Shown piece by piece: positions 1 to 64,000 of a stretch of 64,000 nucleotides of DNA. Source of the stretch: Psychroflexus curvus. Its GTDB lineage: Bacteria > Bacteroidota > Bacteroidia > Flavobacteriales > Flavobacteriaceae. The stretch spans positions 62,001-126,000 of the forward strand of contig NZ_JAIQZF010000007.1 in assembly GCF_020164585.1 (NCBI RefSeq), written 5' to 3'. How positions within the stretch are numbered: the stretch's first letter is position 1; each line of letters opens with the position of its first letter. A model generated the notes under the pieces. That model had not been told where the DNA came from. It saw nothing but the letters and a program-made list of their open reading frames with translations, and ran no database searches. Position numbers and translations under genes: made by a program.

Positions 1-217
1 TAATGCTGATGGACTGGGAATCCTCTTCAGTTTTATAACCGGCTTTTATTCTTCCACTCACCGTTTTAAAATCTGCTAAGTTATCTTCAAAAGTTCTCAG
101 GACCACTCTGGCCGATTTTTCTTTTGTACCTGTGCCAGTTACTTTAGAAGATTTACAACTTGAAAAAGTTATCAATACGATTAAAACAAAACTTATTTTA
201 AAAAATCGTTTATGCAT
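1..217 (-). CDS. DUF4292-type lipoprotein, 5' part only (runs off window)
   Basis: The first 72 codons of a minus-strand gene are visible; the rest lies before base 1. The product begins with a basic, hydrophobic signal ending in a lipobox (TFSSC), then KSSKVTGTG, so it should be a lipid-anchored envelope protein. The following stretch (ARVVLRTFEDNLADFKTVSG) and the position directly behind a TPR protein in a flippase/dut operon match the DUF4292 lipoproteins of Flavobacteriia; function is unknown. Its ATG overlaps the TAA of the upstream TPR gene by one base (TAATG), indicating translational coupling. The family call is inference from the N-terminus and context only. Confidence 0.7.
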   Translation of the reverse strand, partial: MHKRFFKISFVLIVLITFSSCKSSKVTGTGTKEKSARVVLRTFEDNLADFKTVSGRIKAGYKTEEDSQSISI

Positions 218-1581
218 TAATTTGAGATTATGATTAATTTTTGTCTGTAAGCCTCGGCTTTTTCCTGCTTTCCTAAAGCAAGATAGGATTCTTTCAACGC
301 GCTGTACACTTTTTGCTTAAGCGTGTTATCATCAAAAATATAATCCAAAGCCTCTTCCAGAACATCCACTGCTTCCTGGTGATTATTCAATCGGCCCAGG
401 GCCAGACCTTTTGTGAAATATAAGTAGGCCTGAGAAGGGAAGCTTTGCAAGGCCCTGTCACTTGTTGCCAACACCTCCTTATAGTTTTGTAATTCTATTT
501 CTAATTCCAATATATTCTTAATCAACTTAAAATCGTTAGGCTTATTGCGCAGAGCAGACTTAAAATTTTCCAGGGCTTTATCCTTATCTCTGGATTTATA
601 AAACTCACCTAACTCCGCTTTGCTTGAAGAATTTTTTTCTGAAGAAAGCGCAGAATCCAGTACCGCTACAAAAGCAGCCTGAGCCTCCGTATTTTGTAAA
701 GCTAAGGCTTTAAATGTGTTAATTACTTTCAGCTTGTCTTTTTCATCCAACGTAAGGCTCTCCACCACTTTTCTACTGTAGGTTTTGGCCTCAGTAATAT
801 TTTCGCTTATCAGGTGTGCCAAAGCCATTTCAACATAGAGTTCAGATGCAGGTGGCGACTGTTGTTCCAGTTCTTTTCCAATTTCAATGGCTTTTTGAGG
901 CGAACTGCTGAGTCTGTAAAGCTGCATCAATAAAATGGCGGCTCTGCTGTCTTCTTTAGAATTCTGAAATCGATTTTTGAAGAATTCAATACCCTGCCCC
1001 AAAAGCGAGCCTTCTTTATAAATAATCATTCGGTAATCATCTCGAAATTCATCGATGCCATTCACTGTGTCAAATTTGTCTAAAGCCCCCAAAGCAGATT
1101 GATAGTTTTTCTGAAGCAAATATAAATTGGCCAATTCCTGAAAGTAAACGGGATCAAATTCAGAAATAAACTGAGCTTCTTTTATCGCCTCACTGTACTC
1201 TTTCTGCATGGAAAAGACATAAAACAATTGCTTGTGAATGTTCACATTGTTCTGGTACGCTGGGTCTTCTAAGGTTTTCTTTATAAAATTTTCTGCCTTT
1301 TCGTAGTCTTTAAGATCGATGTAGTTTTTTGCCAACTCATAAAAAACTGCCGTGCTGTTCGGTTTTAACTCAAGACATTTGTCCAGCGCTTCTATAGCTT
1401 TTTCTGGATTTTCTACAGCACGTTGAGCAATAGCTTTAAAAAACACCTCCTGAAATTCGTCTGTGTTATTTCCGAGATCGTCGATATTGATCTCTTCAGA
1501 TAGATTGTCTTTATCCTGAGCATTGCCAATAGAAACCATCATAAGGCCCAAAAAAAGAAAAAGACGAATAAGCTGGGACAT
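217..1581 (-). CDS. TPR-repeat periplasmic protein
   Basis: 454 residues with a signal peptide (about residues 1-21, ending SIGNA). Most of the rest is helical TPR-like repeats, e.g. AIEALDKCLELKPNSTAVFY near residue 60 and AYLYFTKGLALGRLNNHQEA near residue 390. TPR arrays serve as protein-protein scaffolds; no catalytic motif is visible. It lies 5 bases after the sugar nucleotidyltransferase gene and overlaps the start of the DUF4292 lipoprotein by one base, so it belongs to the same operon. A role in envelope assembly is inferred from neighbours, not from sequence. Confidence 0.8.
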   Translation of the reverse strand: MSQLIRLFLFLGLMMVSIGNAQDKDNLSEEINIDDLGNNTDEFQEVFFKAIAQRAVENPEKAIEALDKCLELKPNSTAVFYELAKNYIDLKDYEKAENFIKKTLEDPAYQNNVNIHKQLFYVFSMQKEYSEAIKEAQFISEFDPVYFQELANLYLLQKNYQSALGALDKFDTVNGIDEFRDDYRMIIYKEGSLLGQGIEFFKNRFQNSKEDSRAAILLMQLYRLSSSPQKAIEIGKELEQQSPPASELYVEMALAHLISENITEAKTYSRKVVESLTLDEKDKLKVINTFKALALQNTEAQAAFVAVLDSALSSEKNSSSKAELGEFYKSRDKDKALENFKSALRNKPNDFKLIKNILELEIELQNYKEVLATSDRALQSFPSQAYLYFTKGLALGRLNNHQEAVDVLEEALDYIFDDNTLKQKVYSALKESYLALGKQEKAEAYRQKLIIISN

Positions 1582-1586
1582 ATATT

Positions 1587-2600
1587 TTATTCTAAAGTGG
1601 AATAATCTCCTATACTCACTGAGGTGAACTCTCCATTAAATTTAGCAAAATTACCTATCATGGCTTTGTCTAACTTGGCATTGGTAATTTCGGAGTGTTC
1701 TTGGATCAAAGAATTTTTGATAGTACAGTTATCGACAACCGTGCCATTTCCAATAGAAACGTTAGGTCCGATTTTGGCATTTTTTAAAAATACATTTTCA
1801 CCGATAAAACAAGGCTCAATGATTTCAGCATCATGAATTTTGAGTGAAGATGAAATCAGTTTTTCTTTCTGCTCTTCGTGAATGAAGTTTAGCATACGGG
1901 AATTGGTCTCGACAGTCACCTGCTTGTTTCCACAATCCATCCATTCCTCTACCTGACCTGGTTTAAAGATGGCTCCATGTTCCCGCATCTTTTTGATTCC
2001 ATCATTGATCTGATATTCGCCGCCATGCATAATGTTTTCTTCAATCACTTTTTCCAGCTGAGTTTTAAGCTGACTGACGTCTTTAAAGTAATAGATTCCA
2101 ATAACAGCCAAATCAGAAACAAAGTCTTTAGGTTTTTCCACAAGCTCTGTGATATGGCCTTCATCGTTTAAATTGACCACTCCAAAGGCTTCGGGATTAT
2201 TGACTTTTTTTACCCACATCACCGCATCGGCCTCCTTATCCAGTTTAAAATCAGCTTTAAACAAAGTGTCCGCATAAGCTATAACAGCAGGCCCTTCCAA
2301 AGAGTCTTTGGCACACATGATGGCGTGCCCGGTTCCAAGTGGCTTATCCTGGTAATAAATAGTCGGTTTAGCCTTAAGTCCTTTAGCGATTTCTTTCAGC
2401 TTTTCTTCAATTTCCACTCCAAAATCTTCAGAAATAATAAAAGCGATTTCGTCGATTTCTTCTTCCAGAACCTCAGAAATACCTTCCACAAGGCGTTGAA
2501 CAATGGGTTTTCCTGCGATAGGGATAAGCGGTTTAGGGATGGTAAGGGTATGTGGTCTTAATCTTGAGCCTCTTCCGGCCATGGGAACTATAATCTTCAT
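1587..2600 (-). CDS. Sugar-1-phosphate nucleotidyltransferase with left-handed beta-helix tail
   Basis: 337 residues. The N-terminus has the nucleotidyltransferase signature (MAGRGSRLRPHTLTIPKP, residues 8-25), which binds NTP and catalyses transfer to a sugar-1-phosphate. YADT near residue 110 and EKP near 156 are further family blocks. The C-terminal third has hexapeptide-like repeats (IGENVFLKNAKIGPNVSIG) of a left-handed beta-helix, as in RmlA/GlmU-like bifunctional or regulatory enzymes. It probably makes an activated sugar for polysaccharide or LPS, fitting the flippase in the operon. Exact sugar and nucleotide cannot be told; glucose-1-phosphate thymidylyltransferase-like is the closest description. 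Confidence 0.85.
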   Translation of the reverse strand: MKIIVPMAGRGSRLRPHTLTIPKPLIPIAGKPIVQRLVEGISEVLEEEIDEIAFIISEDFGVEIEEKLKEIAKGLKAKPTIYYQDKPLGTGHAIMCAKDSLEGPAVIAYADTLFKADFKLDKEADAVMWVKKVNNPEAFGVVNLNDEGHITELVEKPKDFVSDLAVIGIYYFKDVSQLKTQLEKVIEENIMHGGEYQINDGIKKMREHGAIFKPGQVEEWMDCGNKQVTVETNSRMLNFIHEEQKEKLISSSLKIHDAEIIEPCFIGENVFLKNAKIGPNVSIGNGTVVDNCTIKNSLIQEHSEITNAKLDKAMIGNFAKFNGEFTSVSIGDYSTLE

Positions 2601-2611
2601 AGAATGTTTTT

Positions 2612-3241
2612 TTATTTAAGGTAACCTTTTGATTTTAAGTCTTTATGAAATTCAACAATATCTTCTGGTATTTCGCCTTGTATCAGCCAATTCACATCAA
2701 AACCATTAAAAATGGCATGTTTCATTAGATAATGGTTCTTTCCAATCAAGAGACCGAGTTCTTTTAACTCGTCTTCAAGATCGATAAAATAGTCCTCATG
2801 CAACTTATAAATTAGCAGTAATATCTTATAGGCTCTGGCAATGATGGCAACGCACAGCTTTCTGGCTTTATGAAAAGACTGATTTGAGATGTTCTGGCTA
2901 TTGCCTTTCAAAACTTCGATCAGCAAATGAAGGTTCAGACTGGCTTCTCCAAATTTATCTTTGGTAATTTTCACATGTTCTGTGATTGAACCACTGATGT
3001 ACCTGATGTCCATATTGAGGTAACCGGGTGAATAAAAGTTGGCAGAAATACGCTGAACTTCCTCTGTAATGCTTTGTTTCATTTCAGCACGACGCTCATC
3101 AACCGTTTGGGGGCTTATTAATTCAAATTCCAATCGCTTAGCCAAAATAAGATCTTTTTTGAGCAAACGAAATAAGAGTTTGTCCTTTTCCCTAGCAGGC
3201 AAATGACTGATAGCTTCTTTGAATTCTTTGCTAAATTTCAT
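2612..3241 (-). CDS. Helix-rich cytoplasmic protein of unknown function
   Basis: 209 residues, no signal peptide or membrane segment. The sequence is mostly charged helices, starting MKFSKEFKEAISHLPAREKD and containing KDLILAKRLEFELI. I recognise no catalytic motif. It sits between dut (33 bases upstream) and the sugar nucleotidyltransferase (11 bases downstream) on the same strand, so it is very likely co-transcribed with them. Length, codon usage and tight spacing support a real gene; function is not inferable from what is visible. Confidence 0.75.
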   Translation of the reverse strand: MKFSKEFKEAISHLPAREKDKLLFRLLKKDLILAKRLEFELISPQTVDERRAEMKQSITEEVQRISANFYSPGYLNMDIRYISGSITEHVKITKDKFGEASLNLHLLIEVLKGNSQNISNQSFHKARKLCVAIIARAYKILLLIYKLHEDYFIDLEDELKELGLLIGKNHYLMKHAIFNGFDVNWLIQGEIPEDIVEFHKDLKSKGYLK

Positions 3242-3274
3242 AGGTCAATTTTAACTAAAGTAATTTCAACTTCA

Positions 3275-3709
3275 TTAGTTTTCTCCTGTGCTTCCAAATC
3301 CGCCTGTACCTCTTTGGGTTTCAGAAAGCGAATCAACAACCTGAAAATCGGCTTGTTCGTGTGTTGCAAACACCAGTTGAGCAATGCGGTCGCCAGGATG
3401 TATGCTGAATTTGTCTTTGGATAAATTGATGAGAATCACTCCCACTTCGCCTCTGTAGTCTGCATCGATAGTGCCGGGCGAGTTGAGTACTGTAATTCCT
3501 TTTTTGAGGGCCAGACCACTTCTGGGCCTCACCTGAGCTTCGATTCCCGATGGAAGTTCCAGGAACAAACCTGTTTTGACAAGGCAGCGCTCCAAACTTT
3601 CCAGATGAATAGGCTCTTCGATATGTGCCTTGAGGTCTACGCCCGCAGATAACGAAGTTTCGTACTGAGGCAAATCGTATCCCGAGCGGTTAATGATATT
3701 TACTTTCAT
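3275..3709 (-). CDS. dut: dUTP diphosphatase
   Basis: 144 residues, normal for the trimeric dUTPase family that hydrolyses dUTP to dUMP and PPi, keeping uracil out of DNA and feeding thymidylate synthesis. The five conserved motifs appear in order: AGVDLKA (near 23), RSGLALKKG (near 64), [13 protein letters not shown] (near 80), GDRIAQLVF (near 105) and the C-terminal [10 protein letters not shown] that closes over the active site. The catalytic Asp is in the IDADYRGE block. The gene starts 3 bases after the flippase stop, within the same operon. Confidence 0.97.
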
Positions 3710-3712
3710 ATG

Positions 3713-5167
3713 TTATTTGCTGTTTATAAGCCTGAATAATTCTTTTTTTTCATTAAAAAATATACCCGCACAAAATATTAAAATAAGCATGATGCCAACA
3801 GCATAATTTTCTCTGAAATAGTAAAACGAAATTAGAGAAAATAGAACGGAAACGCAGAGGTAAATTAGCATTTTACCATATTTATAAGGAATGGCATAAT
3901 GCTTTTGACCCAGGAAAAATGAAATCAGCATCATGCTTCCATAAGCGGCCAGTGTCGCGATGGCTGAACCTACGTAACCGATAATCGGGATGAGCCACAA
4001 GTTGATTCCGATGGTAAATACCGCACCGATGGACGAAATGTAAGCGCCATAGCGCGTCTTATCAGTGACTTTGTACCACACCGAAAGGTTGTGATAAATG
4101 CCCAGAAATAAGTTGGCTAAAAGAATAATAGGAACAATTTTCATCGCCTCCCAATAACTTTCATCTTGAATTAAAAGTACTTTGAAAAGGTCTACAAATA
4201 CAATCACGAACAAAAGGATAAGCGTCCCTATAATCACAAAATATTTCGTAATCATGGCATAAGCCGTTTTTGGGCTTTTGCTGGAAGCATGACTAAAAAA
4301 GAAAGGCTCTATGCCTAATCGAAAAGCGGTGGCAAACAGAGTCATAAACATACCCAGTTTGTAACAGGCCGAGTAGATTCCTATTTGTTCTTTGGCTATG
4401 TTTTCTGGTAACATTCGCTCTAGAAATAAGCGATCCACAACTTCATTGACAGAAAAGGCAACTCCAGCCACCAATACCGGAAGTGCATATTTCAGCATGG
4501 ATTTCCATAGTTCCCAGTCAAATTGAAACTGAATGCGTTTGTAAAAAGGCGTCAGAAGCAAAAGTGTTATTGCGCTGGCGATGATGAGAGAAATAAAGAT
4601 GTAACTGACTTCAAAACCAGGGATATAAATGGAATTAAAAAACGCACTTGATGCTGCTAAGTCTTTCAGATACAAAAGGAAAAATACGTTTAAGCCTAGA
4701 TTGATAGCGACGTTTACCGTTTTTATAATGGCAAATTTCACCGGTTTGCTATTGGCTCTGAGCCAGGCAAAGGGAATAATGGCCAAAGCATCTAAAGCTA
4801 AAATCCAAATGATTAATTCTAGATTTCGGGAACTTATCCTCGTGAAATTTTGAATCGATGACATACACAAATAAGCCAAAATAACAAAGGCTGTGGTTGT
4901 CACTATAATCGACCAGGTGGAGGTTTGAACGACCTGGGATTTGTCTTTTTCTTTGTTGTAAAACCTAAAAAAAGCCGTCTCCATGCCGTAGGCCAGAATC
5001 ACATTAAAGATCACAAAATAGGAGAAGATAATCGAATAATCTCCAAATGACGTATTGGCCAAAACACCTGTGTAAAGGGGAACTAAAATCACCGATAGCA
5101 TCCGAGGGATGACGGTGGCTACTCCATAAATAAAGGTATTCTGAAAAAGCTTTTTGTAGATATTCAC
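3713..5167 (-). CDS. Polysaccharide flippase (MATE/MOP superfamily)
   Basis: 484 residues of almost continuous hydrophobic segments (about 12-14 helices), typical of Wzx-like oligosaccharide flippases that move lipid-linked sugars across the inner membrane. The N-terminus (NTFIYGVATVIPRMLSVILV) has the usual amphipathic start followed by a Pro-Arg helix. The start codon is GTG at 5167. It is the first gene of a run that continues through dut, the helical protein, the sugar nucleotidyltransferase, the TPR protein and the DUF4292 lipoprotein. The flipped substrate is unknown. Confidence 0.88.
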   Translation of the reverse strand: MNIYKKLFQNTFIYGVATVIPRMLSVILVPLYTGVLANTSFGDYSIIFSYFVIFNVILAYGMETAFFRFYNKEKDKSQVVQTSTWSIIVTTTAFVILAYLCMSSIQNFTRISSRNLELIIWILALDALAIIPFAWLRANSKPVKFAIIKTVNVAINLGLNVFFLLYLKDLAASSAFFNSIYIPGFEVSYIFISLIIASAITLLLLTPFYKRIQFQFDWELWKSMLKYALPVLVAGVAFSVNEVVDRLFLERMLPENIAKEQIGIYSACYKLGMFMTLFATAFRLGIEPFFFSHASSKSPKTAYAMITKYFVIIGTLILLFVIVFVDLFKVLLIQDESYWEAMKIVPIILLANLFLGIYHNLSVWYKVTDKTRYGAYISSIGAVFTIGINLWLIPIIGYVGSAIATLAAYGSMMLISFFLGQKHYAIPYKYGKMLIYLCVSVLFSLISFYYFRENYAVGIMLILIFCAGIFFNEKKELFRLINSK

Positions 5168-5490
5168 GTACTAAGATTGAGTTTTCAAATGTAGCAAAAT
5201 ATCAAGTTAAAAAGCGACAATTGAAGCTCTGGGTTTATGTGATAAGAATAAGAACGCGTATCAATAGATTAAAAGTCAACGCCTTATGACAGTAAACCCA
5301 TTAAAGACTTTGGAACCAATCAGTATCATACACGTATTTTTCACGCAAAGAACGCAGATTTATATAGTGATGACTATCACTTATTTGCCTGGCTTTGCGT
5401 TTTTTCTTTGCGAACTTGGCGTGAGATATATCTTTAATTATCAATGTTTTAAAAACACTGGCTACTTACAAGATTTTTAAAAAACCCTAT

Positions 5491-5778
5491 TTAGCCCATT
5501 ATTACTTTTAGCTTTTGTCCAGAAAAGCAAGCGTTTTGATCTTCCTTTACTATTTTGATGATATTGTCAGGGTTTGTGGATTCTGGAAAAGGTTCATAAA
5601 GTTCCCATTTAGCACTTGTGCGCATCCAATATAAAATTCATTTTTGCCTGGATTTATAAAATCTCATTTTAGCAAACTCTATATATTGTATTTCACCTGG
5701 TTTATCCCATACAGGTCGAATTTCATAAAGAATGGCAAGCAATATGTTTTGGGCAGCGTCCACTAATCTCAAATACAT
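5491..5778 (-). pseudogene. DUF3024 family gene remnant with premature stop
   Basis: Reading the minus strand from 5778 gives a peptide with NILLAILYEIRPVWDKPGEI, then an in-frame TGA at 5640-5638, then ILYWMRTSAKWELYEPFPES and VKEDQNACFSG before a TAA at 5493-5491. The order EIRPxWD-PGE, (W)xLYWMR-x4-KW, E-D-x4-CFxG matches my knowledge of DUF3024 proteins, in which a Trp is expected where the TGA lies, so TGG to TGA is the simplest explanation. The usual N-terminal 30-40 residues are missing and the first codons lie inside the 41-bp repeat, so the gene is also truncated. Function of the family is unknown. Confidence 0.65.
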
Positions 5779-5806
5779 CCAAAACAAGATGTCAGGGCTA
5801 CGCCCC
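5766..5806 (+). repeat. 41-bp direct repeat, copy 1, with REP-like hairpin
   Basis: This 41-bp segment starts ATCTCAAATACATCC and ends CAGGGCTACGCCCC. It is identical to the copy at 5928-5968. The 3' end can fold into a GGGC-TAC-GCCC hairpin. It borders the truncated 5' end of the DUF3024 remnant. Confidence 0.85.
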
Positions 5807-5842
5807 TTGAACTTTGTGATACCTATTTTTCTAAGAAGATAG

Positions 5843-5857
5843 CAGGGCTAGCGCCCC
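5843..5857 (+). repeat. REP-like GC hairpin (CAGGGC...GCGCCCC)
   Basis: CAGGGCTAGCGCCCC is a diverged copy of the hairpin found in the flanking 41-bp repeats. A further copy in the opposite orientation lies at 5910-5925 (GGGGGGCAGCGCCCTG). Alternating orientation of GC-rich hairpins in an otherwise AT-rich spacer is typical of REP/BIME-like clusters. Confidence 0.6.
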
Positions 5858-5927
5858 TATTTGGAAAATATTTTGCAAATTAAAGCATATAAACCTCAAG
5901 GAGGATTTTGGGGGGCAGCGCCCTGAT

Positions 5928-5968
5928 ATCTCAAATACATCCAAAACAAGATGTCAGGGCTACGCCCC
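5928..5968 (+). repeat. 41-bp direct repeat, copy 2
   Basis: Exact copy of 5766-5806, 162 bases downstream in the same orientation, preceded by the inverted hairpin at 5910-5925. The flanking bases on both sides differ, so the repeat is exactly 41 bp. Confidence 0.85.
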
Positions 5969-6141
5969 GTTTAACTATTAGCCATATTTCTTGTTGAATT
6001 CAGGTTAGTTCTCTTTTAACTTGAAGTTGATATCAACCAGGCTATCTAGATCCGAACATCCGCATCAAGTTAAGAAAGAGCGCGAAGAAATGTATCTATG
6101 AGCACACAAGCTAACGGAAGCAAATTCAGAATAAAAAAAAT

Positions 6142-7578
6142 TTACTCCACATGAATCGCGATATCGTCCAATTCATAAACCCCGTTAAACTCACCATCTT
6201 CGGTATCCTTGCCCGTGTATCTGAAAGCGATGTAACCACTTCCTTCAAAACACGACATGTCCACAAGGCCGGAACTCACCCAGTCTCCAAAAAACTGATC
6301 GTCTGAAACAATAGTCGCATCAGCAACAACACCCCACTCTGCCGTAGAAACGCCTTCTTCGGTGCCATCCCAATTCACAGAATACAGGACCTCCATAAAA
6401 CTGGCATCCGCAAAACTGTTGGAGGTTTTGAATTCTAAGGTGATTTTGGAATTGGTTTCTACCGGAATTTCGGGAGTGATTAACCAGGAAATCGTATTTG
6501 CATCCCCGGAATTGGCAGACCTTACCCTTGCAGAAATGCCCAGGGAAGGGTTGCTGCTATCACTTCGCGAAGCGTAAGCTTCCCAGGTTTCAGTTCCGGC
6601 TTCGATATAATTGGTCCAGCCAGAAATAGCGATGGGTCTGTTCCTTCTTTGATCTTCAAAGTCTATAATGATGAAGGCGTTGGCTGCCGTGGAAGTAACC
6701 AAACCACACGAAAACACAAGAGGGTCGCAGCGTTCTCCAGTCATATCCACAGCTTCCGGCGAGTTGATGTAGAACGTGAAAAAATCTCCACGGAAGTCTC
6801 TTGTTAAAATGCCCTGCATAGAACCAGACCCCGAAGGCAGACTCAGGGTCTTAAAATCTGCAAAGGTACTGGTGCTAAAAATCACTTTATAAGCGCTTGT
6901 GCAACTTTCCAAAACACGCTCCCCGTCAAAACTATCTGTGGTTTCTGAAGCGTAGGTTGCTGTTGAATTTTCTGAAAAATAAACTTTGGAAAATTGAACT
7001 TCTGTCAGCTCAACATAGGTATTCACCTCTGAAAAGGATAGCTCTGAAAGCTGTCTTTGCAGGGGGATGATATCCGCCACAAGTGTATCTCTTAGAATCG
7101 CTTCTTCCACCAGGGCTTCGGGGATTCTTCCAATATCGATGCCATCGGCGATACCCAGTCTTGGTTCGCTGCCCTCTCTTTGCCCTACCGAAAGTCCTTC
7201 CAGTCTGATGTATACCTTTCTTCCAAAATCATATTTGGTAAAAAGCGGATTCTTATCCACCTGAACCGCTATGCCAAAGGTTGGATTTTCTGGCTTGTCC
7301 TGAACGATTAGTTCTCTGAAGAAATTCCCGGATTCATCGTTAGAAATCACATAGGCTTCCACATAATCCTGAGTGTCTTCAAAAGTATAAGGACCGTTGG
7401 CATTTTGTGCCAAAATGCCTTTTAAAACAGAAAGACTCACTTTATTTCCTTCGATTTGAGGTGGACTTTGCTCAAATTGTGGTGCGCTAAACTCATCATC
7501 TTCCACGCAGGAACAGAATGAAAATAACACACCTAAACCGAGGAAGAAAAAAACTGAGTATGGATTGAAAGTTTTCAT
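6142..7578 (-). CDS. DUF5689 surface lipoprotein
   Basis: 478 residues with a lipoprotein signal (FSFCSCVEDDE, lipid Cys near 24). Residues about 45-270 match the DUF5689 pattern of Bacteroidota (ISNDESGNFFRELIVQD and VYIRLEGLSVG, an OB-like domain). Residues about 300-478 form a jelly-roll-like domain with choice-of-anchor features (IIIDFEDQ, GWTNYIEAGTETWEAY, DMSCFEGSGYIAFRYTG). It lies 20 bases behind a TonB-dependent receptor gene, so it probably works with that receptor at the cell surface, possibly binding its ligand. The partnership is inferred from gene order and family knowledge; the ligand is unknown. Confidence 0.85.
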   Translation of the reverse strand: MKTFNPYSVFFFLGLGVLFSFCSCVEDDEFSAPQFEQSPPQIEGNKVSLSVLKGILAQNANGPYTFEDTQDYVEAYVISNDESGNFFRELIVQDKPENPTFGIAVQVDKNPLFTKYDFGRKVYIRLEGLSVGQREGSEPRLGIADGIDIGRIPEALVEEAILRDTLVADIIPLQRQLSELSFSEVNTYVELTEVQFSKVYFSENSTATYASETTDSFDGERVLESCTSAYKVIFSTSTFADFKTLSLPSGSGSMQGILTRDFRGDFFTFYINSPEAVDMTGERCDPLVFSCGLVTSTAANAFIIIDFEDQRRNRPIAISGWTNYIEAGTETWEAYASRSDSSNPSLGISARVRSANSGDANTISWLITPEIPVETNSKITLEFKTSNSFADASFMEVLYSVNWDGTEEGVSTAEWGVVADATIVSDDQFFGDWVSSGLVDMSCFEGSGYIAFRYTGKDTEDGEFNGVYELDDIAIHVE

Positions 7579-7598
7579 CGCTTTAGTTTTAAGTTTTT

Positions 7599-10472
7599 TT
7601 AAAATCGTATATAAGCACTTAGATAATAAGTCGTTCCAAAGCCGAAGAAATAGCGGTTACCAAATAATGCTCCGTTTTCCCTGCTGAGGTCTTCTCCTCG
7701 ACTTCTAAAATTGCTGGTTCTGGACTGCTCAAAGCCTCCGGTTTTATAGTCCTGGTCAAGTACATTATTGATGACTCCAAAAAAACCAACATAATAGCTA
7801 CCGACTCTCCAGGACTTCCCGGCAATGACATTGACAAGCCTATATGGATCAAATCGTTCTTGTTTTAAAATTCCTCCCGCTACCTCTTCATCGTAGTCGT
7901 TATAGACAATCCCGTCGGTATCCAAGGCAAAATTATCTGACCTCAACAAACCGCTCGGACTTATGTAAGAATGAGAAAAGTGGTTGACAGTCAGGCCAAG
8001 ATTCCAGTAGTTGGGATCTCTGTATTCAAATCCCAGTTGATACACTCGCTCTGGTCCTCCCGGAACTCTTAAATCTTTCAGGTCTGTTTTTCCATCTCCA
8101 AAACTCAGCTGCAGGTCTGGAAAATTTTGACTCGTTAAGTAAAGTTCTGGATTGGAGGTGTAGATATACTGCCCAAACGAACCAGCCGCTTTTAGTTTCA
8201 AGGTTGATAAGATTTGGGCTTCCACCCCAAACTCAATACCGTAATGCAACCTGTCTATCCCCGTCATCACTTCCTGCACAAAGGCATTGTTTTGGTTATT
8301 GGCCGAGGGCAGGCCTGTCAGCTCCTCCGTATAATAAAAGCCTACATTGGTTTCATCCTGAAAACCGGTGTAAAACCCACTGACGCGGCCGCTTAAAACC
8401 GGGGACTTATAGATATAACTTACATCTGCTGACTGGATGTTCACTTCTGAGATACCGTCCACCGTATCCCCGTTTTGTCTGGCATTGCTGTAAGAATTTC
8501 GAAGGGTTGGTGCGTTCTGGAAATAGGCTGCATTTAAGGTAAAAATATGTCGCCCGGACCATCTATAAGTGGCTCCAGCCTTAAGCGCATAAGTAGTGAA
8601 ATCCAGTTCTTCTCCTGGCCCAAACGATCTGTCTCCGGGAAAAAATCCGTTTTCATAAAGTCCTGTGCGCTGGTAGCGGGTTTTTCCAAAACTTAAGCCC
8701 ATATAAAAGTCAAGGCTTCGAAATTGAAACTGGGCCTGAGCAAAGGCATCCATGACTGCAGCATCGATTTTGTAATTGTATTTATACCGGTCTCCCACCT
8801 GCACCGTCCGGTTGGGAGTTCTTAAGTTGGATTGGGCCAAATCTGACCCCAAACCTGAGAGTAAATCTGTTTCCTCCGCAAAGAAGTCGACGTCCAGGAA
8901 GCGTTCACCGCCCAGAAGATCTTCCATCCGGGCAAAGTTTTCGCTTTCCAGACTTCTGTAGTTGAGTCGGGCATTGATGGTGATATTGTCTTTTACTTTA
9001 TAATCTAAAATCGAATTAGCCATAAACATTTTATCCTCTACCCTATCAGACTGCAAGGCATACGTAGAATTCCCTCCTCTGGACTGGTTCAAATGGTTTG
9101 CAAAATAAAGTTCCGTCCAGGGGAACTGCCCCTCAGCCTGAAATTCTCTTTGAGCCAGATAGGCACTTTGATAATCGAAAGGTGAAGGATTTGGGTTTCT
9201 CAAATAATAACTCGGTAAATTTTGATAATAAATGGGTGACGGATTTCGGGCGCCTCCCAGGAAAACCTGTTGCCCCGTAGCCGGGTCTTCAAAAAGTCGT
9301 GTGCCACCATTATCAATTCTGGTTGTAGAAGAAAACCCAAACTGGTAACCGATATTCGTATTGAGCGAAAGCCTGTCGCTTATGTCCCAATAATGATTCA
9401 ACATCAAAACAGGTTCCTCCGTTTTTCGGATTCTGGAGTTCCTCTGGATACCATTTAACAACCCCCAGTTTGGATTATATGCAATCCCTTTTAGATCCAC
9501 CACTTCCTGAGTGACGGGGGTTCCCATCCCTCTTCGGTTGGGCGCATAAAATCCGGTAAAATTTAAGCTGTGTTTATCAGTGATGCGCTTTTCTACGGAA
9601 AGTGCTATTGAATTGGCATCGTACAGCGTTCCTTCTCTAAAGCCTTCTTCACCAAATCGCCTGGATAACAGCAAAGAATACGACCAGCCCCCATTCATCA
9701 GGCCAGTATTATAGCTTGCCATGACCCTTCCCCGGTAACTCCTGTTGGAACTCGCATAAGACACACGCCCCCCTTTTCGCATTTTGGAAGCTCTCATGAT
9801 TATGTTGGACACCCCGGCAACGTCTCCAATAGTATAGTCGCTGGCTGATGTACTCATCGAAAACACCCGATTCCTCTGCACATCATTAAGTCCTCCCCAG
9901 TTGGCCCAGTTGGGTCTTCCGGTGAATTGCTTGTTCATTTCCAGACCATTGATCAGGAGTTCCCCGTTGGCATTATCCAGGCCTCGCGGGTTAAAAAAAG
10001 CGGCGCTGAAATCGAAAGCCGCAGCCCGTAAATACGTATCCTGAGAAGACGCCAGAAGTCCGGAAATATTGAAAGAAGAAGCATCATCCCCATCGAGTTC
10101 ATCTTCAGATAAAGAAATGGTTCCAATTTGTCGGTTGACTTCACTCATATCAACTTCCAAAAACAGGTCGCCGAGATTAAGAATTTTTCCCTCCTCAATG
10201 ATAATCGGATAGCGTTTTGATTCGTAATTGGTTCGACTGACCTCTAAAACTTGTTCTCCTAAAGGTAAATTTTGGTTGACAAAGGAAAATTTAGCCTCCG
10301 CATCTGTGAGGACCTCTATTCCTGATCCTTCTATAAAAATCCTGGTTCCCGGAAGTGGTTCTTCGGTGTCTAGATCTAAGATGACGCCCACAACATCTGT
10401 GGTTTGAGCATAAAACCCAAAGCTGCTTAGTGTCAACACTAATATCACAAGTATTCGCTCAAACCTTGTCAT
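7599..10472 (-). CDS. TonB-dependent outer membrane receptor
   Basis: 957 residues. A signal peptide (about 1-22, ending FYAQ) is followed by a carboxypeptidase-regulatory-like beta-sandwich (about 25-105; VVGVILDLDTEEPLPGTRIF), a plug domain (about 150-240; NPRGLDNANGELLINGLEMN) and a long beta-barrel ending in an aromatic residue (YLSAYIRF). Such receptors import large or scarce substrates across the outer membrane using TonB energy. There is no SusD partner; the partner instead is a DUF5689 lipoprotein, and a secreted EEP-fold nuclease/phosphatase is divergent. The trio suggests uptake linked to phosphate-ester or nucleic-acid breakdown, which is inference. Confidence 0.93.
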   Translation of the reverse strand: MTRFERILVILVLTLSSFGFYAQTTDVVGVILDLDTEEPLPGTRIFIEGSGIEVLTDAEAKFSFVNQNLPLGEQVLEVSRTNYESKRYPIIIEEGKILNLGDLFLEVDMSEVNRQIGTISLSEDELDGDDASSFNISGLLASSQDTYLRAAAFDFSAAFFNPRGLDNANGELLINGLEMNKQFTGRPNWANWGGLNDVQRNRVFSMSTSASDYTIGDVAGVSNIIMRASKMRKGGRVSYASSNRSYRGRVMASYNTGLMNGGWSYSLLLSRRFGEEGFREGTLYDANSIALSVEKRITDKHSLNFTGFYAPNRRGMGTPVTQEVVDLKGIAYNPNWGLLNGIQRNSRIRKTEEPVLMLNHYWDISDRLSLNTNIGYQFGFSSTTRIDNGGTRLFEDPATGQQVFLGGARNPSPIYYQNLPSYYLRNPNPSPFDYQSAYLAQREFQAEGQFPWTELYFANHLNQSRGGNSTYALQSDRVEDKMFMANSILDYKVKDNITINARLNYRSLESENFARMEDLLGGERFLDVDFFAEETDLLSGLGSDLAQSNLRTPNRTVQVGDRYKYNYKIDAAVMDAFAQAQFQFRSLDFYMGLSFGKTRYQRTGLYENGFFPGDRSFGPGEELDFTTYALKAGATYRWSGRHIFTLNAAYFQNAPTLRNSYSNARQNGDTVDGISEVNIQSADVSYIYKSPVLSGRVSGFYTGFQDETNVGFYYTEELTGLPSANNQNNAFVQEVMTGIDRLHYGIEFGVEAQILSTLKLKAAGSFGQYIYTSNPELYLTSQNFPDLQLSFGDGKTDLKDLRVPGGPERVYQLGFEYRDPNYWNLGLTVNHFSHSYISPSGLLRSDNFALDTDGIVYNDYDEEVAGGILKQERFDPYRLVNVIAGKSWRVGSYYVGFFGVINNVLDQDYKTGGFEQSRTSNFRSRGEDLSRENGALFGNRYFFGFGTTYYLSAYIRF

Positions 10473-10574
10473 ATTTAACTGATTATCAAATGCTTGAATA
10501 CTACTAAGATATTTAAATAATAGATAAGTTGTATCTTAGGCATTCAAAAAAAGTTTCTCATAAACAGCTTCAAA

Positions 10575-11693
10575 ATGAGATCAGGCATAAAACCACTGGC
10601 ATTTTTGACAGGTTTTCTGTTGGTGTTGACGGGTTGTCAGTCAACTCAAAACACAGCATCGACCGACCAAAAAAAAGATGATTTTTTCATCACCAGCATT
10701 GCGTTTTATAATCTGGAAAACCTGTTTGACACCGAAGACGATCCGAATAAATTTGATGAATCCTCACCTATTATGGAGATTTCTGAAGGTGAACGCGATG
10801 CTGTTTACCAAAAGAAAGTTGCCAATATGGCTAAAGTGATTGCCGATATAGGTGCTGAGGTCACGGGAAGGCCACCAGCGGTAATCGGCGTTTGTGAAAT
10901 TGAAAATTTCAAAGTCCTGCAAGATGTTGTCAACGATAAACGATTATCCCCTTACGATTATGGCATCATCCATTACAATTCTCCGGATGCCAGAGGCATA
11001 GACGTTGCACTGTTATATCAAAAGTCCCTTTTCCGCCCCTCCTACTCCAAAGCCCACGAACTTGTACTTTTTAGCGATTCTGACAGCGGTAAACGAAAAT
11101 ATACCCGAGACCAGCTTCACGTCAAAGGCAAACTGGACGGCGAAGACATGCATTTTATTGTGAACCACTGGCCATCCAGAAGCGGGGGTGAAAAAAGAAG
11201 TCGTCCCCATAGAATAGAAGCGGCAAGGCTTGCCAAAGCCATTAAAGACTCTATACTCATACAGCAGCCTTATGCTAAACTTATGATCATGGGTGATTTT
11301 AATGACGGGCCTTACAATGAAAGCATAAAAGAAGTGCTGGAAGCTAAAGCGCATGCCGACGATGTCAATCTCACCGACCTTTACAATCCTTTCGAAAAGC
11401 TTTACAAAAAAGGAGTAGGTACTATTGCCTGGATGGATACCTGGGACCTGTTCGATATGATCCTGGTGACCAAACCTCTAATTAATACAAAAGACTACAG
11501 CGCGTACAGGCTTTACCAGGCTCATATTTTCAATCCCTTTTATTTACAAAACCCAAAAGGCCGCTTCAAAGGTTATCCTTACCGCGCCTTTGCCGACGGT
11601 GGATTCACAGGAGGCTATAGCGATCACTTCCCTGTCTTTGTCTACCTCATCAAAAAGAAAACCGCTTCTGCTGAAGTCAATCCTTCTGAATAA
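10575..11693 (+). CDS. Secreted endonuclease/exonuclease/phosphatase-family lipoprotein
   Basis: 372 residues with a lipobox (LVLTGCQST, Cys near 21). The EEP (DNase I-like) fold is clear: FYNLENLFDTEDDPN (near 45) with the metal-binding Asn/Glu, VNHWPSRSGG (near 196) with the catalytic His, MGDFNDGP (near 238), and the C-terminal SDHFPVFVY with the second catalytic His. Members hydrolyse phosphodiester or phosphomonoester bonds; substrate may be DNA, RNA or a small ester. It is divergent from the TonB receptor with a 102-base spacer. Likely anchored in the outer or periplasmic membrane leaflet. Confidence 0.9.
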   Translation: MRSGIKPLAFLTGFLLVLTGCQSTQNTASTDQKKDDFFITSIAFYNLENLFDTEDDPNKFDESSPIMEISEGERDAVYQKKVANMAKVIADIGAEVTGRPPAVIGVCEIENFKVLQDVVNDKRLSPYDYGIIHYNSPDARGIDVALLYQKSLFRPSYSKAHELVLFSDSDSGKRKYTRDQLHVKGKLDGEDMHFIVNHWPSRSGGEKRSRPHRIEAARLAKAIKDSILIQQPYAKLMIMGDFNDGPYNESIKEVLEAKAHADDVNLTDLYNPFEKLYKKGVGTIAWMDTWDLFDMILVTKPLINTKDYSAYRLYQAHIFNPFYLQNPKGRFKGYPYRAFADGGFTGGYSDHFPVFVYLIKKKTASAEVNPSE

Positions 11694-11758
11694 ATAAGAT
11701 TATTTTAATACCTATTTATCAGTACTGTCGACATAATTCATTTAATTTTAGTTTAAAA

Positions 11759-11986
11759 ATGAAAAATCCCGGTATACCTTTATTGATCCTTACCACCTTA
11801 ATTCTGATTCTAGTTACTATCTTTGCAGCACTTGGCATGGCTTTTTCCTGGGTGTTTTACCTCACTGTTTTAGGACAGGCTACGCTTGTGTTTGCAGTGT
11901 ATAAAGTGCTCACCGACGACTACCAGACCGATAAAACCTTCAGGGACTGGTATGAAGATCGTCCAAAGTCAGAAGAGAATAACTAA
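11759..11986 (+). CDS. Small two-helix membrane protein, function unknown
   Basis: 75 residues with two hydrophobic helices (about 6-29 and 31-48) and an acidic, soluble C-terminus (DDYQTDKTFRDWYEDRP). I recognise no family function. The ATG at 11759 is the only sensible start. The stop codon is immediately followed by the first base of tRNA-Arg, so the two are probably on one transcript and RNase P cleavage would define the mRNA 3' end. Confidence 0.75.
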   Translation: MKNPGIPLLILTTLILILVTIFAALGMAFSWVFYLTVLGQATLVFAVYKVLTDDYQTDKTFRDWYEDRPKSEENN

Positions 11987-12058
11987 GGCTCCGTAGTTCA
12001 ATGGATAGAACAAAAGTTTCCTAAACTTTAGATCTAAGTTCGATTCTTAGCGGAGCTA
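11987..12058 (+). tRNA. tRNA-Arg (anticodon CCT)
   Basis: A full cloverleaf can be drawn: acceptor GGCTCCG with CGGAGCT (G1 pairs U72 as a wobble), D arm GTTC-AATGGATA-GAAC, anticodon stem AAAGT/ACTTT with loop TT-CCT-AA (anticodon 12020-12022), and T arm CTAAG-TTCGATT-CTTAG. Discriminator A at 12058; CCA is not encoded. It reads AGG codons. It starts directly after the stop of the 75-residue membrane protein; no separate promoter is visible. Confidence 0.95.
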
Positions 12059-12145
12059 CTATTTTCGAGATCCTCCAAAGTCATACACTTCAGTTAGTCG
12101 GGTCTTTAAGAAATGCTAAGTTCGTACCCCAGTTACTAAAATCCC

Positions 12146-12595
12146 TCAATTCAAATTCCGCTTCTGTATAAAAAAGGCCTTGAGCAGTTTGGAGGCTTCT
12201 TCCTGAAGTATTCCAGAGTCCACTTTGGTTTTAGGATGAAGCTTTGTCTGCATGGCTCTATAGCCACGGACTTCATCTTCGGCAGCAAAGACCAGTCGAG
12301 ACAACTGACTCCAGTACAAAGCCCCGGCGCACATCTGGCAGGGCTCCAAAGTGACGTACATGCTGCAATCTCTGAGGTATTTCCCACCGATAAAATTAGC
12401 CGCTGAAGTAATCGCCTGCATTTCGGCGTGGGCGGTGACGTCGACCAAAAGTTCTGTAAGGTTATGGCTTCTGGCAATGATTTGGTTCTTATGCGTAATG
12501 ATGGCCCCCACAGGAACTTCGCCCTTTTCCAAAGCCATATGGGCTTCTTCCAGGGCTTTTTTCATAAAATAGGTATCGTCAAAAGGGTTTAGCAT
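12146..12595 (-). CDS. tadA: tRNA-specific adenosine deaminase
   Basis: Cytidine-deaminase-fold protein of 149 residues from the ATG at 12595; a TTG two codons upstream is less likely. Zinc-site motifs are HAE (near 56-58; His ligand and catalytic Glu) and PCQMC (two Cys ligands near 86 and 89). The N-terminus (NPFDDTYFMKKALEEA) and VGAII match bacterial TadA, which converts A34 to inosine in tRNA-Arg(ACG) so that one tRNA reads CGN codons. A guanine or other nucleobase deaminase is a less likely alternative. It lies next to, but convergent with, a tRNA-Arg gene; that is probably chance. Confidence 0.88.
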   Translation of the reverse strand: MLNPFDDTYFMKKALEEAHMALEKGEVPVGAIITHKNQIIARSHNLTELLVDVTAHAEMQAITSAANFIGGKYLRDCSMYVTLEPCQMCAGALYWSQLSRLVFAAEDEVRGYRAMQTKLHPKTKVDSGILQEEASKLLKAFFIQKRNLN

Positions 12596-12718
12596 AGTCA
12601 AAAATAGTATTTCTAAATCAAAACTATTCTGATTCCTGAAACTTTGATAATGATTATAAGCATTTCACTATGTGTTTAAGGATTGTTTTAATCATGAAGG
12701 TTTCCTTTCGCTTTGCGT

Positions 12719-12726
12719 ATTTTTGT
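12719..12726 (+). promoter_or_regulatory. Possible -7 box for dinB
   Basis: TATTTTTG matches the Bacteroidota -7 consensus TAnnTTTG and ends two bases before the dinB ATG at 12729, so transcription would begin at or just inside the start region (leaderless or nearly so). No good TTTG lies at the ideal 19-base distance. Confidence 0.4.
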
Positions 12727-12728
12727 CT

Positions 12729-13832
12729 ATGGATTTTCGAGAACATCTTCGCAAAATTATCCACGTTGATATGGATGCCTTTTACGCCTCTGTAGAACAA
12801 TTGGATGACCCCAGTTTGAAAGGCAAAGCCCTCGCCGTTGGTGGAAGTTCCAAACGCGGAGTCGTGGCAGCGGCGAGTTATGAGGCCCGGAAACACGGCG
12901 TTAAAAGTGCGATGAGTGGAAAGCAGGCCGCTCGGCTTTGTCCACATTTAATATTTGTAAGACCACGATTTGAGCGCTACAAGGATATCTCTCAGCAAAT
13001 CCGCAAAATCTTTTTTGAATACACCGATTTGGTCGAGCCGCTTTCTCTGGATGAGGCTTATCTGGATGTTACGGTAAATAAATTCAACTTCCCCAGTGCG
13101 ACGGTTCTGGCCAGGGAAATCAGAGAGAAAATTAAAACTAAGACCGGACTCAATGCCTCCGCCGGAATTTCCATCAATAAATTTATTGCCAAAGTGGCAA
13201 GCGACATCAATAAACCCAACGGTCAAAAAACAATACCTCCGGAAGACGTTATCGCCTTTTTGGAACAGCTGGACATCAGGAAATTTTATGGTGTGGGGAA
13301 AGTGACCCAGGATAAAATGTACAGACTAGGCATTTTCACCGGCGCTGACCTTAAGCTCAAAACCCTGGACTATCTTCAGGAGCACTTCGGAAAAAGCGGA
13401 TTGCATTACTATAATGTGGTGCGCGGCATTCATTTAAGTGAAGTTAAGACCTCCCGAATTCGCAAATCACTCGGCGCCGAACGCACCTTTTCTGAAAATA
13501 TTTCTTCTGAAATTTATATGCTCGCAAAGCTTGAGGATATCGCGGAGGAAGTCGAGAGACGGCTCAAAACCAGTCGGGTTGCAGGAAAAACCATCACCTT
13601 GAAATTGAAATACAGCGATTTCAGCGTACAAACCCGAAGTAAAACCCTGAAGCTTTTCATAGCCTCCAAAGCTCTAATAATGGAAGAGACCAGGACCTTA
13701 CTTTATCAGGAACCTATCAAAGATTCGATTCGGTTGCTCGGAATTTCATTATCCAACCTCAACACAGACCAATCCAAATCGGTTAAAACATCAGCAATTC
13801 TCAAAGAAGAACAATTGAAATTGCCGTTTTAA
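12729..13832 (+). CDS. dinB: DNA polymerase IV (Y family)
   Basis: 367 residues from the ATG at 12729; the open frame extends upstream to 12672, but those residues do not resemble the family. The catalytic palm motif VDMDAFYASVEQ comes near residue 13, SLDEAYLDV (second catalytic acid pair) near 104, a helix-hairpin-helix region (DIRKFYGVGK) near 180, and the little-finger domain (SLGAERTFSEN) near 250. The protein performs error-prone translesion synthesis past damaged bases. The C-terminus (EEQLKLPF) resembles the clamp-binding QxxLxLF motif. It stands alone, convergent with the copper island. Confidence 0.95.
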   Translation: MDFREHLRKIIHVDMDAFYASVEQLDDPSLKGKALAVGGSSKRGVVAAASYEARKHGVKSAMSGKQAARLCPHLIFVRPRFERYKDISQQIRKIFFEYTDLVEPLSLDEAYLDVTVNKFNFPSATVLAREIREKIKTKTGLNASAGISINKFIAKVASDINKPNGQKTIPPEDVIAFLEQLDIRKFYGVGKVTQDKMYRLGIFTGADLKLKTLDYLQEHFGKSGLHYYNVVRGIHLSEVKTSRIRKSLGAERTFSENISSEIYMLAKLEDIAEEVERRLKTSRVAGKTITLKLKYSDFSVQTRSKTLKLFIASKALIMEETRTLLYQEPIKDSIRLLGISLSNLNTDQSKSVKTSAILKEEQLKLPF

Positions 13833-13857
13833 AAACTTAATTCATATGAGGTTTATC

Positions 13858-13882
13858 CGTGCCCTTTGTGTCTTCGTGGTGA
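13858..13882 (+). repeat. Dispersed intergenic motif (CTTTGTGTCTTCGTGG type)
   Basis: Between dinB and the copper island lies CCCTTTGTGTCTTCGTGG followed by GAAAAATTACA. This motif, and the related CGCAAAG/CTTTGCG element at 5342-5424, are of a kind I have seen scattered in non-coding DNA of many environmental bacteria. Its role is unknown; only one clear copy is present in this window. Confidence 0.35.
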
Positions 13883-13920
13883 AAAATTACAACAAAGGTA
13901 CAAAAATCACAAAGTTTACT

Positions 13921-14634
13921 TTAAAACAACAACATCCAGACCGCCATCACTAACATGATGGTATTTTCAATAAAGGTCGCTTCGGTCATAGGAAGATTGA
14001 GGGCTGTTCCCAAACAGGCACACTTGATGACTTTTTTGGAGAACAGAGAGCGGGTGACACCTATCGTGGTAATTCCTAGAACAACAATCGTGGCGACCAA
14101 AGCTATATCGATTTCAAATCGCATCAGGAACATGAGTCCAAGAGCGGTTTCTAGAAACGGATACACCCACCCATAAGCAGGCAGGACTTTGGCTAGAGGG
14201 TCGTACATCCTAAAGGATTCTGGAAATCCGGTATAATCCAGAAATTTGAAAAAACTAAAGACGATATAAAACAGGCCCATAAAGTCAAACATAAAACTGC
14301 TGAGTTCCCAGTCGCTGAAATTCAGCAAAATGGAAGCTGCAGTGATGTAACCAAAGATCAAAAACAAGGGAAACAGCTGCTGTGCTTTGGACTGGTCCTG
14401 GATATTTTCTCCAGATTTATCTGCAAAATCAGATTTTTTTGAAATCGTATATTTATCTGAAAGTGCCTTTTGAAGCGTCTCCAAATCCATATGCTTTTCC
14501 ATATCGATTTTAGCTTCTTCAGCTTCCAAATCGACACTCACCGATTTCACATGTTCTAAATCTTTAAGGCTTTCTTCTACACTGGCTCTGCAATGCTGGC
14601 AAGTCATGCCGGAAACTTTATAGGTATGTGTCAT
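13921..14634 (-). CDS. HMA domain fused to MauE/DoxX-like membrane domain
   Basis: 237 residues in two parts. Residues 1-68 are a heavy-metal-associated domain with the copper-binding GMTCQHC motif (residues 9-15). After a polar linker (about 68-85), residues 88-237 contain four or more membrane helices resembling the MauE/DoxX family (FLDYTGFPESFRMYDPLAKV, AYGWVYPFLETALG), ending with a Cys-containing loop (KCACLG, near 204). A plausible job is passing Cu(I) or electrons between cytosol and a membrane thiol site. It is the most promoter-distal gene of the minus-strand copper island; a 186-base gap with imperfect repeats precedes it. Confidence 0.8.
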   Translation of the reverse strand: MTHTYKVSGMTCQHCRASVEESLKDLEHVKSVSVDLEAEEAKIDMEKHMDLETLQKALSDKYTISKKSDFADKSGENIQDQSKAQQLFPLFLIFGYITAASILLNFSDWELSSFMFDFMGLFYIVFSFFKFLDYTGFPESFRMYDPLAKVLPAYGWVYPFLETALGLMFLMRFEIDIALVATIVVLGITTIGVTRSLFSKKVIKCACLGTALNLPMTEATFIENTIMLVMAVWMLLF

Positions 14635-14732
14635 TTTTTATTTTTAAATACTATTAGTCAAAAAGCTGCATACAACATTATCATCAACATAACAGTAAAT
14701 ACTAATATTGTCTGAGCAATTCATATAAACTC

Positions 14733-14804
14733 CTTGAATATACTGAAGCTATTCAGCTAAATTCTTTGAATACACTCAGGAAATTTAGCTAAATAGCTTG
14801 AATA
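14733..14804 (-). repeat. Imperfect direct repeats upstream of the HMA-fusion gene
   Basis: Two roughly 31-base units (14733-14762 and 14764-14794) share CTTGAATA-AC-ACT...AGCTAAAT, and a partial third (CTTGAATA) starts at 14797. They fill the spacer between the DUF3347 gene and the HMA-fusion gene. They could be operator sites or a simple decaying tandem duplication; nothing decides between these. Confidence 0.5.
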
Positions 14805-14820
14805 GGAACTAAAGTCATTC

Positions 14821-15516
14821 TTATTTTAAAGCAATCGTCTGTTTTACAGCACCGCATTTCATCATTTTGCTTCCGAAAAGTGGATTTTTAATGTCTTTAG
14901 ATGCGCTTAACCAGGCGCCTCCTGTATTATCAGCATACATCGGACAGTACTGCTGATAAAGCATTCTGTCTGAACCAGTGATAGCTAACATAGCTTTCAT
15001 ATCACGATTAATCTGGGCAAAATGCTCTCTTTGATGTACCATATCACTTTTAGAGATATGCCCTCCGTGTTCTTTCATCACTTCCAAAATTTCTTTCATT
15101 TCCTGTTGCTGTGAAGTCTCAACTTGACTCATTTCAAATGCATTAGCAGATTGTACTAAACGTTCACCTGCTTTGGCTGCGGCATCTTTATCATCATCTG
15201 CCAGCGCATTTTTAATGGCTAAATAGTTATCGATTAAGGAAGAAGCAGTTTTGCTTTCTTTTACCATTAGATCAGACTCCTCAGTCATTGTATTATTCGC
15301 TTCATCCATCATTTCATCATCATCTATCATTTCATGATCATGATCCATTTGTTCATCATGCATTTGTTCATCATGCATTTGTTCATCATGCATTTCCTGG
15401 TCATGCAGGTGGTCCGCATCCGTATTGTCTTCTTTTTTCTTATCGACACATGCCACTGATAGTGTCATGAGTCCGATTAAAACTGTTCTCGATAAGATTG
15501 CATTTACATTTTTCAT
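14821..15516 (-). CDS. DUF3347 lipoprotein with His/Met-rich repeat
   Basis: 231 residues. A lipoprotein signal (LMTLSVACVDKKKED, Cys near 24) leads into a metal-binding tract, residues about 35-70, made of HDEQM repeats encoded by a 15-bp tandem (15346-15405; three perfect copies and one degenerate). Residues about 88-231 form a DUF3347 domain with the typical ending YCPMYADNTGGAWLSASKDI ... KMMKCG. This domain also occurs in the 169-residue protein at 23851 and at the C-terminus of the CusB-like adaptor. Probably a periplasmic Cu or Ag sink or chaperone next to the CopB-type ATPase; role is inferred. Confidence 0.85.
   Translation of the reverse strand: MKNVNAILSRTVLIGLMTLSVACVDKKKEDNTDADHLHDQEMHDEQMHDEQMHDEQMDHDHEMIDDDEMMDEANNTMTEESDLMVKESKTASSLIDNYLAIKNALADDDKDAAAKAGERLVQSANAFEMSQVETSQQQEMKEILEVMKEHGGHISKSDMVHQREHFAQINRDMKAMLAITGSDRMLYQQYCPMYADNTGGAWLSASKDIKNPLFGSKMMKCGAVKQTIALK
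15346..15405 (-). repeat. 15-bp tandem repeat encoding HDEQM
   Basis: CATTTGTTCATCATG occurs three times without change (15346-15390), then once diverged (15391-15405). The unit is a multiple of three, so copy-number change would lengthen or shorten the metal-binding tract of the DUF3347 lipoprotein without shifting frame. Confidence 0.9.
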
Positions 15517-15585
15517 TGTTATTGAATTTTGAATTAAGGGTTAACTAGTTAATTGTTCATTTTTATAACCAACTTTTCGCGTTGA

Positions 15586-17601
15586 TTACTTCATTTGTTT
15601 TTTTAAGAGTTGCGCATTGACTGCCACAATTACCGTACTCAAGCTCATCAAAACAGCACCTACGGCGGGGCTTAAGATAATTCCTACTCCAGCCAAAACT
15701 CCAGCTGCCAGCGGAACAGCAATAATGTTGTACCCAGCTGCCCACCAAAGGTTTTGCATCATTTTTTTATACGTGGCTGTGCCAAATAAAATTAGGTTTG
15801 CAATGTCTTTAGGATTACTGTTGACCAAAATAATGTCTGCTGTTTCTGCTGCAACATCCGTTCCAGAACCAACCGCAATACCAACATCGGCTTGAGCCAG
15901 AGCTGGTGCATCATTCACCCCGTCACCCGTCATGGCAACAAACTCCCCTTTTTCCTGCAAGTCTTTGATAATGCTTTGTTTGTCTTCAGGAAGAACTTCA
16001 GCATAATAATCATCTAAGGAAAGCTCTTCACTTACCGCTTTAGCCACTTGCTCATTGTCTCCAGTGGCCATAATCACTTTAATGCCTCTGTCTTTTAAGG
16101 TTTTAATAGCGGATAAGGATTCAGGTCTGATTTCGTCTGCTAAAGCAATAAATCCAGCCAACTTAGCATCTATCGTCACAAAAACCACCGTCTCATCTTT
16201 AGATTTGAAAGCCTCTGAAGGAATGTCGATATCCTGTTCTTTCAACATTCCCGGACTCACAATTTTAATTTCTTGCTCATTTAAAGTTGCTTTAATTCCT
16301 TTCCCTGTGATATTTTGAAAGCCTGATGCTTCCTGTAAATCCAGATTATGAGATTTGGCTTTTCGAACTATTCCTGAAGCAATCGGGTGTTCTGAGCTGT
16401 TTTCAAGCGAAGCTGCGATTTGAAGCAGTTCATCATCTGATTGATTTTCTAAAACAGATGTATAACGCGTCACCCCAAATTTTCCTTTGGTTAAGGTTCC
16501 TGTTTTATCAAAAATAATAGCTGAGATTTTTCTTGAATTTTCAAAAGCAGTTCTGTTTCGAATCAGAAGTCCGTTTTTGGCAGAAACTGCCGTAGAAATC
16601 GCAACAACCAAAGGTACTGCTAAACCGAGTGCATGTGGACAGGAAATAATCATGACCGTCACCGTTCTCTCTAAAGCATATTCAAATTCTTTCCCAAGGC
16701 TCAGCCAAACAATCAAAGTGATAATACCTGCACCTAACGCCACATAAAACAACCAAGCCGCTGCTTTATTTGCCAGGTTTTGAGTTTTGGATTTGGTTTT
16801 TTGAGCTTCTTCCACCATGCCAATCACTTTTGACAAATAAGAGTCTTTGCCGGTGTGCTGCACTTTGATTTTTAAAGAGCCCTTATCGTTTATTGATCCC
16901 CCGATGACTTCATCCTCTTCATGCTTGGCAACGGGCTTGGACTCCCCTGTGAGCATCGATTCATTCACATGGCTTTCTCCTTCAATCACCTGACCATCAG
17001 CTGGAATCTTTTCACCTGGTTTTACCAGAATAACATCTTCATTTTGTAAGTCGTCTATAGAAACCTCTTCGTGTTCCCCATCTTCTTTTATTCGACGAGC
17101 GGTGGAAGGCATCATTTTAGCCAGTTCTTCTAAAGCATTGGAGGCTCCCATCACCGATTTCATTTCTATCCAGTGCCCCAGAAGCATAATCACAATTAAA
17201 CTGGCTAACTCCCAAAAGAATATTTTACCTTCCAAACCAAAGACCACCGCAGAGCTGTAAAAATAAGCCACCGAAATAGCCAGCGCAATCAAGGTCATCA
17301 TACCTGGTGTTTTCTTCTTAATTTCATCAACTAAACCTTTTAAAAATGGCCAGCCTCCATAAAAGAAAACAAAGGAAGAAAGTCCAAATTGAAGATAGCG
17401 ATCCCACTTGAATCGAAATTCATACCCAACTAAATCTTGTATCATCGGAGCCAAAACTATAATGGGCAACATGATGACTAATGAAATCCAAAATCGCTTT
17501 TTGAAATCTTCAATCATCATTTTATGATGGTCGTGATGAGAGTGATCGTCACCTGAATGCTCATGCTCATCTTTTGAATGATTGTTTTGATGGTGTTCCA
17601 T
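15586..17601 (-). CDS. copB: Copper-exporting P1B-type ATPase (CopB-like, CPH motif)
   Basis: 671 residues. The N-terminus is His-rich (residues 1-27, eleven His) instead of carrying HMA domains. Actuator TGES at 218-221; the intramembrane metal site is CPH (321-323), which marks the CopB/P1B-3 class rather than CPC CopA pumps; phosphorylation motif DKTGT at 365-369; nucleotide-binding SEHP near 403; hinge GDGVNDAP near 559. It uses ATP to pump Cu (I or II) or Ag(I) out of the cytosol. Flanked by the DUF3347 lipoprotein (69 bases downstream) and the ArsP-like permease (63 bases upstream) on the same strand. Confidence 0.94.
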   Translation of the reverse strand: MEHHQNNHSKDEHEHSGDDHSHHDHHKMMIEDFKKRFWISLVIMLPIIVLAPMIQDLVGYEFRFKWDRYLQFGLSSFVFFYGGWPFLKGLVDEIKKKTPGMMTLIALAISVAYFYSSAVVFGLEGKIFFWELASLIVIMLLGHWIEMKSVMGASNALEELAKMMPSTARRIKEDGEHEEVSIDDLQNEDVILVKPGEKIPADGQVIEGESHVNESMLTGESKPVAKHEEDEVIGGSINDKGSLKIKVQHTGKDSYLSKVIGMVEEAQKTKSKTQNLANKAAAWLFYVALGAGIITLIVWLSLGKEFEYALERTVTVMIISCPHALGLAVPLVVAISTAVSAKNGLLIRNRTAFENSRKISAIIFDKTGTLTKGKFGVTRYTSVLENQSDDELLQIAASLENSSEHPIASGIVRKAKSHNLDLQEASGFQNITGKGIKATLNEQEIKIVSPGMLKEQDIDIPSEAFKSKDETVVFVTIDAKLAGFIALADEIRPESLSAIKTLKDRGIKVIMATGDNEQVAKAVSEELSLDDYYAEVLPEDKQSIIKDLQEKGEFVAMTGDGVNDAPALAQADVGIAVGSGTDVAAETADIILVNSNPKDIANLILFGTATYKKMMQNLWWAAGYNIIAVPLAAGVLAGVGIILSPAVGAVLMSLSTVIVAVNAQLLKKQMK

Positions 17602-17664
17602 AATTTTTAGTTTTACAAGTTAGATATTTAGAAGAACTCTTTGTAATTATGTATCTTTTTAAGG

Positions 17665-18942
17665 CTAAATCAGATATAAAATCAAACCAATAATAACAAT
17701 TGAGATAAAGAGATAAACAACGACTTTTTTAAATGAAATCCCGCCACTTCCATGATCGTGATCATGACCTCCACCTTCTTTCATGTTCTTGGTTTTAAAA
17801 TTGAAATAAAGCATCAGCGCGGCAAGAACGGCAAATAGAATATTAAAATAGAAAGTATAATCCATCATAAATTGTGTCACCTCAGCTACCTTGCGGCTGC
17901 CTTCGGGCAAAACCCCAAAAAATTCGAAGCTATAATTGAGTATTAAGGCTGTAATAACAATACTCACATACATCACCCCGGCTATATAAAGGGCTATACG
18001 CGGACCATAGTATTTTCTGTTGATATTGACCAGGGGTGGTACCATAAGATCCGAATAAATAAACCCCATAAGTCCGGCAAACATCACTCCATTTTCGTTA
18101 AGCACTGTGGCAAGAGGGATGTTTCCCATAGACCCAATAAAGGTGGCGGCAGCCACAAAAGGAGCTACAAGCGCATTCTCTATCCGAATGACAAAGTCGG
18201 GTATCTCCCCTTGCAAATTATTAAGAAAAATAGCCTCCCAAAACGACTGGGGTACTAATACCGACACAAAGCCAGCTACCGTAAAACCAATCAGGATGTC
18301 TTTCCAGGCCATTTTCCATTCCATGACAAAGTTTTTACCAACCAAAAACCAGCCTTCCTTCGATTGTATGCGTTGCTTCCAGTCGAAGTCTTCTTCTTCA
18401 TATGATTCCTCCTCAACTTTCTCCCGGGCAGCTTTGATCCATTTTTTTGGATAAGTGAATTTTATGATAATAGAACTTATAGCAATCAGTAATAATCCAC
18501 CAATTATTTCTGCCAGTACAAATTCCCAGCCTAGAAAAATGAATATTAAAATCCCAAGTTCGATGACAAGGTTGGTGGAAGCAAACATAAATGCTATCGT
18601 ACTTACAAAGTGTGCGCCTTTCAAAAATAGCGATCTGGCTGCCGCCAGTGCCGCAAAAGAACAGGACGAAGAGATGGTTCCAAATAATGTAGATAATGAC
18701 ACGCTTTTCACATCGCTCTCACCCATGTGACGTGTAAGCTTCTTTTTAGGGACAAAGGCCTGAATAGCACCACTTATTATATAGCCCAACACAAAAGCCC
18801 AGCCTGCCTTCCAGAAAAATCCTACTGCGGTTTTGGCGCTTTCTCCCCAAAGACTAAAAAAACCTTCAGAATCCCCTTGAGCAAAAGACAGCATTGGAAA
18901 AATCGCAAATAGACCTGCTAAAATTATTGCTTTATTTTTCAT
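17665..18942 (-). CDS. ArsP-type permease (SO_0444-like metal efflux)
   Basis: 425 residues with a cleavable-looking leader (MKNKAIILAGLFAIFPMLSF), then about 8-10 membrane helices in two halves separated by a charged loop (near 180-200, EKVEEESYEEEDFDW). The first half carries GTISSSCSFAALAAARSLF, the Cys/Ser helix motif of the PF03773 permease family; the second half has SMGNIPLATVLNENG. A late His/Gly-rich segment (GGGHDHDHGSGG, near 393) suggests metal binding. Family members export arsenicals or are linked to Cu/Zn resistance; the copper context favours the latter. Substrate is inferred from context. Confidence 0.85.
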   Translation of the reverse strand: MKNKAIILAGLFAIFPMLSFAQGDSEGFFSLWGESAKTAVGFFWKAGWAFVLGYIISGAIQAFVPKKKLTRHMGESDVKSVSLSTLFGTISSSCSFAALAAARSLFLKGAHFVSTIAFMFASTNLVIELGILIFIFLGWEFVLAEIIGGLLLIAISSIIIKFTYPKKWIKAAREKVEEESYEEEDFDWKQRIQSKEGWFLVGKNFVMEWKMAWKDILIGFTVAGFVSVLVPQSFWEAIFLNNLQGEIPDFVIRIENALVAPFVAAATFIGSMGNIPLATVLNENGVMFAGLMGFIYSDLMVPPLVNINRKYYGPRIALYIAGVMYVSIVITALILNYSFEFFGVLPEGSRKVAEVTQFMMDYTFYFNILFAVLAALMLYFNFKTKNMKEGGGHDHDHGSGGISFKKVVVYLFISIVIIGLILYLI

Positions 18943-19029
18943 ATTAGATTAGAATTTTTTTGAATTAATAATTAAGAAATACTAAACTCATTTTAAAATC
19001 TGTCATTTATTTTAGGCGGGATTCATGCT

Positions 19030-20346
19030 TCAACTTTTACTGGATTCAGATTTGTCAGTTCTATTCAAAAACCATTTTTCACCTATAAAAACGATAAGCA
19101 TAATGGCTGCGGAAACCATCAATACCAAAATATCGGAAGACAATTTTATCCATAAAAAAGCAACCAGAACAATAAGGTCTAAAATCAGTGCGGTTATCAA
19201 AATAACAGCGTTGGCCTTCACCTCCTTTCTTAAGTGTTTTAAAACCCCCCAGTGGATCATCATGTCCATAACCAAATAAAATATAGCTCCCATAGATGCA
19301 ATTCTGGACAGGTCGAAAAACACAGTCAGGACAATGGCGATGACTACCGTGTAAACCAGCATATGTTTCTGAATTCGTCCAGGCATTCCAAAATGGCTGT
19401 GTGGAATCAATTTCATGTCGGTGAGCATCGCTGTCATTCTGGAAACGGCAAAAATACTGGCAATTATTCCTGAAATGGTTGCTACAATGGCAATACCCAC
19501 TGTAAAATACAAGCCATAATCCCCAAAAGCAGGCTTTGCAGCTTCAGCTAAAGAATAATCTTTAGCTTTAATAATTTCGGAAATCGAAAGACTGGAATTT
19601 ACGGCATAAGCAACTAAGAAATATACCACCGTGCATATCAATAATGAAATAATAATAGATCGACCTACGTTTTTCTTAGGCTTGGTGATTTCATCTCCGC
19701 TATTGGTAATGGTGGTAAATCCTTTATAAGCCAAAATAGAGAGAGCCAAAGCTCCGATATAACTGGCTGCTGAATAGTCTGTGCTTTCAGAAGGTTTAGG
19801 TATCAGACCCTCTAATGAAAAGCTTACTGCCCACAAAGCTCCAACTGCAAAAATCAAAATCCCTGCAATTTTGACAAATGCCATCACCAACGACGATTTT
19901 CCAATCAGTCGATTACCGGAAATGTTTATCAAAAAAGCAACAATTAACAATCCTACACCCAAAATGGGAATCCAAAGCGCTTTGTTTTCAACGGTAAAAA
20001 GTTGCAACGTATAGGAGCCAAAGGTTCTGGCGACCAGACTTTCATTGATCACCATCGATAAAGCCATCAATAAAGAAGCAGAAGCCGTAATGGTCGTTTT
20101 GCCATAGGCTTTTTGCAAAATCATAGCAATGCCTCCTGCAGAAGGATACGCATTGGAAACTTTGATATAAGAATATGCACTAAAGCCAGAAATGACTGCT
20201 CCCAGCAGAAAAATATAAGGAAACCATGTACCCGAAAGTTCTGCTACCTGACCAAGAAGTGCAAATATTCCTGCTCCTATCATGACACCCGTCCCCAGAG
20301 CGACAGATCCTAATAAGCTCAAACTCCCCTTTTTATACTGGCCCAT
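19030..20346 (-). CDS. APC-family amino-acid permease
   Basis: 438 residues with about 12 membrane helices. The first helix motif GSVALGTGVMIGAGIFALLG (residues 12-31) is the substrate-binding GxG break of APC transporters. It exchanges or imports amino acids or amines; the substrate cannot be told. It sits inside the metal island, 3 bases downstream of a small SHOCT protein and 87 bases upstream of the ArsP-like permease gene, so it is probably co-transcribed with metal genes. Whether it exports a metal-amino acid complex or supplies thiol precursors is speculation. Confidence 0.85.
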   Translation of the reverse strand: MGQYKKGSLSLLGSVALGTGVMIGAGIFALLGQVAELSGTWFPYIFLLGAVISGFSAYSYIKVSNAYPSAGGIAMILQKAYGKTTITASASLLMALSMVINESLVARTFGSYTLQLFTVENKALWIPILGVGLLIVAFLINISGNRLIGKSSLVMAFVKIAGILIFAVGALWAVSFSLEGLIPKPSESTDYSAASYIGALALSILAYKGFTTITNSGDEITKPKKNVGRSIIISLLICTVVYFLVAYAVNSSLSISEIIKAKDYSLAEAAKPAFGDYGLYFTVGIAIVATISGIIASIFAVSRMTAMLTDMKLIPHSHFGMPGRIQKHMLVYTVVIAIVLTVFFDLSRIASMGAIFYLVMDMMIHWGVLKHLRKEVKANAVILITALILDLIVLVAFLWIKLSSDILVLMVSAAIMLIVFIGEKWFLNRTDKSESSKS

Positions 20347-20349
20347 GAG

Positions 20350-20562
20350 TTATCCTGCTTTTTCCAGTTCCTTTTTTCTCTTTTCGAATTCCTCATCATC
20401 AATTTCACCTTTAGCGTAACGGTTTTTGAGGGTTTCTAATGGCGTTGAAGTCGAGCTGTTATTTACAGTTGAGTCAGGCCTTCTTTTAAAAACGCCACTT
20501 CGCCTTACAGCTGCAAATAAAATAACTATGAGCACTAACCCAATAATCCATCCGTACATCAT
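20350..20562 (-). CDS. Small SHOCT-domain membrane protein
   Basis: 70 residues. One N-terminal membrane helix (MYGWIIGLVLIVILFAAV) and a C-terminal SHOCT motif (LKNRYAKGEIDDEEFEKRKK). SHOCT is a short oligomerisation-type motif common at protein ends, and small membrane SHOCT proteins are frequent in metal-resistance loci of Bacteroidota. The gene ends 3 bases before the APC permease start. Molecular role unknown. Confidence 0.85.
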   Translation of the reverse strand: MMYGWIIGLVLIVILFAAVRRSGVFKRRPDSTVNNSSTSTPLETLKNRYAKGEIDDEEFEKRKKELEKAG

Positions 20563-20597
20563 AATTTTTGAATTTTAGTGTTATTAAAAATTAAGTT

Positions 20598-21098
20598 TTA
20601 CTGCTTGTCATTTTCCTTTTCATCCATCATGCCTCCATTGTGCATGTTTTGCATCATTTCCTGCATCATTTCTTTTTTCATGTCAGAATTTTCTTTCATC
20701 ACCTTCATCAGTTTTTTTCTACCCTCAGCGCTTTTCATCATTTTTTCAGTCATTTTCGACTGCATTTTCTCCATCATTTCCGGGTTGTTCTGCATCATGT
20801 TCTGCATGTTTTCTTTCATCTGCTCTTTCATCTCTGGATTGTTTTTCATCATCTCCATTAGTTTTCCAGACTCCATCATTTCCATATGGCTTTGCATCAT
20901 TATTTTCCGAGCGCCTTGATCTTCCTGAGCCATCTGAGTAAACTCTTTCATTTGTTCAGAATTTGAAATGATTTCCTGGTAAACGGCCTGTCTGTTGTTT
21001 TGAAGTTCCATGGTTTCAGCAGCATCAAAGCTGGATTTACAGCTTACAAACGCCCCCATTATTCCTATTACCATTAGTGTTTTCGAAATTGTTTTCAT
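20598..21098 (-). CDS. Met-rich lipoprotein, probable periplasmic Cu(I)/Ag(I) binder
   Basis: 166 residues. Signal with lipobox (GAFVSCKSSFD, Cys near 20), then an almost wholly helical chain in which Met is very abundant, with repeated NPEM and MM-x-x-M patterns (ESGKLMEMMKNNPEMKEQ; MQNNPEMMEKMQSKMTEKMM). Met clusters bind Cu(I) or Ag(I) in the oxidising periplasm, as in other copper proteins. No named domain is recognised. It lies between the multicopper oxidase and the SHOCT protein; the function is inferred from composition and context. Confidence 0.8.
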   Translation of the reverse strand: MKTISKTLMVIGIMGAFVSCKSSFDAAETMELQNNRQAVYQEIISNSEQMKEFTQMAQEDQGARKIMMQSHMEMMESGKLMEMMKNNPEMKEQMKENMQNMMQNNPEMMEKMQSKMTEKMMKSAEGRKKLMKVMKENSDMKKEMMQEMMQNMHNGGMMDEKENDKQ

Positions 21099-21194
21099 TG
21101 TTAAATTTATTTAGTTAAAATTTGTTTTAAATAGTTTCTGGTGTTTTAAAACCAAAAAGAAACATTTTCTTTATAGCTAATTCTTACTCCTTTT

Positions 21195-22856
21195 TTACGT
21201 GATTTTAAAGTTTCTCATCATCCCCATATCTTCGTGTTCCAGGTTATGGCAGTGATAAACAAACAAGCCTTTGAAATCCTTAAACTCCATGATAACTTTA
21301 GCCTTCATACCTGGCATTAACAAGACCGTGTCCTGCCAGCCTTCATTAATAAAACCCTCTTTTATAGCCTCCCATAATTGCGGGTCTACATCACTTACAT
21401 CTCTTTCCAAAATATTGAACTGCACCTGATGAATATGAACCGGATGTGGCATTTGCATCATGTTACCCATCATGCCGCCACTCATCATACCATCATCGCC
21501 GCCCATCATGCCACCATTACCCATCATACCGCCGCCACGATTATTACCCATCATGGAAGAGCTATTGATCAACTCCCATACTTCTGTACTCCCTAGCTTT
21601 ACGGTTTCTTCATCGACTACGCCTGTAGTTTCCCAGGTGCGCCCATTGATCGTCCAGTCCATGTGATCCATGGCGAAGCTAAACTGCCTTGGATTATTTA
21701 GATTTTCTGCCGTAGACGGATCGAGATAGTTGGATTTGACTAATTGCTGCGGTAAGCTATACTCATTACTGCCAGAACTAGTTGTCTTTACAGTAAACAC
21801 TTCATATTCGCTTCCTTGAGGTAAAGAAGTTTCTCCTCCATCCATCATCATACCTCCGGACATCACTTCCAAAGGAAAAGAAGCGTTTTTCATCGTCAAC
21901 CGGGTACCCTCAGGCTTGTCTGTTAAATCCAGCCAGACATCAGCTCTTTTTGCAGGGCCAAGCATAAGGTAGGGCAATTCTTTTGGAACACTTAATAAAC
22001 TTCCATCAATCCCTATGACAGTAATCGGACTTCCATCTTCCCATGCCAACTTGTAGATTCTTGAATTGGAGCCATTCAGTAATCTAAGTCGGTAAGCACA
22101 ACCTGATTTCAGATTCAGGACTTTTTCAGCAGTCCCATTAATCAAGATCTGTTCACCTAAAAAGCCGCGCATGCTATCCATTCTGCTTTGAATATAAACC
22201 AACTGATTATCTTCATCAAAAGAGCGATCCTGAATCACAATAGGCCTGTCAAATTCGCCTTGTGGCAAATTGAGTTGTTCTTCTTCCTCATCCGTGACCA
22301 GTAAAAGCCCGGCCAGGCCATTATAAACCTGAGGTCCTGTTCGACCATGTGGGTGCGGATGATACCAATAGGTCCCCGCACGATTCATCACTTCATACTC
22401 ATAAATGTAGGTTTCTCCACTATGTATGACATCCTTAGGATGACCATCATTCTCTGATGTAACGTGCATGCCGTGCCAGTGAACAATGGTTTCTTCAGGG
22501 ATAGTATTCTGAAAACGAATACGTATTTTTTGTCCCTTCTTTACTTTAATAGTAGGCCCTAGATAACTTCCCTCAGTTGTTTGTAAGGCCTCCTTATCCC
22601 CTTTTATTACACTTCCTTCAAATACCCAGGCTTTTGTTTTGGAACCTGATAGGATAGGTATCTCCCGCTCAACAGCGCTTAATTCTAAATCTATATCAGG
22701 CCTGAAGTCTGGATTCACCACAGGTGATGCTGTATTTGAGGACTGTCCATCACAGGAGGAAATGAATGGCCAAAGCATAAGGGTTGCCGCACCATAGCCT
22801 GCGGTTTCAAGGAATGCTCTTCGGTTAAATGGTTTAGGTTGTTCAGTTTTTTTCAT
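21195..22856 (-). CDS. Multicopper oxidase (CueO/CopA-type), Tat-exported
   Basis: 553 residues from the ATG at 22856 (a TTG three codons upstream is less likely). A twin-arginine signal (FNRRAFLETAGYG) exports the folded enzyme. The four copper-ligand motifs are present: HWHGMH (near 126), WYHPHPHG (near 164), HPVHIH (near 473) and HCHNLEHEDMGMM near the C-terminus, where HCH and the axial Met form the type 1 site. Just before the third motif is a Met/Gly-rich insert (GGMMGNGGMMGG, near 440-465), as in CueO-like cuprous oxidases. It probably oxidises toxic Cu(I) to Cu(II) in the periplasm. Confidence 0.94.
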   Translation of the reverse strand: MKKTEQPKPFNRRAFLETAGYGAATLMLWPFISSCDGQSSNTASPVVNPDFRPDIDLELSAVEREIPILSGSKTKAWVFEGSVIKGDKEALQTTEGSYLGPTIKVKKGQKIRIRFQNTIPEETIVHWHGMHVTSENDGHPKDVIHSGETYIYEYEVMNRAGTYWYHPHPHGRTGPQVYNGLAGLLLVTDEEEEQLNLPQGEFDRPIVIQDRSFDEDNQLVYIQSRMDSMRGFLGEQILINGTAEKVLNLKSGCAYRLRLLNGSNSRIYKLAWEDGSPITVIGIDGSLLSVPKELPYLMLGPAKRADVWLDLTDKPEGTRLTMKNASFPLEVMSGGMMMDGGETSLPQGSEYEVFTVKTTSSGSNEYSLPQQLVKSNYLDPSTAENLNNPRQFSFAMDHMDWTINGRTWETTGVVDEETVKLGSTEVWELINSSSMMGNNRGGGMMGNGGMMGGDDGMMSGGMMGNMMQMPHPVHIHQVQFNILERDVSDVDPQLWEAIKEGFINEGWQDTVLLMPGMKAKVIMEFKDFKGLFVYHCHNLEHEDMGMMRNFKIT

Positions 22857-22943
22857 TGCAAACAAGGTTTTGAAAAAAGATTACTATTAGTTTCCTGCTA
22901 TTATCTCAGTGGTTTATATTATTTCATAAGTATTAAATAATTT

Positions 22944-23174
22944 CTATTCTTTTTTATTCTTATCCATATCTAGTGACGTACTGTCATTACTTGTGTCGTC
23001 ATGAGTCCTTCCTTCCTCATGATTGTGATGCATATAAACATCATCTTCAATGATGTCGGTTTGACCCTCATCTCTCTGGTTATTTTCCTTTTTCTTATCG
23101 GTACATGAAATTGCAAAAAAGACAACAACAAGCATGACCAGAGTCTTTAGGAAATGATTTACTGATGCTCTCAT
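22944..23174 (-). CDS. Small His-rich lipoprotein, related to the N-terminus of the DUF3347 lipoprotein
   Basis: 76 residues. Lipobox FFAISCTDKKKENN is very like VACVDKKKEDN of the protein at 14821-15516, followed by an acidic/His tract (YMHHNHEEGRTHDD) but no DUF3347 domain. It therefore looks like a short paralogue made of the lipid anchor plus metal-binding linker. It is probably a periplasmic metal buffer. The gene is alone between the multicopper oxidase (87 bases) and the Cys-rich lipoprotein (189 bases). Confidence 0.7.
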   Translation of the reverse strand: MRASVNHFLKTLVMLVVVFFAISCTDKKKENNQRDEGQTDIIEDDVYMHHNHEEGRTHDDTSNDSTSLDMDKNKKE

Positions 23175-23363
23175 AGTTTTTAGGTTTTGGTATTTTGTTT
23201 ACGTGTTATCGTCCTTTTTAAAAATTTATATAAATAAAAAGCCGTTTCAGTCAAAAACTTCTGACCAAATACAAATGAACTACCCATTTTCATGAAAGCA
23301 ATACGTCTGAAACTTGTTTATAAACCTGAACCCCTGGATTATAAATTCCTGTATTTTTATATA

Positions 23364-23780
23364 CTAAGGACTCAGCGTATAAGCTTTATAATTTGATTCA
23401 GATTCGAAATAGGTCACAGAGCCTTTTGAGTTAGACAGCACAATAAAGGCCTCAGATTTATCTATCGGATTCCCACTGTAAGGATCAATTGCAATTCTCG
23501 CTTCATCTATCGTATTCAATTTATCGACGCACATATCGCAACAGCCGTAGTAAGTTTTACCACTTACCGGGACAGGGATTTGTTCAATACCAATATAAGC
23601 GTCATTGACCATACAAACTCGATCATTTGGGACTTTATCCCCAATCGCTATACTTTTGGACTGGTCTATGTGTTCCGATAGCCCGGATGTAGATGTTTTG
23701 TTTTCTTTTTCTGAATTGGAGTTACAACTCACAAGAAAAAGCAGGAGTGTACATGCTGTTAATATAGTTTTCAGTGTCAT
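23364..23780 (-). CDS. Cys-rich lipoprotein with TRASH/YHS-like metal site
   Basis: 138 residues. Lipobox FLVSCNSNSEK (Cys near 19). The mature part has VCMVNDAYIG (Cys near 57) and GKTYYGCCDMCVDKL (Cys near 79, 80, 83), then IDPYSGNPIDKSEAFIV. The pattern Cys-x2-N, later YYGCCxxC, then DPxSGxxIDK resembles TRASH/YHS-type metal-binding knuckles that recognise copper or other soft metals. The C-terminus (GSVTYFESESNYKAY) also fits YHS-like proteins. It lies between efflux and oxidase genes, so metal delivery is plausible. I do not recognise a named family. Confidence 0.75.
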   Translation of the reverse strand: MTLKTILTACTLLLFLVSCNSNSEKENKTSTSGLSEHIDQSKSIAIGDKVPNDRVCMVNDAYIGIEQIPVPVSGKTYYGCCDMCVDKLNTIDEARIAIDPYSGNPIDKSEAFIVLSNSKGSVTYFESESNYKAYTLSP

Positions 23781-23850
23781 GTTTTAAACGTTATTAGGTT
23801 AAAAGGTATTGAAAAAATTAATAATTATTAAGGCATTAACTAATGTTTAG

Positions 23851-24360
23851 TTATTTGATGGTTTCTTTTACGCTTCCACATTTCAACATTTTATCGCCAT
23901 AATAAGGATTGCGAATCTCCTGGCTGGTGGACAACCATGAAGCTTTTGCCATAGGACAATGCTCCAAATAAACCTCCCCTTTAGAAAGCTCTCCCGCTTT
24001 TACTAAATAAAGCATTTCTCGACTCAGTCCCTTAAAGGCTTCTCGCTGTTCTTCCAAAGTAGAGGATGAACTCAATTTGGTCACTGCTGCTTTTGCTTTT
24101 TCACCGCCGTTTACATCTCCAAGTGATGCTTCTAACTTACCTGCCGCTTTTTGGGCCTCTTCTGTTTTTGAAGCTACCAAAGCTTCTTTTAAAAGAATGT
24201 AAGGCTCAAAAACATCACCTAGCTGCTGGTCCCTAAACTCAATTTCCATGTTTGAATTCATTTCTTTTTGCTCCCCATGATGAGCATGATCCTGTTGGGC
24301 AAATGCTCCAAAACCAATAAAGGTCAGGGCGAGGGCTAAAATTGTTTTTCTATTTTTCAT
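23851..24360 (-). CDS. Secreted DUF3347 protein
   Basis: 169 residues: a signal peptide (about 1-21, FIGFGAFAQQ), a short His-rich start (DHAHHGEQ), and one DUF3347 domain with the hallmark ending EHCPMAKASWLSTSQEIRNP and KMLKCGSVKETIK. It has Ala-Gln, not a lipobox Cys, so it should be soluble in the periplasm. It lies 28 bases downstream of the CusB-like gene, whose C-terminus carries the same domain, so the two may be products of a duplication followed by gene split or fusion. Probably a periplasmic metal carrier for the efflux pump. Confidence 0.88.
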   Translation of the reverse strand: MKNRKTILALALTFIGFGAFAQQDHAHHGEQKEMNSNMEIEFRDQQLGDVFEPYILLKEALVASKTEEAQKAAGKLEASLGDVNGGEKAKAAVTKLSSSSTLEEQREAFKGLSREMLYLVKAGELSKGEVYLEHCPMAKASWLSTSQEIRNPYYGDKMLKCGSVKETIK

Positions 24361-24388
24361 TCTTTTGATTTTAAAAATTTAAGGTGCA

Positions 24389-26158
24389 TTATTTAATTAC
24401 AGAGGTTACTTCACCACACTTCGACATGGATTTACCGTAATAAGGATTTATAATTTCTTTATTTTCACTTAACCAAAATGCTCCTTTATTTGAATCTGCC
24501 ATTGGACAAAATTGAATATATAAATCATTGGTTAAGGGTTTAAATAGTTGTGCAAGGGGAATCATTGCGTCTGATACCTGCTGAAAAACCTTCCTGATGT
24601 CATCAATATCACTTTGATGCTGAACATGCTCAAGTATCTTTTTCAAATTGCTATTGTACTGCATCCATTCGGTATGCGCATCATCTTTAAAAACAGTCAT
24701 ATCTACCTGAGCTATTCTTTTTCTAAGTTGAATACCTGCAGATTGAGCTCTTTGAAAATCATCATTCGTCAGAGCATTTTTGAATGCTAAATAATCGTCC
24801 AGAACAGGTTTTAATTCTTCTTTGCCCTCCATGCTAATAGTTATAGATGAGCTTGTTTGATTTGTCTTTTTTGACTCTGACGATTTATTATCCATTTCCA
24901 TGGAGCCATGATTGTGACCAGACGATGCCATGGTTTCGCCCTCAGGATTCATCATACTTGTTTTTCCTGCCAGTTGAGCTTCAGAATCTATGCTGAATGC
25001 CCCATGAGTTACAATTTCATCTCCAGCTTCTAAACCTGAGAGAATTTCAACATCATCTGAAGATGATGAACCGGTTTCTACAATTTTCATCTTGAAATAG
25101 ACCCCGTTTTCGTTCTCTAATTGCTGGTAAACCACCGAACGTTTGCCCGTCCAGAGCACTGCTGATTTTGGAACCATTAAAGCTTCATCAGAGGATGAGT
25201 TGGATTCAGTAGTAGCCAGCTCAGCCGTTATAAAAACACCTGGCTTTAAGTTTTGATTTGGATTATTGACAACCACTCGCGCTTTTGCCGATCTTGATTT
25301 AGCATCCAGAACTGGCGAAATGAAGGTGACTTCTCCAGAAATATCGGGATAGTTTGGCGTTTGTATAGTTAATTTATCCCCAACATTTATTTTGTTGAGA
25401 TCACTTTCATATATATCAACAATAGCCCAAAGTGTAGATAAATCTGCAATACTCATTAAATTTTGATCTGCCTTCAAATTATCGCCCTGCGTCACCTTTA
25501 AACTTGAAATCACACCTGTTTTCGGGGATCTCAGTTTCAACCTGCCGTTGTCCAGCGACTTTACATCAGTGACCGATAATTCATAATTTTTAATTTTTCT
25601 GGTAATGCTATTCAGAAGAACTTCGTTTTCCTGCCGCGTAGCTAGTTCCAGTTCTTCTTTCAACACCTGAATTTCTGGCGCATACAATTCTGCAATCACC
25701 TGTCCTCTATTTACCTGCTCTCCTTCTTCGTTGACGTAAAGCTTTTCGATTCTTGCGTTGAAGTTTGCTGAGACTGAGGACGTTTTATCCTGATTGATTT
25801 TCAAACGACCCGATAAATTAAGACTTGAGTAATAGCCTTGATTGCCGATAAGCATGGTTTCCACCTTAGCAAGTTTTCGAGCTGTTTTACTCATCTTTAT
25901 CGCATCTGGATCTACGCCTTCTTCCATTTCATTCGCAGGAATAAGTTCCATTCCACAAATAGGACAATCGCCCGGCTCGTCTTTACGAATTTGTGGATGC
26001 ATAGAGCAGGTCCAAACCGTTTCATCTGCCTGCTCTTGAGAATGATTATGGTTGTCTTCATTTTTTTGGTCTGAGGGAGAAAATAAGGTGACGCCAAGAA
26101 AAATACCGATGATAAATATGATGACAAAGCCTAAATAATATTTGTATTGCGTTTTCAT
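24389..26158 (-). CDS. cusB: RND efflux periplasmic adaptor (CusB-like) with metal-binding and DUF3347 domains
   Basis: 589 residues. N-terminal membrane anchor (about 7-25), then a heavy-metal-binding domain at about 48-75 (WTCSMHPQIRKDEPGDCPIC, GMELIP), then the membrane-fusion core (lipoyl/hairpin/barrel; GRLKLRSPKTGVISSLKVTQ near 200), a His/Met linker (GHNHGSMEMD near 415) and a C-terminal DUF3347 domain (about 440-589, FCPMADSNKGAFWLSENKEI). It bridges CusA and CusC and hands Cu/Ag to the pump. Its ATG overlaps the cusC-like stop by four bases (ATGA). Confidence 0.95.
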   Translation of the reverse strand: MKTQYKYYLGFVIIFIIGIFLGVTLFSPSDQKNEDNHNHSQEQADETVWTCSMHPQIRKDEPGDCPICGMELIPANEMEEGVDPDAIKMSKTARKLAKVETMLIGNQGYYSSLNLSGRLKINQDKTSSVSANFNARIEKLYVNEEGEQVNRGQVIAELYAPEIQVLKEELELATRQENEVLLNSITRKIKNYELSVTDVKSLDNGRLKLRSPKTGVISSLKVTQGDNLKADQNLMSIADLSTLWAIVDIYESDLNKINVGDKLTIQTPNYPDISGEVTFISPVLDAKSRSAKARVVVNNPNQNLKPGVFITAELATTESNSSSDEALMVPKSAVLWTGKRSVVYQQLENENGVYFKMKIVETGSSSSDDVEILSGLEAGDEIVTHGAFSIDSEAQLAGKTSMMNPEGETMASSGHNHGSMEMDNKSSESKKTNQTSSSITISMEGKEELKPVLDDYLAFKNALTNDDFQRAQSAGIQLRKRIAQVDMTVFKDDAHTEWMQYNSNLKKILEHVQHQSDIDDIRKVFQQVSDAMIPLAQLFKPLTNDLYIQFCPMADSNKGAFWLSENKEIINPYYGKSMSKCGEVTSVIK

Positions 26159-27420
26159 AATTCTGAATTTGATGTGAGGTAACTTAATGTTTCGTCTGTT
26201 TTGTGAAGATTTGCCAGGGTTCTAACCCGTTGCTTTTCGTAAAGCAACCGCTCTTCTTCTAAGCGTAAAACTTCTTCAATCTCCATGGAAGCATTGGCTA
26301 AGGCAACTTCTGAAAGTTGTAAAATATCTTTTAAATTCAACAATTGCTTATCATATAAATCTAAAAGGCTGTAAAGTTCATCTTGCTTATAGTGAGCGAC
26401 TTGAATCTCTGATTCCAGGCGTGTTTTTTCGTTCTCCAATTGAAATTGAAGGGATTCGCCCTGAAGCAGAGCTTCTTTTTTTCTGGATTTATTTTTCTTC
26501 CCGAAAATGGGTAAGCTCACCGAAAGCATAGGCATTAATGCGTCCTGACCAGCATCTGCATTTTGAACATTTCGATCTTGAATTATGGCATAGTCCAAGC
26601 CCAAACCGAACTGAGGCATGGCTTGCTTTTTGGCTAACTCACTTTCAGCTTTGTTGGATTTCTGCAATTGGCGAATGGCTTCCAGCCGGGGGTGATTTTT
26701 GGAAACAGAATCCGTTTGCATGACCTCCTTTTCTTCCAGAATTTGCTTCGGATTTGAAATGAGCACAGGAGTTTTTAACTGCCTATTCATCAATTGATTC
26801 AGTTGAGTGACCAAAGCCTGGTCTTGGTCTTTCAACACCTGAATCACACTCAATTGTTTATCGATCTGGAGTTCAACTCGTAAAATATCAACCAGATTTG
26901 CCTTATTATTTTCGTAGTTAGATTCTATAACAGATTTCAAATCTTTCAAGATTCGAAGCTGTTTAGCTTCAAGGTCTGCGATATGTCTTAAAGCAGAGAG
27001 ATCGTAATACTGCTGTGCAACCTCTAGATATAACTTCAATTTTTGGTCTTGAAACTTTTCGTATTCAGCCTCAGCCCTAAATGCAGCGATATCCCCTTTG
27101 GCCTTATAAGTCCCAAACCAGGGCAACATTTGCGTGAGTGAAAATCTGGCAATCTGCGGACCAACGCGGGTTTCGATTGGGCTGATGAAATAGCCAAAAC
27201 TCAGGTTAGGGTCTTGCCAGGATTTGGCCTGGGTGACGCCTTCAAGCTGTGCTTCAAAGGCTTTGAATTGTGCTTTGAGGTTCAGATTATTTTCAGCTGA
27301 AGTAGTTTTCAATTCTGAAAGACTCTGCGCTTTCAAATTGAAACCAAAGCATAGCAAAGCTACAACCAACATAAGTTGAGTTGAGATGCTCATCGGTTTT
27401 ATATGATATGTTTTAAACAT
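26155..27420 (-). CDS. cusC: TolC-family outer membrane channel (CusC-like)
   Basis: 421 residues. Signal peptide (about 12-31, LVVALLCFGFNLKAQ) and two outer-membrane-efflux repeats of long helices and strands (SWQDPNLSFGYFISPIETRV near 75; LGLDYAIIQDRNVQ near 265). TolC proteins form the outer-membrane exit duct for RND pumps. The gene lies 20 bases after cusA and overlaps cusB by four bases, so the trio A-C-B is one transcript. Confidence 0.93.
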   Translation of the reverse strand: MFKTYHIKPMSISTQLMLVVALLCFGFNLKAQSLSELKTTSAENNLNLKAQFKAFEAQLEGVTQAKSWQDPNLSFGYFISPIETRVGPQIARFSLTQMLPWFGTYKAKGDIAAFRAEAEYEKFQDQKLKLYLEVAQQYYDLSALRHIADLEAKQLRILKDLKSVIESNYENNKANLVDILRVELQIDKQLSVIQVLKDQDQALVTQLNQLMNRQLKTPVLISNPKQILEEKEVMQTDSVSKNHPRLEAIRQLQKSNKAESELAKKQAMPQFGLGLDYAIIQDRNVQNADAGQDALMPMLSVSLPIFGKKNKSRKKEALLQGESLQFQLENEKTRLESEIQVAHYKQDELYSLLDLYDKQLLNLKDILQLSEVALANASMEIEEVLRLEEERLLYEKQRVRTLANLHKTDETLSYLTSNSEL

Positions 27421-27440
27421 AGGTTTATCGTTTATTGAAT

Positions 27441-30400
27441 TTAGTTAAGATCAATTTCAGAAGTGTTTTTCAACTGTCTGCTGTAGACGATATAGAATAA
27501 AATAGGCAGTAAAAAATAAGTCAAACTCGCCATCAACATGCCACCAAAAGCTGGAATGGCCATAGGCACCATAATATCGGATCCTTTTCCTGTAGAGGAT
27601 AAAACCGGTAAAAGGGCGATCACGGTGGTTACCGAAGTCATCACTGCTGGTCGAATACGTTTAAGCCCACCTTCCATCACAGCCTCGCGCAATTCAGCTT
27701 TTGTTTTGGTTGGATTAGCTTTAAAAGATTGCCTTAAATAGGTTGCCATCAACACCGCATCATCAGTTGCAATACCAAATAAGGCGATAAACCCAACCCA
27801 AACCGCCACACTTATGTTGATCGTTTTCAACTGAAAAATATCTCGCAGATTTTCTCCAAACCAGCTAAAATTCAAAAACCAGCCTTGACCGTACAGCCAA
27901 ATCATGATAAATCCACCACTAAAGGCTAAAGCAATTGAAGAAAACACCATCATACTAATGGGCACAGACTTAAACTGGAAGTATAAAATCAGGAAAATCA
28001 CGACAAAAACCACTGGAATTATCATGGATAGTCGTTTTTCTGAACGTACTTGATTTTCGAAACTTCCTGCAAATCTGTAGCTCACGCCACTCGGTACGTT
28101 TAGGTTTCCGTTGTCGATTTCAGAAGTGATGGCAGCTTTAGCAGACTCTACAGCAGTGACTTCCGCAACACCTTCGGCACGATCAAAAAGCACATAAGAA
28201 TTTAGAAACGTATCTTCTCTTTTGATCATTTGGGGACCGCGCTCATATTCAATATCGACCAGCTCTCCAAGTGGAACCTGAGTTCCGGCAGAGGTGGAAA
28301 TCAGCATATTTGCAATGGCTTCGGGAGTGTTTCTTAACTCTCGTGGATAACGAATTCTCACGCCGTAACGCTCACGACCTTCCACTGTTTGAGTGAGGTT
28401 TTGCCCGCCAATCGCCACAGAAATGTAGTCTTGCACATCAGTGATGCTCAAGCCATATCGGGCTAGATTTTCCCTGTTGAGATTGAGATGTAAATACGGT
28501 TTTGCCACAACTCTATCGGCAAAAACCGCTTGGGTTTTGATATCGGATACCTGCTTTAAAATACCTTCCAATTCTTTACCGAAGTCTTCGATGGTTTGCA
28601 AATCTGGTCCCGAAACTTTGATGCCCATCGGTGCACGCATTCCCGTCTGCAACATGATTTGACGCGTTTCAATAGGTTGCAGTTTGGGCGCAGAAGTAAT
28701 TCCCGGAATCTTGGTAACCTCAGCGATTTCATTCCAAATATCATCTGGCGACTGGATGTGTTGACGCCAATTTCTGAAGTAGTTTCCGTCTTTGTCTTTT
28801 ACAAGAAAAACCTTGAAATCAGTTTCGATTTCATATAAAATATCAGATTGAATTTCATCTGAAAATGCCTCACCTGATTTATTCTGAAAAACAAATTCAG
28901 AATTATCAAACCACAAGACATCTTCTGCATTTTTAGTGATTTCAACCTGATTGTTTTGAACTTTCAAGCCTTGTAGTTTGAAAAGCCCTTCTTCATTTAC
29001 CTCGAAAGCCTGGCGGTTGGCATCCGCATTCAGGATAAATTCTGTTTTGTAAGTAATCAGGTTTTCAAACATGGAAATTGGAGCTGGATCAATCGCGGAT
29101 TCCACCCGTCCCAGTTTTCCTACCACGGTTTCCACTTCCGGAATTTGCTTCACCAAAATATCCATTTGTTGAAGTTTTTCTTTATTGAATTCGATACCTG
29201 AATGCGTCATGCTGGTCGGCATAAGAATGAAACTCCCTTCAGCAAGACTTGGCATAAACTCTTTACCGATTCCAGGAAACGTTTCGTCTATTGCCTTCCA
29301 AAGTTTAGTATTTTCAATTTGAAAACCCACAGCATTGGAAGCTGTTTGTGACCATTGAAATACACTCGAAAAGCCAAGCCAGATCATAAGTCCTATTAAA
29401 ATCGCAAGCAATGGCAAGACTAAGAACGCCTTAACATGCTTCAAGAATAAAGTCAGGATTTGAGCATAATACTTTTGAAGCAGGAGATAAAATGCCAGTA
29501 ACACGCCAACCAGAACCCCTACGAAAATCAAGTTGGAAAACATCGATTGCTGAGGGCCTAAAGGCAACCAAAGGTTCGAAAGCAGAACTAAAACACCAGC
29601 CACCAGCACGTAGAAGTGAAGGTTTTTGACTCGTAATTTTTTAAAATAAGTTTGATACGACAAGAAATAACTTATAGCATAAAGAAGAATAAACAAGCCC
29701 AGCCAAAACTCATAAAAAATCGTCCAAACTCCTACCAATCCGAGGAAGGCGTTGAGGTAATAAGCTGTTTTAGTTGTGTTGATTTTAATCCTAAAAGCCA
29801 CGTAAATCAGGGTTGGTAAAACCAGCACAGTAACTAAAAATGCGGCAATCAAGGCAAAAGTTTTGGTATAGGCCAACGGAATAAAGAGTTTTCCCTCCGC
29901 TGCTTCCAAAGCAAAAACGGGGACAAAACTGATGACTGTGGTAAGAACAGCAGTCAAAATCGCTGAACTCACCTCAGCTGAACCCTCATAAATGTTTTTG
30001 ACTAAAGAATCAGTGGGGGAGTCTTCAAGTTTCTTCAGCACATTTTCAGAAAGGATAATGGCTAGATCGATCATGGTACCGATAGCAATGGCGATTCCGG
30101 ATAAAGCAACAATATTGGCTTGTACATTAAAGAATTTCATCGCGATAAACACCAATAGAACCGAAATCGGTAACACCGCCGAAATCACCAAAGAAGCTCT
30201 TAAATTGAAAACAATAATAATCACTACCAATAGGGCGATAATCAATTGAAGGCTGATGGCTTCCTCCAGAGTTCCAATGGTTTCATTAATCAATTCTGAA
30301 CGGTCGTAGAAGGGAACGATTTTGAGTTGACTTTCGGTACCATCTGCCAGAGTTTTGCTGGGTAAACCCGGCGAAATTTCTGTAATTTTCTCTTTTATGT

Positions 30401-31355
30401 TGGTGATAGCTTCCATAGGATTAAAGCCATCCCTGGCAACCACAACTCCTCCAACCACATCGGCTCCAGCCTTATCGAGTATTCCTCGCCTCTGGGCAGG
30501 ACCCGTTTTGATTTTAGCAACATCTTTGAGATAAATAGGAACATTGTTGGTTTCATCGACCACGATAGACTCAAAATCTTCGAGGTTCTCCAGATAACCC
30601 AAACCACGAACAATATATTCCACCTGGTTGATCTCTAAAGTTTTGGCTCCTACATCCCGGTTGCTTTCTTTCACGGCTTTCGCAACCTGCATCAAAGAGA
30701 TATTGTAGGATTTCAGGGCATCGGGATTGACATCAATCTGGTATTCTTTTACGAAACCGCCGATGGAGGCCACTTCAGAAATACCTTTGGCACTGCTCAA
30801 TCCATATTTGACATAAAAATCCTGTACACTCCGGATTTCATCCAGATTCCAGCCGCCAGTAGGTTCGTTATTTTTATCTCTGGGTTCCAGTGTGTACCAG
30901 TACACCTGCCCAAGGGCTGTAGCATCTGGTCCCAGCGTTGGTTTGGCTTCAGCAGGCAGAAGTCCTTTGGGAATGGAGCTGAGTTTTTCGAGAATACGCG
31001 AACGCGACCAGTAGAATTCCACATCTTCTTCAAAAATGATATAAATACTGGAAAATCCAAACATAGAGGTGCTGCGCACAGATTCTACGCCTGGTAATCC
31101 AAGCAAATACGTGGTAAGTGGATAGGTGATTTGGTCATCTATATCCTGCGGAGATCGCCCTGGCCACTCTGTAAAAACGATTTGCTGATTGGCTCCCGTA
31201 TTGGGAATCGCATCAACTGGAATAGAGTTTTTTGGTAAAAAAGAATCTGCCCATTGAAATGGAGAAACGATTAAGCCCCCAATCACGATAGCTGCTAGCA
31301 GTATAAATGCCACCAGTCGCTGATTCAGAAAAAAATTGATAATTTTATTTAACAT
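27441..31355 (-). CDS. cusA: CusA/CzcA-family heavy-metal RND efflux pump
   Basis: 1304 residues, longer than the roughly 1050 of E. coli CusA. The extra length is mainly a hydrophobic block near 510-660 (four or more additional segments, e.g. FYVLVAGVLVLLSNLWLPLG) and a periplasmic insert near 770-860. Conserved parts: N-terminal helix, TEWPGRSPQDIDDQ in the porter domain, TM4 proton-relay region AIAIGTMIDLAIILSEN (near 425), and a second-half TM block AVWVGFIALFGIATDDAVLM. It exports Cu(I)/Ag(I) using the proton gradient. It is preceded by a palindrome at 31392-31420 and by the HYC_CC_PP gene. Confidence 0.95.
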   Translation of the reverse strand: MLNKIINFFLNQRLVAFILLAAIVIGGLIVSPFQWADSFLPKNSIPVDAIPNTGANQQIVFTEWPGRSPQDIDDQITYPLTTYLLGLPGVESVRSTSMFGFSSIYIIFEEDVEFYWSRSRILEKLSSIPKGLLPAEAKPTLGPDATALGQVYWYTLEPRDKNNEPTGGWNLDEIRSVQDFYVKYGLSSAKGISEVASIGGFVKEYQIDVNPDALKSYNISLMQVAKAVKESNRDVGAKTLEINQVEYIVRGLGYLENLEDFESIVVDETNNVPIYLKDVAKIKTGPAQRRGILDKAGADVVGGVVVARDGFNPMEAITNIKEKITEISPGLPSKTLADGTESQLKIVPFYDRSELINETIGTLEEAISLQLIIALLVVIIIVFNLRASLVISAVLPISVLLVFIAMKFFNVQANIVALSGIAIAIGTMIDLAIILSENVLKKLEDSPTDSLVKNIYEGSAEVSSAILTAVLTTVISFVPVFALEAAEGKLFIPLAYTKTFALIAAFLVTVLVLPTLIYVAFRIKINTTKTAYYLNAFLGLVGVWTIFYEFWLGLFILLYAISYFLSYQTYFKKLRVKNLHFYVLVAGVLVLLSNLWLPLGPQQSMFSNLIFVGVLVGVLLAFYLLLQKYYAQILTLFLKHVKAFLVLPLLAILIGLMIWLGFSSVFQWSQTASNAVGFQIENTKLWKAIDETFPGIGKEFMPSLAEGSFILMPTSMTHSGIEFNKEKLQQMDILVKQIPEVETVVGKLGRVESAIDPAPISMFENLITYKTEFILNADANRQAFEVNEEGLFKLQGLKVQNNQVEITKNAEDVLWFDNSEFVFQNKSGEAFSDEIQSDILYEIETDFKVFLVKDKDGNYFRNWRQHIQSPDDIWNEIAEVTKIPGITSAPKLQPIETRQIMLQTGMRAPMGIKVSGPDLQTIEDFGKELEGILKQVSDIKTQAVFADRVVAKPYLHLNLNRENLARYGLSITDVQDYISVAIGGQNLTQTVEGRERYGVRIRYPRELRNTPEAIANMLISTSAGTQVPLGELVDIEYERGPQMIKREDTFLNSYVLFDRAEGVAEVTAVESAKAAITSEIDNGNLNVPSGVSYRFAGSFENQVRSEKRLSMIIPVVFVVIFLILYFQFKSVPISMMVFSSIALAFSGGFIMIWLYGQGWFLNFSWFGENLRDIFQLKTINISVAVWVGFIALFGIATDDAVLMATYLRQSFKANPTKTKAELREAVMEGGLKRIRPAVMTSVTTVIALLPVLSSTGKGSDIMVPMAIPAFGGMLMASLTYFLLPILFYIVYSRQLKNTSEIDLN

Positions 31356-31391
31356 AAGTATTTGATATTAAAACATATACACGGTTTTTGG

Positions 31392-31420
31392 TTTCTATTC
31401 TGAATTTAATTCAGTAGAAA
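31392..31420. promoter_or_regulatory. Interrupted palindrome upstream of cusA
   Basis: CTGAATT-T-AATTCAG (31400-31414) is a perfect inverted repeat, flanked by TTTCTA (31392-31397) and TAGAAA (31415-31420), which also pair. It lies in the 88-base spacer between the HYC_CC_PP gene and cusA. It could be an operator for the efflux operon or a weak stem-loop at the 3' end of the upstream gene; it has no strong T-tract, which argues against a terminator. Confidence 0.5.
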
Positions 31421-31443
31421 TCAAGGCGATGAGTTTTAATAGA

Positions 31444-31842
31444 TCAAATAAGAAAGACCTGGTGTAGTATCTGAAAGTCTTGGTAATAGTGAGGTGGGTC
31501 GTAAACTTCAGCTGTGGCGATTTCTTTGGCGAAAAAACCAGTTGAACTAAAGTGAATTAAGCTAAATATTGCAAATTCCACAGGGATATCGAGATCAAAT
31601 TCAGCTTTGGAAAACTGAAGAACGTCTTGACCTTCTATAATCTCAACCTCATCACCACAACATTCTGACTTTTCTTCTGAAGGCATTTCCTGATGCATTT
31701 CACAAGTTTGTGCTTTAGATAAAATAGCTTTATCTATCATTATGTTTCCGCAATAGTGAGTTCCAACCGTAAAAGATAGGGTTGAAAATAGCACAAGAAG
31801 CGCTAATAAAAGAGAGGTTATTTTGGAAACGAATAAATTCAC
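31444..31842 (-). CDS. HYC_CC_PP family secreted protein
   Basis: 132 residues from a GTG start. Signal peptide/membrane helix (about 7-27), then the family's three name-giving motifs: HYC (THYCGN, near 29), CC (SECCGDEVEII, near 60) and PP (YDPPHYYQ, near 117). A CEMHQEM stretch lies between the first two. Its Cys/His/Met content and position upstream of cusA suggest periplasmic metal binding. It appears to be the first gene of the efflux part of the copper island. Molecular function is not established to my knowledge. Confidence 0.9.
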   Translation of the reverse strand: MNLFVSKITSLLLALLVLFSTLSFTVGTHYCGNIMIDKAILSKAQTCEMHQEMPSEEKSECCGDEVEIIEGQDVLQFSKAEFDLDIPVEFAIFSLIHFSSTGFFAKEIATAEVYDPPHYYQDFQILHQVFLI

Positions 31843-31871
31843 ACTACAAAAGTATACATTTTTAATTGAAA

Positions 31872-32309
31872 TTATTTTTCTTTAACAATAGTCTTTTGAT
31901 AGTAAAAAGCTGGTAATAATATTATTACGAATATGGGTTGTATTAAAAACCGTCTGATATAAAAGATGACAAGATAATTTTCGGCTTCTATATCTGTGAT
32001 GAAGAACCAAAATAGGGAGGTTAGAATCACATAAGCAAAGCCAAAAAAAGCTAAAGAAAATAAAATGGTTTTTGGGGAAGGAAATGCCAGCCAGATGATG
32101 GCTAAAGAAAGAATTGAATTTATGAGAAACCTCCAGCTTGTGGTTCCTATTACCTGCATCGTATTGAACTCTGGTGGTTCAGAGTAGCTGTACTCTGAGC
32201 TATAAAACTCGAGAAGTGGGTCTGAGAAAAGCTCATGTTCGAAAAAGCGAACAAGAGCCAATGCAACTACCAAAAGCCCCAGTAAACCATATCTCAAGAA
32301 TTTATGCAT
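31872..32309 (-). CDS. Exosortase F-associated membrane protein
   Basis: 145 residues if started at ATG 32309 (MHKFLRYGLLGLL); an ATG at 32324 is nearly as good, and the open frame reaches 32402. Four membrane helices are visible, with RFFEHELFSDPLLEFY after the first, matching the small protein that accompanies XrtF in Flavobacteriia. It overlaps the 3' end of xrtF by 8 bases. Presumed to help the exosortase in sorting or anchoring C-terminal-tagged exported proteins; mechanism unknown. Confidence 0.85.
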   Translation of the reverse strand: MHKFLRYGLLGLLVVALALVRFFEHELFSDPLLEFYSSEYSYSEPPEFNTMQVIGTTSWRFLINSILSLAIIWLAFPSPKTILFSLAFFGFAYVILTSLFWFFITDIEAENYLVIFYIRRFLIQPIFVIILLPAFYYQKTIVKEK

Positions 32310-32880
32310 TGTTATGGTTTTCATTGATTTTATAATTCCTGATCCAAAGGATCCAGAGCAAGAACACAAACCCATAAATAAAAAGAGGGAAAAGCGTTCC
32401 ATGCATTAATTCTTTATGTTCTGGAATTTCATAAATACCAATGGTGAGTAAAGCGATACGCAAAACATTGAAAGCATAAATTAAAACACTCCCTGCAAAA
32501 ATAAACAGTAAGGTAGATTTCCAGTCTTTTTTGAAAGCCAGAATAAAGCACAAAAAAAGGATGATGACACTCACGGCGTTACAGCCTTCTACAATTCTAA
32601 CCACGTATTCTCCATTAAGACCTAGAAGCATAGAAGGATCGTAATGGCTCGGGATTGTTTTGGTTTCATACCCAAAGAAACTTATCAAACTCTCAGTTTG
32701 TAAAGCTACAATATGAGTTATAGGTTCAGGAAAATAGACTTCTGATACTACAGAATCCAGATAAAATTGATAAACCAAAGTTAGCACGATATAAGCCCCG
32801 AAGAAAACTCCGAGAAACTTAATCACTGCTTTATTTTTTTTAAAAATTTCCAATTTTTTGCTATTTCGATTTTGAACCAT
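32302..32880 (-). CDS. xrtF: Exosortase family protein XrtF
   Basis: 192 residues, with about five or six membrane helices. The exosortase catalytic set is visible: Cys in RIVEGCNAVS (C100), Arg in FNVLRIALL (R141) and His in EHKELMHG (H160, with H155 nearby). Exosortases cleave and transfer surface proteins carrying a C-terminal sorting tail, in analogy to sortases; the short F class is typical of Flavobacteriia. A -7-like box (TAAATTTG on the minus strand at 32922-32915) lies upstream. No obvious target protein is seen in this window. Confidence 0.92.
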   Translation of the reverse strand: MVQNRNSKKLEIFKKNKAVIKFLGVFFGAYIVLTLVYQFYLDSVVSEVYFPEPITHIVALQTESLISFFGYETKTIPSHYDPSMLLGLNGEYVVRIVEGCNAVSVIILFLCFILAFKKDWKSTLLFIFAGSVLIYAFNVLRIALLTIGIYEIPEHKELMHGTLFPLFIYGFVFLLWILWIRNYKINENHNNA

Positions 32881-32936
32881 CAGAATTATCGATGAAATTC
32901 TTAAAAATATTTAACAAATTTATAGAAAATCAACCA

Positions 32937-32966
32937 TTTGAAATGCTCCCATATTAAATACTTTTG
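32937..32966 (+). promoter_or_regulatory. Bacteroidota promoter for the GAF/fRMsr-like gene
   Basis: TTTG (32937-32940), an 18-base spacer and TACTTTTG (32959-32966) fit the Bacteroidota consensus TTTG-N19-TAnnTTTG. The next ATG is 16 bases downstream at 32982. The box overlaps an in-frame TTG at 32964, so that TTG cannot be the true start. Confidence 0.65.
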
Positions 32967-32981
32967 TATAAAAATGACTAC

Positions 32982-33443
32982 ATGAACTTTGAAGCCTTAA
33001 AGCCAAAACTAAAAAGCATTATTTCTCAAGAGAATTTAGATATAAATCATAGACTTACAGAGGTTTGCGATCTTCTCCAGACACAGGTTGACACTTACGA
33101 TTGGGTTGGTTTTTATTTTAAAAACGGGGATAAAAGAGAGCTTATTCTAAAAGCTTTTGCTGGCGAACCAACCGACCATACTGTTATTCCTTTCGGAAAA
33201 GGAATATGTGGGCAGGTAGCGGAGTCTAATCAAAATTTTGTGGTGGATGATGTTTCAGCCCAGGACAATTATATCGCCTGTAGTATCAATGTGAAATCTG
33301 AGGTGGTCATTCCTTTGTTTCTCAACGGGGAAAATATAGGTCAGATCGACATTGATTCCAACACCAAAAAAGCTTTTTCTAAAGAAGATGAAGACTTTTT
33401 AGCCTGGGTGAATACACAGGTTAGCCAACAGCTTGAAGCCTAA
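32982..33443 (+). CDS. GAF protein, probable free methionine-(R)-sulfoxide reductase
   Basis: 153 residues from ATG 32982. GAF-domain features match fRMsr: YDWVGFYF (near 39), GKGICGQVAE (Cys near 76) and NYIACSINVKSEVVIPL (Cys near 100), with a further Cys near 29. fRMsr enzymes reduce free Met-R-sulfoxide using two or three Cys that correspond to the GxCG and ACD positions of the E. coli protein. A generic signalling GAF domain is less likely given the size and conserved Cys. It ends immediately against the convergent dehydratase gene: the two stop codons abut (TAATTA). Confidence 0.82.
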   Translation: MNFEALKPKLKSIISQENLDINHRLTEVCDLLQTQVDTYDWVGFYFKNGDKRELILKAFAGEPTDHTVIPFGKGICGQVAESNQNFVVDDVSAQDNYIACSINVKSEVVIPLFLNGENIGQIDIDSNTKKAFSKEDEDFLAWVNTQVSQQLEA

Positions 33444-35360
33444 TTAAATCACGTTTTTCTGTCTCGTTTCTTCAGTAAACGAGCTATATTCTGGCACTAA
33501 TTTCTTTAGAATTTCAATGGATTTTAAAACGTTGTTGTTACATATTTGATTTTGAAAATTTTTGAGTAAAATCAATTTTTCACTATCGAAATCATAACTG
33601 GCTTTTGCTATCAGAATTTTCTGATGGTGTGTGGGCAGGGTATTTTCCTTGTCTGCTAACAGTTCTTCGTAAAGTTTTTCTCCTGGTCTTAAACCTGTGT
33701 AAATAATATCTATATCTTCGTAAGGCACAAATCCAGATAAACGAATCATTTGCATAGCCAGGTCAATGATTTTGACAGGTTTACCCATATCAAAAACATA
33801 AATCTCACCACCATTTCCCATTGCTCCCGCTTCTAAAACAAGCTGACAAGCTTCATCAATTGTCATGAAGTACCTTGTAATATCTGGATGGGTTACCGTT
33901 ACAGGACCAAAGTTTTCTATTTGTTTTTTGAAGTGAGGAATCACAGAACCATTAGACCCTAAAACATTACCAAATCTGGTGGTTATAAACCTTGTCTGTA
34001 TAGATCTATCTCTTGCTACAGATTGTATGTATATTTCGGCACTTCGCTTGGAAGCCCCCATAATATTAGTGGGGTTCACAGCCTTGTCGGTAGAAATGAA
34101 TACGAATCGTGAAACCTTGAAAAGAACTGCTAAATCAGTCAGGTTTTTGGTTCCTAAAAAATTGACATCTAAAGCTTCTACAGGATTGGCCTCCATCATT
34201 GGGACGTGTTTGTAGGCAGCCCCATGGAAAATCAAATCTGGTTCAAATTCATCGAAAATAGCTTCCAGACGCTTATAGCAGCGAACATTAGCTATCACTT
34301 TTTCAAAATTCAGGTTGGGATGATTGGATTCTAATTCCAAACTCATGTGATGTAAAGGCGTTTCGGCCTGATCTAACAAGAGTATTTTTTTAGGTCCAAA
34401 AGGAATCAATTGTCTTACAACTTCACTTCCAATTGACCCGGCAGCCCCGGTCACCAGAATAACCTTGCCATTATAAATCGATTTTAATTTTTCTTTCTGA
34501 AGTTTTATAGGAGTTCTTTGAAGTAAATCCTCCAGGTTTACTTTTTTAATTTCAGAAGAAATAGATTCTCCATTCCAGTCCTGAAGGTCTGGTAACTTAT
34601 AGATTTTAAGGTTGAGCTCCAAAAGCTTATTCAAGATATTGGACTCTTCAGGGGCAAGTTCTCTAAGTTTCTGACTGGATACTATAACTGAAGTTCCTCC
34701 TCTTATATTTTTATGTTCCAGTTGGTCCAGAGTCACTATGGGCAAGGTGAGGATTCTGGTTTTTTTCAATTTAGTAAGCTCACTTATAAAACCTACAATA
34801 TCAAAACTCGTTCGTGAATCTGAAATAATGCTTTCTGCTAGCGCAACATCTGCCAGACTAGTTCCTAAAATATAAGCTTTAGTATAGGAAGAATCAGCAT
34901 GAATGAGCTGATAAGCTCTTTTAACAACCACTCGGAATAAAAACAATAAAGAAAAAACAATAAAACCGTAGATGATAGCTCCTCCATTCACCAGCATTTT
35001 GGTTCCATAAACTCTGAATATCAATTCATTGATGAGAATTAGAGCAGTTACCGTAGCTATGGTAGTTTGAAGTTGCTTGATAGAATCTTTAAATCCAGTG
35101 TATCTAACGATTCCCGCGTAAGATTTAAAGATGATAAAAAACAAAACCTGAATGACGACAAGGCTTAAAAATTCCCAATCGAGGTGAATAAACTTGAGGC
35201 TTCCGTTACCAACGGATGATATAAGAAAAAATGTGGCTTGAGCTGCAAATATGGAAATGCAAACATCTATAATAAAGATGACACCTCTTGGCACGTAATT
35301 ACGTGCTAAGCGCTTTAGGATGTTAAAAAAAGTACTTTTTAATTTAAGGATGAGTTTCAT
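33444..35360 (-). CDS. Membrane-bound nucleotide-sugar epimerase/dehydratase (CapD/WbpM/FlaA1 type)
   Basis: 638 residues. Four N-terminal membrane helices (about 15-150), a CoA-binding-like first Rossmann part (YILGTSLADVALAES near 165), then the SDR catalytic domain: GAAGSIGSEVVRQL (near 306, NAD-binding), FHGAAYKHVPMMEANP and ISTDKAVNPTNIMGASKR (near 430, catalytic M-x3-K region). Such enzymes make UDP-4-keto-6-deoxy sugars for capsule, O-antigen or glycoprotein glycans. It stands alone, convergent with the fRMsr-like gene. A -7 box (TAAGTTTG, 35397-35390 minus) lies 30 bases upstream. Confidence 0.93.
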   Translation of the reverse strand: MKLILKLKSTFFNILKRLARNYVPRGVIFIIDVCISIFAAQATFFLISSVGNGSLKFIHLDWEFLSLVVIQVLFFIIFKSYAGIVRYTGFKDSIKQLQTTIATVTALILINELIFRVYGTKMLVNGGAIIYGFIVFSLLFLFRVVVKRAYQLIHADSSYTKAYILGTSLADVALAESIISDSRTSFDIVGFISELTKLKKTRILTLPIVTLDQLEHKNIRGGTSVIVSSQKLRELAPEESNILNKLLELNLKIYKLPDLQDWNGESISSEIKKVNLEDLLQRTPIKLQKEKLKSIYNGKVILVTGAAGSIGSEVVRQLIPFGPKKILLLDQAETPLHHMSLELESNHPNLNFEKVIANVRCYKRLEAIFDEFEPDLIFHGAAYKHVPMMEANPVEALDVNFLGTKNLTDLAVLFKVSRFVFISTDKAVNPTNIMGASKRSAEIYIQSVARDRSIQTRFITTRFGNVLGSNGSVIPHFKKQIENFGPVTVTHPDITRYFMTIDEACQLVLEAGAMGNGGEIYVFDMGKPVKIIDLAMQMIRLSGFVPYEDIDIIYTGLRPGEKLYEELLADKENTLPTHHQKILIAKASYDFDSEKLILLKNFQNQICNNNVLKSIEILKKLVPEYSSFTEETRQKNVI

Positions 35361-35698
35361 TTCAATTGGTTAAGATTCAAATGCAGTAACAAACTTAATG
35401 ATAATTTAGACATTTTCCTGATTTTTTAAATTTACTCCTTAAAATTCCGCACTAATAAGAAACTTACTTTACTTTTAATTTCAAAATGTAGTTAGTTGTA
35501 TTTGTTAAGAGTTATTTTGATAAGACATCTCACTCTAATCTTGAAACACACAGACACAAGGCTATAAGTTATGAGCTTGAAATATACGGATACAATTCTG
35601 TTTGCACTTTTTTTGAACAAAAAAAACTAGTAAATTTGGGAGTTGTGTTATTTTTTATTGTTAGGTGCAAATCATTTAAAAACAAAAAATTGGAAGTT
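35361..35698. other. Divergent spacer of about 340 bases
   Basis: AT-rich spacer between the dehydratase (minus) and the NlpC/P60 gene (plus). It holds a minus-strand -7 box at 35397-35390 and a plus-strand box TAAATTTG at 35631-35638, preceded by TTTG at 35612-35615 (a short 15-base spacer). I see no RNA gene, repeat or protein-like frame in the rest. Confidence 0.5.
35390..35397 (-). promoter_or_regulatory. Possible -7 box for the CapD/WbpM-like gene
   Basis: On the minus strand TAAGTTTG matches TAnnTTTG and lies 30 bases before the ATG at 35360. No clear TTTG is present 19 bases further upstream, so this is tentative. Confidence 0.4.
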
Positions 35699-36202
35699 TT
35701 GACAATTCATAATTTAAAAAAAATAAGTTTTAAGCTTCTTTTTTGTGTTTTTGCACTAACACTTGTCTCATGCGGAGGTGCTAAAAAAGCCAGACAAGCC
35801 AAAATTGAAAGAGCTAATACTGTAAATAATGTGGTCAATTATTCCAAAACTTATCTCGGCACACCCTATAAATATGGAGGCATGAATCCTTCCGGGATAG
35901 ATTGCTCCGGATTGCTTCACCTCTCTTTTTTACGCTATGGTATTGAGTTGCCAAGAACTACCAGAAAAATGTCGAAAATAGGTGATCAAATAAAATTAAA
36001 ACACGTAAAGGTTGGAGATCTTGTTTTCTTTAGAACATCCAAAACCAGCAGAAGGATAAACCATGTGGGGTTAGTGGTTCACCGGACACAAAAATCAATA
36101 GATTTTATACATGCCAGTTCTTCTCAAGGTGTGATGATATCCTCCATCAATAACCCGTACTGGAGAAAAAATTATGTAAAAAGCAGGCGAGTGATTAATT
36201 AA
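35699..36202 (+). CDS. NlpC/P60 (C40) cell-wall peptidase lipoprotein
   Basis: 167 residues from a TTG start at 35699, which gives a standard lipoprotein signal (FALTLVSCGGAKKARQ). The frame is open to 35636, but that region holds a promoter-like box. The catalytic domain has YKYGGMNPSGIDCSGLLHLS (active Cys), NHVGLVVH (catalytic His) and FIHASSSQGV (third polar residue). These enzymes cut gamma-D-glutamyl-diaminopimelate bonds in peptidoglycan peptides. It lies 16 bases before comEC on the same strand. Confidence 0.9.
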   Translation: MTIHNLKKISFKLLFCVFALTLVSCGGAKKARQAKIERANTVNNVVNYSKTYLGTPYKYGGMNPSGIDCSGLLHLSFLRYGIELPRTTRKMSKIGDQIKLKHVKVGDLVFFRTSKTSRRINHVGLVVHRTQKSIDFIHASSSQGVMISSINNPYWRKNYVKSRRVIN

Positions 36203-36218
36203 CCTAGACTAACATCCT

Positions 36219-38279
36219 ATGAAGTATACTAATCTTCCTTTACTGCAGGTTTGCTTAGTATTCTTTTTGGGGGTTTGGTTTGGTTTTACTGACTTTGGAC
36301 TTGATTTTTCGACTTACCTGCTTATAAACTTATCACTTTTCGTTCTCTTCGTCATTTCTTTCCTGTTAACCAGGCCATATCCAGAATTGACATCTCTATT
36401 TACCCTTATGGCTGTTCTCTTTTTATTTAGCCTGGGAGCCCTAAATACTACAATACATTTACCAAAACATCAGGAAAATCATTTCACGCATCTCTTGTCA
36501 AAAGACTTAAGCAATGGTGGCTTTATCACTTTTGAAGGGGAAGTCGTTAAGCCTTTAAAGTCTAGTGCTTATAAAGATAAATATGAAGTCAGCTTGATTT
36601 CTGTGCAAGGCATAACCACCAAAGGCAACGTCTTATTTCAAATTCCTGTTTCAAACGAACTCTGTATTACCTCAAACTCAAAAATTTCAGGCTTCGGAAA
36701 ACTGAATGTCTTTGAAGACCCTCAGAATCCTCAACAATTCAATTACAGGCACTACATGTTTACACAACAGATGAGCCATACCATCGACTCTGAGGCTGCT
36801 CAGATCAGAGTTGAAACACATTCCGAATTTAGTTTTATGAGCTTCGGAGAAAGAGCCAGACGCAAAATTCAAGCATCTCTGGATAAGCATGGGTTTACAA
36901 AAGACCAGATGGATATTATTCAGGCTTTACTATTAGGTCAAAAGCAAGATATAGACCCAGAAACTTATGATAGCTTCTCTAAGGCAGGTGTCGTTCATAT
37001 TCTTGCTGTTTCAGGCTTACATGTGGGAATCCTTCTACTCATTTTACAATTTGTGACAAAAGGTTTACTGAGAGTAAAATACGGGAGGTTTTTACGAGAA
37101 ATCTCTGTTTTACTGGGTATTTGGGGATTTGCAACTCTGGCTGGATTCACGCCGTCTGTTTTAAGAGCTGCGGTTATGTTTTCGTTTTTGAGCCTCGCCC
37201 TCAATTACAGACGAAAAACAAGTGCCATTAATACCCTGGCGCTTTCGGCTATTTTTTTGATTAGCATCAATCCCTATTTTATTTATCAAGTCGGTTTTCA
37301 GTTAAGTTACCTGGCAGTAATAAGCATAGTTACACTTCAGCCTGGGCTTTCCAAATTGTATCAACCCAAATTCTTTGCAGATCAGAAAATTTGGGACATC
37401 CTTACCGTAACATTAACTGCTCAACTAGGCGTTTTACCTGTAAGCCTGTATTACTTTCATCAGTTTCCAGGCTTGTTCCTGGTCAGTAATTTGGTAATTC
37501 TACCAGGGCTTGGGATTATTCTTGCCGGAGGGATATTAGTTATCGTCTTAAGTCTGTCAGGAATTCTACCAGACTTCTTAGCCTCTTTATATGGTCAACT
37601 CTTAGACCTTCTTCTAGGTTTTGTCAATTGGATTGCTTCCAAAGAAGGCCTTGTCTTTTCTGATATTTATTTTACAAAATCAATGCTTATCGCCAGTCTT
37701 GTTTTGTTTTTCAGCTTAGTGCTTTGGAATTCGAAACACAAATTATGGAGCTATTCTCTTCTGAATGTATCCCTGCTAGCCTTATTGGTTTGTATTTATC
37801 TTGAAAAACGGAGTCAACTTCAGCAGGAAGAAACTGTGGTTTTCCAAACCTACAGAAACTCACAACTCGGTCTTCTGAAGGGATCGATTCTGAATTTATA
37901 TAGCGATAAGATTCAACCTAAAGACTCCATTAAAGATGCTTACCACATCAAAAATTACAAAACACTAAAAGGAATAGACGAAATCCAATTGTCTGGCTTT
38001 AGAAATATTTATAAGCTTAACTCAGCTGAAGTCTTGTTTGTTTTAGACAGTATTCCTGTCTATCCTAAATCAAACTTTCAGCCACATTACCTTCTTTTAA
38101 AAAACTCCCCCAATATCAACCTGGATAGGCTTATATCAGAATTGAAACCTAAACAAATCATTGCTGATGGAAGTAATTACAAAACAGATGTAGAACGCTG
38201 GCAGGCCTCAGCAAAGGAATTTGATGTAAAATTTCATTCCACCTGGGAAAATGGTGCCTTTGTACTACTTAAAAATTAG
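36219..38279 (+). CDS. comEC: ComEC/Rec2-family DNA uptake channel
   Basis: 686 residues with many membrane helices. After two or three N-terminal helices comes a DUF4131 OB-like part (about 90-200) and the Competence domain (about 225-500), with the signature KAGVVHILAVSGLHVGILLL near 251 and GFTPSVLRAAVMF near 306. The C-terminal 150 residues are short, with no HxHxDH of the metallo-beta-lactamase domain found in longer ComEC proteins. ComEC passes single-stranded DNA into the cytoplasm during transformation. The stop codon is only 2 bases from the stop of the convergent thioredoxin gene. Confidence 0.92.
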   Translation: MKYTNLPLLQVCLVFFLGVWFGFTDFGLDFSTYLLINLSLFVLFVISFLLTRPYPELTSLFTLMAVLFLFSLGALNTTIHLPKHQENHFTHLLSKDLSNGGFITFEGEVVKPLKSSAYKDKYEVSLISVQGITTKGNVLFQIPVSNELCITSNSKISGFGKLNVFEDPQNPQQFNYRHYMFTQQMSHTIDSEAAQIRVETHSEFSFMSFGERARRKIQASLDKHGFTKDQMDIIQALLLGQKQDIDPETYDSFSKAGVVHILAVSGLHVGILLLILQFVTKGLLRVKYGRFLREISVLLGIWGFATLAGFTPSVLRAAVMFSFLSLALNYRRKTSAINTLALSAIFLISINPYFIYQVGFQLSYLAVISIVTLQPGLSKLYQPKFFADQKIWDILTVTLTAQLGVLPVSLYYFHQFPGLFLVSNLVILPGLGIILAGGILVIVLSLSGILPDFLASLYGQLLDLLLGFVNWIASKEGLVFSDIYFTKSMLIASLVLFFSLVLWNSKHKLWSYSLLNVSLLALLVCIYLEKRSQLQQEETVVFQTYRNSQLGLLKGSILNLYSDKIQPKDSIKDAYHIKNYKTLKGIDEIQLSGFRNIYKLNSAEVLFVLDSIPVYPKSNFQPHYLLLKNSPNINLDRLISELKPKQIIADGSNYKTDVERWQASAKEFDVKFHSTWENGAFVLLKN

Positions 38280-38281
38280 TT

Positions 38282-38815
38282 TTAAAATGTGCCTTCGAAA
38301 TCAGCTTGATACTCCTGCCATGCTTTCTCTGTAGTTAAGTCTTTATAATCATCTGAAGCAATCATTTTGAGGTAAATCTCAAGCTGTTCTGCAGTTCTGT
38401 AGCCTACCACAGGGGCAATTACGTCGGATTCTTCATCAAAGAAAACAACCGTTGGGTATCCGGAAACCTTCAACGCATTAGCAAAGAAATGCTGTGCATT
38501 TCGCTTTCCCTTTCTCTCTGGTCTATAATTTGGATTGGTATATTCGAAGCCCTGATAATCCACTGTTTCTGTGCCTTCAGCATTAAATTTTACAGGATAA
38601 AAATGAGTGTTGACATAGTTTACCAAGTCTGGATTTGAAAAGGTGTTTTTGTCCATCAGTTTACAAGGCCCACACCAGTCTGTATAAACGTCTGCAAATA
38701 TTTTTTTAGGCTCTTTTTTTTGAGCTTCCAAAGCTTCATTCATTGTCATCCATTCAATTTGTGCATGCGCGGAATGAAGCATGAAAAACATAAATCCTAA
38801 ATACAAATACTTCAT
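38282..38815 (-). CDS. Exported thioredoxin-fold protein
   Basis: 177 residues. Signal peptide (about 1-18, MLHSAHAQ), then a thioredoxin fold with the redox motif WCGPCK at 47-52 and the cis-Pro region SGYPTVVFFDEE near 128. It probably reduces or isomerises disulfides in the periplasm, resembling DsbD-gamma/thioredoxin_7 proteins. It is the last gene of the DPP4-POT operon, 5 bases after the peptide transporter. Confidence 0.9.
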   Translation of the reverse strand: MKYLYLGFMFFMLHSAHAQIEWMTMNEALEAQKKEPKKIFADVYTDWCGPCKLMDKNTFSNPDLVNYVNTHFYPVKFNAEGTETVDYQGFEYTNPNYRPERKGKRNAQHFFANALKVSGYPTVVFFDEESDVIAPVVGYRTAEQLEIYLKMIASDDYKDLTTEKAWQEYQADFEGTF

Positions 38816-38820
38816 TTCTT

Positions 38821-40725
38821 TTATTTTACTTCATCATCTGCGATTTCGAAACCTTCGGCTTCGAGTCCTTCAATTTCTTTTTCTTCAGCACCATGAGTTA
38901 GACGTTTCAATGGCTTGAGTAACAATATAACTAAAATTCCAAAAGCAACTGTGAAAATCACAATACCCATAAAGGTTTTAAACTCGAGATCGGTTTGAAA
39001 TTGATCTATAGCTATTACCCCGACATATTGCCCCTCTTTGTAATCAAACTTCAAATAAGTCAATAGCTTATTATCCCCAGAAGTTTCATAAGGTTGGATT
39101 CTGCTGAGTAATTCAGACTGGGATTTATCGCCTTCAAATGTAAATATAGAATTGATGTTTTTGCCAGTTTTTACTTCTTCAAAAACAACCTCGCCAGATG
39201 AATTTGAATAAAGCTGGGTTTCAATTGTAAAGGCTTTATTGTTTTTGAAAACCTCTTCCGCACTTTCATTAGCCACAAACTGTGAAAGCTGATTTTGTTC
39301 TGCACTAAGTTCAATTTCTATGCGTTCGGCTTGAGAAGATTCACCTATAATTCCTGCGACTTTGTTTCCCAGACCTGTAGCTGCAAAATAAAGTCCCATC
39401 ATCAAGGCCCCGTAACGCAAAGGCGCCAGTTTCGTAATGAAAGACAAAGCGACAGGAGAGGCAGAAAGCTCTCCAATTGTATGAAGCAAGTAGGCAAAAA
39501 TAAGCCAGTAAATAGCAGCTTCACCGTTAGCTTCGTACTGCAGAGTAGCAAATACCATAAAGACAAATCCAAGTCCCATGACAATCACCCCAATAGCCAT
39601 TTTGAAAATTGAAGAGGCTTCCTTTCCACGTTTTTTCATCCAGGCCCAAAATAAGGCCACAGGAATACCAAAAATAATGATATAAGAAGGATTAAGCGAT
39701 TGAAAGAAGGCCGCTGGTACTGTGTAATCGAAGACCGGTAAAAATCGATCTGTTTTTTGTTGTGCATAAATATTCAATAATCCTCCAGCCTGCTCAAAGG
39801 CTCCCCAAAAGACAATGACAATTAAAAAGGAAAGCAATAAGACAATGAATCTGTCTTTCTCAACTTTGCCGTTCAAATCCTCGTAAACAGTCATCATAAA
39901 ACCTACCACAATCGATAAAAATATAAAAAAGACAATATAAGCACTGACTTCTGTATCCATAAATTGGATTGGAATTATAAAAGATAAAGCCAGGAGAAGA
40001 ACAAGTACTGCAAGTGATTTTTTGGTAGAAAGCATGGTTTGAAAAATCTCTTTGATAGACACAGAGGGTTCGTTAGCAGAAATCAAACTGCTAGGCTTAT
40101 TCCCTACATGAGTAAGGTACCTCTGACCAAATATATAAACCACCTGACCCAAAACCATTCCAATGGCAGCAAGACCAAATCCATAATGCCATCCATATTC
40201 TGAAGCGATATAGCCCACTAGAATCGCAGCAACAGCCGCCCCTACGTTTATACCGATATAAAATATAGAAAAGCCTTTGTCACGTCTTGCATCGCCTTCT
40301 CTATAAAGACCTCCAACCATGGTGGAAATGTTTGGCTTCAGCATACCAACTCCAAGAACGATAAGCAAAAGGCCTGTATAAAACGCCCAGTCCTGTTCAA
40401 TAGACAACACCCCGTGTCCTGCTACCAGAAGCCATCCACCAATCATAACCGATTGTTTTTGTCCTAAAATTTTATCGGCTATAATTCCTCCGGGAATAGA
40501 AACCACATAAACCAGCATGGTATACCATCCATAAATAGCCAGCGCTTTTCCTTCTTCCCAGCCTAGACCAGGATTTTCGGAACTCACTTTGGCGAGCATG
40601 TAGAGGGTAAGAATGGCTCGCATTCCATAATAAGAAAAGCGTTCCCAAAGTTCTGTGAAAAATAAAATATAAAGACCTGCTGGGTGGCCAAATAATTCTT
40701 TTTGATGGGCTGGTTTTGTGTTCAT
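38821..40725 (-). CDS. POT-family proton-coupled oligopeptide transporter
   Basis: 634 residues, about 14 membrane helices. The family signature is at the N-terminus (FFTELWERFSYYGMRAILTL, with the ExxERFxYY proton site, residues 21-40) and FSIFYIGINVGAAVAAILVG near 152. A long soluble segment interrupts the helices near 465-580, a feature of Bacteroidota POT proteins. It imports di- and tripeptides with protons. The upstream DPP4-like peptidase would supply dipeptides, so the operon makes a release-and-uptake unit, interrupted by the small protein/nucleotidyltransferase cassette. Confidence 0.94.
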   Translation of the reverse strand: MNTKPAHQKELFGHPAGLYILFFTELWERFSYYGMRAILTLYMLAKVSSENPGLGWEEGKALAIYGWYTMLVYVVSIPGGIIADKILGQKQSVMIGGWLLVAGHGVLSIEQDWAFYTGLLLIVLGVGMLKPNISTMVGGLYREGDARRDKGFSIFYIGINVGAAVAAILVGYIASEYGWHYGFGLAAIGMVLGQVVYIFGQRYLTHVGNKPSSLISANEPSVSIKEIFQTMLSTKKSLAVLVLLLALSFIIPIQFMDTEVSAYIVFFIFLSIVVGFMMTVYEDLNGKVEKDRFIVLLLSFLIVIVFWGAFEQAGGLLNIYAQQKTDRFLPVFDYTVPAAFFQSLNPSYIIIFGIPVALFWAWMKKRGKEASSIFKMAIGVIVMGLGFVFMVFATLQYEANGEAAIYWLIFAYLLHTIGELSASPVALSFITKLAPLRYGALMMGLYFAATGLGNKVAGIIGESSQAERIEIELSAEQNQLSQFVANESAEEVFKNNKAFTIETQLYSNSSGEVVFEEVKTGKNINSIFTFEGDKSQSELLSRIQPYETSGDNKLLTYLKFDYKEGQYVGVIAIDQFQTDLEFKTFMGIVIFTVAFGILVILLLKPLKRLTHGAEEKEIEGLEAEGFEIADDEVK

Positions 40726-40731
40726 ATGTAT

Positions 40732-41205
40732 TTATTCGTTTTTTCTTGTAGATTCTAGTTGCTGAATATCTAAAAGGTCTTTAGGTCGACCTGATTTTAT
40801 TTTACTTGTAATTAAATCTTCATAACTTATAACATTCCATTTCAATAGACTTTCTCCCTTGGTCTTTGTAACTATGCTTTCCGAATAAGCCTCATCAAAA
40901 CTTTTACCTATAGAAAATCTCGTGATTAATTCTAAATCCAAATCATATGGAGAAAATTTAACTGAAATATTTTGCGTTTTATCTATGACTTCTTTGGGGA
41001 ACTGTTCAATTTCATAGCCCATCTCATTAAAAACATTTTTCAACTTATACATATTGTCTTCAGTGACATCTATCCAAAAATCAACATCTGCAGAATGTCT
41101 TTGATACCCATGAAAATTTACAGCGCCACCACCTATCATTATCATTCTCACCTCAAATTTATTGGCCAGCTTAATGAAGTTATCAATGTTTTCATTCCAT
41201 TTCAT
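40732..41205 (-). CDS. Nucleotidyltransferase-fold protein (DUF6036-like)
   Basis: 157 residues. The nucleotidyltransferase core is clear: IGGGAVNFHGYQRHSADVDF, with GG near 25 and the metal-binding Asp pair D40/D42, and the third acidic residue probably in DLDLELI near 96. C-terminal RPKDLLDIQQLE is typical of AbiEii/DUF6036-type proteins. Relatives act as toxins in AbiE or MNT-HEPN systems, or as housekeeping enzymes of unknown substrate. It starts 3 bases after the stop of a 66-residue protein, its likely partner, and precedes the POT gene by 7 bases. Confidence 0.82.
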   Translation of the reverse strand: MKWNENIDNFIKLANKFEVRMIMIGGGAVNFHGYQRHSADVDFWIDVTEDNMYKLKNVFNEMGYEIEQFPKEVIDKTQNISVKFSPYDLDLELITRFSIGKSFDEAYSESIVTKTKGESLLKWNVISYEDLITSKIKSGRPKDLLDIQQLESTRKNE

Positions 41206-41207
41206 GC

Positions 41208-41408
41208 TTATTTTTTCTTGTCTTTTTCAGTCAACAAAAAATTGCCTTTATACCGGTGTTCAAAGGAGCTTCTGGTTTTCACGGGTAAGCGGTTTATGGT
41301 TCTAGATAAGTCCAAAAACTTCATAAAACGTTCTTCGCCAGATAGGTTTAAAAAAACTTGCTGTTGTTGTTGTTTACTTTCTTTTTTTGTTTGAAACCTG
41401 ATTTCCAT
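41208..41408 (-). CDS. 66-residue partner of the nucleotidyltransferase
   Basis: 66 residues, no signal or membrane segment, very basic. Starts MEIRFQTKKESKQQQQQVF, with a poly-Gln run encoded by a TTG/CAA microsatellite (about 41361-41374), then SGEERFMKFLDLSRTINRLP. Its ATG overlaps the peptidase stop by one base and its stop lies 2 bases before the nucleotidyltransferase ATG, so translation of the pair is coupled. It may be the antitoxin or regulatory half of a two-gene module; this is inferred only from organisation. Confidence 0.7.
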   Translation of the reverse strand: MEIRFQTKKESKQQQQQVFLNLSGEERFMKFLDLSRTINRLPVKTRSSFEHRYKGNFLLTEKDKKK

Positions 41409-43597
41409 TATAGGTTTTCTTTAATAAAATTTGTCATCAACGTATACAGATGAAGGCGTGTATTTCCTCCGTAAATGCCGTGATTTTTGTCTGGATAAAT
41501 TCTCCAGTCAAACTGTTTGTTGGCCTGCACCAACGCTTCGATAAGCTGCATGGTGTTTTGAACATGCACATTGTCATCACCACTCCCGTGAACTAATAGA
41601 TAATTCCCCTTATCGAATTCATCTACGTGGGTAATCGGTGAATTATCATCATAGCCTGAAGGGTTTTCCTGAGGAGTTGTCATATAACGCTCTGTGTAGA
41701 CCGTGTCATAAAACCTCCAGCTGGTCACTGGTGCTACGGCAATAGCTGCTTTAAAAACGTCGTTCGCCTGAAAAATCGCATTGGTGGACATAAAGCCTCC
41801 GTAACTCCATCCCCAAATCCCTATTCTATCGCCATCTATATAGTCTCTTGCTCCAAATAATTTGGCTGAAGAAATTTGATCTTCGAGTTCGTATTTTCCA
41901 AGTTCCTTTTGAGTCACTTTTTTGAAATCCCTTCCCTTAAATCCTGTTCCTCTTCCATCTACACAGGCTACGATATACCCCTGCTGTGCGAGCATCTGAT
42001 ACCAATAGTCATTGGTTCCAAAAAACGTATTGGATACCGACTGTGAGCCAGGGCCAGAATATTGAAACATCAACAAAGGGTAGGTTTTTTCAGGATCAAA
42101 ATTTGGTGGTTTTATCATCCAGGTATTCAATTCGTTGCCGTTGACTTCTAGTGTTGAAAGCTCCTTTGGCGACAAATTATACCCATCCAGCTTAGTTAGC
42201 AAAGCTGAATTATCTTTGATTTCTCTTACCAGCTTTCCGTTTTTCGCTTTGTGCAGCGTGTAAACAGCAGGTGTAGTTGTATTGGTAAATGTGTTGACAA
42301 AATACGTATAGTCCGCACTGAAATCTGCTCTGTTGGTTCCTGTTTTCCGGGTAAGTCTTACTTTATTTTTTCCGTTGGCTACTATGGAATAGACATCGCG
42401 ATTCACACTCCCATTTTCTGTGCTTTGGAAATAAATTCGTCCAGACTTGTCATCAAAACCATAATAATTGGTCACCTCCCAGGCTCCATCAGTCACCTGG
42501 TTGATCAAGCTTCCATCTTCTGCATAATGATAAATATGCTTCCAGCCATCTTTTTCACTGGTCCAGATAAAACTGTTATCCTTTAAAAAAGTTAAGTCGT
42601 CTGTAACGTCTACATAAGCGTTATCCGTTTCAGTTAGAACCAATCTTGCCTCTTTAGTTTCAGCATTTATGAGATATAGTTTTATTTCATTTTGATGTCT
42701 GTTAAAGCTTTGAATGCTAAACAGATTTTCATCCTGAGTCCATTTCAATCTGGGCAGGTATTCATAAGCATCCAGACCTATTCCAGAATTGCTTTTGGAC
42801 TCTAAATCAAAAAGATGAAGACTTACTTTTGCGTTGTCTTCACCGGCTTTAGGATATTTAAATACCTCCTGAGAGGGGTACAGGTCTTGGCCGTATCTTC
42901 CATATAAATCCATAGAAAATTCAGGAACTTTAGTCTCATCAAATTTCAAGTAGGCTATTTTGGTTCCGCCCCGGTTCCACTCAAAAGCACGCACAAAAGC
43001 AAATTCTTCTTCATACACCCAATCTGTAACGCCATTGATGATTTTGTTTTTCTCACCATCTGTGGTGACTTTCACTGTTGAATTCGTTTCGAGATTTTTA
43101 TAAAAAATGTTGTTGTCTTTTACGTAACCAACTTTAGTTCCATCAGGTGAGAACGTTGGAGATTGAATTTTAGCATCGTCAAGTTGGGTCAATTTCTTAG
43201 ACTCTAAATCATATACATAATAGATGCCCTTTGTTGAATGTCTGAAAATGGGCTCTACTTCAGTCCCTAAAATAACTTTAGTCTCATCCTTACTCAGGGA
43301 AAAGGTTTGAAAAATAGATAAACCTGGAATTGAATTACTACTAAAAAGAGTTGCTGTTTTTTCTCCGGTTTTATAACTAAAGACGTCAACCTTCATAGTT
43401 TGACTTGCTCTGTCATAATCCTGAACGATGTAAGACTTGCCATCTTTTAATGATTGCAGGTTTTGCATTCGCTCCTGACTAAACTCACCACTCCAAATGT
43501 CTTCTAAGGAAATGTCCTCTGTCTGAGCATGGATTGATATAAATGAGTTAGTCAAAAAAATGACGAATAAACTTAATATGATTTTTTGGGTTCTCAT
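41408..43597 (-). CDS. Dipeptidyl peptidase IV-like S9 peptidase
   Basis: 729 residues from ATG 43597 (MRTQKIILSLF); the frame extends 7 codons further to a TTG. Signal peptide about 1-25 (SFISIHAQ), an eight-bladed beta-propeller (about 40-470), then an alpha/beta-hydrolase with the nucleophile in GWSYGGF (near 605), the Asp in GSGDDNVH (near 683) and the His in KNHGIYG (near 715). The propeller has EEFAFVRAFEWN, matching the DPP4 Glu pair (EE) that binds the peptide N-terminus. It removes X-Pro/X-Ala dipeptides in the periplasm. First gene of the peptide-use operon. Confidence 0.94.
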   Translation of the reverse strand: MRTQKIILSLFVIFLTNSFISIHAQTEDISLEDIWSGEFSQERMQNLQSLKDGKSYIVQDYDRASQTMKVDVFSYKTGEKTATLFSSNSIPGLSIFQTFSLSKDETKVILGTEVEPIFRHSTKGIYYVYDLESKKLTQLDDAKIQSPTFSPDGTKVGYVKDNNIFYKNLETNSTVKVTTDGEKNKIINGVTDWVYEEEFAFVRAFEWNRGGTKIAYLKFDETKVPEFSMDLYGRYGQDLYPSQEVFKYPKAGEDNAKVSLHLFDLESKSNSGIGLDAYEYLPRLKWTQDENLFSIQSFNRHQNEIKLYLINAETKEARLVLTETDNAYVDVTDDLTFLKDNSFIWTSEKDGWKHIYHYAEDGSLINQVTDGAWEVTNYYGFDDKSGRIYFQSTENGSVNRDVYSIVANGKNKVRLTRKTGTNRADFSADYTYFVNTFTNTTTPAVYTLHKAKNGKLVREIKDNSALLTKLDGYNLSPKELSTLEVNGNELNTWMIKPPNFDPEKTYPLLMFQYSGPGSQSVSNTFFGTNDYWYQMLAQQGYIVACVDGRGTGFKGRDFKKVTQKELGKYELEDQISSAKLFGARDYIDGDRIGIWGWSYGGFMSTNAIFQANDVFKAAIAVAPVTSWRFYDTVYTERYMTTPQENPSGYDDNSPITHVDEFDKGNYLLVHGSGDDNVHVQNTMQLIEALVQANKQFDWRIYPDKNHGIYGGNTRLHLYTLMTNFIKENL

Positions 43598-43769
43598 AGA
43601 TTTTACTTTGGAGGTCAATTTTACTAAAAAAACATCAAAAATCGTTTACTTTTCTTACTAAAAACTCAAATGAAATGAGATTTCAAGAAGGTCTGATCAA
43701 TAAAATCTATAAAAAGCATCAGAATAAAATAGTGATCTCCTGTTCAAGTGCTTGATAACTTATGAAGTG

Positions 43770-43777
43770 TATCTTTG
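43770..43777 (+). promoter_or_regulatory. Likely -7 box for the mevalonate genes
   Basis: TATCTTTG, an exact TAnnTTTG match, 24 bases before the mvaA ATG at 43802. A TTG lies at 43752-43754, closer (15 bases) than the ideal spacing. Confidence 0.5.
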
Positions 43778-43801
43778 TAATTCATTACTTAAAGAATTCT
43801 A

Positions 43802-45112
43802 ATGTCACAAATATCTGGTTTTTCTAAGCTGTCCAAACTTCAAAAAATAGATTGGCTTACCACTCATTATTTAAGCGATTATCCGAAGGCCAAAACCATC
43901 ATCAAGCAGTATTGGAATACTGATGAAGCCCTACAAAAGCTTCATGATGAATTTACTGAAAATACGATTTCTAATTATTACCTGCCTCTTGGTATAGCTC
44001 CCAATTTCAATATAGACGATAAGCTTTACGCCATTCCTATGGCCATCGAAGAAAGCTCTGTGATTGCTGCGGCTAGTAAGGCTGCTAAATTCTGGCTGGA
44101 TAAAGGCGGTTTCAACACCAAAATACTTGGAACTACCAAAGTTGGACATGTACATTTCAATTATTATGGAGATTCAAAACAGCTCGAAGAATTTTTTAAA
44201 AACATCAAAACTCAATTTTTTGCGGCTACCACTTCCATCACCAGAAACATGGAAAAGCGAGGTGGCGGCATCAAGGATATTCAGCTCATCGATAAAACAG
44301 GCGACTTAGAGAATTATTATCAGCTCTACTGTACCTTTGAAACTGTGGATGCAATGGGCGCCAATTTCATCAATTCCTGTCTGGAGCAATTTGGTCAAAC
44401 TCTTGAGGCCGAAGCTAGAGCTGATAAAGCTTTGGCTGCTGAAGGAACTTTTCCTGAAGTGATTATGTGTATTTTATCCAACTATGTTCCAGAATGCCTG
44501 GTCAGAGCTGAAGTCTCCTGTCCGGTTGCAGAGTTAGGAGAAACAAAAGCAGAAGCCGAACAGTTTGTGAAGAAGTTTTCTCGCGCTATAAAAATCGCAG
44601 AAATAGAGCCATACCGAGCTGTAACTCACAACAAAGGGATCATGAACGGCATAGATGCCGTTGTTTTGGCTACTGGCAACGATTTTAGAGCAGTGGAAGC
44701 TGGGGTGCATGCCTATGCTGCCAGAAAAGGACACTACAGCAGCCTGACCCATGTAAGGGTCGAAAATGGAATATTCAGGTTTTGGATTGAAGTTCCTTTA
44801 GCTTTAGGGACCATTGGCGGACTTACAAGCTTACATCCGCTTGTGAAACTTTCTATGGCAATGCTCAACCACCCCTCAGCCGAAGAGCTTATGAGGATTG
44901 CTGCAGTGGCAGGAATCGCTCAGAATTTTGCGGCTGTGAATTCATTGGTCACCACAGGTATTCAAAAAGGCCATATGAAAATGCACCTGATGAATATTCT
45001 CAATCAATTTGAGGCTAACGAAACCGAAAGAACAAAAGCTATCGAATATTTCAAAACGAATACCGTCACTCATTCAGAAGTGATTCATTTACTTGAAAAA
45101 ATGAGATCGTAG
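43802..45112 (+). CDS. mvaA: Hydroxymethylglutaryl-CoA reductase, class II
   Basis: 436 residues, the length of class II (bacterial) HMG-CoA reductases. Motifs: ENTISNYYLPLGIAPNF with the catalytic Glu (near 53), the Asp/Asn block VDAMGANFINSC (near 182), catalytic Lys in HNKGIMNGIDAVV (near 279), and the C-terminal QKGHMKMHL His region near 395. It reduces HMG-CoA to mevalonate (or runs in reverse in degradative forms). The next gene, a GHMP kinase, starts on the last base of this stop codon, so together they point to isoprenoid synthesis by the mevalonate route, as expected for Flavobacteriaceae. Confidence 0.94.
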   Translation: MSQISGFSKLSKLQKIDWLTTHYLSDYPKAKTIIKQYWNTDEALQKLHDEFTENTISNYYLPLGIAPNFNIDDKLYAIPMAIEESSVIAAASKAAKFWLDKGGFNTKILGTTKVGHVHFNYYGDSKQLEEFFKNIKTQFFAATTSITRNMEKRGGGIKDIQLIDKTGDLENYYQLYCTFETVDAMGANFINSCLEQFGQTLEAEARADKALAAEGTFPEVIMCILSNYVPECLVRAEVSCPVAELGETKAEAEQFVKKFSRAIKIAEIEPYRAVTHNKGIMNGIDAVVLATGNDFRAVEAGVHAYAARKGHYSSLTHVRVENGIFRFWIEVPLALGTIGGLTSLHPLVKLSMAMLNHPSAEELMRIAAVAGIAQNFAAVNSLVTTGIQKGHMKMHLMNILNQFEANETERTKAIEYFKTNTVTHSEVIHLLEKMRS

Positions 45113-46023
45113 TGGATAGTCAACATTTTTATAGTCACGGCAAACTTTTAATCACTGGCGAATATCTGGTTTTGGATACTGCCAAGGCACTGGCTATACC
45201 CTGTAAGTTTGGACAGCATCTGGAAGTAAAGCCCTCAAAAAGAGACTTTTCAACATGGGTGAGCTATGATTTTCAAAATCAAATCTGGTTACACCTTGAG
45301 TTTGATCTTTTAGACGTCATTACCCAGAAACTTCAAGGTAAAAATGATGTTGAACATCGGCTTTTTCAAATTTTGAGAGAAACCAGTCGACTTAATCCTG
45401 ATGTATTTACTCAGAATTATGAGTTTAAGACTCAAATCGAATTTCCAAAAAACTGGGGGCTTGGCACCTCTTCTACGCTTATCGCTAACCTGGCAAAATG
45501 GGCTGACGTAAATCCCTATAAATTATTAGCCAAAACCTTTGGCGGAAGCGGATATGATATCGCCTGTGCAGATTCAGATTCAGCTTTGGTCTATGCTATA
45601 GAAAATGGAACTCCTAGAGTGGAAACCGCAGAAATTCCAAACTTTATTAAGCCTTTTATATACTTTGTCCATTTGGAGCAGAAACAAAATAGCAGGGAGG
45701 CTATAGCCAACTACAGGAAGGCAAAGCCAAACAGCCTAGGAGAATTTGTTTCAAAAATAAATAGCATCACAGATGAATTTCAGGAAGTAAACACACTGGA
45801 GAAAGCTCACAAATTGATAGCAAATCATGAAGAGTGTCTTTCAGAAATTCTTCAAATTGAACCTGTTCAATCCAGATTATTCCCGGATTTCGAAGGCAGT
45901 ATAAAAAGCCTTGGAGCTTGGGGTGGAGATTTTGTAATGGCAATCTGTGAAGCAGACCCAACCTCCTACTTCAATAATAAAGCTTATAAAACCATCCTTA
46001 AATTCGAAGACATGTCTTTATAA
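45112..46023 (+). CDS. GYDIA-family GHMP kinase
   Basis: 303 residues from a GTG that overlaps the mvaA stop by one base (TAGTG). Typical GHMP parts: N-terminal GKLLITGEYLVLD, the ATP loop NWGLGTSSTLIANLAKW (near 116), and GGSGYDIACADSD (near 146), which holds the family-naming GYDIA. The enzyme phosphorylates a small alcohol substrate; pairing with HMG-CoA reductase suggests mevalonate or phosphomevalonate. Which step it catalyses is not shown by sequence alone. The stop codon lies within the stem of a strong terminator. Confidence 0.9.
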   Translation: MDSQHFYSHGKLLITGEYLVLDTAKALAIPCKFGQHLEVKPSKRDFSTWVSYDFQNQIWLHLEFDLLDVITQKLQGKNDVEHRLFQILRETSRLNPDVFTQNYEFKTQIEFPKNWGLGTSSTLIANLAKWADVNPYKLLAKTFGGSGYDIACADSDSALVYAIENGTPRVETAEIPNFIKPFIYFVHLEQKQNSREAIANYRKAKPNSLGEFVSKINSITDEFQEVNTLEKAHKLIANHEECLSEILQIEPVQSRLFPDFEGSIKSLGAWGGDFVMAICEADPTSYFNNKAYKTILKFEDMSL

Positions 46024-46062
46024 TAAAACGCCCTGTCACATGGTGTAACAGGGCGTTTTATT
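46022..46062. terminator. Strong bidirectional intrinsic terminator
   Basis: A perfect 15-bp inverted repeat (46022-46036 AATAAAACGCCCTGT against 46048-46062) with an 11-base loop. The stem carries A- and T-rich ends, so it works in both directions, ending mvaA-kinase transcription from the left and the PpiD-like gene from the right. Confidence 0.93.
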
Positions 46063-46082
46063 ATTTCTCTTAATTCTGCTTC

Positions 46083-48176
46083 TTAGTAGACTAAGTGAAT
46101 GTTTTTTTCAATCTCTTTGCTGTTCTTTAAAGCCTCAATGATTGGGCTGTTCCTTGGGTTAAGCAAAGTCCGTGTTCTTTTCTCGGTCTCTTCCTTGGCT
46201 ATAGAACGGTAAGAAGGCAGCTGTTCTGCTTTATTCTTTTCTAATAGGTTTATCAAATAAACCCCTGAATCACCTTTTAGTGGTTGTGACACTTCGCCTA
46301 CTTCCATGGCAAAAGCAGCACCAACAATTTTCGGCTCTCTACCACCACCAGGAATAATCGGGTTGCTCATATTTATAGATGTAGCTTTTTGTACAGTTTG
46401 TCCAAAAGCAGCTGCTACTGCAACAAGGTTATTGTCTTCGATCTGAGACATGATTTTCTCTGCTTGCTTGCGCTTTCTGAGGATAGGAGTGACAACAGCA
46501 GAAGCTTCTTCTGGTGACTTTAAACCTTTCTTTGTTTTCTTGGTCACTCTGGCAACGATATAGCCATTACCTGTGTCAAAACTCTTTACGTCACCGACCT
46601 TGGTTTCCCCTTCAAAGGCCCATTTCACAATAGATCTTTGTCTACCCACACCTGGAATGGTTTCATCAAGCTTATTAATACCGTTTACTGGTTTTACAGT
46701 TTTCTCGATAGCCACTGCTTCCTCACGGAAATCACCTTTTTTAGCGCCAAGTTCAAATTTAGTCGCTGAACGGTAAAGCTCATTTAAAGTTTTATCTGAT
46801 GCTTCAACTCTTTTGGTCACTGTAGCCAACTTTACAACATCTTTTGGAGATGTTCTGTCTTCAACATAAATAACGTGGTATCCAAAGTCAGTTTCTACAA
46901 CTCCATAACTGTTTACTCTAGCTTCTTCAAAAACATAATCGTTGAATTCTGGAACCAAAGCTCCGTAAGTAATCCAGTTTAAATTTCCTCCATCAGCAGC
47001 GCTTTGACGATCTGAAGAAAATTCAGCTGCCAACTCTGAAAATTTTGAAGAGTTCCTTTTCACGACAGATGTGATACTATCTGCAAGGCTTTTGGCCTCT
47101 TCTTTGGATCTTGTCACAGAACCATCTACACGAGTACCGTCGTAAGTTACAAGAATATGACTTGTTTGTACTGAATCTGGCTTTTGAGAGCGCTCAAGAA
47201 GTTTAGTCAATTTGTAGCTTTCATTTTCAAAGTAAGGACCATAAACTTCATTGATGTCTAAGTCTAAAATATCCTGAGCAAATTCACCACTCAAATTATA
47301 TTCGAATACAAACGTATCGTTATAAGGTGTTTCTGAGTTTAATGCTAAAAACTGCTGAACGTCGTCTGTTGTCTTGAAATTTTGATCACCTTCAGTAACT
47401 AGTTTTTCAACCTCAGCTAAGATTAAAGTATTGTCTTCTTCTGAAGGCTCTTCTTCGAAAGATACGTATTCGATATCCCTTTTGGCATCTTGCTGAAACC
47501 GCTCTTTGTGATTGCTGATGTAAGATTTAATATCAGACTTTGTCACTTCAACTTCTTCGGCCTTATCAAAAGGAACTTTTACAAATTCAAAAGTAAGGTT
47601 ATCATTTTCTTGATGGTAAATCTGTTGTCCTTCAAGCAGTGTAGCTTTTACCCCGGCTTTTATCATATTGAAATAAAGTTGGGACTTTGCATTGACTGCC
47701 ATGGATTTCTCAAAATTCAACCATTGCTGGTATTGCTCAGGAGAAGTCAGTTTTAACTCTGCAATAAATTGCTTTAATTTTGCTTCATCAAAAACCCCTG
47801 CTTGGTTGGAAAATCTAGGGTCGCCAGCCAACTGCTGAGACATAACCTCTGTGATTTGATCTGCTCCAACTTCAAGTCCTAATTTTTCGAATTCTTGCTT
47901 AAGCAAGGTTCTTCTCAAGTTATTATCCCAGGCTTGTTTTGCGGCCTGAAGAGTGCTTATCCTTCCTTGGCTTTGCTGAACAATGCTTTCAACTTCTGCA
48001 GCAAAGCCTTCTCTCGTTATTTCTTCATCACCAATCACACCCACAGCGCTGGTTGCTTTATCTCCAGAAAAACCGCCGTTTTTGAATAAGTCTGTAAGCA
48101 CAAAAGCAAATAAAGCTAAGGCTATGATGACTATGAGGAAAACTGTGCGTTCTCTAATTTTACTAAGTATTGCCAT
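46083..48176 (-). CDS. PpiD/SurA-like periplasmic peptidyl-prolyl isomerase
   Basis: 697 residues. One N-terminal membrane anchor (about 13-32, VFLIVIIALALFAFVLTDLF), a SurA-like helical chaperone region (about 35-240), a parvulin domain at about 340-445 (SHILVTYDGT, ELAAEFSSDRQSAADGGNLN, YGVVETDFGYHVIYVEDR) and a degenerate second isomerase-like region near 560-670. The architecture is that of PpiD, an inner-membrane-anchored foldase helping outer-membrane protein biogenesis. It lies 126 bases downstream of the CNNM/CBS gene at the end of an envelope gene series. Confidence 0.93.
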   Translation of the reverse strand: MAILSKIRERTVFLIVIIALALFAFVLTDLFKNGGFSGDKATSAVGVIGDEEITREGFAAEVESIVQQSQGRISTLQAAKQAWDNNLRRTLLKQEFEKLGLEVGADQITEVMSQQLAGDPRFSNQAGVFDEAKLKQFIAELKLTSPEQYQQWLNFEKSMAVNAKSQLYFNMIKAGVKATLLEGQQIYHQENDNLTFEFVKVPFDKAEEVEVTKSDIKSYISNHKERFQQDAKRDIEYVSFEEEPSEEDNTLILAEVEKLVTEGDQNFKTTDDVQQFLALNSETPYNDTFVFEYNLSGEFAQDILDLDINEVYGPYFENESYKLTKLLERSQKPDSVQTSHILVTYDGTRVDGSVTRSKEEAKSLADSITSVVKRNSSKFSELAAEFSSDRQSAADGGNLNWITYGALVPEFNDYVFEEARVNSYGVVETDFGYHVIYVEDRTSPKDVVKLATVTKRVEASDKTLNELYRSATKFELGAKKGDFREEAVAIEKTVKPVNGINKLDETIPGVGRQRSIVKWAFEGETKVGDVKSFDTGNGYIVARVTKKTKKGLKSPEEASAVVTPILRKRKQAEKIMSQIEDNNLVAVAAAFGQTVQKATSINMSNPIIPGGGREPKIVGAAFAMEVGEVSQPLKGDSGVYLINLLEKNKAEQLPSYRSIAKEETEKRTRTLLNPRNSPIIEALKNSKEIEKNIHLVY

Positions 48177-48302
48177 TTTAGGGTATTTTAAGAAATATTG
48201 GGGGCGAAAGTAAGATAATTAGCCCATATATAAAACCTTGTTGTTTAAAATATTTAATTCGTTGTATGCAGAAGTGAACGTGTGAAGAATAGGTTTAAAT
48301 TT

Positions 48303-49592
48303 TTAATCACCAGTATTGACTTTAATAGACACCAAATCAATTTTCTTGTTGGAGGCTTCCAGGATTTTTATCTTGAATTGGCCTATAATCACATCCTCTC
48401 CTACTTCGGGGATTTCCTCTGTTGTATTGACGATCATTCCGCCCAGGGTTTCATAATTTTCATTTTCCGGAAGATTGATGTCGTACTTTTCGTTGATGTA
48501 ATCCACATCTAATCTGGCAGAGAATTTATACGCATTTTCTCTGATGATTTCTTCCACTAAAATGACAGAATCATGCTCGTCTTCAATCTCTCCAAATAGC
48601 TCTTCTACAATATCTTCAACAGTCATCATACCACTGGTCCCACCGTATTCATCAACTACCACAGCTATGCTTTTTCTTTTTTTAATAAGTACATTTAGGA
48701 TTTCCTTTACAAGCATAGTTTCGGGGACAAAAACAACAGGCATCAAAATGCTTTGGATATCTTGAGGCTGGCGAAACATCTCAAAAGAATGAATGTAACC
48801 CACAATATCGTCGTTGCTTTCTTTATAAACCAATAGTTTAGAGAGCCCCGTTCTCGTGAATATTTCTGTAAGATTTTTAGTGTCCTCCGAAATATCTATC
48901 GCTACAATTTCATTGCGAGGAATCATGACCTCACGTGCTTTTACTTCAGAAAATTGTAAAGCATTTCTGAAAATTTGGATTTCAGAATCTATATCTTCCT
49001 TAGACCCTACAGTTTCCATCTGTTCACTGATGTAGTCCCCAAGTTCGACCTTGCTGAAATTTAACTGAACTTTGTCTCCCTCCATTTTAAAAACTTTTTT
49101 CAAAATGAAATCAGAAATCCAAATGACGAAACCAGAAATAAAACTGAATAAATAATAGAATATAAAAGCTGGTATACTAAATACTTTTAGAAGCACATTG
49201 GCATAAATTTGAAAAAACACCTTTGGAAGAAATTCAGCGGTAAATAGAATGACTAAAGTCGATATCAAAGTTTGAGTGAACAAGCTCGCATCGGTAATAA
49301 AGTAGCTTAAAAATTCATTTTGAACTGGCTGCATACTTATAAACCAATTCATGATTAAATCTCCCATGAAAAACCCATAAACCACCAAGGCGATGTTATT
49401 ACCAACTAACATCGTTGCTATAAATTTAGAGGGCTTTTTGGTCAATGTTTTTAAAACACTGGCGATTATATCAGTTTGATTTTTCTGAAGCTCTATGTGA
49501 ACTTTATTGGCAGAGACAAAGGCAATCTCCATCCCAGAAAAAAAAGCTGAAAATAAAAGACATGAAATGATAATAAGAACTTCTGTACTCAT
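48303..49592 (-). CDS. CNNM/CBS/CorC-type membrane protein (hemolysin-like family)
   Basis: 429 residues. N-terminal CNNM (DUF21) domain of four helices (about 1-180; SAFFSGMEIAFVSANKVHIE), a CBS pair (about 200-330; VMIPRNEIVAIDI; AVVVDEYGGTSGMMTVEDIV) and a CorC_HlyC transporter-associated domain (about 345-425; ETLGGMIVNTTEEIPEVG). Members influence Mg/Co efflux or, as GldE, gliding motility; the envelope context does not decide. Its ATG overlaps the preceding 63-residue gene by one base. Confidence 0.92.
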   Translation of the reverse strand: MSTEVLIIISCLLFSAFFSGMEIAFVSANKVHIELQKNQTDIIASVLKTLTKKPSKFIATMLVGNNIALVVYGFFMGDLIMNWFISMQPVQNEFLSYFITDASLFTQTLISTLVILFTAEFLPKVFFQIYANVLLKVFSIPAFIFYYLFSFISGFVIWISDFILKKVFKMEGDKVQLNFSKVELGDYISEQMETVGSKEDIDSEIQIFRNALQFSEVKAREVMIPRNEIVAIDISEDTKNLTEIFTRTGLSKLLVYKESNDDIVGYIHSFEMFRQPQDIQSILMPVVFVPETMLVKEILNVLIKKRKSIAVVVDEYGGTSGMMTVEDIVEELFGEIEDEHDSVILVEEIIRENAYKFSARLDVDYINEKYDINLPENENYETLGGMIVNTTEEIPEVGEDVIIGQFKIKILEASNKKIDLVSIKVNTGD

Positions 49593-49783
49593 TATTTTTT
49601 ATTTTTATTTTCCATTTTTTTTCTGAAGCGCCTTTTGAAGAAAAACATAAACATGGCTAATACAGAAAAGAACAGGTATAGGTAAGCTCTGCTTTCGCTT
49701 TCTGCCCATATCCGAATAGCTTCTATGATAAAGAAAATTGCAAAAGCGATATAAGCAAACTCAAAGTATTTAAAATATTTCAT
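49592..49783 (-). CDS. 63-residue two-helix membrane protein
   Basis: Two hydrophobic helices (about 7-25 and 33-50) and a strongly basic tail (KRRFRKKMENKNKK). It overlaps both neighbours by one base: its ATG lies in the lptC stop and its stop in the CNNM/CBS start. Such tight coupling and its constant place between these genes support a real protein; function unknown. Confidence 0.8.
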   Translation of the reverse strand: MKYFKYFEFAYIAFAIFFIIEAIRIWAESESRAYLYLFFSVLAMFMFFFKRRFRKKMENKNKK

Positions 49784-50340
49784 CAGTCTTGTATGTATTG
49801 GATTCCTGTATTTGTTCTCGAATTGAAAGTACTAAATTTCTGGTCAGAATCAAAGCCTTCACCCTCGTTTCTAGCACCATTGGATAATTGTAAATTATAC
49901 GTATTGTCTGTAAATAACCATTCCTGCTTTTGGTCCCAGTAGAGTTGAGGACCCGTCAAAATCACACTATCTGAAGTAACAATTTTTACATTTTTTCTCA
50001 GGTCTATCAATCCTGTTTCTAAATATTGGATAGCATAGTCTGAAGTAATGGTATTCTTGCTGGAGTCTTTTTCAAAAAAATCAAGTTCTACACCCTGTGG
50101 AAATTCTCTAAAAGGAAATTCTCTATTGGAAAAATCGAGCATCTCCGGGCTTCTTAAGTTAGCTTTTACCGACCCGCTATCTGTATAAAAGAGATTGAGA
50201 TTGTAAACTTTGGATTGTGGCTCAAGGAAATCTTTCTCCATTTCCTTGACATTCTTTAGATTGCCCTCACAAGCAAAAAGCATCGCTGTAAAAAAACTTA
50301 CAGCAATGCTTTTGTATAAAAATGATTTTTGAATAGTCAT
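49783..50340 (-). CDS. lptC: LPS export ABC transporter periplasmic protein LptC
   Basis: 185 residues. A lipobox-like signal (TAMLFACEGNLKNV, Cys near 24) and a beta-rich LptC/OstA-like domain (YAIQYLETGLIDLRKNVKIV, LTGPQLYWDQKQEWLF) that carries LPS from the inner membrane LptBFG complex to LptA. The ordered phrase of DxxYFYET-like strands is typical. It begins 1 base after the TPR gene and overlaps the small membrane protein by one base. Confidence 0.85.
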   Translation of the reverse strand: MTIQKSFLYKSIAVSFFTAMLFACEGNLKNVKEMEKDFLEPQSKVYNLNLFYTDSGSVKANLRSPEMLDFSNREFPFREFPQGVELDFFEKDSSKNTITSDYAIQYLETGLIDLRKNVKIVTSDSVILTGPQLYWDQKQEWLFTDNTYNLQLSNGARNEGEGFDSDQKFSTFNSRTNTGIQYIQD

Positions 50341-50341
50341 T

Positions 50342-51712
50342 CTAGATGTTTGGAACCACTACACTTTCCCTTATCCAGCAATTTGAAAATGAGATTTTTC
50401 TACCTGCAGCTTCTTCTTGAAAGATGTCAGATTTTTGTGGAGCTCTTGCTTTGTAGCTTTCTGCAGTTGCATCTGCATTAGAGCTAATAGATGGATCCAC
50501 AATACCTGCTCTAGTTGCATAATCTGCTGCCAACCAGTAAACTGCTCTTTTTTCAAAAACTGTTTTACCACAGTCGTTTGCACTCTTAGCATACATGTCT
50601 GCAATCTTCAGATAAGCTATACCTAAAGAAGGTTTACTATCTAGTGCTCTTCTATAATAACTTCTAGCCTGAGAATAGTTTCCTCTGTCTTTATAATTAT
50701 TGGCTATTCTGTAATATATTCTAGACTTTTTGCTTTTGCTAGTTTCAAGTTCTGCAGCTTCATTAAAATACTCCAAAGCTTTAGCTCTGTTTCCTTCAGC
50801 TTCTGCCAACTGACCTAAAGAATAGGCTGAGTTTGCAGATGGTTCTTTTTTGTGTAAAGCTTCAGAAACTTTAAAGAATAGTGGATCTTCAGTACAGTCT
50901 TTTGCAGACAATCTGGCATTGGCATTTCTTAACCAGCTCACGTCAGATTTTTTCTCATCAAACTCTTTATTGTATAAAGGAATCAAATTATCACAATCTG
51001 CTTTAGATCCTAATAAAGAATTTACACTGCCTTTGATTTTTGTATAGTTTCTTAGGTAGATTTCAGAATTTTTAAGTATTCTGGATTCTCTTGAGGTCAA
51101 TTCTTGCTGAGACTGTTTTTTTTCAATTAAAGGCTGAGCCTCTGCAGCTTTGTCGTTTTCCTGAATTTCTATGAGCTCAATTACTTCATCGTACTTATCG
51201 AACAAAAACTGAATGTCTCTCTCTCCTGTATCATTAAGATCGTTAGCCGTTCTAAAGTAAGCATAGATAGCTACAGGTGAAGAAAAGTTATCTTTGTCTG
51301 CCTCCGCAACATCTTCAAAGGCTTTAAGCCTTTCTTCCAGAGTGCCTATTTCATGTTTGTACTTGATCATAGCAACATCAGCTAACATAGCTCCTTCCTT
51401 GGTGTCGTTTGGAAAATTTTCCAGACGCATCATTTGGTTGTTGATAAATTCTTGTATCAACTCTTGTTTTCTTTCTTCAGTTTCAGCTACATCTATCATT
51501 CCTTCAAGCATTTTTTCTCCACGCTTGTAAATAAGGATGTGGTAATCTGAACAGTTTTTCAGCAAATCCTTATACTTAGGATAAGCATCGCTAAAGTTTT
51601 TTACTTTGGCACTTTCGTTAAACAAACTAAGTGTCACTCTGCAATCCTGAGCACTTGCTACGTTAAAAGCAAACACTAATCCTAAAAGTGTAAAAGCAAT
51701 TTTGAACTTCAT
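50342..51712 (-). CDS. TPR-repeat envelope protein
   Basis: 456 residues. Signal peptide (about 1-21, AFNVASAQ), a long helical region and clear TPR units in the second half (NSAYSLGQLAEAEGNRAKAL near 300; YSQARSYYRRALDSKPSLGI near 355). The C-terminus holds KISFSNCWIRESV with a Cys. It belongs to the envelope series between the outer-membrane protein (12 bases) and lptC (1 base). Probably a scaffold for an envelope complex; no enzyme motif is seen. Confidence 0.82.
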   Translation of the reverse strand: MKFKIAFTLLGLVFAFNVASAQDCRVTLSLFNESAKVKNFSDAYPKYKDLLKNCSDYHILIYKRGEKMLEGMIDVAETEERKQELIQEFINNQMMRLENFPNDTKEGAMLADVAMIKYKHEIGTLEERLKAFEDVAEADKDNFSSPVAIYAYFRTANDLNDTGERDIQFLFDKYDEVIELIEIQENDKAAEAQPLIEKKQSQQELTSRESRILKNSEIYLRNYTKIKGSVNSLLGSKADCDNLIPLYNKEFDEKKSDVSWLRNANARLSAKDCTEDPLFFKVSEALHKKEPSANSAYSLGQLAEAEGNRAKALEYFNEAAELETSKSKKSRIYYRIANNYKDRGNYSQARSYYRRALDSKPSLGIAYLKIADMYAKSANDCGKTVFEKRAVYWLAADYATRAGIVDPSISSNADATAESYKARAPQKSDIFQEEAAGRKISFSNCWIRESVVVPNI

Positions 51713-51724
51713 AATTTTAAGTAT

Positions 51725-52975
51725 TTAATTATATTTAGATTTAATGAACCATTTGTCGTTGAAAGAGAAACTCAAAAATACACTAATGAAATTTTCTTGT
51801 ATCAAATTATTTGAGGTTGTGCCTCTTTCAAAATATTCAACTCCTAAGTTGGCATTGGTAAAAACCCGACCGGCAGGTAAACCTAAACCAAATGATATGC
51901 CAAACTCATTTATATCCTCACCTTTATATTCCAAACCACTCTCTTCATACCTTATTCCAGCCCTGTAAACTATTCGTTTAAAGTAACTTACAGGATCATT
52001 GTAACGTGGAATATAAAAGCCACCTAATCTTAACACATTGGCTTTTTTCTGAATTACCTCCGTTCCAAAATTGAAGCCTAGGTTAGAAAAATCTCCAGCA
52101 GTGTAGTTTTCATATTCTAAACCTACAAACCATTTCCTTTCCTGGCCAAGACCTAAACCAAAGGCATACAATTCCGGCAGTTCGATTTCAGTTTCTGCGG
52201 GTTCTATTTCAATTTGATTAACAACAACCTCAGTCTCATTCTGCCCAAGTTGAATAGTTGCCAGCTCTCTTCTTCTGTTTACATTCAATGATGACCCTGT
52301 TTCATACCTTCCAGAAGTCTTTAAGGTCAATTTCTCAGAAAGCTTTAAATCGTAAAATACTCCAGTTTCAAAAGAAAATCCGCTTATATCTGTAAAATTG
52401 ATTTCTCTTGACGCATACTGTACCTGATCTCTGAAAATGACGGCTTTGTTTTCTAAGTCCCCAAAGTTATAATTGGCAGTAGCGCCAAGCCTAAAGTTTT
52501 CGAAGGGCTCAAAACCAGCTGAAAAATAAACGGTGTTAAAACCTCCACGCCCTTCAAATCTCGAAATGCGCGTAGCTGTTCTTTCTTCCAGTTCATAACC
52601 CACTGCGCTTCTTGGTTTCACGCCAAAACCTACGCCAAAGTTATTAAAGGGCAATCCAATCGCTAAATAATCAAACGTAAAGTAATCAATATCATCAGAA
52701 CTGGAATTGGTTTGTAGCTCTACAGAGTTGGAAGTTGCTCCAGCGGTAAATGCAGTTAATTCCAAGTCTGCATAAGCGGCAGGATTTTTAAGGTTGAGGT
52801 GAATACTATCTGAAAACATGCCTAAACCACCCATGGACCTGTTTTCAACAGTTCCTCTAAAACCTTTGGCTCCTATGCCTAAAAATGAATAAGGTGATGA
52901 GGAGCCTTCCTGAGCTGAGCTAGAAGAGACTGCTATAAGTAGTATCGAGAAAAAAAGAATAAATCTTGTGAACAT
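51725..52975 (-). CDS. Outer-membrane beta-barrel protein
   Basis: 416 residues. Signal peptide (about 1-21, LIAVSSSSAQ), followed by SSPYSFLGIGAKGFRGTVEN and many alternating amphipathic strands, ending in KWFIKSKYN. The N-terminal YSxxGIG pattern is common to a FadL/OmpP1-like group in Bacteroidota, often annotated only as putative membrane protein. It may transport hydrophobic compounds, or have a structural role. Its ATG overlaps the coaX stop by one base. Confidence 0.8.
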   Translation of the reverse strand: MFTRFILFFSILLIAVSSSSAQEGSSSPYSFLGIGAKGFRGTVENRSMGGLGMFSDSIHLNLKNPAAYADLELTAFTAGATSNSVELQTNSSSDDIDYFTFDYLAIGLPFNNFGVGFGVKPRSAVGYELEERTATRISRFEGRGGFNTVYFSAGFEPFENFRLGATANYNFGDLENKAVIFRDQVQYASREINFTDISGFSFETGVFYDLKLSEKLTLKTSGRYETGSSLNVNRRRELATIQLGQNETEVVVNQIEIEPAETEIELPELYAFGLGLGQERKWFVGLEYENYTAGDFSNLGFNFGTEVIQKKANVLRLGGFYIPRYNDPVSYFKRIVYRAGIRYEESGLEYKGEDINEFGISFGLGLPAGRVFTNANLGVEYFERGTTSNNLIQENFISVFLSFSFNDKWFIKSKYN

Positions 52976-53706
52976 TAATTTGAGTTGAGTTGTAGAATTT
53001 TATTTAATCCTTTCAATAAAAAATTAGAAGTCGCAAATATGCTATTTTTTATAGATGCTGACAACAATTTATAATCTCCCCCTGTTAAAACAACTGTTAA
53101 ATCTTCATAATCAGCTAGATAATCTTCAATATACCCGTCAATTTCATAAGAGATTGACTTACAAACTCCAATTTGCATCGCTTCTTTGGTAGATTTACCT
53201 ATATATATAGGGGGCTGAAAGGTTTCTTTGACTAAGGGTAACTTTTTGGTAAACGTATGCATGGCTTTATATCTCATTTGTAAGCCTGGAGATATCGCTC
53301 CTCCCAAATAAACCGACGTTTCGTTTATGAAGTCATAGGTAATGCAGGTGCCTGCATCTATAACCAATACGTTTTGCGAAGGATAGAGGTAAGCTGCCGC
53401 TGCCACCAGCGCCATTCTATCTAGTCCTAAAGTTTCTGGCGTTTTGTAATCATTGATGAAATTCACTTTGCTGTGATGCGTAAATTCTAAAAGATCTACA
53501 TGTTCTGTAAGCAGGTTTTCAAAGTTAGCTGTGACTTCACTTGTAGAAGAAATAATAGCCTTGGATAATTTAGGATAAGACTCTAAAATCTTCAGAAGAG
53601 ATTCAACTGCATTTTCTAAATGAGTTGCACTCTTTTCTATGAGCTCATCTCCTTTAAAAACGGCAAATTTGATTTGGGTATTCCCGACGTCAACGACTAA
53701 GTTCAT
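52975..53706 (-). CDS. coaX: Type III pantothenate kinase
   Basis: 243 residues from ATG 53706 (MNLVVDVGNTQIK); the frame continues 6 codons to a TTG. Acetate/sugar kinase-like ATPase fold: DVGNTQIKFA phosphate loop (near 6), the pantothenate-binding GLDRMALV (near 95), DAGTCITYD (near 116) and GGAISPGLQMR (near 133). It performs the first step of CoA synthesis and is not inhibited by CoA in this class. First gene of the envelope series; its promoter region shares the spacer with tRNA-Phe on the other strand. Confidence 0.95.
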   Translation of the reverse strand: MNLVVDVGNTQIKFAVFKGDELIEKSATHLENAVESLLKILESYPKLSKAIISSTSEVTANFENLLTEHVDLLEFTHHSKVNFINDYKTPETLGLDRMALVAAAAYLYPSQNVLVIDAGTCITYDFINETSVYLGGAISPGLQMRYKAMHTFTKKLPLVKETFQPPIYIGKSTKEAMQIGVCKSISYEIDGYIEDYLADYEDLTVVLTGGDYKLLSASIKNSIFATSNFLLKGLNKILQLNSN

Positions 53707-53754
53707 ATCTAAATTAAAGCTCAAAGATAAGTATAAGAATAATTCATCTTTTCT

Positions 53755-53785
53755 TTTGTTTAATTAAATAATGGTTTTATATTTG
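53755..53785 (+). promoter_or_regulatory. Promoter of tRNA-Phe
   Basis: TTTG (53755-53758), a 19-base spacer and TATATTTG (53778-53785) match the Bacteroidota consensus in both boxes and in spacing. The tRNA 5' end is 17 bases downstream of the -7 box. Confidence 0.85.
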
Positions 53786-53801
53786 CATCCGCAATAAAAC
53801 T

Positions 53802-53874
53802 GGTGCCTTAGCTCAGTTGGTAGAGCAAAGGACTGAAAATCCTTGTGTCCCTGGTTCGATTCCTGGAGGCACCA
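53802..53874 (+). tRNA. tRNA-Phe (anticodon GAA)
   Basis: Cloverleaf: acceptor GGTGCCT with AGGCACC, D arm GCTC-AGTTGGTA-GAGC, anticodon stem AGGACT...AATCCT region with loop carrying GAA, variable GTGTC, T arm CCTGG-TTCGATT-CCTGG (one T-T mismatch in the stem), discriminator A at 53874. CCA is not encoded. It has its own promoter and a terminator hairpin right after, and is followed by an array of partial copies. Confidence 0.95.
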
Positions 53875-54173
53875 CCTTTTAAACCTCAACTTTTACTAGT
53901 TGGGGTTTTTTTATGCGTGAAAATATGTCTCCCTGGTTCTCCCCAAGGCGTTGGGGACTGGAGGCACCACCTTTTAAACCTCAACTTTTACTAGTTGGGG
54001 TTTTTTTATGCGTGAAAATGTGTCTCGCTGGTTCTCCCCAAGGCGTTGGGGACTGGAGGCACCACCTTTTAAACCTCAACTCTTACTAGTTGGGGTTTTT
54101 TTATGCGTGAAAATATGTCTCGCTGGTTCTCCCCAAGGCGTTGGGGACTGGAGGCACCACCTTTTAAAACTCA
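53871..54173 (+). repeat. 95-bp tandem array of tRNA-Phe 3' ends plus terminators
   Basis: The sequence from 53871 repeats with a period of exactly 95 bases (starts at 53871, 53966 and 54061; a partial fourth at 54156). Each unit runs: ACCACCTTTTAAACCTCAAC, the terminator hairpin, ATGCGTGAAAAT, then CTGGTTC, an 18-base palindrome (TCCCCAA-GGCG-TTGGGGA, first at 53940-53957) and CTGGAGGC. The last part equals the T arm and 3' acceptor strand of the tRNA, except that GATTC in the T loop is replaced by the palindrome. Units differ at only a few bases, so the duplication is recent or kept uniform. No promoter box is present inside units. Confidence 0.93.
53884..53912 (+). terminator. Intrinsic terminator of tRNA-Phe
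   Basis: CCTCAACT (53884-53891), a 6-base loop and AGTTGGGG (53898-53905), then seven T. The same hairpin recurs in each 95-bp unit downstream, so any read-through meets two more copies. Confidence 0.88.
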
Positions 54174-54295
54174 ACTTTAAGTAGATGATAACCTTAAAAA
54201 AAAGAGCACACATAATACTAAATCTATCACATGGTTTCTTAGAACCCTGTATTCTAAATATACCTTTAAAACACACATTCCTTTAGCTACTATGC

Positions 54296-54487
54296 CTACT
54301 TACGCCTGAGCAAAAGACCCACAATTAGTACCACGACACTTATGACCACCGGAGTCCAGTTGGCAGAACTTACAGCGACATCTACGCCCAAAAGGTTGAA
54401 GCTTTCAGAGTCCTCTAAGGCCCGAATGCCAAAGACAATAGTTCCCAGTATTCCGGCTATCAATAAAATAGTTCCAAGTAATTTCAT
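54296..54487 (-). CDS. 63-residue two-helix membrane protein
   Basis: Two hydrophobic segments (about 3-22 and 46-60) around a short polar loop (RALEDSESFNLLGVDVAVSS), ending in RRK. Similar small inner-membrane proteins are common in Flavobacteriaceae, but I know no function. It is isolated, downstream of the tRNA array in the opposite orientation. Confidence 0.7.
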   Translation of the reverse strand: MKLLGTILLIAGILGTIVFGIRALEDSESFNLLGVDVAVSSANWTPVVISVVVLIVGLLLRRK

Positions 54488-54551
54488 GGTTTTTTAATAT
54501 TTATTTATTTAAGATAGGCTTAATATAGTCAATAAATGAATTTTTTAGAAT

Positions 54552-54588
54552 AAAAAAGGATAAGCAACATATGCTTATCCCTTTTTAT
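54552..54588 (-). terminator. Terminator after the prolyl oligopeptidase gene
   Basis: Inverted repeat GGATAAGCA (54558-54566) against TGCTTATCC (54572-54580), flanked by A-rich and T-rich runs, 24 bases beyond the peptidase stop. It can act in both orientations. Confidence 0.85.
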
Positions 54589-54611
54589 GATTTTGAATTT
54601 TGATTCTTAGC

Positions 54612-56741
54612 TTATAACTCCTCGTAACCCATATTGTAAAACGTGAAGGCAAATATATCTGCGTATTCCTGAATGATTTTAGACGTAGGCTTTCCTGCGC
54701 CATGTCCAGCATCCGTTTCGATACGTATTAAGGTTGGGTTATCTCCAGACTGCTTGCTTTGTAATTCAGCAGCAAATTTGAAACTGTGTGCAGGAACCAC
54801 CCTGTCATCATGGTCTCCAGTGGTGACCAGGGTTGCAGGATATTCTGTTCCTTCTTTTATGTTATGTAAAGGTGAATAACCTCTCAAATAGTCGAACATT
54901 TCTGGACTATCTTCCGAAGTTCCATAATCATAAGCCCAGCCTGCACCAGAAGTAAAAGTATGGTAACGCAACATATCCAAAACACCAACTGCTGGTAAAG
55001 CCACCTGCATCAACTCTGGTCGTTGAGTCATCGTCGCGCCTACCAAAAGTCCACCGTTAGATCCTCCGCGAATCGCTAATTTTTCTGACGACGTGTAGTT
55101 TTCATCTATCAGATATTCGGCAGCTGCGATAAAGTCATCAAACACATTTTGCTTCTTCATCTTGATACCTGCATTATGCCACTCTTTTCCATATTCTCCG
55201 CCACCACGCAGGTTGGCAACAGCATAAATACCACCGTTTTCCAACCATACGGTATTGGCTGTACTAAATGAAGGTGTCAACGAAATATTGAAACCGCCAT
55301 ATCCGTAAAGCATAGTCGGATGCGACCCGTCCAGTTCAATTCCTTTTTTATGCGTGATAATCATAGGAATTTTAGTGCCGTCCTTCGACGTGTAAAATAT
55401 TTGATTGCTCACATAAGCGTCTGTATCAAAATTGATATTGGGCTTTTGATAGACTTCAGAAGTCCCGTTGTCTGGGTCATATTTATAAATGGTGCCGGGG
55501 GTTGTATAGTTCGTAAACGAATAGTAAAGCTCTTCAGCCTCCTCTTTTCCGCCAAAACCACCAACAGAACCAGCTCCAGGGAGCTCTACTTCCCTCACGA
55601 GCTCGCCATCATAATTATATTGCTTCACTTTAGAAACGGCATCTACCATATATTCTGCAAAAATGTATCCGGCTCCTGTGGAAGGTGACAATACATTTTT
55701 AGTTTCAGGAATAAAATCTACCCAATTTTCTGGCTGAGGCGAACTCGCCTCTACAGTTACTATTTTTTTGTTGGGAGCTCCTTTATCTGTCACCAGGAAC
55801 AGCTTATTTCCCTTATTATCAATTACATAAACGTCACTGTCATAAGTGTCGATAACGCTTACAAAATCAGAATTTGACTTGGTCAAATCTTTTATCATCA
55901 ATCGATTTCCCGAAGTTGATTTGGATGCCGAAACAATCAAATAGCGATTGTCTTCAGTCACACTTCCAGACACATACCTGTGTTTTTGTTCTTCTGTTCC
56001 ACCATAAATCAATTCGTCCTCGCTTTGTGGAGTTCCTAATTCGTGATAGTAAAGCTTGTGCTGATCTGTTTTTGCAGATAATTCGCTTCCTTCAGGCTTG
56101 TCGTAGCTGGAGTAATAGAACCCGTCTTTATCCTTCCATGAGATGCCACTAAACTTCACATCTACAATGGTATCCCCTTTTTGTTCTTTGGTTTCTGCAT
56201 CCAGGACAATGATTTTTCTCCAGTCGCTTCCACCTTCAGAAATAGAATAAGCCAGCAATTCACCATCTTCTGTAAAACTCATTCCTGCCATAGAAGTGGT
56301 TCCGTCTTCACTAAATGTATTAGGGTTCAAAAACACCTGCGCCTCTTCAGGACTTTCATCATTCTTATACCGGTAATAAACCGATTGGTTTTGTAATCCG
56401 TCGTTTTTAGAAAAATAAGTGTAGTCGCCTCTTTTGAAAGGCGCTCCAATTTTTTCATAATTCCAAACCTCAGTCAATCTCTGTTTTAAGGAATCGCGGT
56501 AAGGAATGCTCTCAAGATAACCAAAGGTTAAATCATTTTGAGCTTTCACCCATTCCTCTGTTTCATCGCTTCGGTCATTTTCGAGCCAGCGGTAAGGGTC
56601 CTTCACATTCGTGTCGAAATAAGAATCTACACTGTCGACTTGTTTAGTTTCTGGGTATGTCAATGTTGCTTGATTTTTTTTACCATCATTACAGGAAGCC
56701 AGGAGGCAAACAGCTGCAATAGGCATGAGTATGTGTTTCAT
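54612..56741 (-). CDS. Prolyl oligopeptidase (S9A) lipoprotein
   Basis: 709 residues from ATG 56741, which begins a lipoprotein signal ([20 protein letters not shown]); the open frame runs 39 codons further upstream without family similarity. A seven-bladed propeller domain (about 80-430) gates the alpha/beta-hydrolase. Catalytic residues: Ser in RGGSNGGLL (near 553), Asp in [12 protein letters not shown] (near 642), His in DAGHGAGK (near 678). It cleaves short peptides after Pro. The lipid anchor suggests a periplasmic site. A terminator follows at 54552-54588. Confidence 0.93.
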
Positions 56742-57122
56742 TGGTTTTGGTTTTGGCCGTAAATATAGCGAATCATAGCCATCTGCCATAAGGCTTTGTT
56801 TTATATTTACTGGTGAACTAAATTTAAAAAACAAAGACCAAGACAAAAACGAAAGCATAAATTAACGGATAAATTTCTCCGCCTCAGGCAGATTAGGAGG
56901 TTTTTCAACTGGTGAACTGATCAACTGGTTAGTGGTCTACTGGAAAGAGATTCTCCACCCCGATACTCTAGGTTCAGGAGGACAATGACTCGCCAGTACA
57001 CGAGCGAAAATCTCGCATCAGCAATAATTAAGTTTTGATGAAATTCAGATTAGGCACGGAATTAAAAAAACCGCCTTTCAGAAGTTCCAAAAGGCGGTTT
57101 AATATTGAATAATTTCGAAAGC
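56742..57122. other. Non-coding spacer of about 380 bases
   Basis: Between the S9A gene and asd. It contains a near -7 box for the S9A gene (TATATTTA on the minus strand, about 56767-56760), a stretch with repeated ACTGGT/AACTGG words (56808-56942) and the asd terminator (57068-57100). No RNA gene or protein-like frame is seen. Confidence 0.5.
57068..57100 (-). terminator. Terminator of asd
   Basis: AAACCGCCTT (57068-57077) pairs with AAGGCGGTTT (57091-57100) around a 13-base loop, 23 bases beyond the asd stop, with A-runs that read as T in the minus-strand transcript. Confidence 0.88.
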
Positions 57123-58115
57123 TTAAGCTTTAAAACGAGTCGTTAAAAGAAATTCAGCGATTTGTACGGCGTTGGTTGCCGCACCTTTTCTTAAATTATC
57201 TGAAACAATCCACATATTAAGTGCATTGTCTCTGGTGAAATCTCTTCGGATTCTCCCTATAAAGACATCGTTTTTGCCATGCGCGTAAATTGGCATTGGG
57301 TAGGTATTGACTCCAGGATTATCTTGAAGCGTGATGCCCTCTGTCTCACTTAAAAGCTTCTTGACATCTAATACTTCGAATGCCTTTTTGAATTCGATAT
57401 TAACCGATTCCGAATGGCCTCCAACAACTGGAATTCTGACTGCCGTGGCTGCCACTTTTACGCTATCATCCGATAAGATCTTTTTGGTTTCATTGGTCAG
57501 TTTCATCTCTTCCTTGGTATAGTCGTTTTCCAAAAACACATCACAATGCGGGATTGCATTTTTATGAATCGGATACGGATACGCCATTTCGCCTGTTTTC
57601 CCTGCATATTCGTTCTCCAGTTGCTCAACAGCTTTTACTCCTGTACCTGTAATAGACTGGTAAGTCGAAATGACAACCCTGTCAATTTCGTAGGCTTTAT
57701 GCAGTGGCTGTAAAGCCATAACCAACTGAATTGTAGAACAGTTAGGGTTAGCGATAATTAAATCTTCTTCTGTGATTTCTGAAGCATTTATTTCTGGAAC
57801 CACCAATTTCTTATTGGGATCCATACGCCATGCCGATGAATTATCGATCACAGTTGTGCCTGCTTCTGCAAATTTTGGCGCCCACTCCAAAGAGGTATCG
57901 CCACCAGCAGAGAACAAAGCAATTTCTGGTTTTCGTTTCACTGCGTCTGCTAAGCTTACAACCTTATAAGACTTGTCCTTATAACTAATTGACTTGCCTA
58001 CCGACTTCTCTGAAGCCACAGGAATTAACTCAGTTAAAGGAAAATTACGCTCCGCAAGAATCTGGAGCATCACTTGGCCTACCATTCCGGTAGCGCCTAC
58101 AACAGCTACTTTCAT
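57123..58115 (-). CDS. asd: Aspartate-semialdehyde dehydrogenase
   Basis: 330 residues. NADP-binding GATGMVGQVML at the N-terminus (7-17), the catalytic Cys in NPNCSTIQLV (near 127), substrate-binding region TYQSITGTG (near 155), and the His in VGGHSESVN (near 240). It reduces aspartyl phosphate to aspartate semialdehyde, the branch point to lysine/diaminopimelate, threonine and methionine. Monocistronic: a terminator follows and a -7 box precedes. Confidence 0.96.
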   Translation of the reverse strand: MKVAVVGATGMVGQVMLQILAERNFPLTELIPVASEKSVGKSISYKDKSYKVVSLADAVKRKPEIALFSAGGDTSLEWAPKFAEAGTTVIDNSSAWRMDPNKKLVVPEINASEITEEDLIIANPNCSTIQLVMALQPLHKAYEIDRVVISTYQSITGTGVKAVEQLENEYAGKTGEMAYPYPIHKNAIPHCDVFLENDYTKEEMKLTNETKKILSDDSVKVAATAVRIPVVGGHSESVNIEFKKAFEVLDVKKLLSETEGITLQDNPGVNTYPMPIYAHGKNDVFIGRIRRDFTRDNALNMWIVSDNLRKGAATNAVQIAEFLLTTRFKA

Positions 58116-58147
58116 TTGAATTTGCTTTTAAAGATTTAATGAAACGG

Positions 58148-58155
58148 CAAAATTA
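58148..58155 (-). promoter_or_regulatory. Likely -7 box for asd
   Basis: On the minus strand TAATTTTG matches TAnnTTTG and lies 32 bases before the asd ATG. A matching TTTG at -33 is not evident. Confidence 0.5.
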
Positions 58156-58252
58156 AACTTTTGAAATGAAGTGGTTGCCTGATTTTGATATAATTATGTC
58201 GAATTGATATCCAATATAAAGCTAAGGATTAGCTATTTCAAGCGAACTTGAG

Positions 58253-58260
58253 TACTTTTG
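58253..58260 (+). promoter_or_regulatory. Likely -7 box for the ABC-F gene
   Basis: TACTTTTG matches TAnnTTTG, 14 bases before the TTG start at 58275. It overlaps the longer open frame that begins at TTG 58248 and therefore argues against that upstream start. Confidence 0.55.
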
Positions 58261-58274
58261 CAAAAAATATAGCA

Positions 58275-60146
58275 TTGAATTATTTATCGGTTGAAGAAGT
58301 TTCTAAATCTTACGGCACGCTCGAGCTCTTTGAGAATTTATCATTTGGCATAAGCCAAGGTCAAAAAATAGCCCTTATTGCCAAAAACGGGACGGGGAAA
58401 ACCACCTTACTTGACATTATATCGGGAAAAGAAGCCCCGGACAATGGCCAGGTGGTGTACAGAAAAGGCGTAAAAATTGGCTTTTTACCTCAGGAGCCTG
58501 ACTTAGAGCCTACCTTTAGTGTTGAAGAAACTATCCTCTCTTCTGATAATGAAATCCTGAGCATTATTAATGCTTACGAAAAAGCATTGCAAAATCCCGA
58601 TGACGCCGAAGCTTACCAAAAGGCGTTTGACCAGATGGAAGCGAAGCAAGCCTGGGATTTTGAAACTACCTACCGACAAATTCTTTCCAAACTGAAATTA
58701 GACGACTTATCCAAAAAGGTGAGTGACTTATCTGGCGGACAAAAGAAACGTTTGGCACTCGCCAATCTTTTGCTGGGAAAACCAGATTTACTGATTCTCG
58801 ATGAGCCTACCAACCACCTGGATCTTGAAATGATTGAATGGCTGGAAGAATTCTTAAAAAGTGAAAACCTGACCTTGTTTATGGTCACTCACGACCGGTA
58901 CTTCCTGGATAGGGTGTGTAACCATATCATAGAACTGGAAGACAAAACTTTATACAATTACAAAGGGAACTACAGCTACTACGTTGAAAAACGAGCTGAA
59001 CGTATTGAGGTAGAACAAACCACAACGGCTAAGGCAAAACAACTCTACAAGAAAGAACTGGACTGGATGCGACGTCAGCCGAAGGCGAGAACCACCAAGT
59101 CCAAATCCAGAATTGAAAGCTTTGGAGAGATCAAAGACAGAGCAGGGAAACGTCGAAGTGACCATAAAGTTGAGCTTGAAATTAATATGGAGCGTCTGGG
59201 CTCCAAGGTTTTAGAAATGCATCACGTCTCCAAAGGTTTTGAAGACAATTACCTCTTTCAGGATTTCGATTACATATTTAAGAAAAACGAACGCATCGGT
59301 ATTATTGGGAAAAATGGAACTGGTAAATCCACCTTCCTAAATGTTTTGACTGGGGGCTTAACAACAGACCAGGGAAAGGTGGTTCATGGTGAAACGCTAA
59401 AAATTGGTTATTACACTCAAGGGGGTATTCAAGCCAAAGAAGGCCAAAAAGTCATCGAAGTGATTCGTGATTATGGTGATTACATTCCCTTATCCAAAGG
59501 AAGACAAATTTCAGCGTCACAATTACTGGAGAAATTCTTATTCGATCGTAAAAAGCAATATGATTTTGTTGAAAAGCTAAGTGGTGGTGAGAAAAAACGC
59601 TTATATCTATGTACGGTGTTGATCCAGAATCCCAACTTTTTAATTCTCGATGAGCCTACCAACGATCTCGATATTGTAACTCTGAATGTGCTTGAAAATT
59701 TCCTTTTAGACTTCCCCGGCTGTCTTATTGTGGTGAGTCACGACAGGTATTTTATGGATAAAATCGTAGATCACCTGTTTGTGTTTGGCGAAGGCAAGAT
59801 CACAGATTTTCCAGGAAACTATTCCGATTACAGAGATTTAAAAGCCTTGGAGCTGGAAGCTAAATACGAAGAAAGCAGTCAAACCTCTTCTGAAACCCCG
59901 ACCAAATCCAAACCGAATACAGAGCCAAAAAACAAACTCAGCTTCAACGAGCAAAAGACCTATAAAAAGCTGGAAAAGGAAATCAGTACCCTGGAAAAGA
60001 AAAAGGAAAAGCTCGAAGCCGAATTCCTTAAAGACTTAAGTCCGGAAGAGATTAAAGAAAAGACCATGGCGCTTCAAAACATCCAGACCGAACTGGAAGA
60101 TAAAACAGAGCAATGGTTTGAGTTGTCTATGAAATTGGAGGCTTAA
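58275..60146 (+). CDS. ABC-F family ATPase (Uup/translation-factor type)
   Basis: 623 residues from TTG 58275 (reads (M)NYLSVEEVSKSYG, the normal family start). Two soluble ABC domains without membrane segments: Walker A AKNGTGKTTL and GKNGTGKSTF; signatures LSGGQKKRLALA and LSGGEKKRLYLC; Walker B with DEPTNHLD and DEPTNDLD. Between them is the linker DWMRRQPKARTTKSKSRIE; the C-terminus is a coiled coil (about 555-620, KKLEKEISTLEKKKEKLEAE) as in Uup. ABC-F proteins act on ribosomes or on branched DNA/transposon precise excision. Role here is not decidable. Confidence 0.92.
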   Translation: MNYLSVEEVSKSYGTLELFENLSFGISQGQKIALIAKNGTGKTTLLDIISGKEAPDNGQVVYRKGVKIGFLPQEPDLEPTFSVEETILSSDNEILSIINAYEKALQNPDDAEAYQKAFDQMEAKQAWDFETTYRQILSKLKLDDLSKKVSDLSGGQKKRLALANLLLGKPDLLILDEPTNHLDLEMIEWLEEFLKSENLTLFMVTHDRYFLDRVCNHIIELEDKTLYNYKGNYSYYVEKRAERIEVEQTTTAKAKQLYKKELDWMRRQPKARTTKSKSRIESFGEIKDRAGKRRSDHKVELEINMERLGSKVLEMHHVSKGFEDNYLFQDFDYIFKKNERIGIIGKNGTGKSTFLNVLTGGLTTDQGKVVHGETLKIGYYTQGGIQAKEGQKVIEVIRDYGDYIPLSKGRQISASQLLEKFLFDRKKQYDFVEKLSGGEKKRLYLCTVLIQNPNFLILDEPTNDLDIVTLNVLENFLLDFPGCLIVVSHDRYFMDKIVDHLFVFGEGKITDFPGNYSDYRDLKALELEAKYEESSQTSSETPTKSKPNTEPKNKLSFNEQKTYKKLEKEISTLEKKKEKLEAEFLKDLSPEEIKEKTMALQNIQTELEDKTEQWFELSMKLEA

Positions 60147-60212
60147 GGGTTTTCACGATGTTTAATGATTTATCCGGAAAAATCATTTCTATGTATTGAA
60201 AAGGATGTTTGT

Positions 60213-60220
60213 TATATTTG
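60213..60220 (+). promoter_or_regulatory. Likely -7 box for the toxin-antitoxin pair
   Basis: TATATTTG matches TAnnTTTG exactly, 43 bases before the antitoxin ATG. A TTG at 60196-60198 is closer than the ideal spacing. Confidence 0.5.
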
Positions 60221-60263
60221 AGTAGACGATAATTGTTATTGGAATTTTAGAACTAAGGGAGAA

Positions 60264-60485
60264 ATGAAGATGTCGATTTCTGAAGTCGATGATAAGTTTT
60301 TGCTCATGGTGGATTCACTTTATGAAACCTACTCTAAAAATTCGGAAGATGACTTTTTTGATGAATTGCCAAAAGAAGTACAAGATTTACTTGAATTAAG
60401 CAGAAAAGAAGCTGACCAAGGCAAACTTACATCTCATCAAACAATAAGAGAAAAGTATAGAAAGAAATTCGATGTCTCCGAATAA
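60264..60485 (+). CDS. Antitoxin-like protein of a RelE/ParE-type pair
   Basis: 73 residues, acidic and helical (FLLMVDSLYETYSKNSEDDF; LLELSRKEADQGKLTSHQTI), ending EKYRKKFDVSE. The shape matches small antitoxins of type II RelE/ParE modules in Bacteroidota. It overlaps the toxin frame by 14 bases (60472-60485). An ATG at 60270 is an alternative start. It is intact although its partner is broken. Confidence 0.75.
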   Translation: MKMSISEVDDKFLLMVDSLYETYSKNSEDDFFDELPKEVQDLLELSRKEADQGKLTSHQTIREKYRKKFDVSE

Positions 60486-60797
60486 GTCGTACCGAGTTAA
60501 CTGGACGCTATTAGCAGAGGAATCTTTCAGCAGAGAGCTGGAATTCATCAATTTAAAATGGAATACTAAAGAATTCCTCAAGTTCATGGAGATGGTGGAT
60601 GATATTGTGGAAAAACTTCAATCTGGAATTATCGAAGGAAGTAGCTCCGAGAAAAATCTAAGATGAATCGTAGTATAAAACAAACCACTTTATTTTTTGA
60701 AAAATTAGAACAGGATCAGCAAATTAATTTATTGTTATTCTGGAATAACAAAAGCGATCCTAAAGATCTAAATGAATTACTTGATTTTTATAAGTAA
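60472..60797 (+). pseudogene. RelE/ParE-type toxin gene, inactivated by nonsense and frameshift
   Basis: The first frame gives YRVNWTLLAEESFSRELEFI ... VEKLQSGIIEGSSSEKNLR and stops at TGA 60664-60666. A second frame then reads (60663-60797) SIKQTTLFFEKLEQDQQINL followed by FWNNKSDPKDLNELLDFYK. Joined, these give the full RelE/ParE fold: N-terminal strand, two helices, then the KQTTLFF and FWNNKSDP strands. The simplest repair is CGA instead of TGA plus one inserted base near 60675. The toxin (ribosome-dependent RNase or gyrase poison) is thus probably dead. Confidence 0.75.
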
Positions 60798-60837
60798 TCC
60801 AAAACTAAAAACCCTCTATTATTTGAAAGTTGGAAGC

Positions 60838-60999
60838 TTAGGCGTTTTCCTCTTCCTGCTTTTCTTTTCGTTCTTTCTTGCTGGCTTTTGAGATATAATA
60901 AATCACAAAACCCACCAGACTTACAATGACGAGTCCAAAAATAGCGGTCATGATAAAAGCCCCGTTTGACCAATTGACGAAAAGTGTTTGTAGAAACAT
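60838..60999 (-). CDS. 53-residue single-helix membrane protein
   Basis: Minus-strand frame from ATG 60999: MFLQTLFVNWSNGAF, a hydrophobic helix (IFGLVIVSLVGFVIYYI, about 20-36), then a charged tail (SKKERKEKQEEENA). The amphipathic start, helix and basic-acidic tail look like a genuine small inner-membrane protein. Function unknown. It is convergent with the broken toxin gene. Confidence 0.65.
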   Translation of the reverse strand: MFLQTLFVNWSNGAFIMTAIFGLVIVSLVGFVIYYISKASKKERKEKQEEENA

Positions 61000-61072
61000 A
61001 TTTAGATATTTTATGCAATTTTACCGCTTGATAGGATCAAAAAGTATGATTTTTGTCAGTTAAATGTAACTA

Positions 61073-61900
61073 ATGTGGTTTAAAGCAAAAGCATTTCTAA
61101 AATTTCTATGGCATTCCAAAAATCAACATGGAATCCATTCTCCTTTTGTATATAAGTTGATTACCAAATGCTTCTACAATAAGAAACATTTTGAAGCTTA
61201 TGAACTTTGGGACAAAGCTAAAAAGGACGTTTTAGAGTCTGGTAAAGTCCTGCAAGTGCAGGATGTCGGAGCCGGGTCTAAAATCTTTAAAAGTAATTTG
61301 AGACTCGTTTCTAAAATCGCCAAACACGTCTCCATTTCTCGAAAACGGGCCAGACTGATGATTCGGCTTGTGGATTATCTGTCTGTAAAAAACGCACTCG
61401 AGCTTGGGACTTCCATAGGTTTGGGGAGCGTCAGCATAGCGGGTTCCGGTCAGGCTCATTTAACAACCATTGAAGCTTGTTCGGCGACTTCAGCCTATGC
61501 TCAAAGCCTGTTTGAAACCTTGAAACTTACGAATATCACCCGTATCCATTCCTCTTTTGCTGAAAGTCTTGCAGAATTAGACCCGCCCGCGTGTCTTGGA
61601 CGGGCCCACCTGCGTGTCTTGAACGGGCAGGCAGGATTCGAAGAAAAATTCGATCTGATTTTTATCGACGGACATCACGATGGCGAGGCTACGCTGAAGT
61701 ATTTTGAAAGTCTGCTTAAACATAAACACAACGATTCTTTGTTTATTTTTGATGATATTCACTGGTCACCATCTATGGAAATGGCCTGGAAGCAGATCAA
61801 AGCTCATGAAGAAGTTCAGGTCACGATTGACACCTTTCAGTGGGGGCTTGTGTTTTTCAGAAAAGAACAGGTCAAACAGGACTTTGTGATTCGCGTTTGA
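61073..61900 (+). CDS. Class I SAM-dependent methyltransferase with repeat-derived insert
   Basis: 275 residues. O-methyltransferase-like Rossmann fold: ALELGTSIGLGSVSIA (near 104, SAM loop), TTIEAC (near 127), KFDLIFIDGHHDGEATLKYF (near 192), and LFIFDDIHWSPSMEMAW (near 218). Between LDP and FEEKFD (residues about 171-188) lies PPACLGRAHLRVLNGQAG, which is encoded by a palindromic repeat and interrupts the usual loop; the frame is kept. The natural substrate is unknown. Confidence 0.85.
   Translation: MWFKAKAFLKFLWHSKNQHGIHSPFVYKLITKCFYNKKHFEAYELWDKAKKDVLESGKVLQVQDVGAGSKIFKSNLRLVSKIAKHVSISRKRARLMIRLVDYLSVKNALELGTSIGLGSVSIAGSGQAHLTTIEACSATSAYAQSLFETLKLTNITRIHSSFAESLAELDPPACLGRAHLRVLNGQAGFEEKFDLIFIDGHHDGEATLKYFESLLKHKHNDSLFIFDDIHWSPSMEMAWKQIKAHEEVQVTIDTFQWGLVFFRKEQVKQDFVIRV
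61583..61636. repeat. Palindromic repeat inserted in-frame into the methyltransferase
   Basis: About 54 bp (18 codons) with two imperfect 20-bp copies: 61586-61605 (CCCGCGTGTCTTGGACGGGC) and 61609-61628 (CCTGCGTGTCTTGAACGGGC). Each can fold through CCCG/CGGG ends. It is GC-rich compared with its AT-rich surroundings, and resembles small dispersed palindromes seen in other flavobacterial genomes. Confidence 0.7.
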
Positions 61901-61928
61901 TTATATGCTGGAGTATGAACGCCATATG

Positions 61929-61998
61929 TTGTACCTACGGCACAAAGGTATCCGATTCTCCCTATTCTTGTCACCGACATGAAGTCCCTAACGGGACT
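61929..61998. repeat. Two short palindromes of a dispersed intergenic element
   Basis: 61929-61945 contains GTACCTACGGCAC within TTGT...ACAA arms; 61983-61998 is AGTCCC-TAAC-GGGACT. The two palindromes with CGTAG/CGTTAG cores, separated by about 37 bases, are of the type scattered through non-coding DNA of Bacteroidota. They fill the spacer (61901-62176) between the methyltransferase and a small membrane protein. Confidence 0.6.
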
Positions 61999-62176
61999 GA
62001 CCCACATACGATTTATAGTTAAATCTGAGATCTGACTGAATCCTTTCAATCTTTACGTCTCTGCAGCAAATAAAAAACATTACCAGAACGCATGAGGGTA
62101 AACAGAAAGTTCTAAGTGATAAAAACTATCTTACCTCAGCTTTCAAAAAAAAGTTATGTTTATAAAAATTTAAATC

Positions 62177-62353
62177 ATGCTCGAGCAATTCTCACCAGAC
62201 ACACAGTTTATTATCGTTATTATAATTATCGCCGTGCTTTTCCTCTTAGTGTTTTTTAATAATAAGCGCAATAAGCAAAAACAATACGGCCGGAAAAACA
62301 GAGATTTCAGACGAAATTTCTACGAGAAAAAACAAAATAAAAAGGAAGATTAA
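62177..62353 (+). CDS. 58-residue single-helix membrane protein
   Basis: ATG 62177 opens MLEQFSPDTQ, followed by a strongly hydrophobic helix (FIIVIIIIAVLFLLVFF, about 11-27) and a long basic tail (NNKRNKQKQYGRKNRDFRRN). The regular layout and basic inner tail support a real inner-membrane protein. Function unknown. It ends 61 bases before mfd. Confidence 0.65.
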   Translation: MLEQFSPDTQFIIVIIIIAVLFLLVFFNNKRNKQKQYGRKNRDFRRNFYEKKQNKKED

Positions 62354-62400
62354 AATTTTTCACTTCCCTAAGTCAAGCTTACGCATTTGAGTTTTTCTAG

Positions 62401-62408
62401 TATCTTTG
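62401..62408 (+). promoter_or_regulatory. Likely -7 box for mfd
   Basis: TATCTTTG matches TAnnTTTG and lies only 6 bases before the mfd ATG, implying a very short or absent leader. No TTTG at the ideal upstream distance. Confidence 0.45.
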
Positions 62409-62414
62409 CGCCCG

Positions 62415-64000
62415 ATGACAAAAGCTGATATTACAGAGGAAATCTCGAAAAATCCCGCCCTCAAGGAGCTCAAAGAAGCTCTGGCTTCACCGGATAACCC
62501 ATCCATATTCTTAAAAGGTCTCGTAGGTTCTGCAGTGTCTTTTGTTCAGGCAGAAGCCTTCCTTTCTTCCGAAAGGCCTTTCCTTTTGATTTTCAACGAC
62601 AAGGAAGAAGCCGCTTACCATCTTAATGATCTTGAGCAACTGGTAGATGAAAAAAATGTATTGTTCTATCCGGGGAGCTACAGAAGACCCTACCAGATTG
62701 AAGAAACCGACAATGCCAATGTACTGTTAAGGTCTGAAGTGCTTAACCGAATCAACTCCAGAAAAAAACCTTCCATCATCGTTACCTATCCTGAGGCGCT
62801 TTTTGAAAAAGTAGTGACCAAAAAGGAGCTGGATCGCACGATTTTAAAAATAAAAGTAAACGACGAACTCTCTCTCGATTTTGTCAATGAAGTCCTTTTT
62901 GAATATAGATTTAAGCGCGTTGATTTTGTGACCGAACCCGGAGAATTTTCAGTAAGAGGCGGAATCATAGATGTGTTTTCTTTCAGTAATGACGAGCCTT
63001 ACCGTATCGAATTTTTTGGGGATGAAGTGGATAGTATACGGGCTTTTGATGTGGAAACGCAGTTATCGACCAAGCAGAAAAAGCGGATCGACATTATGCC
63101 AAATGTTGAAAAAAAACAGCTGGATGAGGTCAGAGAAACGTTTTTGGACTATATCAGCAATTCCACCACCGTATTTGTGAAAAATATGGATGTGCTCTCC
63201 AATACGATAGATGATCTTTTTGCTAAAGCTGAAAAAGCCTTTAAAGAGCTTTCTACCGACATTAAACACAGCAAACCCAACGAGCTTTTTTGTGAAGGTA
63301 GCCTTTTGAAAAAACAACTTCTGGACTTCAGCCTAGTTGAGCTTGGTACTCAGGCTTTTTTGAAGCCCGATCAGACCATTAGTTATCCAACGAGTCCACA
63401 GCCTTCTTTCAATAAAAAATTCGATTTACTGATTCAAGACTTGAATGCCAAACACGAAAAGGGCTACCAGAATTGTATTCTGTGCACCAGTGACCAGCAG
63501 GCGAAACGCTTTAAAGATATTTTTGAGGATCAGGACCAGGAAGTACATTATAAAACGCTTGTCCTTTCTATGCATGAAGGCTTTATCGATGAAGTCAATA
63601 AGCTGGTTTGCTATACCGATCATCAAATTTTTGACCGCTATCATAAGTTCCATTTGAAAAATGGCTACGCCAAAAAACAAGCCATCACCCTTAAAGAATT
63701 AACCAGTCTAGAAATTGGTGATTATGTCACTCACATCGACCACGGTATTGGAAAATTTGGCGGACTCCAAAAAATTGATGTGGAAGGCAAAATGCAGGAA
63801 GCCGTTAAATTGATTTACGGCGACAGAGATATTCTTTACCTCAGCATCCATTCTTTGCATAAGATTTCGAAGTTCAATGGTAAGGATGGCAAGCCCCCTC
63901 AGGTCTATAAACTGGGAAGCAAAGCCTGGAAAAGCCTTAAGAAAAAAACCAAAGCCAGAGTTAAAAAAGTCGCCTTCGACCTGATTAAACTCTACGCCAA
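62415..64000 (+). CDS. mfd: Transcription-repair coupling factor, 5' part (runs off window)
   Basis: 528 codons are present, starting MTKADITEEISKN. The UvrB-homology part (about 1-300) has PFLLIFNDKEEAAYHLNDLE, VLFYPGSYRRPYQIEETDN and FSVRGGIIDVFSFSNDEPYR; the RNA-polymerase-interacting CarD-like domain starts near 430 (LEIGDYVTHIDHGIGKFGGL). The helicase part lies beyond the window. Mfd removes RNA polymerase stalled at DNA lesions and recruits UvrA for nucleotide excision repair. Confidence 0.94.
   Translation, partial: MTKADITEEISKNPALKELKEALASPDNPSIFLKGLVGSAVSFVQAEAFLSSERPFLLIFNDKEEAAYHLNDLEQLVDEKNVLFYPGSYRRPYQIEETDNANVLLRSEVLNRINSRKKPSIIVTYPEALFEKVVTKKELDRTILKIKVNDELSLDFVNEVLFEYRFKRVDFVTEPGEFSVRGGIIDVFSFSNDEPYRIEFFGDEVDSIRAFDVETQLSTKQKKRIDIMPNVEKKQLDEVRETFLDYISNSTTVFVKNMDVLSNTIDDLFAKAEKAFKELSTDIKHSKPNELFCEGSLLKKQLLDFSLVELGTQAFLKPDQTISYPTSPQPSFNKKFDLLIQDLNAKHEKGYQNCILCTSDQQAKRFKDIFEDQDQEVHYKTLVLSMHEGFIDEVNKLVCYTDHQIFDRYHKFHLKNGYAKKQAITLKELTSLEIGDYVTHIDHGIGKFGGLQKIDVEGKMQEAVKLIYGDRDILYLSIHSLHKISKFNGKDGKPPQVYKLGSKAWKSLKKKTKARVKKVAFDLIKLYA

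Follow-up and report, generated by a model that had tools for sequence, protein, structure and literature searches.

A tandem array of half-tRNA copies behind tRNA-Phe in Psychroflexus curvus as a probable ORF-less derivative of a GIY-YIG element associated with tRNA genes

The tyrT tandem repeats of E. coli (rtT RNA) lie behind a tRNA gene, and every repeat includes a duplicate of the tRNA 3' end; to our knowledge, they lack a GIY-YIG gene, and their tRNA part has no hairpin. Integrative elements that target tRNA genes, i.e. integrase islands, duplicate the tRNA end at the junction and an intact tRNA remains, group I introns with GIY-YIG endonucleases bring a nuclease into the context of a tRNA gene, and REP/RAYT systems comprise short palindromes with dispersed relatives. 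In phage T6, the GIY-YIG enzyme SegB drives tandem repeats whose 718-bp unit contains tRNA-Tyr and a truncated segB, and segB is frequently found near tRNAs in phages (PMC13096335).

The locus compared here lies in a window of 64,000 nucleotides, the whole stretch of Psychroflexus curvus DNA that was analysed (contig NZ_JAIQZF010000007.1, positions 62,001 to 126,000). Its parts are, in window coordinates and with the basis of each assignment in brackets:

53778..53785, + strand: likely -7 promoter box of tRNA-Phe, TATATTTG (letters read; taken by us to be a -7 box from the Bacteroidota consensus)
53802..53876, + strand: tRNA-Phe(gaa), intact (tRNA search, Rfam search)
53881..53912, + strand: terminator hairpin and T-run of tRNA-Phe (letters and fold)
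53918..53939, + strand: unit 1, left part of the half-tRNA copy, tRNA-Phe positions 33-56 (shuffle test)
53940..53957, + strand: unit 1, 18-nt hairpin in place of the T loop (letters; 16-nt relatives with compensatory changes)
53958..53971, + strand: unit 1, copy of the tRNA-Phe 3' end, CTGGAGGCACCACC (letters)
53976..54007, + strand: terminator copy 2 (letters, TRF)
54013..54066, + strand: unit 2, half-tRNA with hairpin at 54035-54052 (letters, shuffle test)
54071..54102, + strand: terminator copy 3 (letters, TRF)
54108..54161, + strand: unit 3, half-tRNA with hairpin at 54130-54147 (letters, shuffle test)
54162..54190, + strand: last terminator, degenerate, with stem and T-run broken, perhaps the original one (letters)

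A preliminary description had claimed a tRNA-Phe gene followed by a 95-bp array of three units and a partial fourth, and the tRNA call, TRF and the letters all agree with it. TRF places the array at 53863-54178 with period 95, 3.3 copies, 97% matches, 0 indels and a score of 604 (the second-best of the nine TRF rows in the window scores only 102), and on reading there are three full units, then a partial fourth with the degenerate terminator, the number of units being as assembled. Within a unit the order is half tRNA-Phe, 18-nt hairpin for the T loop, tRNA 3' end and terminator copy. The insert, TCCCCAAGGCGTTGGGGA, begins at 53940, 54035 and 54130; it does replace the T loop, as described, but what had been called an 18-base palindrome is a hairpin whose 7-bp arms enclose a 4-nt centre, imperfect as a palindrome. 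Similarly, the tRNA 3' part reported for the units is present but is longer than was stated: since the 22 nt preceding the insert match tRNA positions 33-56 in three of three units, an alignment equalled by 0 of 2000 shuffles for each, every unit represents half a tRNA from the anticodon loop on. The terminator of tRNA-Phe itself folds with -13.7 kcal/mol over 53877-53917 (z -5.5). In the organism's own genome the 95-bp unit is found at the tRNA-Phe array alone, the nine other matches listed being short, with E-values of at least 0.46, so that the unit is indeed tied to a tRNA gene and is no general intergenic repeat.

The five flanking ORFs encode, by Pfam, a type III pantothenate kinase, a 63-aa protein without a match, a prolyl oligopeptidase, a protein with a weak outer-membrane match and a TPR protein; neither a recombinase or integrase gene nor a RAYT transposase is among these five, and the array contains no GIY-YIG ORF. 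An Rfam scan of the window stretch gave the tRNA alone at gathering score, other families remaining sub-threshold, and RtT had no match there up to an E-value of 5. No further TANNTTTG box was found on the + strand from 53786 to 54200, and over the entire window the motif shows no enrichment (80 occurrences vs 75 expected).

We compared the locus across 27 Psychroflexus genomes, the window's included, by querying them with the 95-bp unit. Matches came from 19 of the 27, and many are arrays with a different period (168 bp, ~370 bp or 100 bp). The 168-bp version is found in a single-contig genome, which speaks to some extent against a mere assembly artefact, although the number of units in the window is that of its assembly. 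Congener units of 353-374 bp contain, between terminator and half-tRNA, an ORF of ~93 codons whose product matches the Pfam GIY-YIG domain (E-value 8e-16). One congener has a 370-bp unit with the ORF and then two 100-bp units without it, which links the two forms. As there is no ORF in the window array and an ORF at the same locus in congeners, we class the former only as an ORF-less derivative. The tRNA-Phe gene was found in 25 of the 27 genomes, and the state of the locus, classed by reading, was as follows (G019, missed by the search pattern, and G023, cut by a contig end, stand outside these classes):

ORF-bearing locus, 7 genomes: G001, G002, G004 (over two contigs), G006, G009, G010 (ORF putative), G011
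ORF-less or internally deleted units, 5 genomes: G000, G003, G013, G024, G025
Remnants only, 5 genomes: G007, G012, G014, G018, G026
No trace recognised, 6 genomes: G005, G008, G015, G016, G020, G021
No tRNA-Phe match, 2 genomes: G017, G022

Taken together these states look like those of a cycle, in which a locus would be empty, then occupied, amplified, ORF-less and finally decayed. Past the sixth unit at L036 (G025, minus strand), the last GIY-YIG start continues in frame into an unrelated C-terminal ORF longer than 100 aa.

Relatives of the nuclease were sought with a five-protein alignment (A1) and peptide patterns, a search blind to tRNAs, in one genome per species over 84,980 species, and the best 80 of 89 relatives were taken as loci. 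Nearly all of these 80 are Bacteroidota by name, the exceptions being L182 (Balneolaceae), L187 (Melioribacteraceae) and L195 (a Limnohabitans MAG). According to ARAGORN, run on the best 80 of 89, 61 loci have a same-strand tRNA within 200 bp; at a density of 34 tRNAs in 3.0 Mb, that of the organism's own genome, such adjacency would be expected by chance in about 0.5% of loci. The ORF lies on the 3' side of the tRNA in 53 of the 61 (median gap 49 bp) and was counted on the 5' side in eight, a count that should be six (five tRNA-Asn and one tRNA-Cys), because at L191 and L197 the altered copy had been called as the tRNA and the true tRNA lies upstream. Eight further loci have a tRNA within 1.5 kb, seven end at a contig edge, and four (L135, L190, L195, L200) have none though more than 1 kb from the contig end; among the latter, L135 holds element parts without an intact tRNA, and L190 starts within an array. 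Positions 2040-2480 of L135 read as tRNA 3' end, terminator, ORF and hairpin-marked copy, beginning with CTGGAGG, with no intact tRNA upstream. An opposite-strand tRNA within 1.5 kb was found at none of the 80 loci.

A second sample of 198 genomes spread over the phylum Bacteroidota, which may overlap in species with the first, was searched with a 40-protein profile, and 92 genomes matched. Adjacency was checked at 30 loci from the best-scoring genomes, 26 of which could be placed (four ORFs remained unplaced; L229 is from the window's genome): a tRNA lies within 200 bp in 21 of the 26 and within 1.5 kb in 22, and in 21 loci a tRNA fragment past the ORF scored above all 20 shuffles. Ten isotypes are represented here (Phe, Met, Thr, Asn, Asp, Lys, Val, Gly, Arg and Ala), and over three samples Cys, Pro and Ser bring the number to 13, several of them seen once.

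The full element runs from the tRNA through its terminator, the GIY-YIG ORF and half of the same tRNA, with a loop turned into a hairpin, to a copy of the terminator; in the 5'-side versions the altered half comes first and the intact tRNA last. An altered half of the adjacent tRNA, with its loop hairpin and then a terminator copy, is found in the window as well as in the relatives, and a GIY-YIG domain with the catalytic Y, Y, R and E in the ORFs of the relatives, the window array having no ORF. That part of the adjacent tRNA is copied on the far side of the ORF can be quantified at 65 of the 69 loci having a tRNA, as the contig stops too early in the other four. The best tRNA alignment in the 700 bp past the ORF exceeded all 100 shuffles at 53 of these 65 loci, compared with 0 of 60 distant control regions; the other 12 comprise seven marginal cases (equalled by no more than 3 of 100 shuffles) and five at background level (L147, L155, L162, L166, L199).

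In most of the copies that were read, one loop has given way to a hairpin with the pattern (T)CCC(C)GA..GC..TC(G)GGG(A). It is the T loop that is replaced in Phe, Met, Asn, Arg, Ala and some Val copies, the anticodon loop in Asp, Lys and other Val copies, and the D loop in the 5'-side Asn elements; these identities rest on reading, as automatic assignment of the insertion point was too noisy (of 57 alignments, 25 had no insertion of at least 8 nt and 12 were assigned to 'other'). A palindrome score over the 75 bp past the ORF (at least 11 in 44 of 69 loci, and in 2 of 61 distant regions) was left unused, since it mixes hairpins with terminators. At the five 5'-side loci with tRNA-Asn (L173, L176, L177, L178, L186) the D loop is replaced by the hairpin TCCCGATAGCTATCGGGA, from which L176 differs by one base, and a TATATTTG-like box precedes the altered half, so the ORF and tRNA-Asn may be co-transcribed.

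The alignment of hairpins started from 38 distinct strings, the pattern having missed units 2 and 3 of the window array; the strings were trimmed and merged into 33 rows, with a few odd 3' ends left out, and four 39-nt rows, the window's among them, were then removed. In the resulting 29 distinct Phe-type copies with 16-nt inserts, C-G has been replaced by U-A at the two outermost pairs in 10 and 4 rows, both partners having changed, and neither pair is unpaired in any row. There are 14 two-sided cells vs 6.0 in shuffled alignments (a count reached in 1 of 500), a covariation score of 0.209 vs 0.156 (1 of 500) and 93.7% vs 92.1% of cells paired (13 of 500), whereas for two of the five measures of covariation, the number of pairs that change on both sides (2) and that of further pair types (8), the values were not above shuffles; the innermost pair is unpaired in 18 of the 29 rows. 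Compensatory changes of this sort can also come from template-switch correction of imperfect palindromes, in which case selection is not needed.

Within a locus, the terminator behind the intact tRNA resembles the one behind the copy (over 45 loci, median ungapped identity 0.89 and gapped score 0.92, with low similarity in eight of the 45), whereas between loci of one isotype the corresponding values are 0.42 and 0.55. Thus, the tRNA part and the terminator are local duplicates, or else were homogenised later, and gene conversion could be reflected in this likeness.

The nuclease measures ~80-95 aa in the proteins read. Six residues (Y5, Y16, R26, W46, E64 and K68) are invariant in 40 proteins, of which Y5, Y16, R26 and E64 are presumably the four GIY-YIG catalytic positions, and the best relatives of solved structure are UPF0213 proteins (E-value 0.03). 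Among 15 gap-free pairs, four were saturated and one, L173-L186 (omega 2.1, unequal lengths), was distrusted; the ten used gave dN/dS of 0.08-0.27, with dS below 1 in six of them, and judged from these coding sequences the nuclease is under purifying selection. The 77-protein tree (8 of the 80 loci, short or with stops, left out, five own-genome proteins in, 70 of 77 rows labelled) requires 18 isotype changes, compared with a mean of 27.5 after shuffling (0 of 200 as low), on a poorly resolved topology and with a statistic inflated by near-copies; on this measure, nuclease lineages follow tRNA isotype. A likely target switch is seen in Psychroflexus sediminis (L132 5880-6518), where a Phe-clade GIY-YIG gene lies between an altered and an intact tRNA-Cys and the copies are of tRNA-Cys, not of tRNA-Phe. 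Horizontal transfer between genera was considered for the Phe clade and is unsupported, as one clade per genus is not rejected there (p-AU 0.80, 0.74 and 0.45 for Maribacter, Psychroflexus and Flavobacterium), and inheritance may thus be mostly vertical. The query nuclease had no match in plasmid and phage collections and one weak match in viral contigs.

Within the organism's own genome we observed 25 GIY-YIG matches, at least two of them parts of larger open frames (604 and 457 aa). Eight of them are no more than 1 kb away from a tRNA gene and form four clusters, at Met, Asp, Ser and Arg genes; the array at tRNA-Arg (368 bp, 2.9 copies) is upstream of its tRNA, and its units bear the 5' part of tRNA-Arg. 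Another eight make up a 364-bp array of 7.9 copies with a tRNA 3' half inside and no adjoining intact tRNA, a half that we read from its sequence as probably that of initiator tRNA-Met. The array of about eight GIY-YIG units at L081 1400-4400 (own genome, C34), with tRNA-fMet-like 3' halves and no intact tRNA adjoining, would be either an orphan array or the outcome of a rearrangement. The nine remaining matches have no listed tRNA within 1 kb. At L056, L058, L061 and L072 (own genome, C1 and C31) GIY-YIG genes sit amid repeats, CGTCGGGATGACA and TCGAGAACT for example, away from tRNAs. Palindromes of the form CCCRA-N(2-8)-TYGGG occur at 78 places in this genome, compared with 30 for the same pattern reversed as a control. 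Amplification by a palindromic mobile sequence, one of the origins suggested at first, agrees with this excess and with the hairpin in the tRNA copies of most related loci but catches one part only, and a dispersed palindrome was rejected as the prime mover: it is enriched, yet among the matches listed not confined to tRNA loci. Group I introns were rejected as well, the tRNA being alone at gathering score in the window stretch, at 10 own-genome loci and at 13 of the 80 loci of relatives.

We consider it probable that the window array represents a non-autonomous form, devoid of the ORF, of a homing-endonuclease-like GIY-YIG element that is associated with tRNA genes and spreads by local duplication. 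Comparison between genomes establishes, at the level of sequence, the architecture, the distribution across Bacteroidota, the resemblance between the duplicates and the local tRNA, the covariation, the purifying selection, the linkage to isotype and the existence of ORF-less and decayed forms. An element using the tRNA end, the first of the origins suggested, goes in the right direction, and related arrays do encode a GIY-YIG endonuclease, but no integrase adjoins and the duplicated half looks local. As to cutting, mobility, its direction, the order of steps and the role of the hairpin, we infer the following. The nuclease would cut at or near the stem-loop DNA of the tRNA gene or at the junction of the hairpin-marked copy, and repair via the repeated tRNA 3' end and terminator would duplicate the unit in tandem, leaving one functional tRNA. 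The hairpin may mark the copy for the nuclease, or it may shield the copy from cutting or from acting as a tRNA. Unequal recombination between repeats would make the array grow or shrink and might drop the ORF, as in the window, whose ORF-less units would be by-products. By analogy, SegB of phage T6 lends some support to duplication driven by a nuclease.

One may also consider a host-maintained device that is not selfish, in which the nuclease is made only when tRNA termination fails or tRNA genes are disturbed (e.g. by phage) and the half-tRNA hairpins would be its substrate or its antidote. Purifying selection on the nuclease, its near-constant position behind the terminator and the lack of any sign of transfer between genera would all suit such a device; nevertheless, we regard it as unlikely, since the gene is absent or decayed within one genus, several near-identical ORF copies occur in one genome and PADLOC scores are weak and partial in the two proteins scanned (best E-value 9e-5). 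Somewhat less likely still is passive tandem duplication of the tRNA end and terminator by replication slippage or recombination, with the GIY-YIG gene as a passenger. Short repeats with hairpins are prone to slippage and the window array carries no gene; however, 61 of the 80 nuclease genes lie by tRNAs with little variation in distance, their layout recurs at many isotypes, and nuclease lineage is linked to isotype. Retention for a tRNA-like or small RNA product, the third origin suggested at first, is very improbable: a single 95-nt unit does fold stably as hairpin plus terminator (z -3.25; 0 of 200 shuffles equally stable), but the + strand of the array has no TANNTTTG box, Rfam recognises no RNA family at gathering score beyond the tRNA itself, the units sit behind a terminator, and several congeners have no array or remnants only.

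If the array does derive from a nuclease-bearing element duplicating at tRNA genes, a strange repeat is accounted for by a recurrent organisation in which a very small nuclease accompanies an essential tRNA gene and a half-tRNA marked by a hairpin, and many short GIY-YIG genes gain a setting. Such elements would offer a testable bacterial system for endonuclease-driven tandem amplification at tRNA genes and for preference among tRNA loops, and arrays of half-tRNAs may break assemblies and confuse tRNA annotation. A wider claim would be that they form an undescribed class of mobile elements across the phylum, whose sole protein is a GIY-YIG nuclease of ~80-95 aa and which colonises tRNA genes of many isotypes by partial duplication with a loop hairpin, leaves one tRNA functional, multiplies in tandem and gives rise to small ORF-less arrays; here we find ourselves evenly divided between belief and doubt. 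Such elements were not described in the titles and abstract openings of the papers brought up by searches of the open-access literature (most subscription papers and all bioRxiv preprints fall outside it), and four literal palindrome strings did not occur in open-access papers.

Among the known systems, the tyrT/rtT repeats differ in that the window stretch has no Rfam RtT match. Integrase islands are set apart by the absence of an integrase beside the window array, by units of only 95-374 bp and by a terminator that is duplicated as well. Unlike group I introns, the element leaves the functional tRNA uninterrupted and no intron family is matched, and in contrast to REP/RAYT the linked nuclease is of the GIY-YIG family and the hairpin lies inside a tRNA loop. 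The closest likeness is to SegB of phages T4 and T6, a free-standing GIY-YIG homing endonuclease beside tRNA genes, with tandem repeats that contain a tRNA and the nuclease gene (PMC13096335), whereas here the setting is bacterial chromosomes, the proteins are of ~80-95 aa, it is an altered part of the tRNA that is repeated, with a loop replaced by a hairpin, and many isotypes are involved in both 5' and 3' versions. We therefore rate free-standing GIY-YIG elements near tRNA genes as a known kind and the Bacteroidota element as a variant thereof, and see a fair chance that it merits a separate class.
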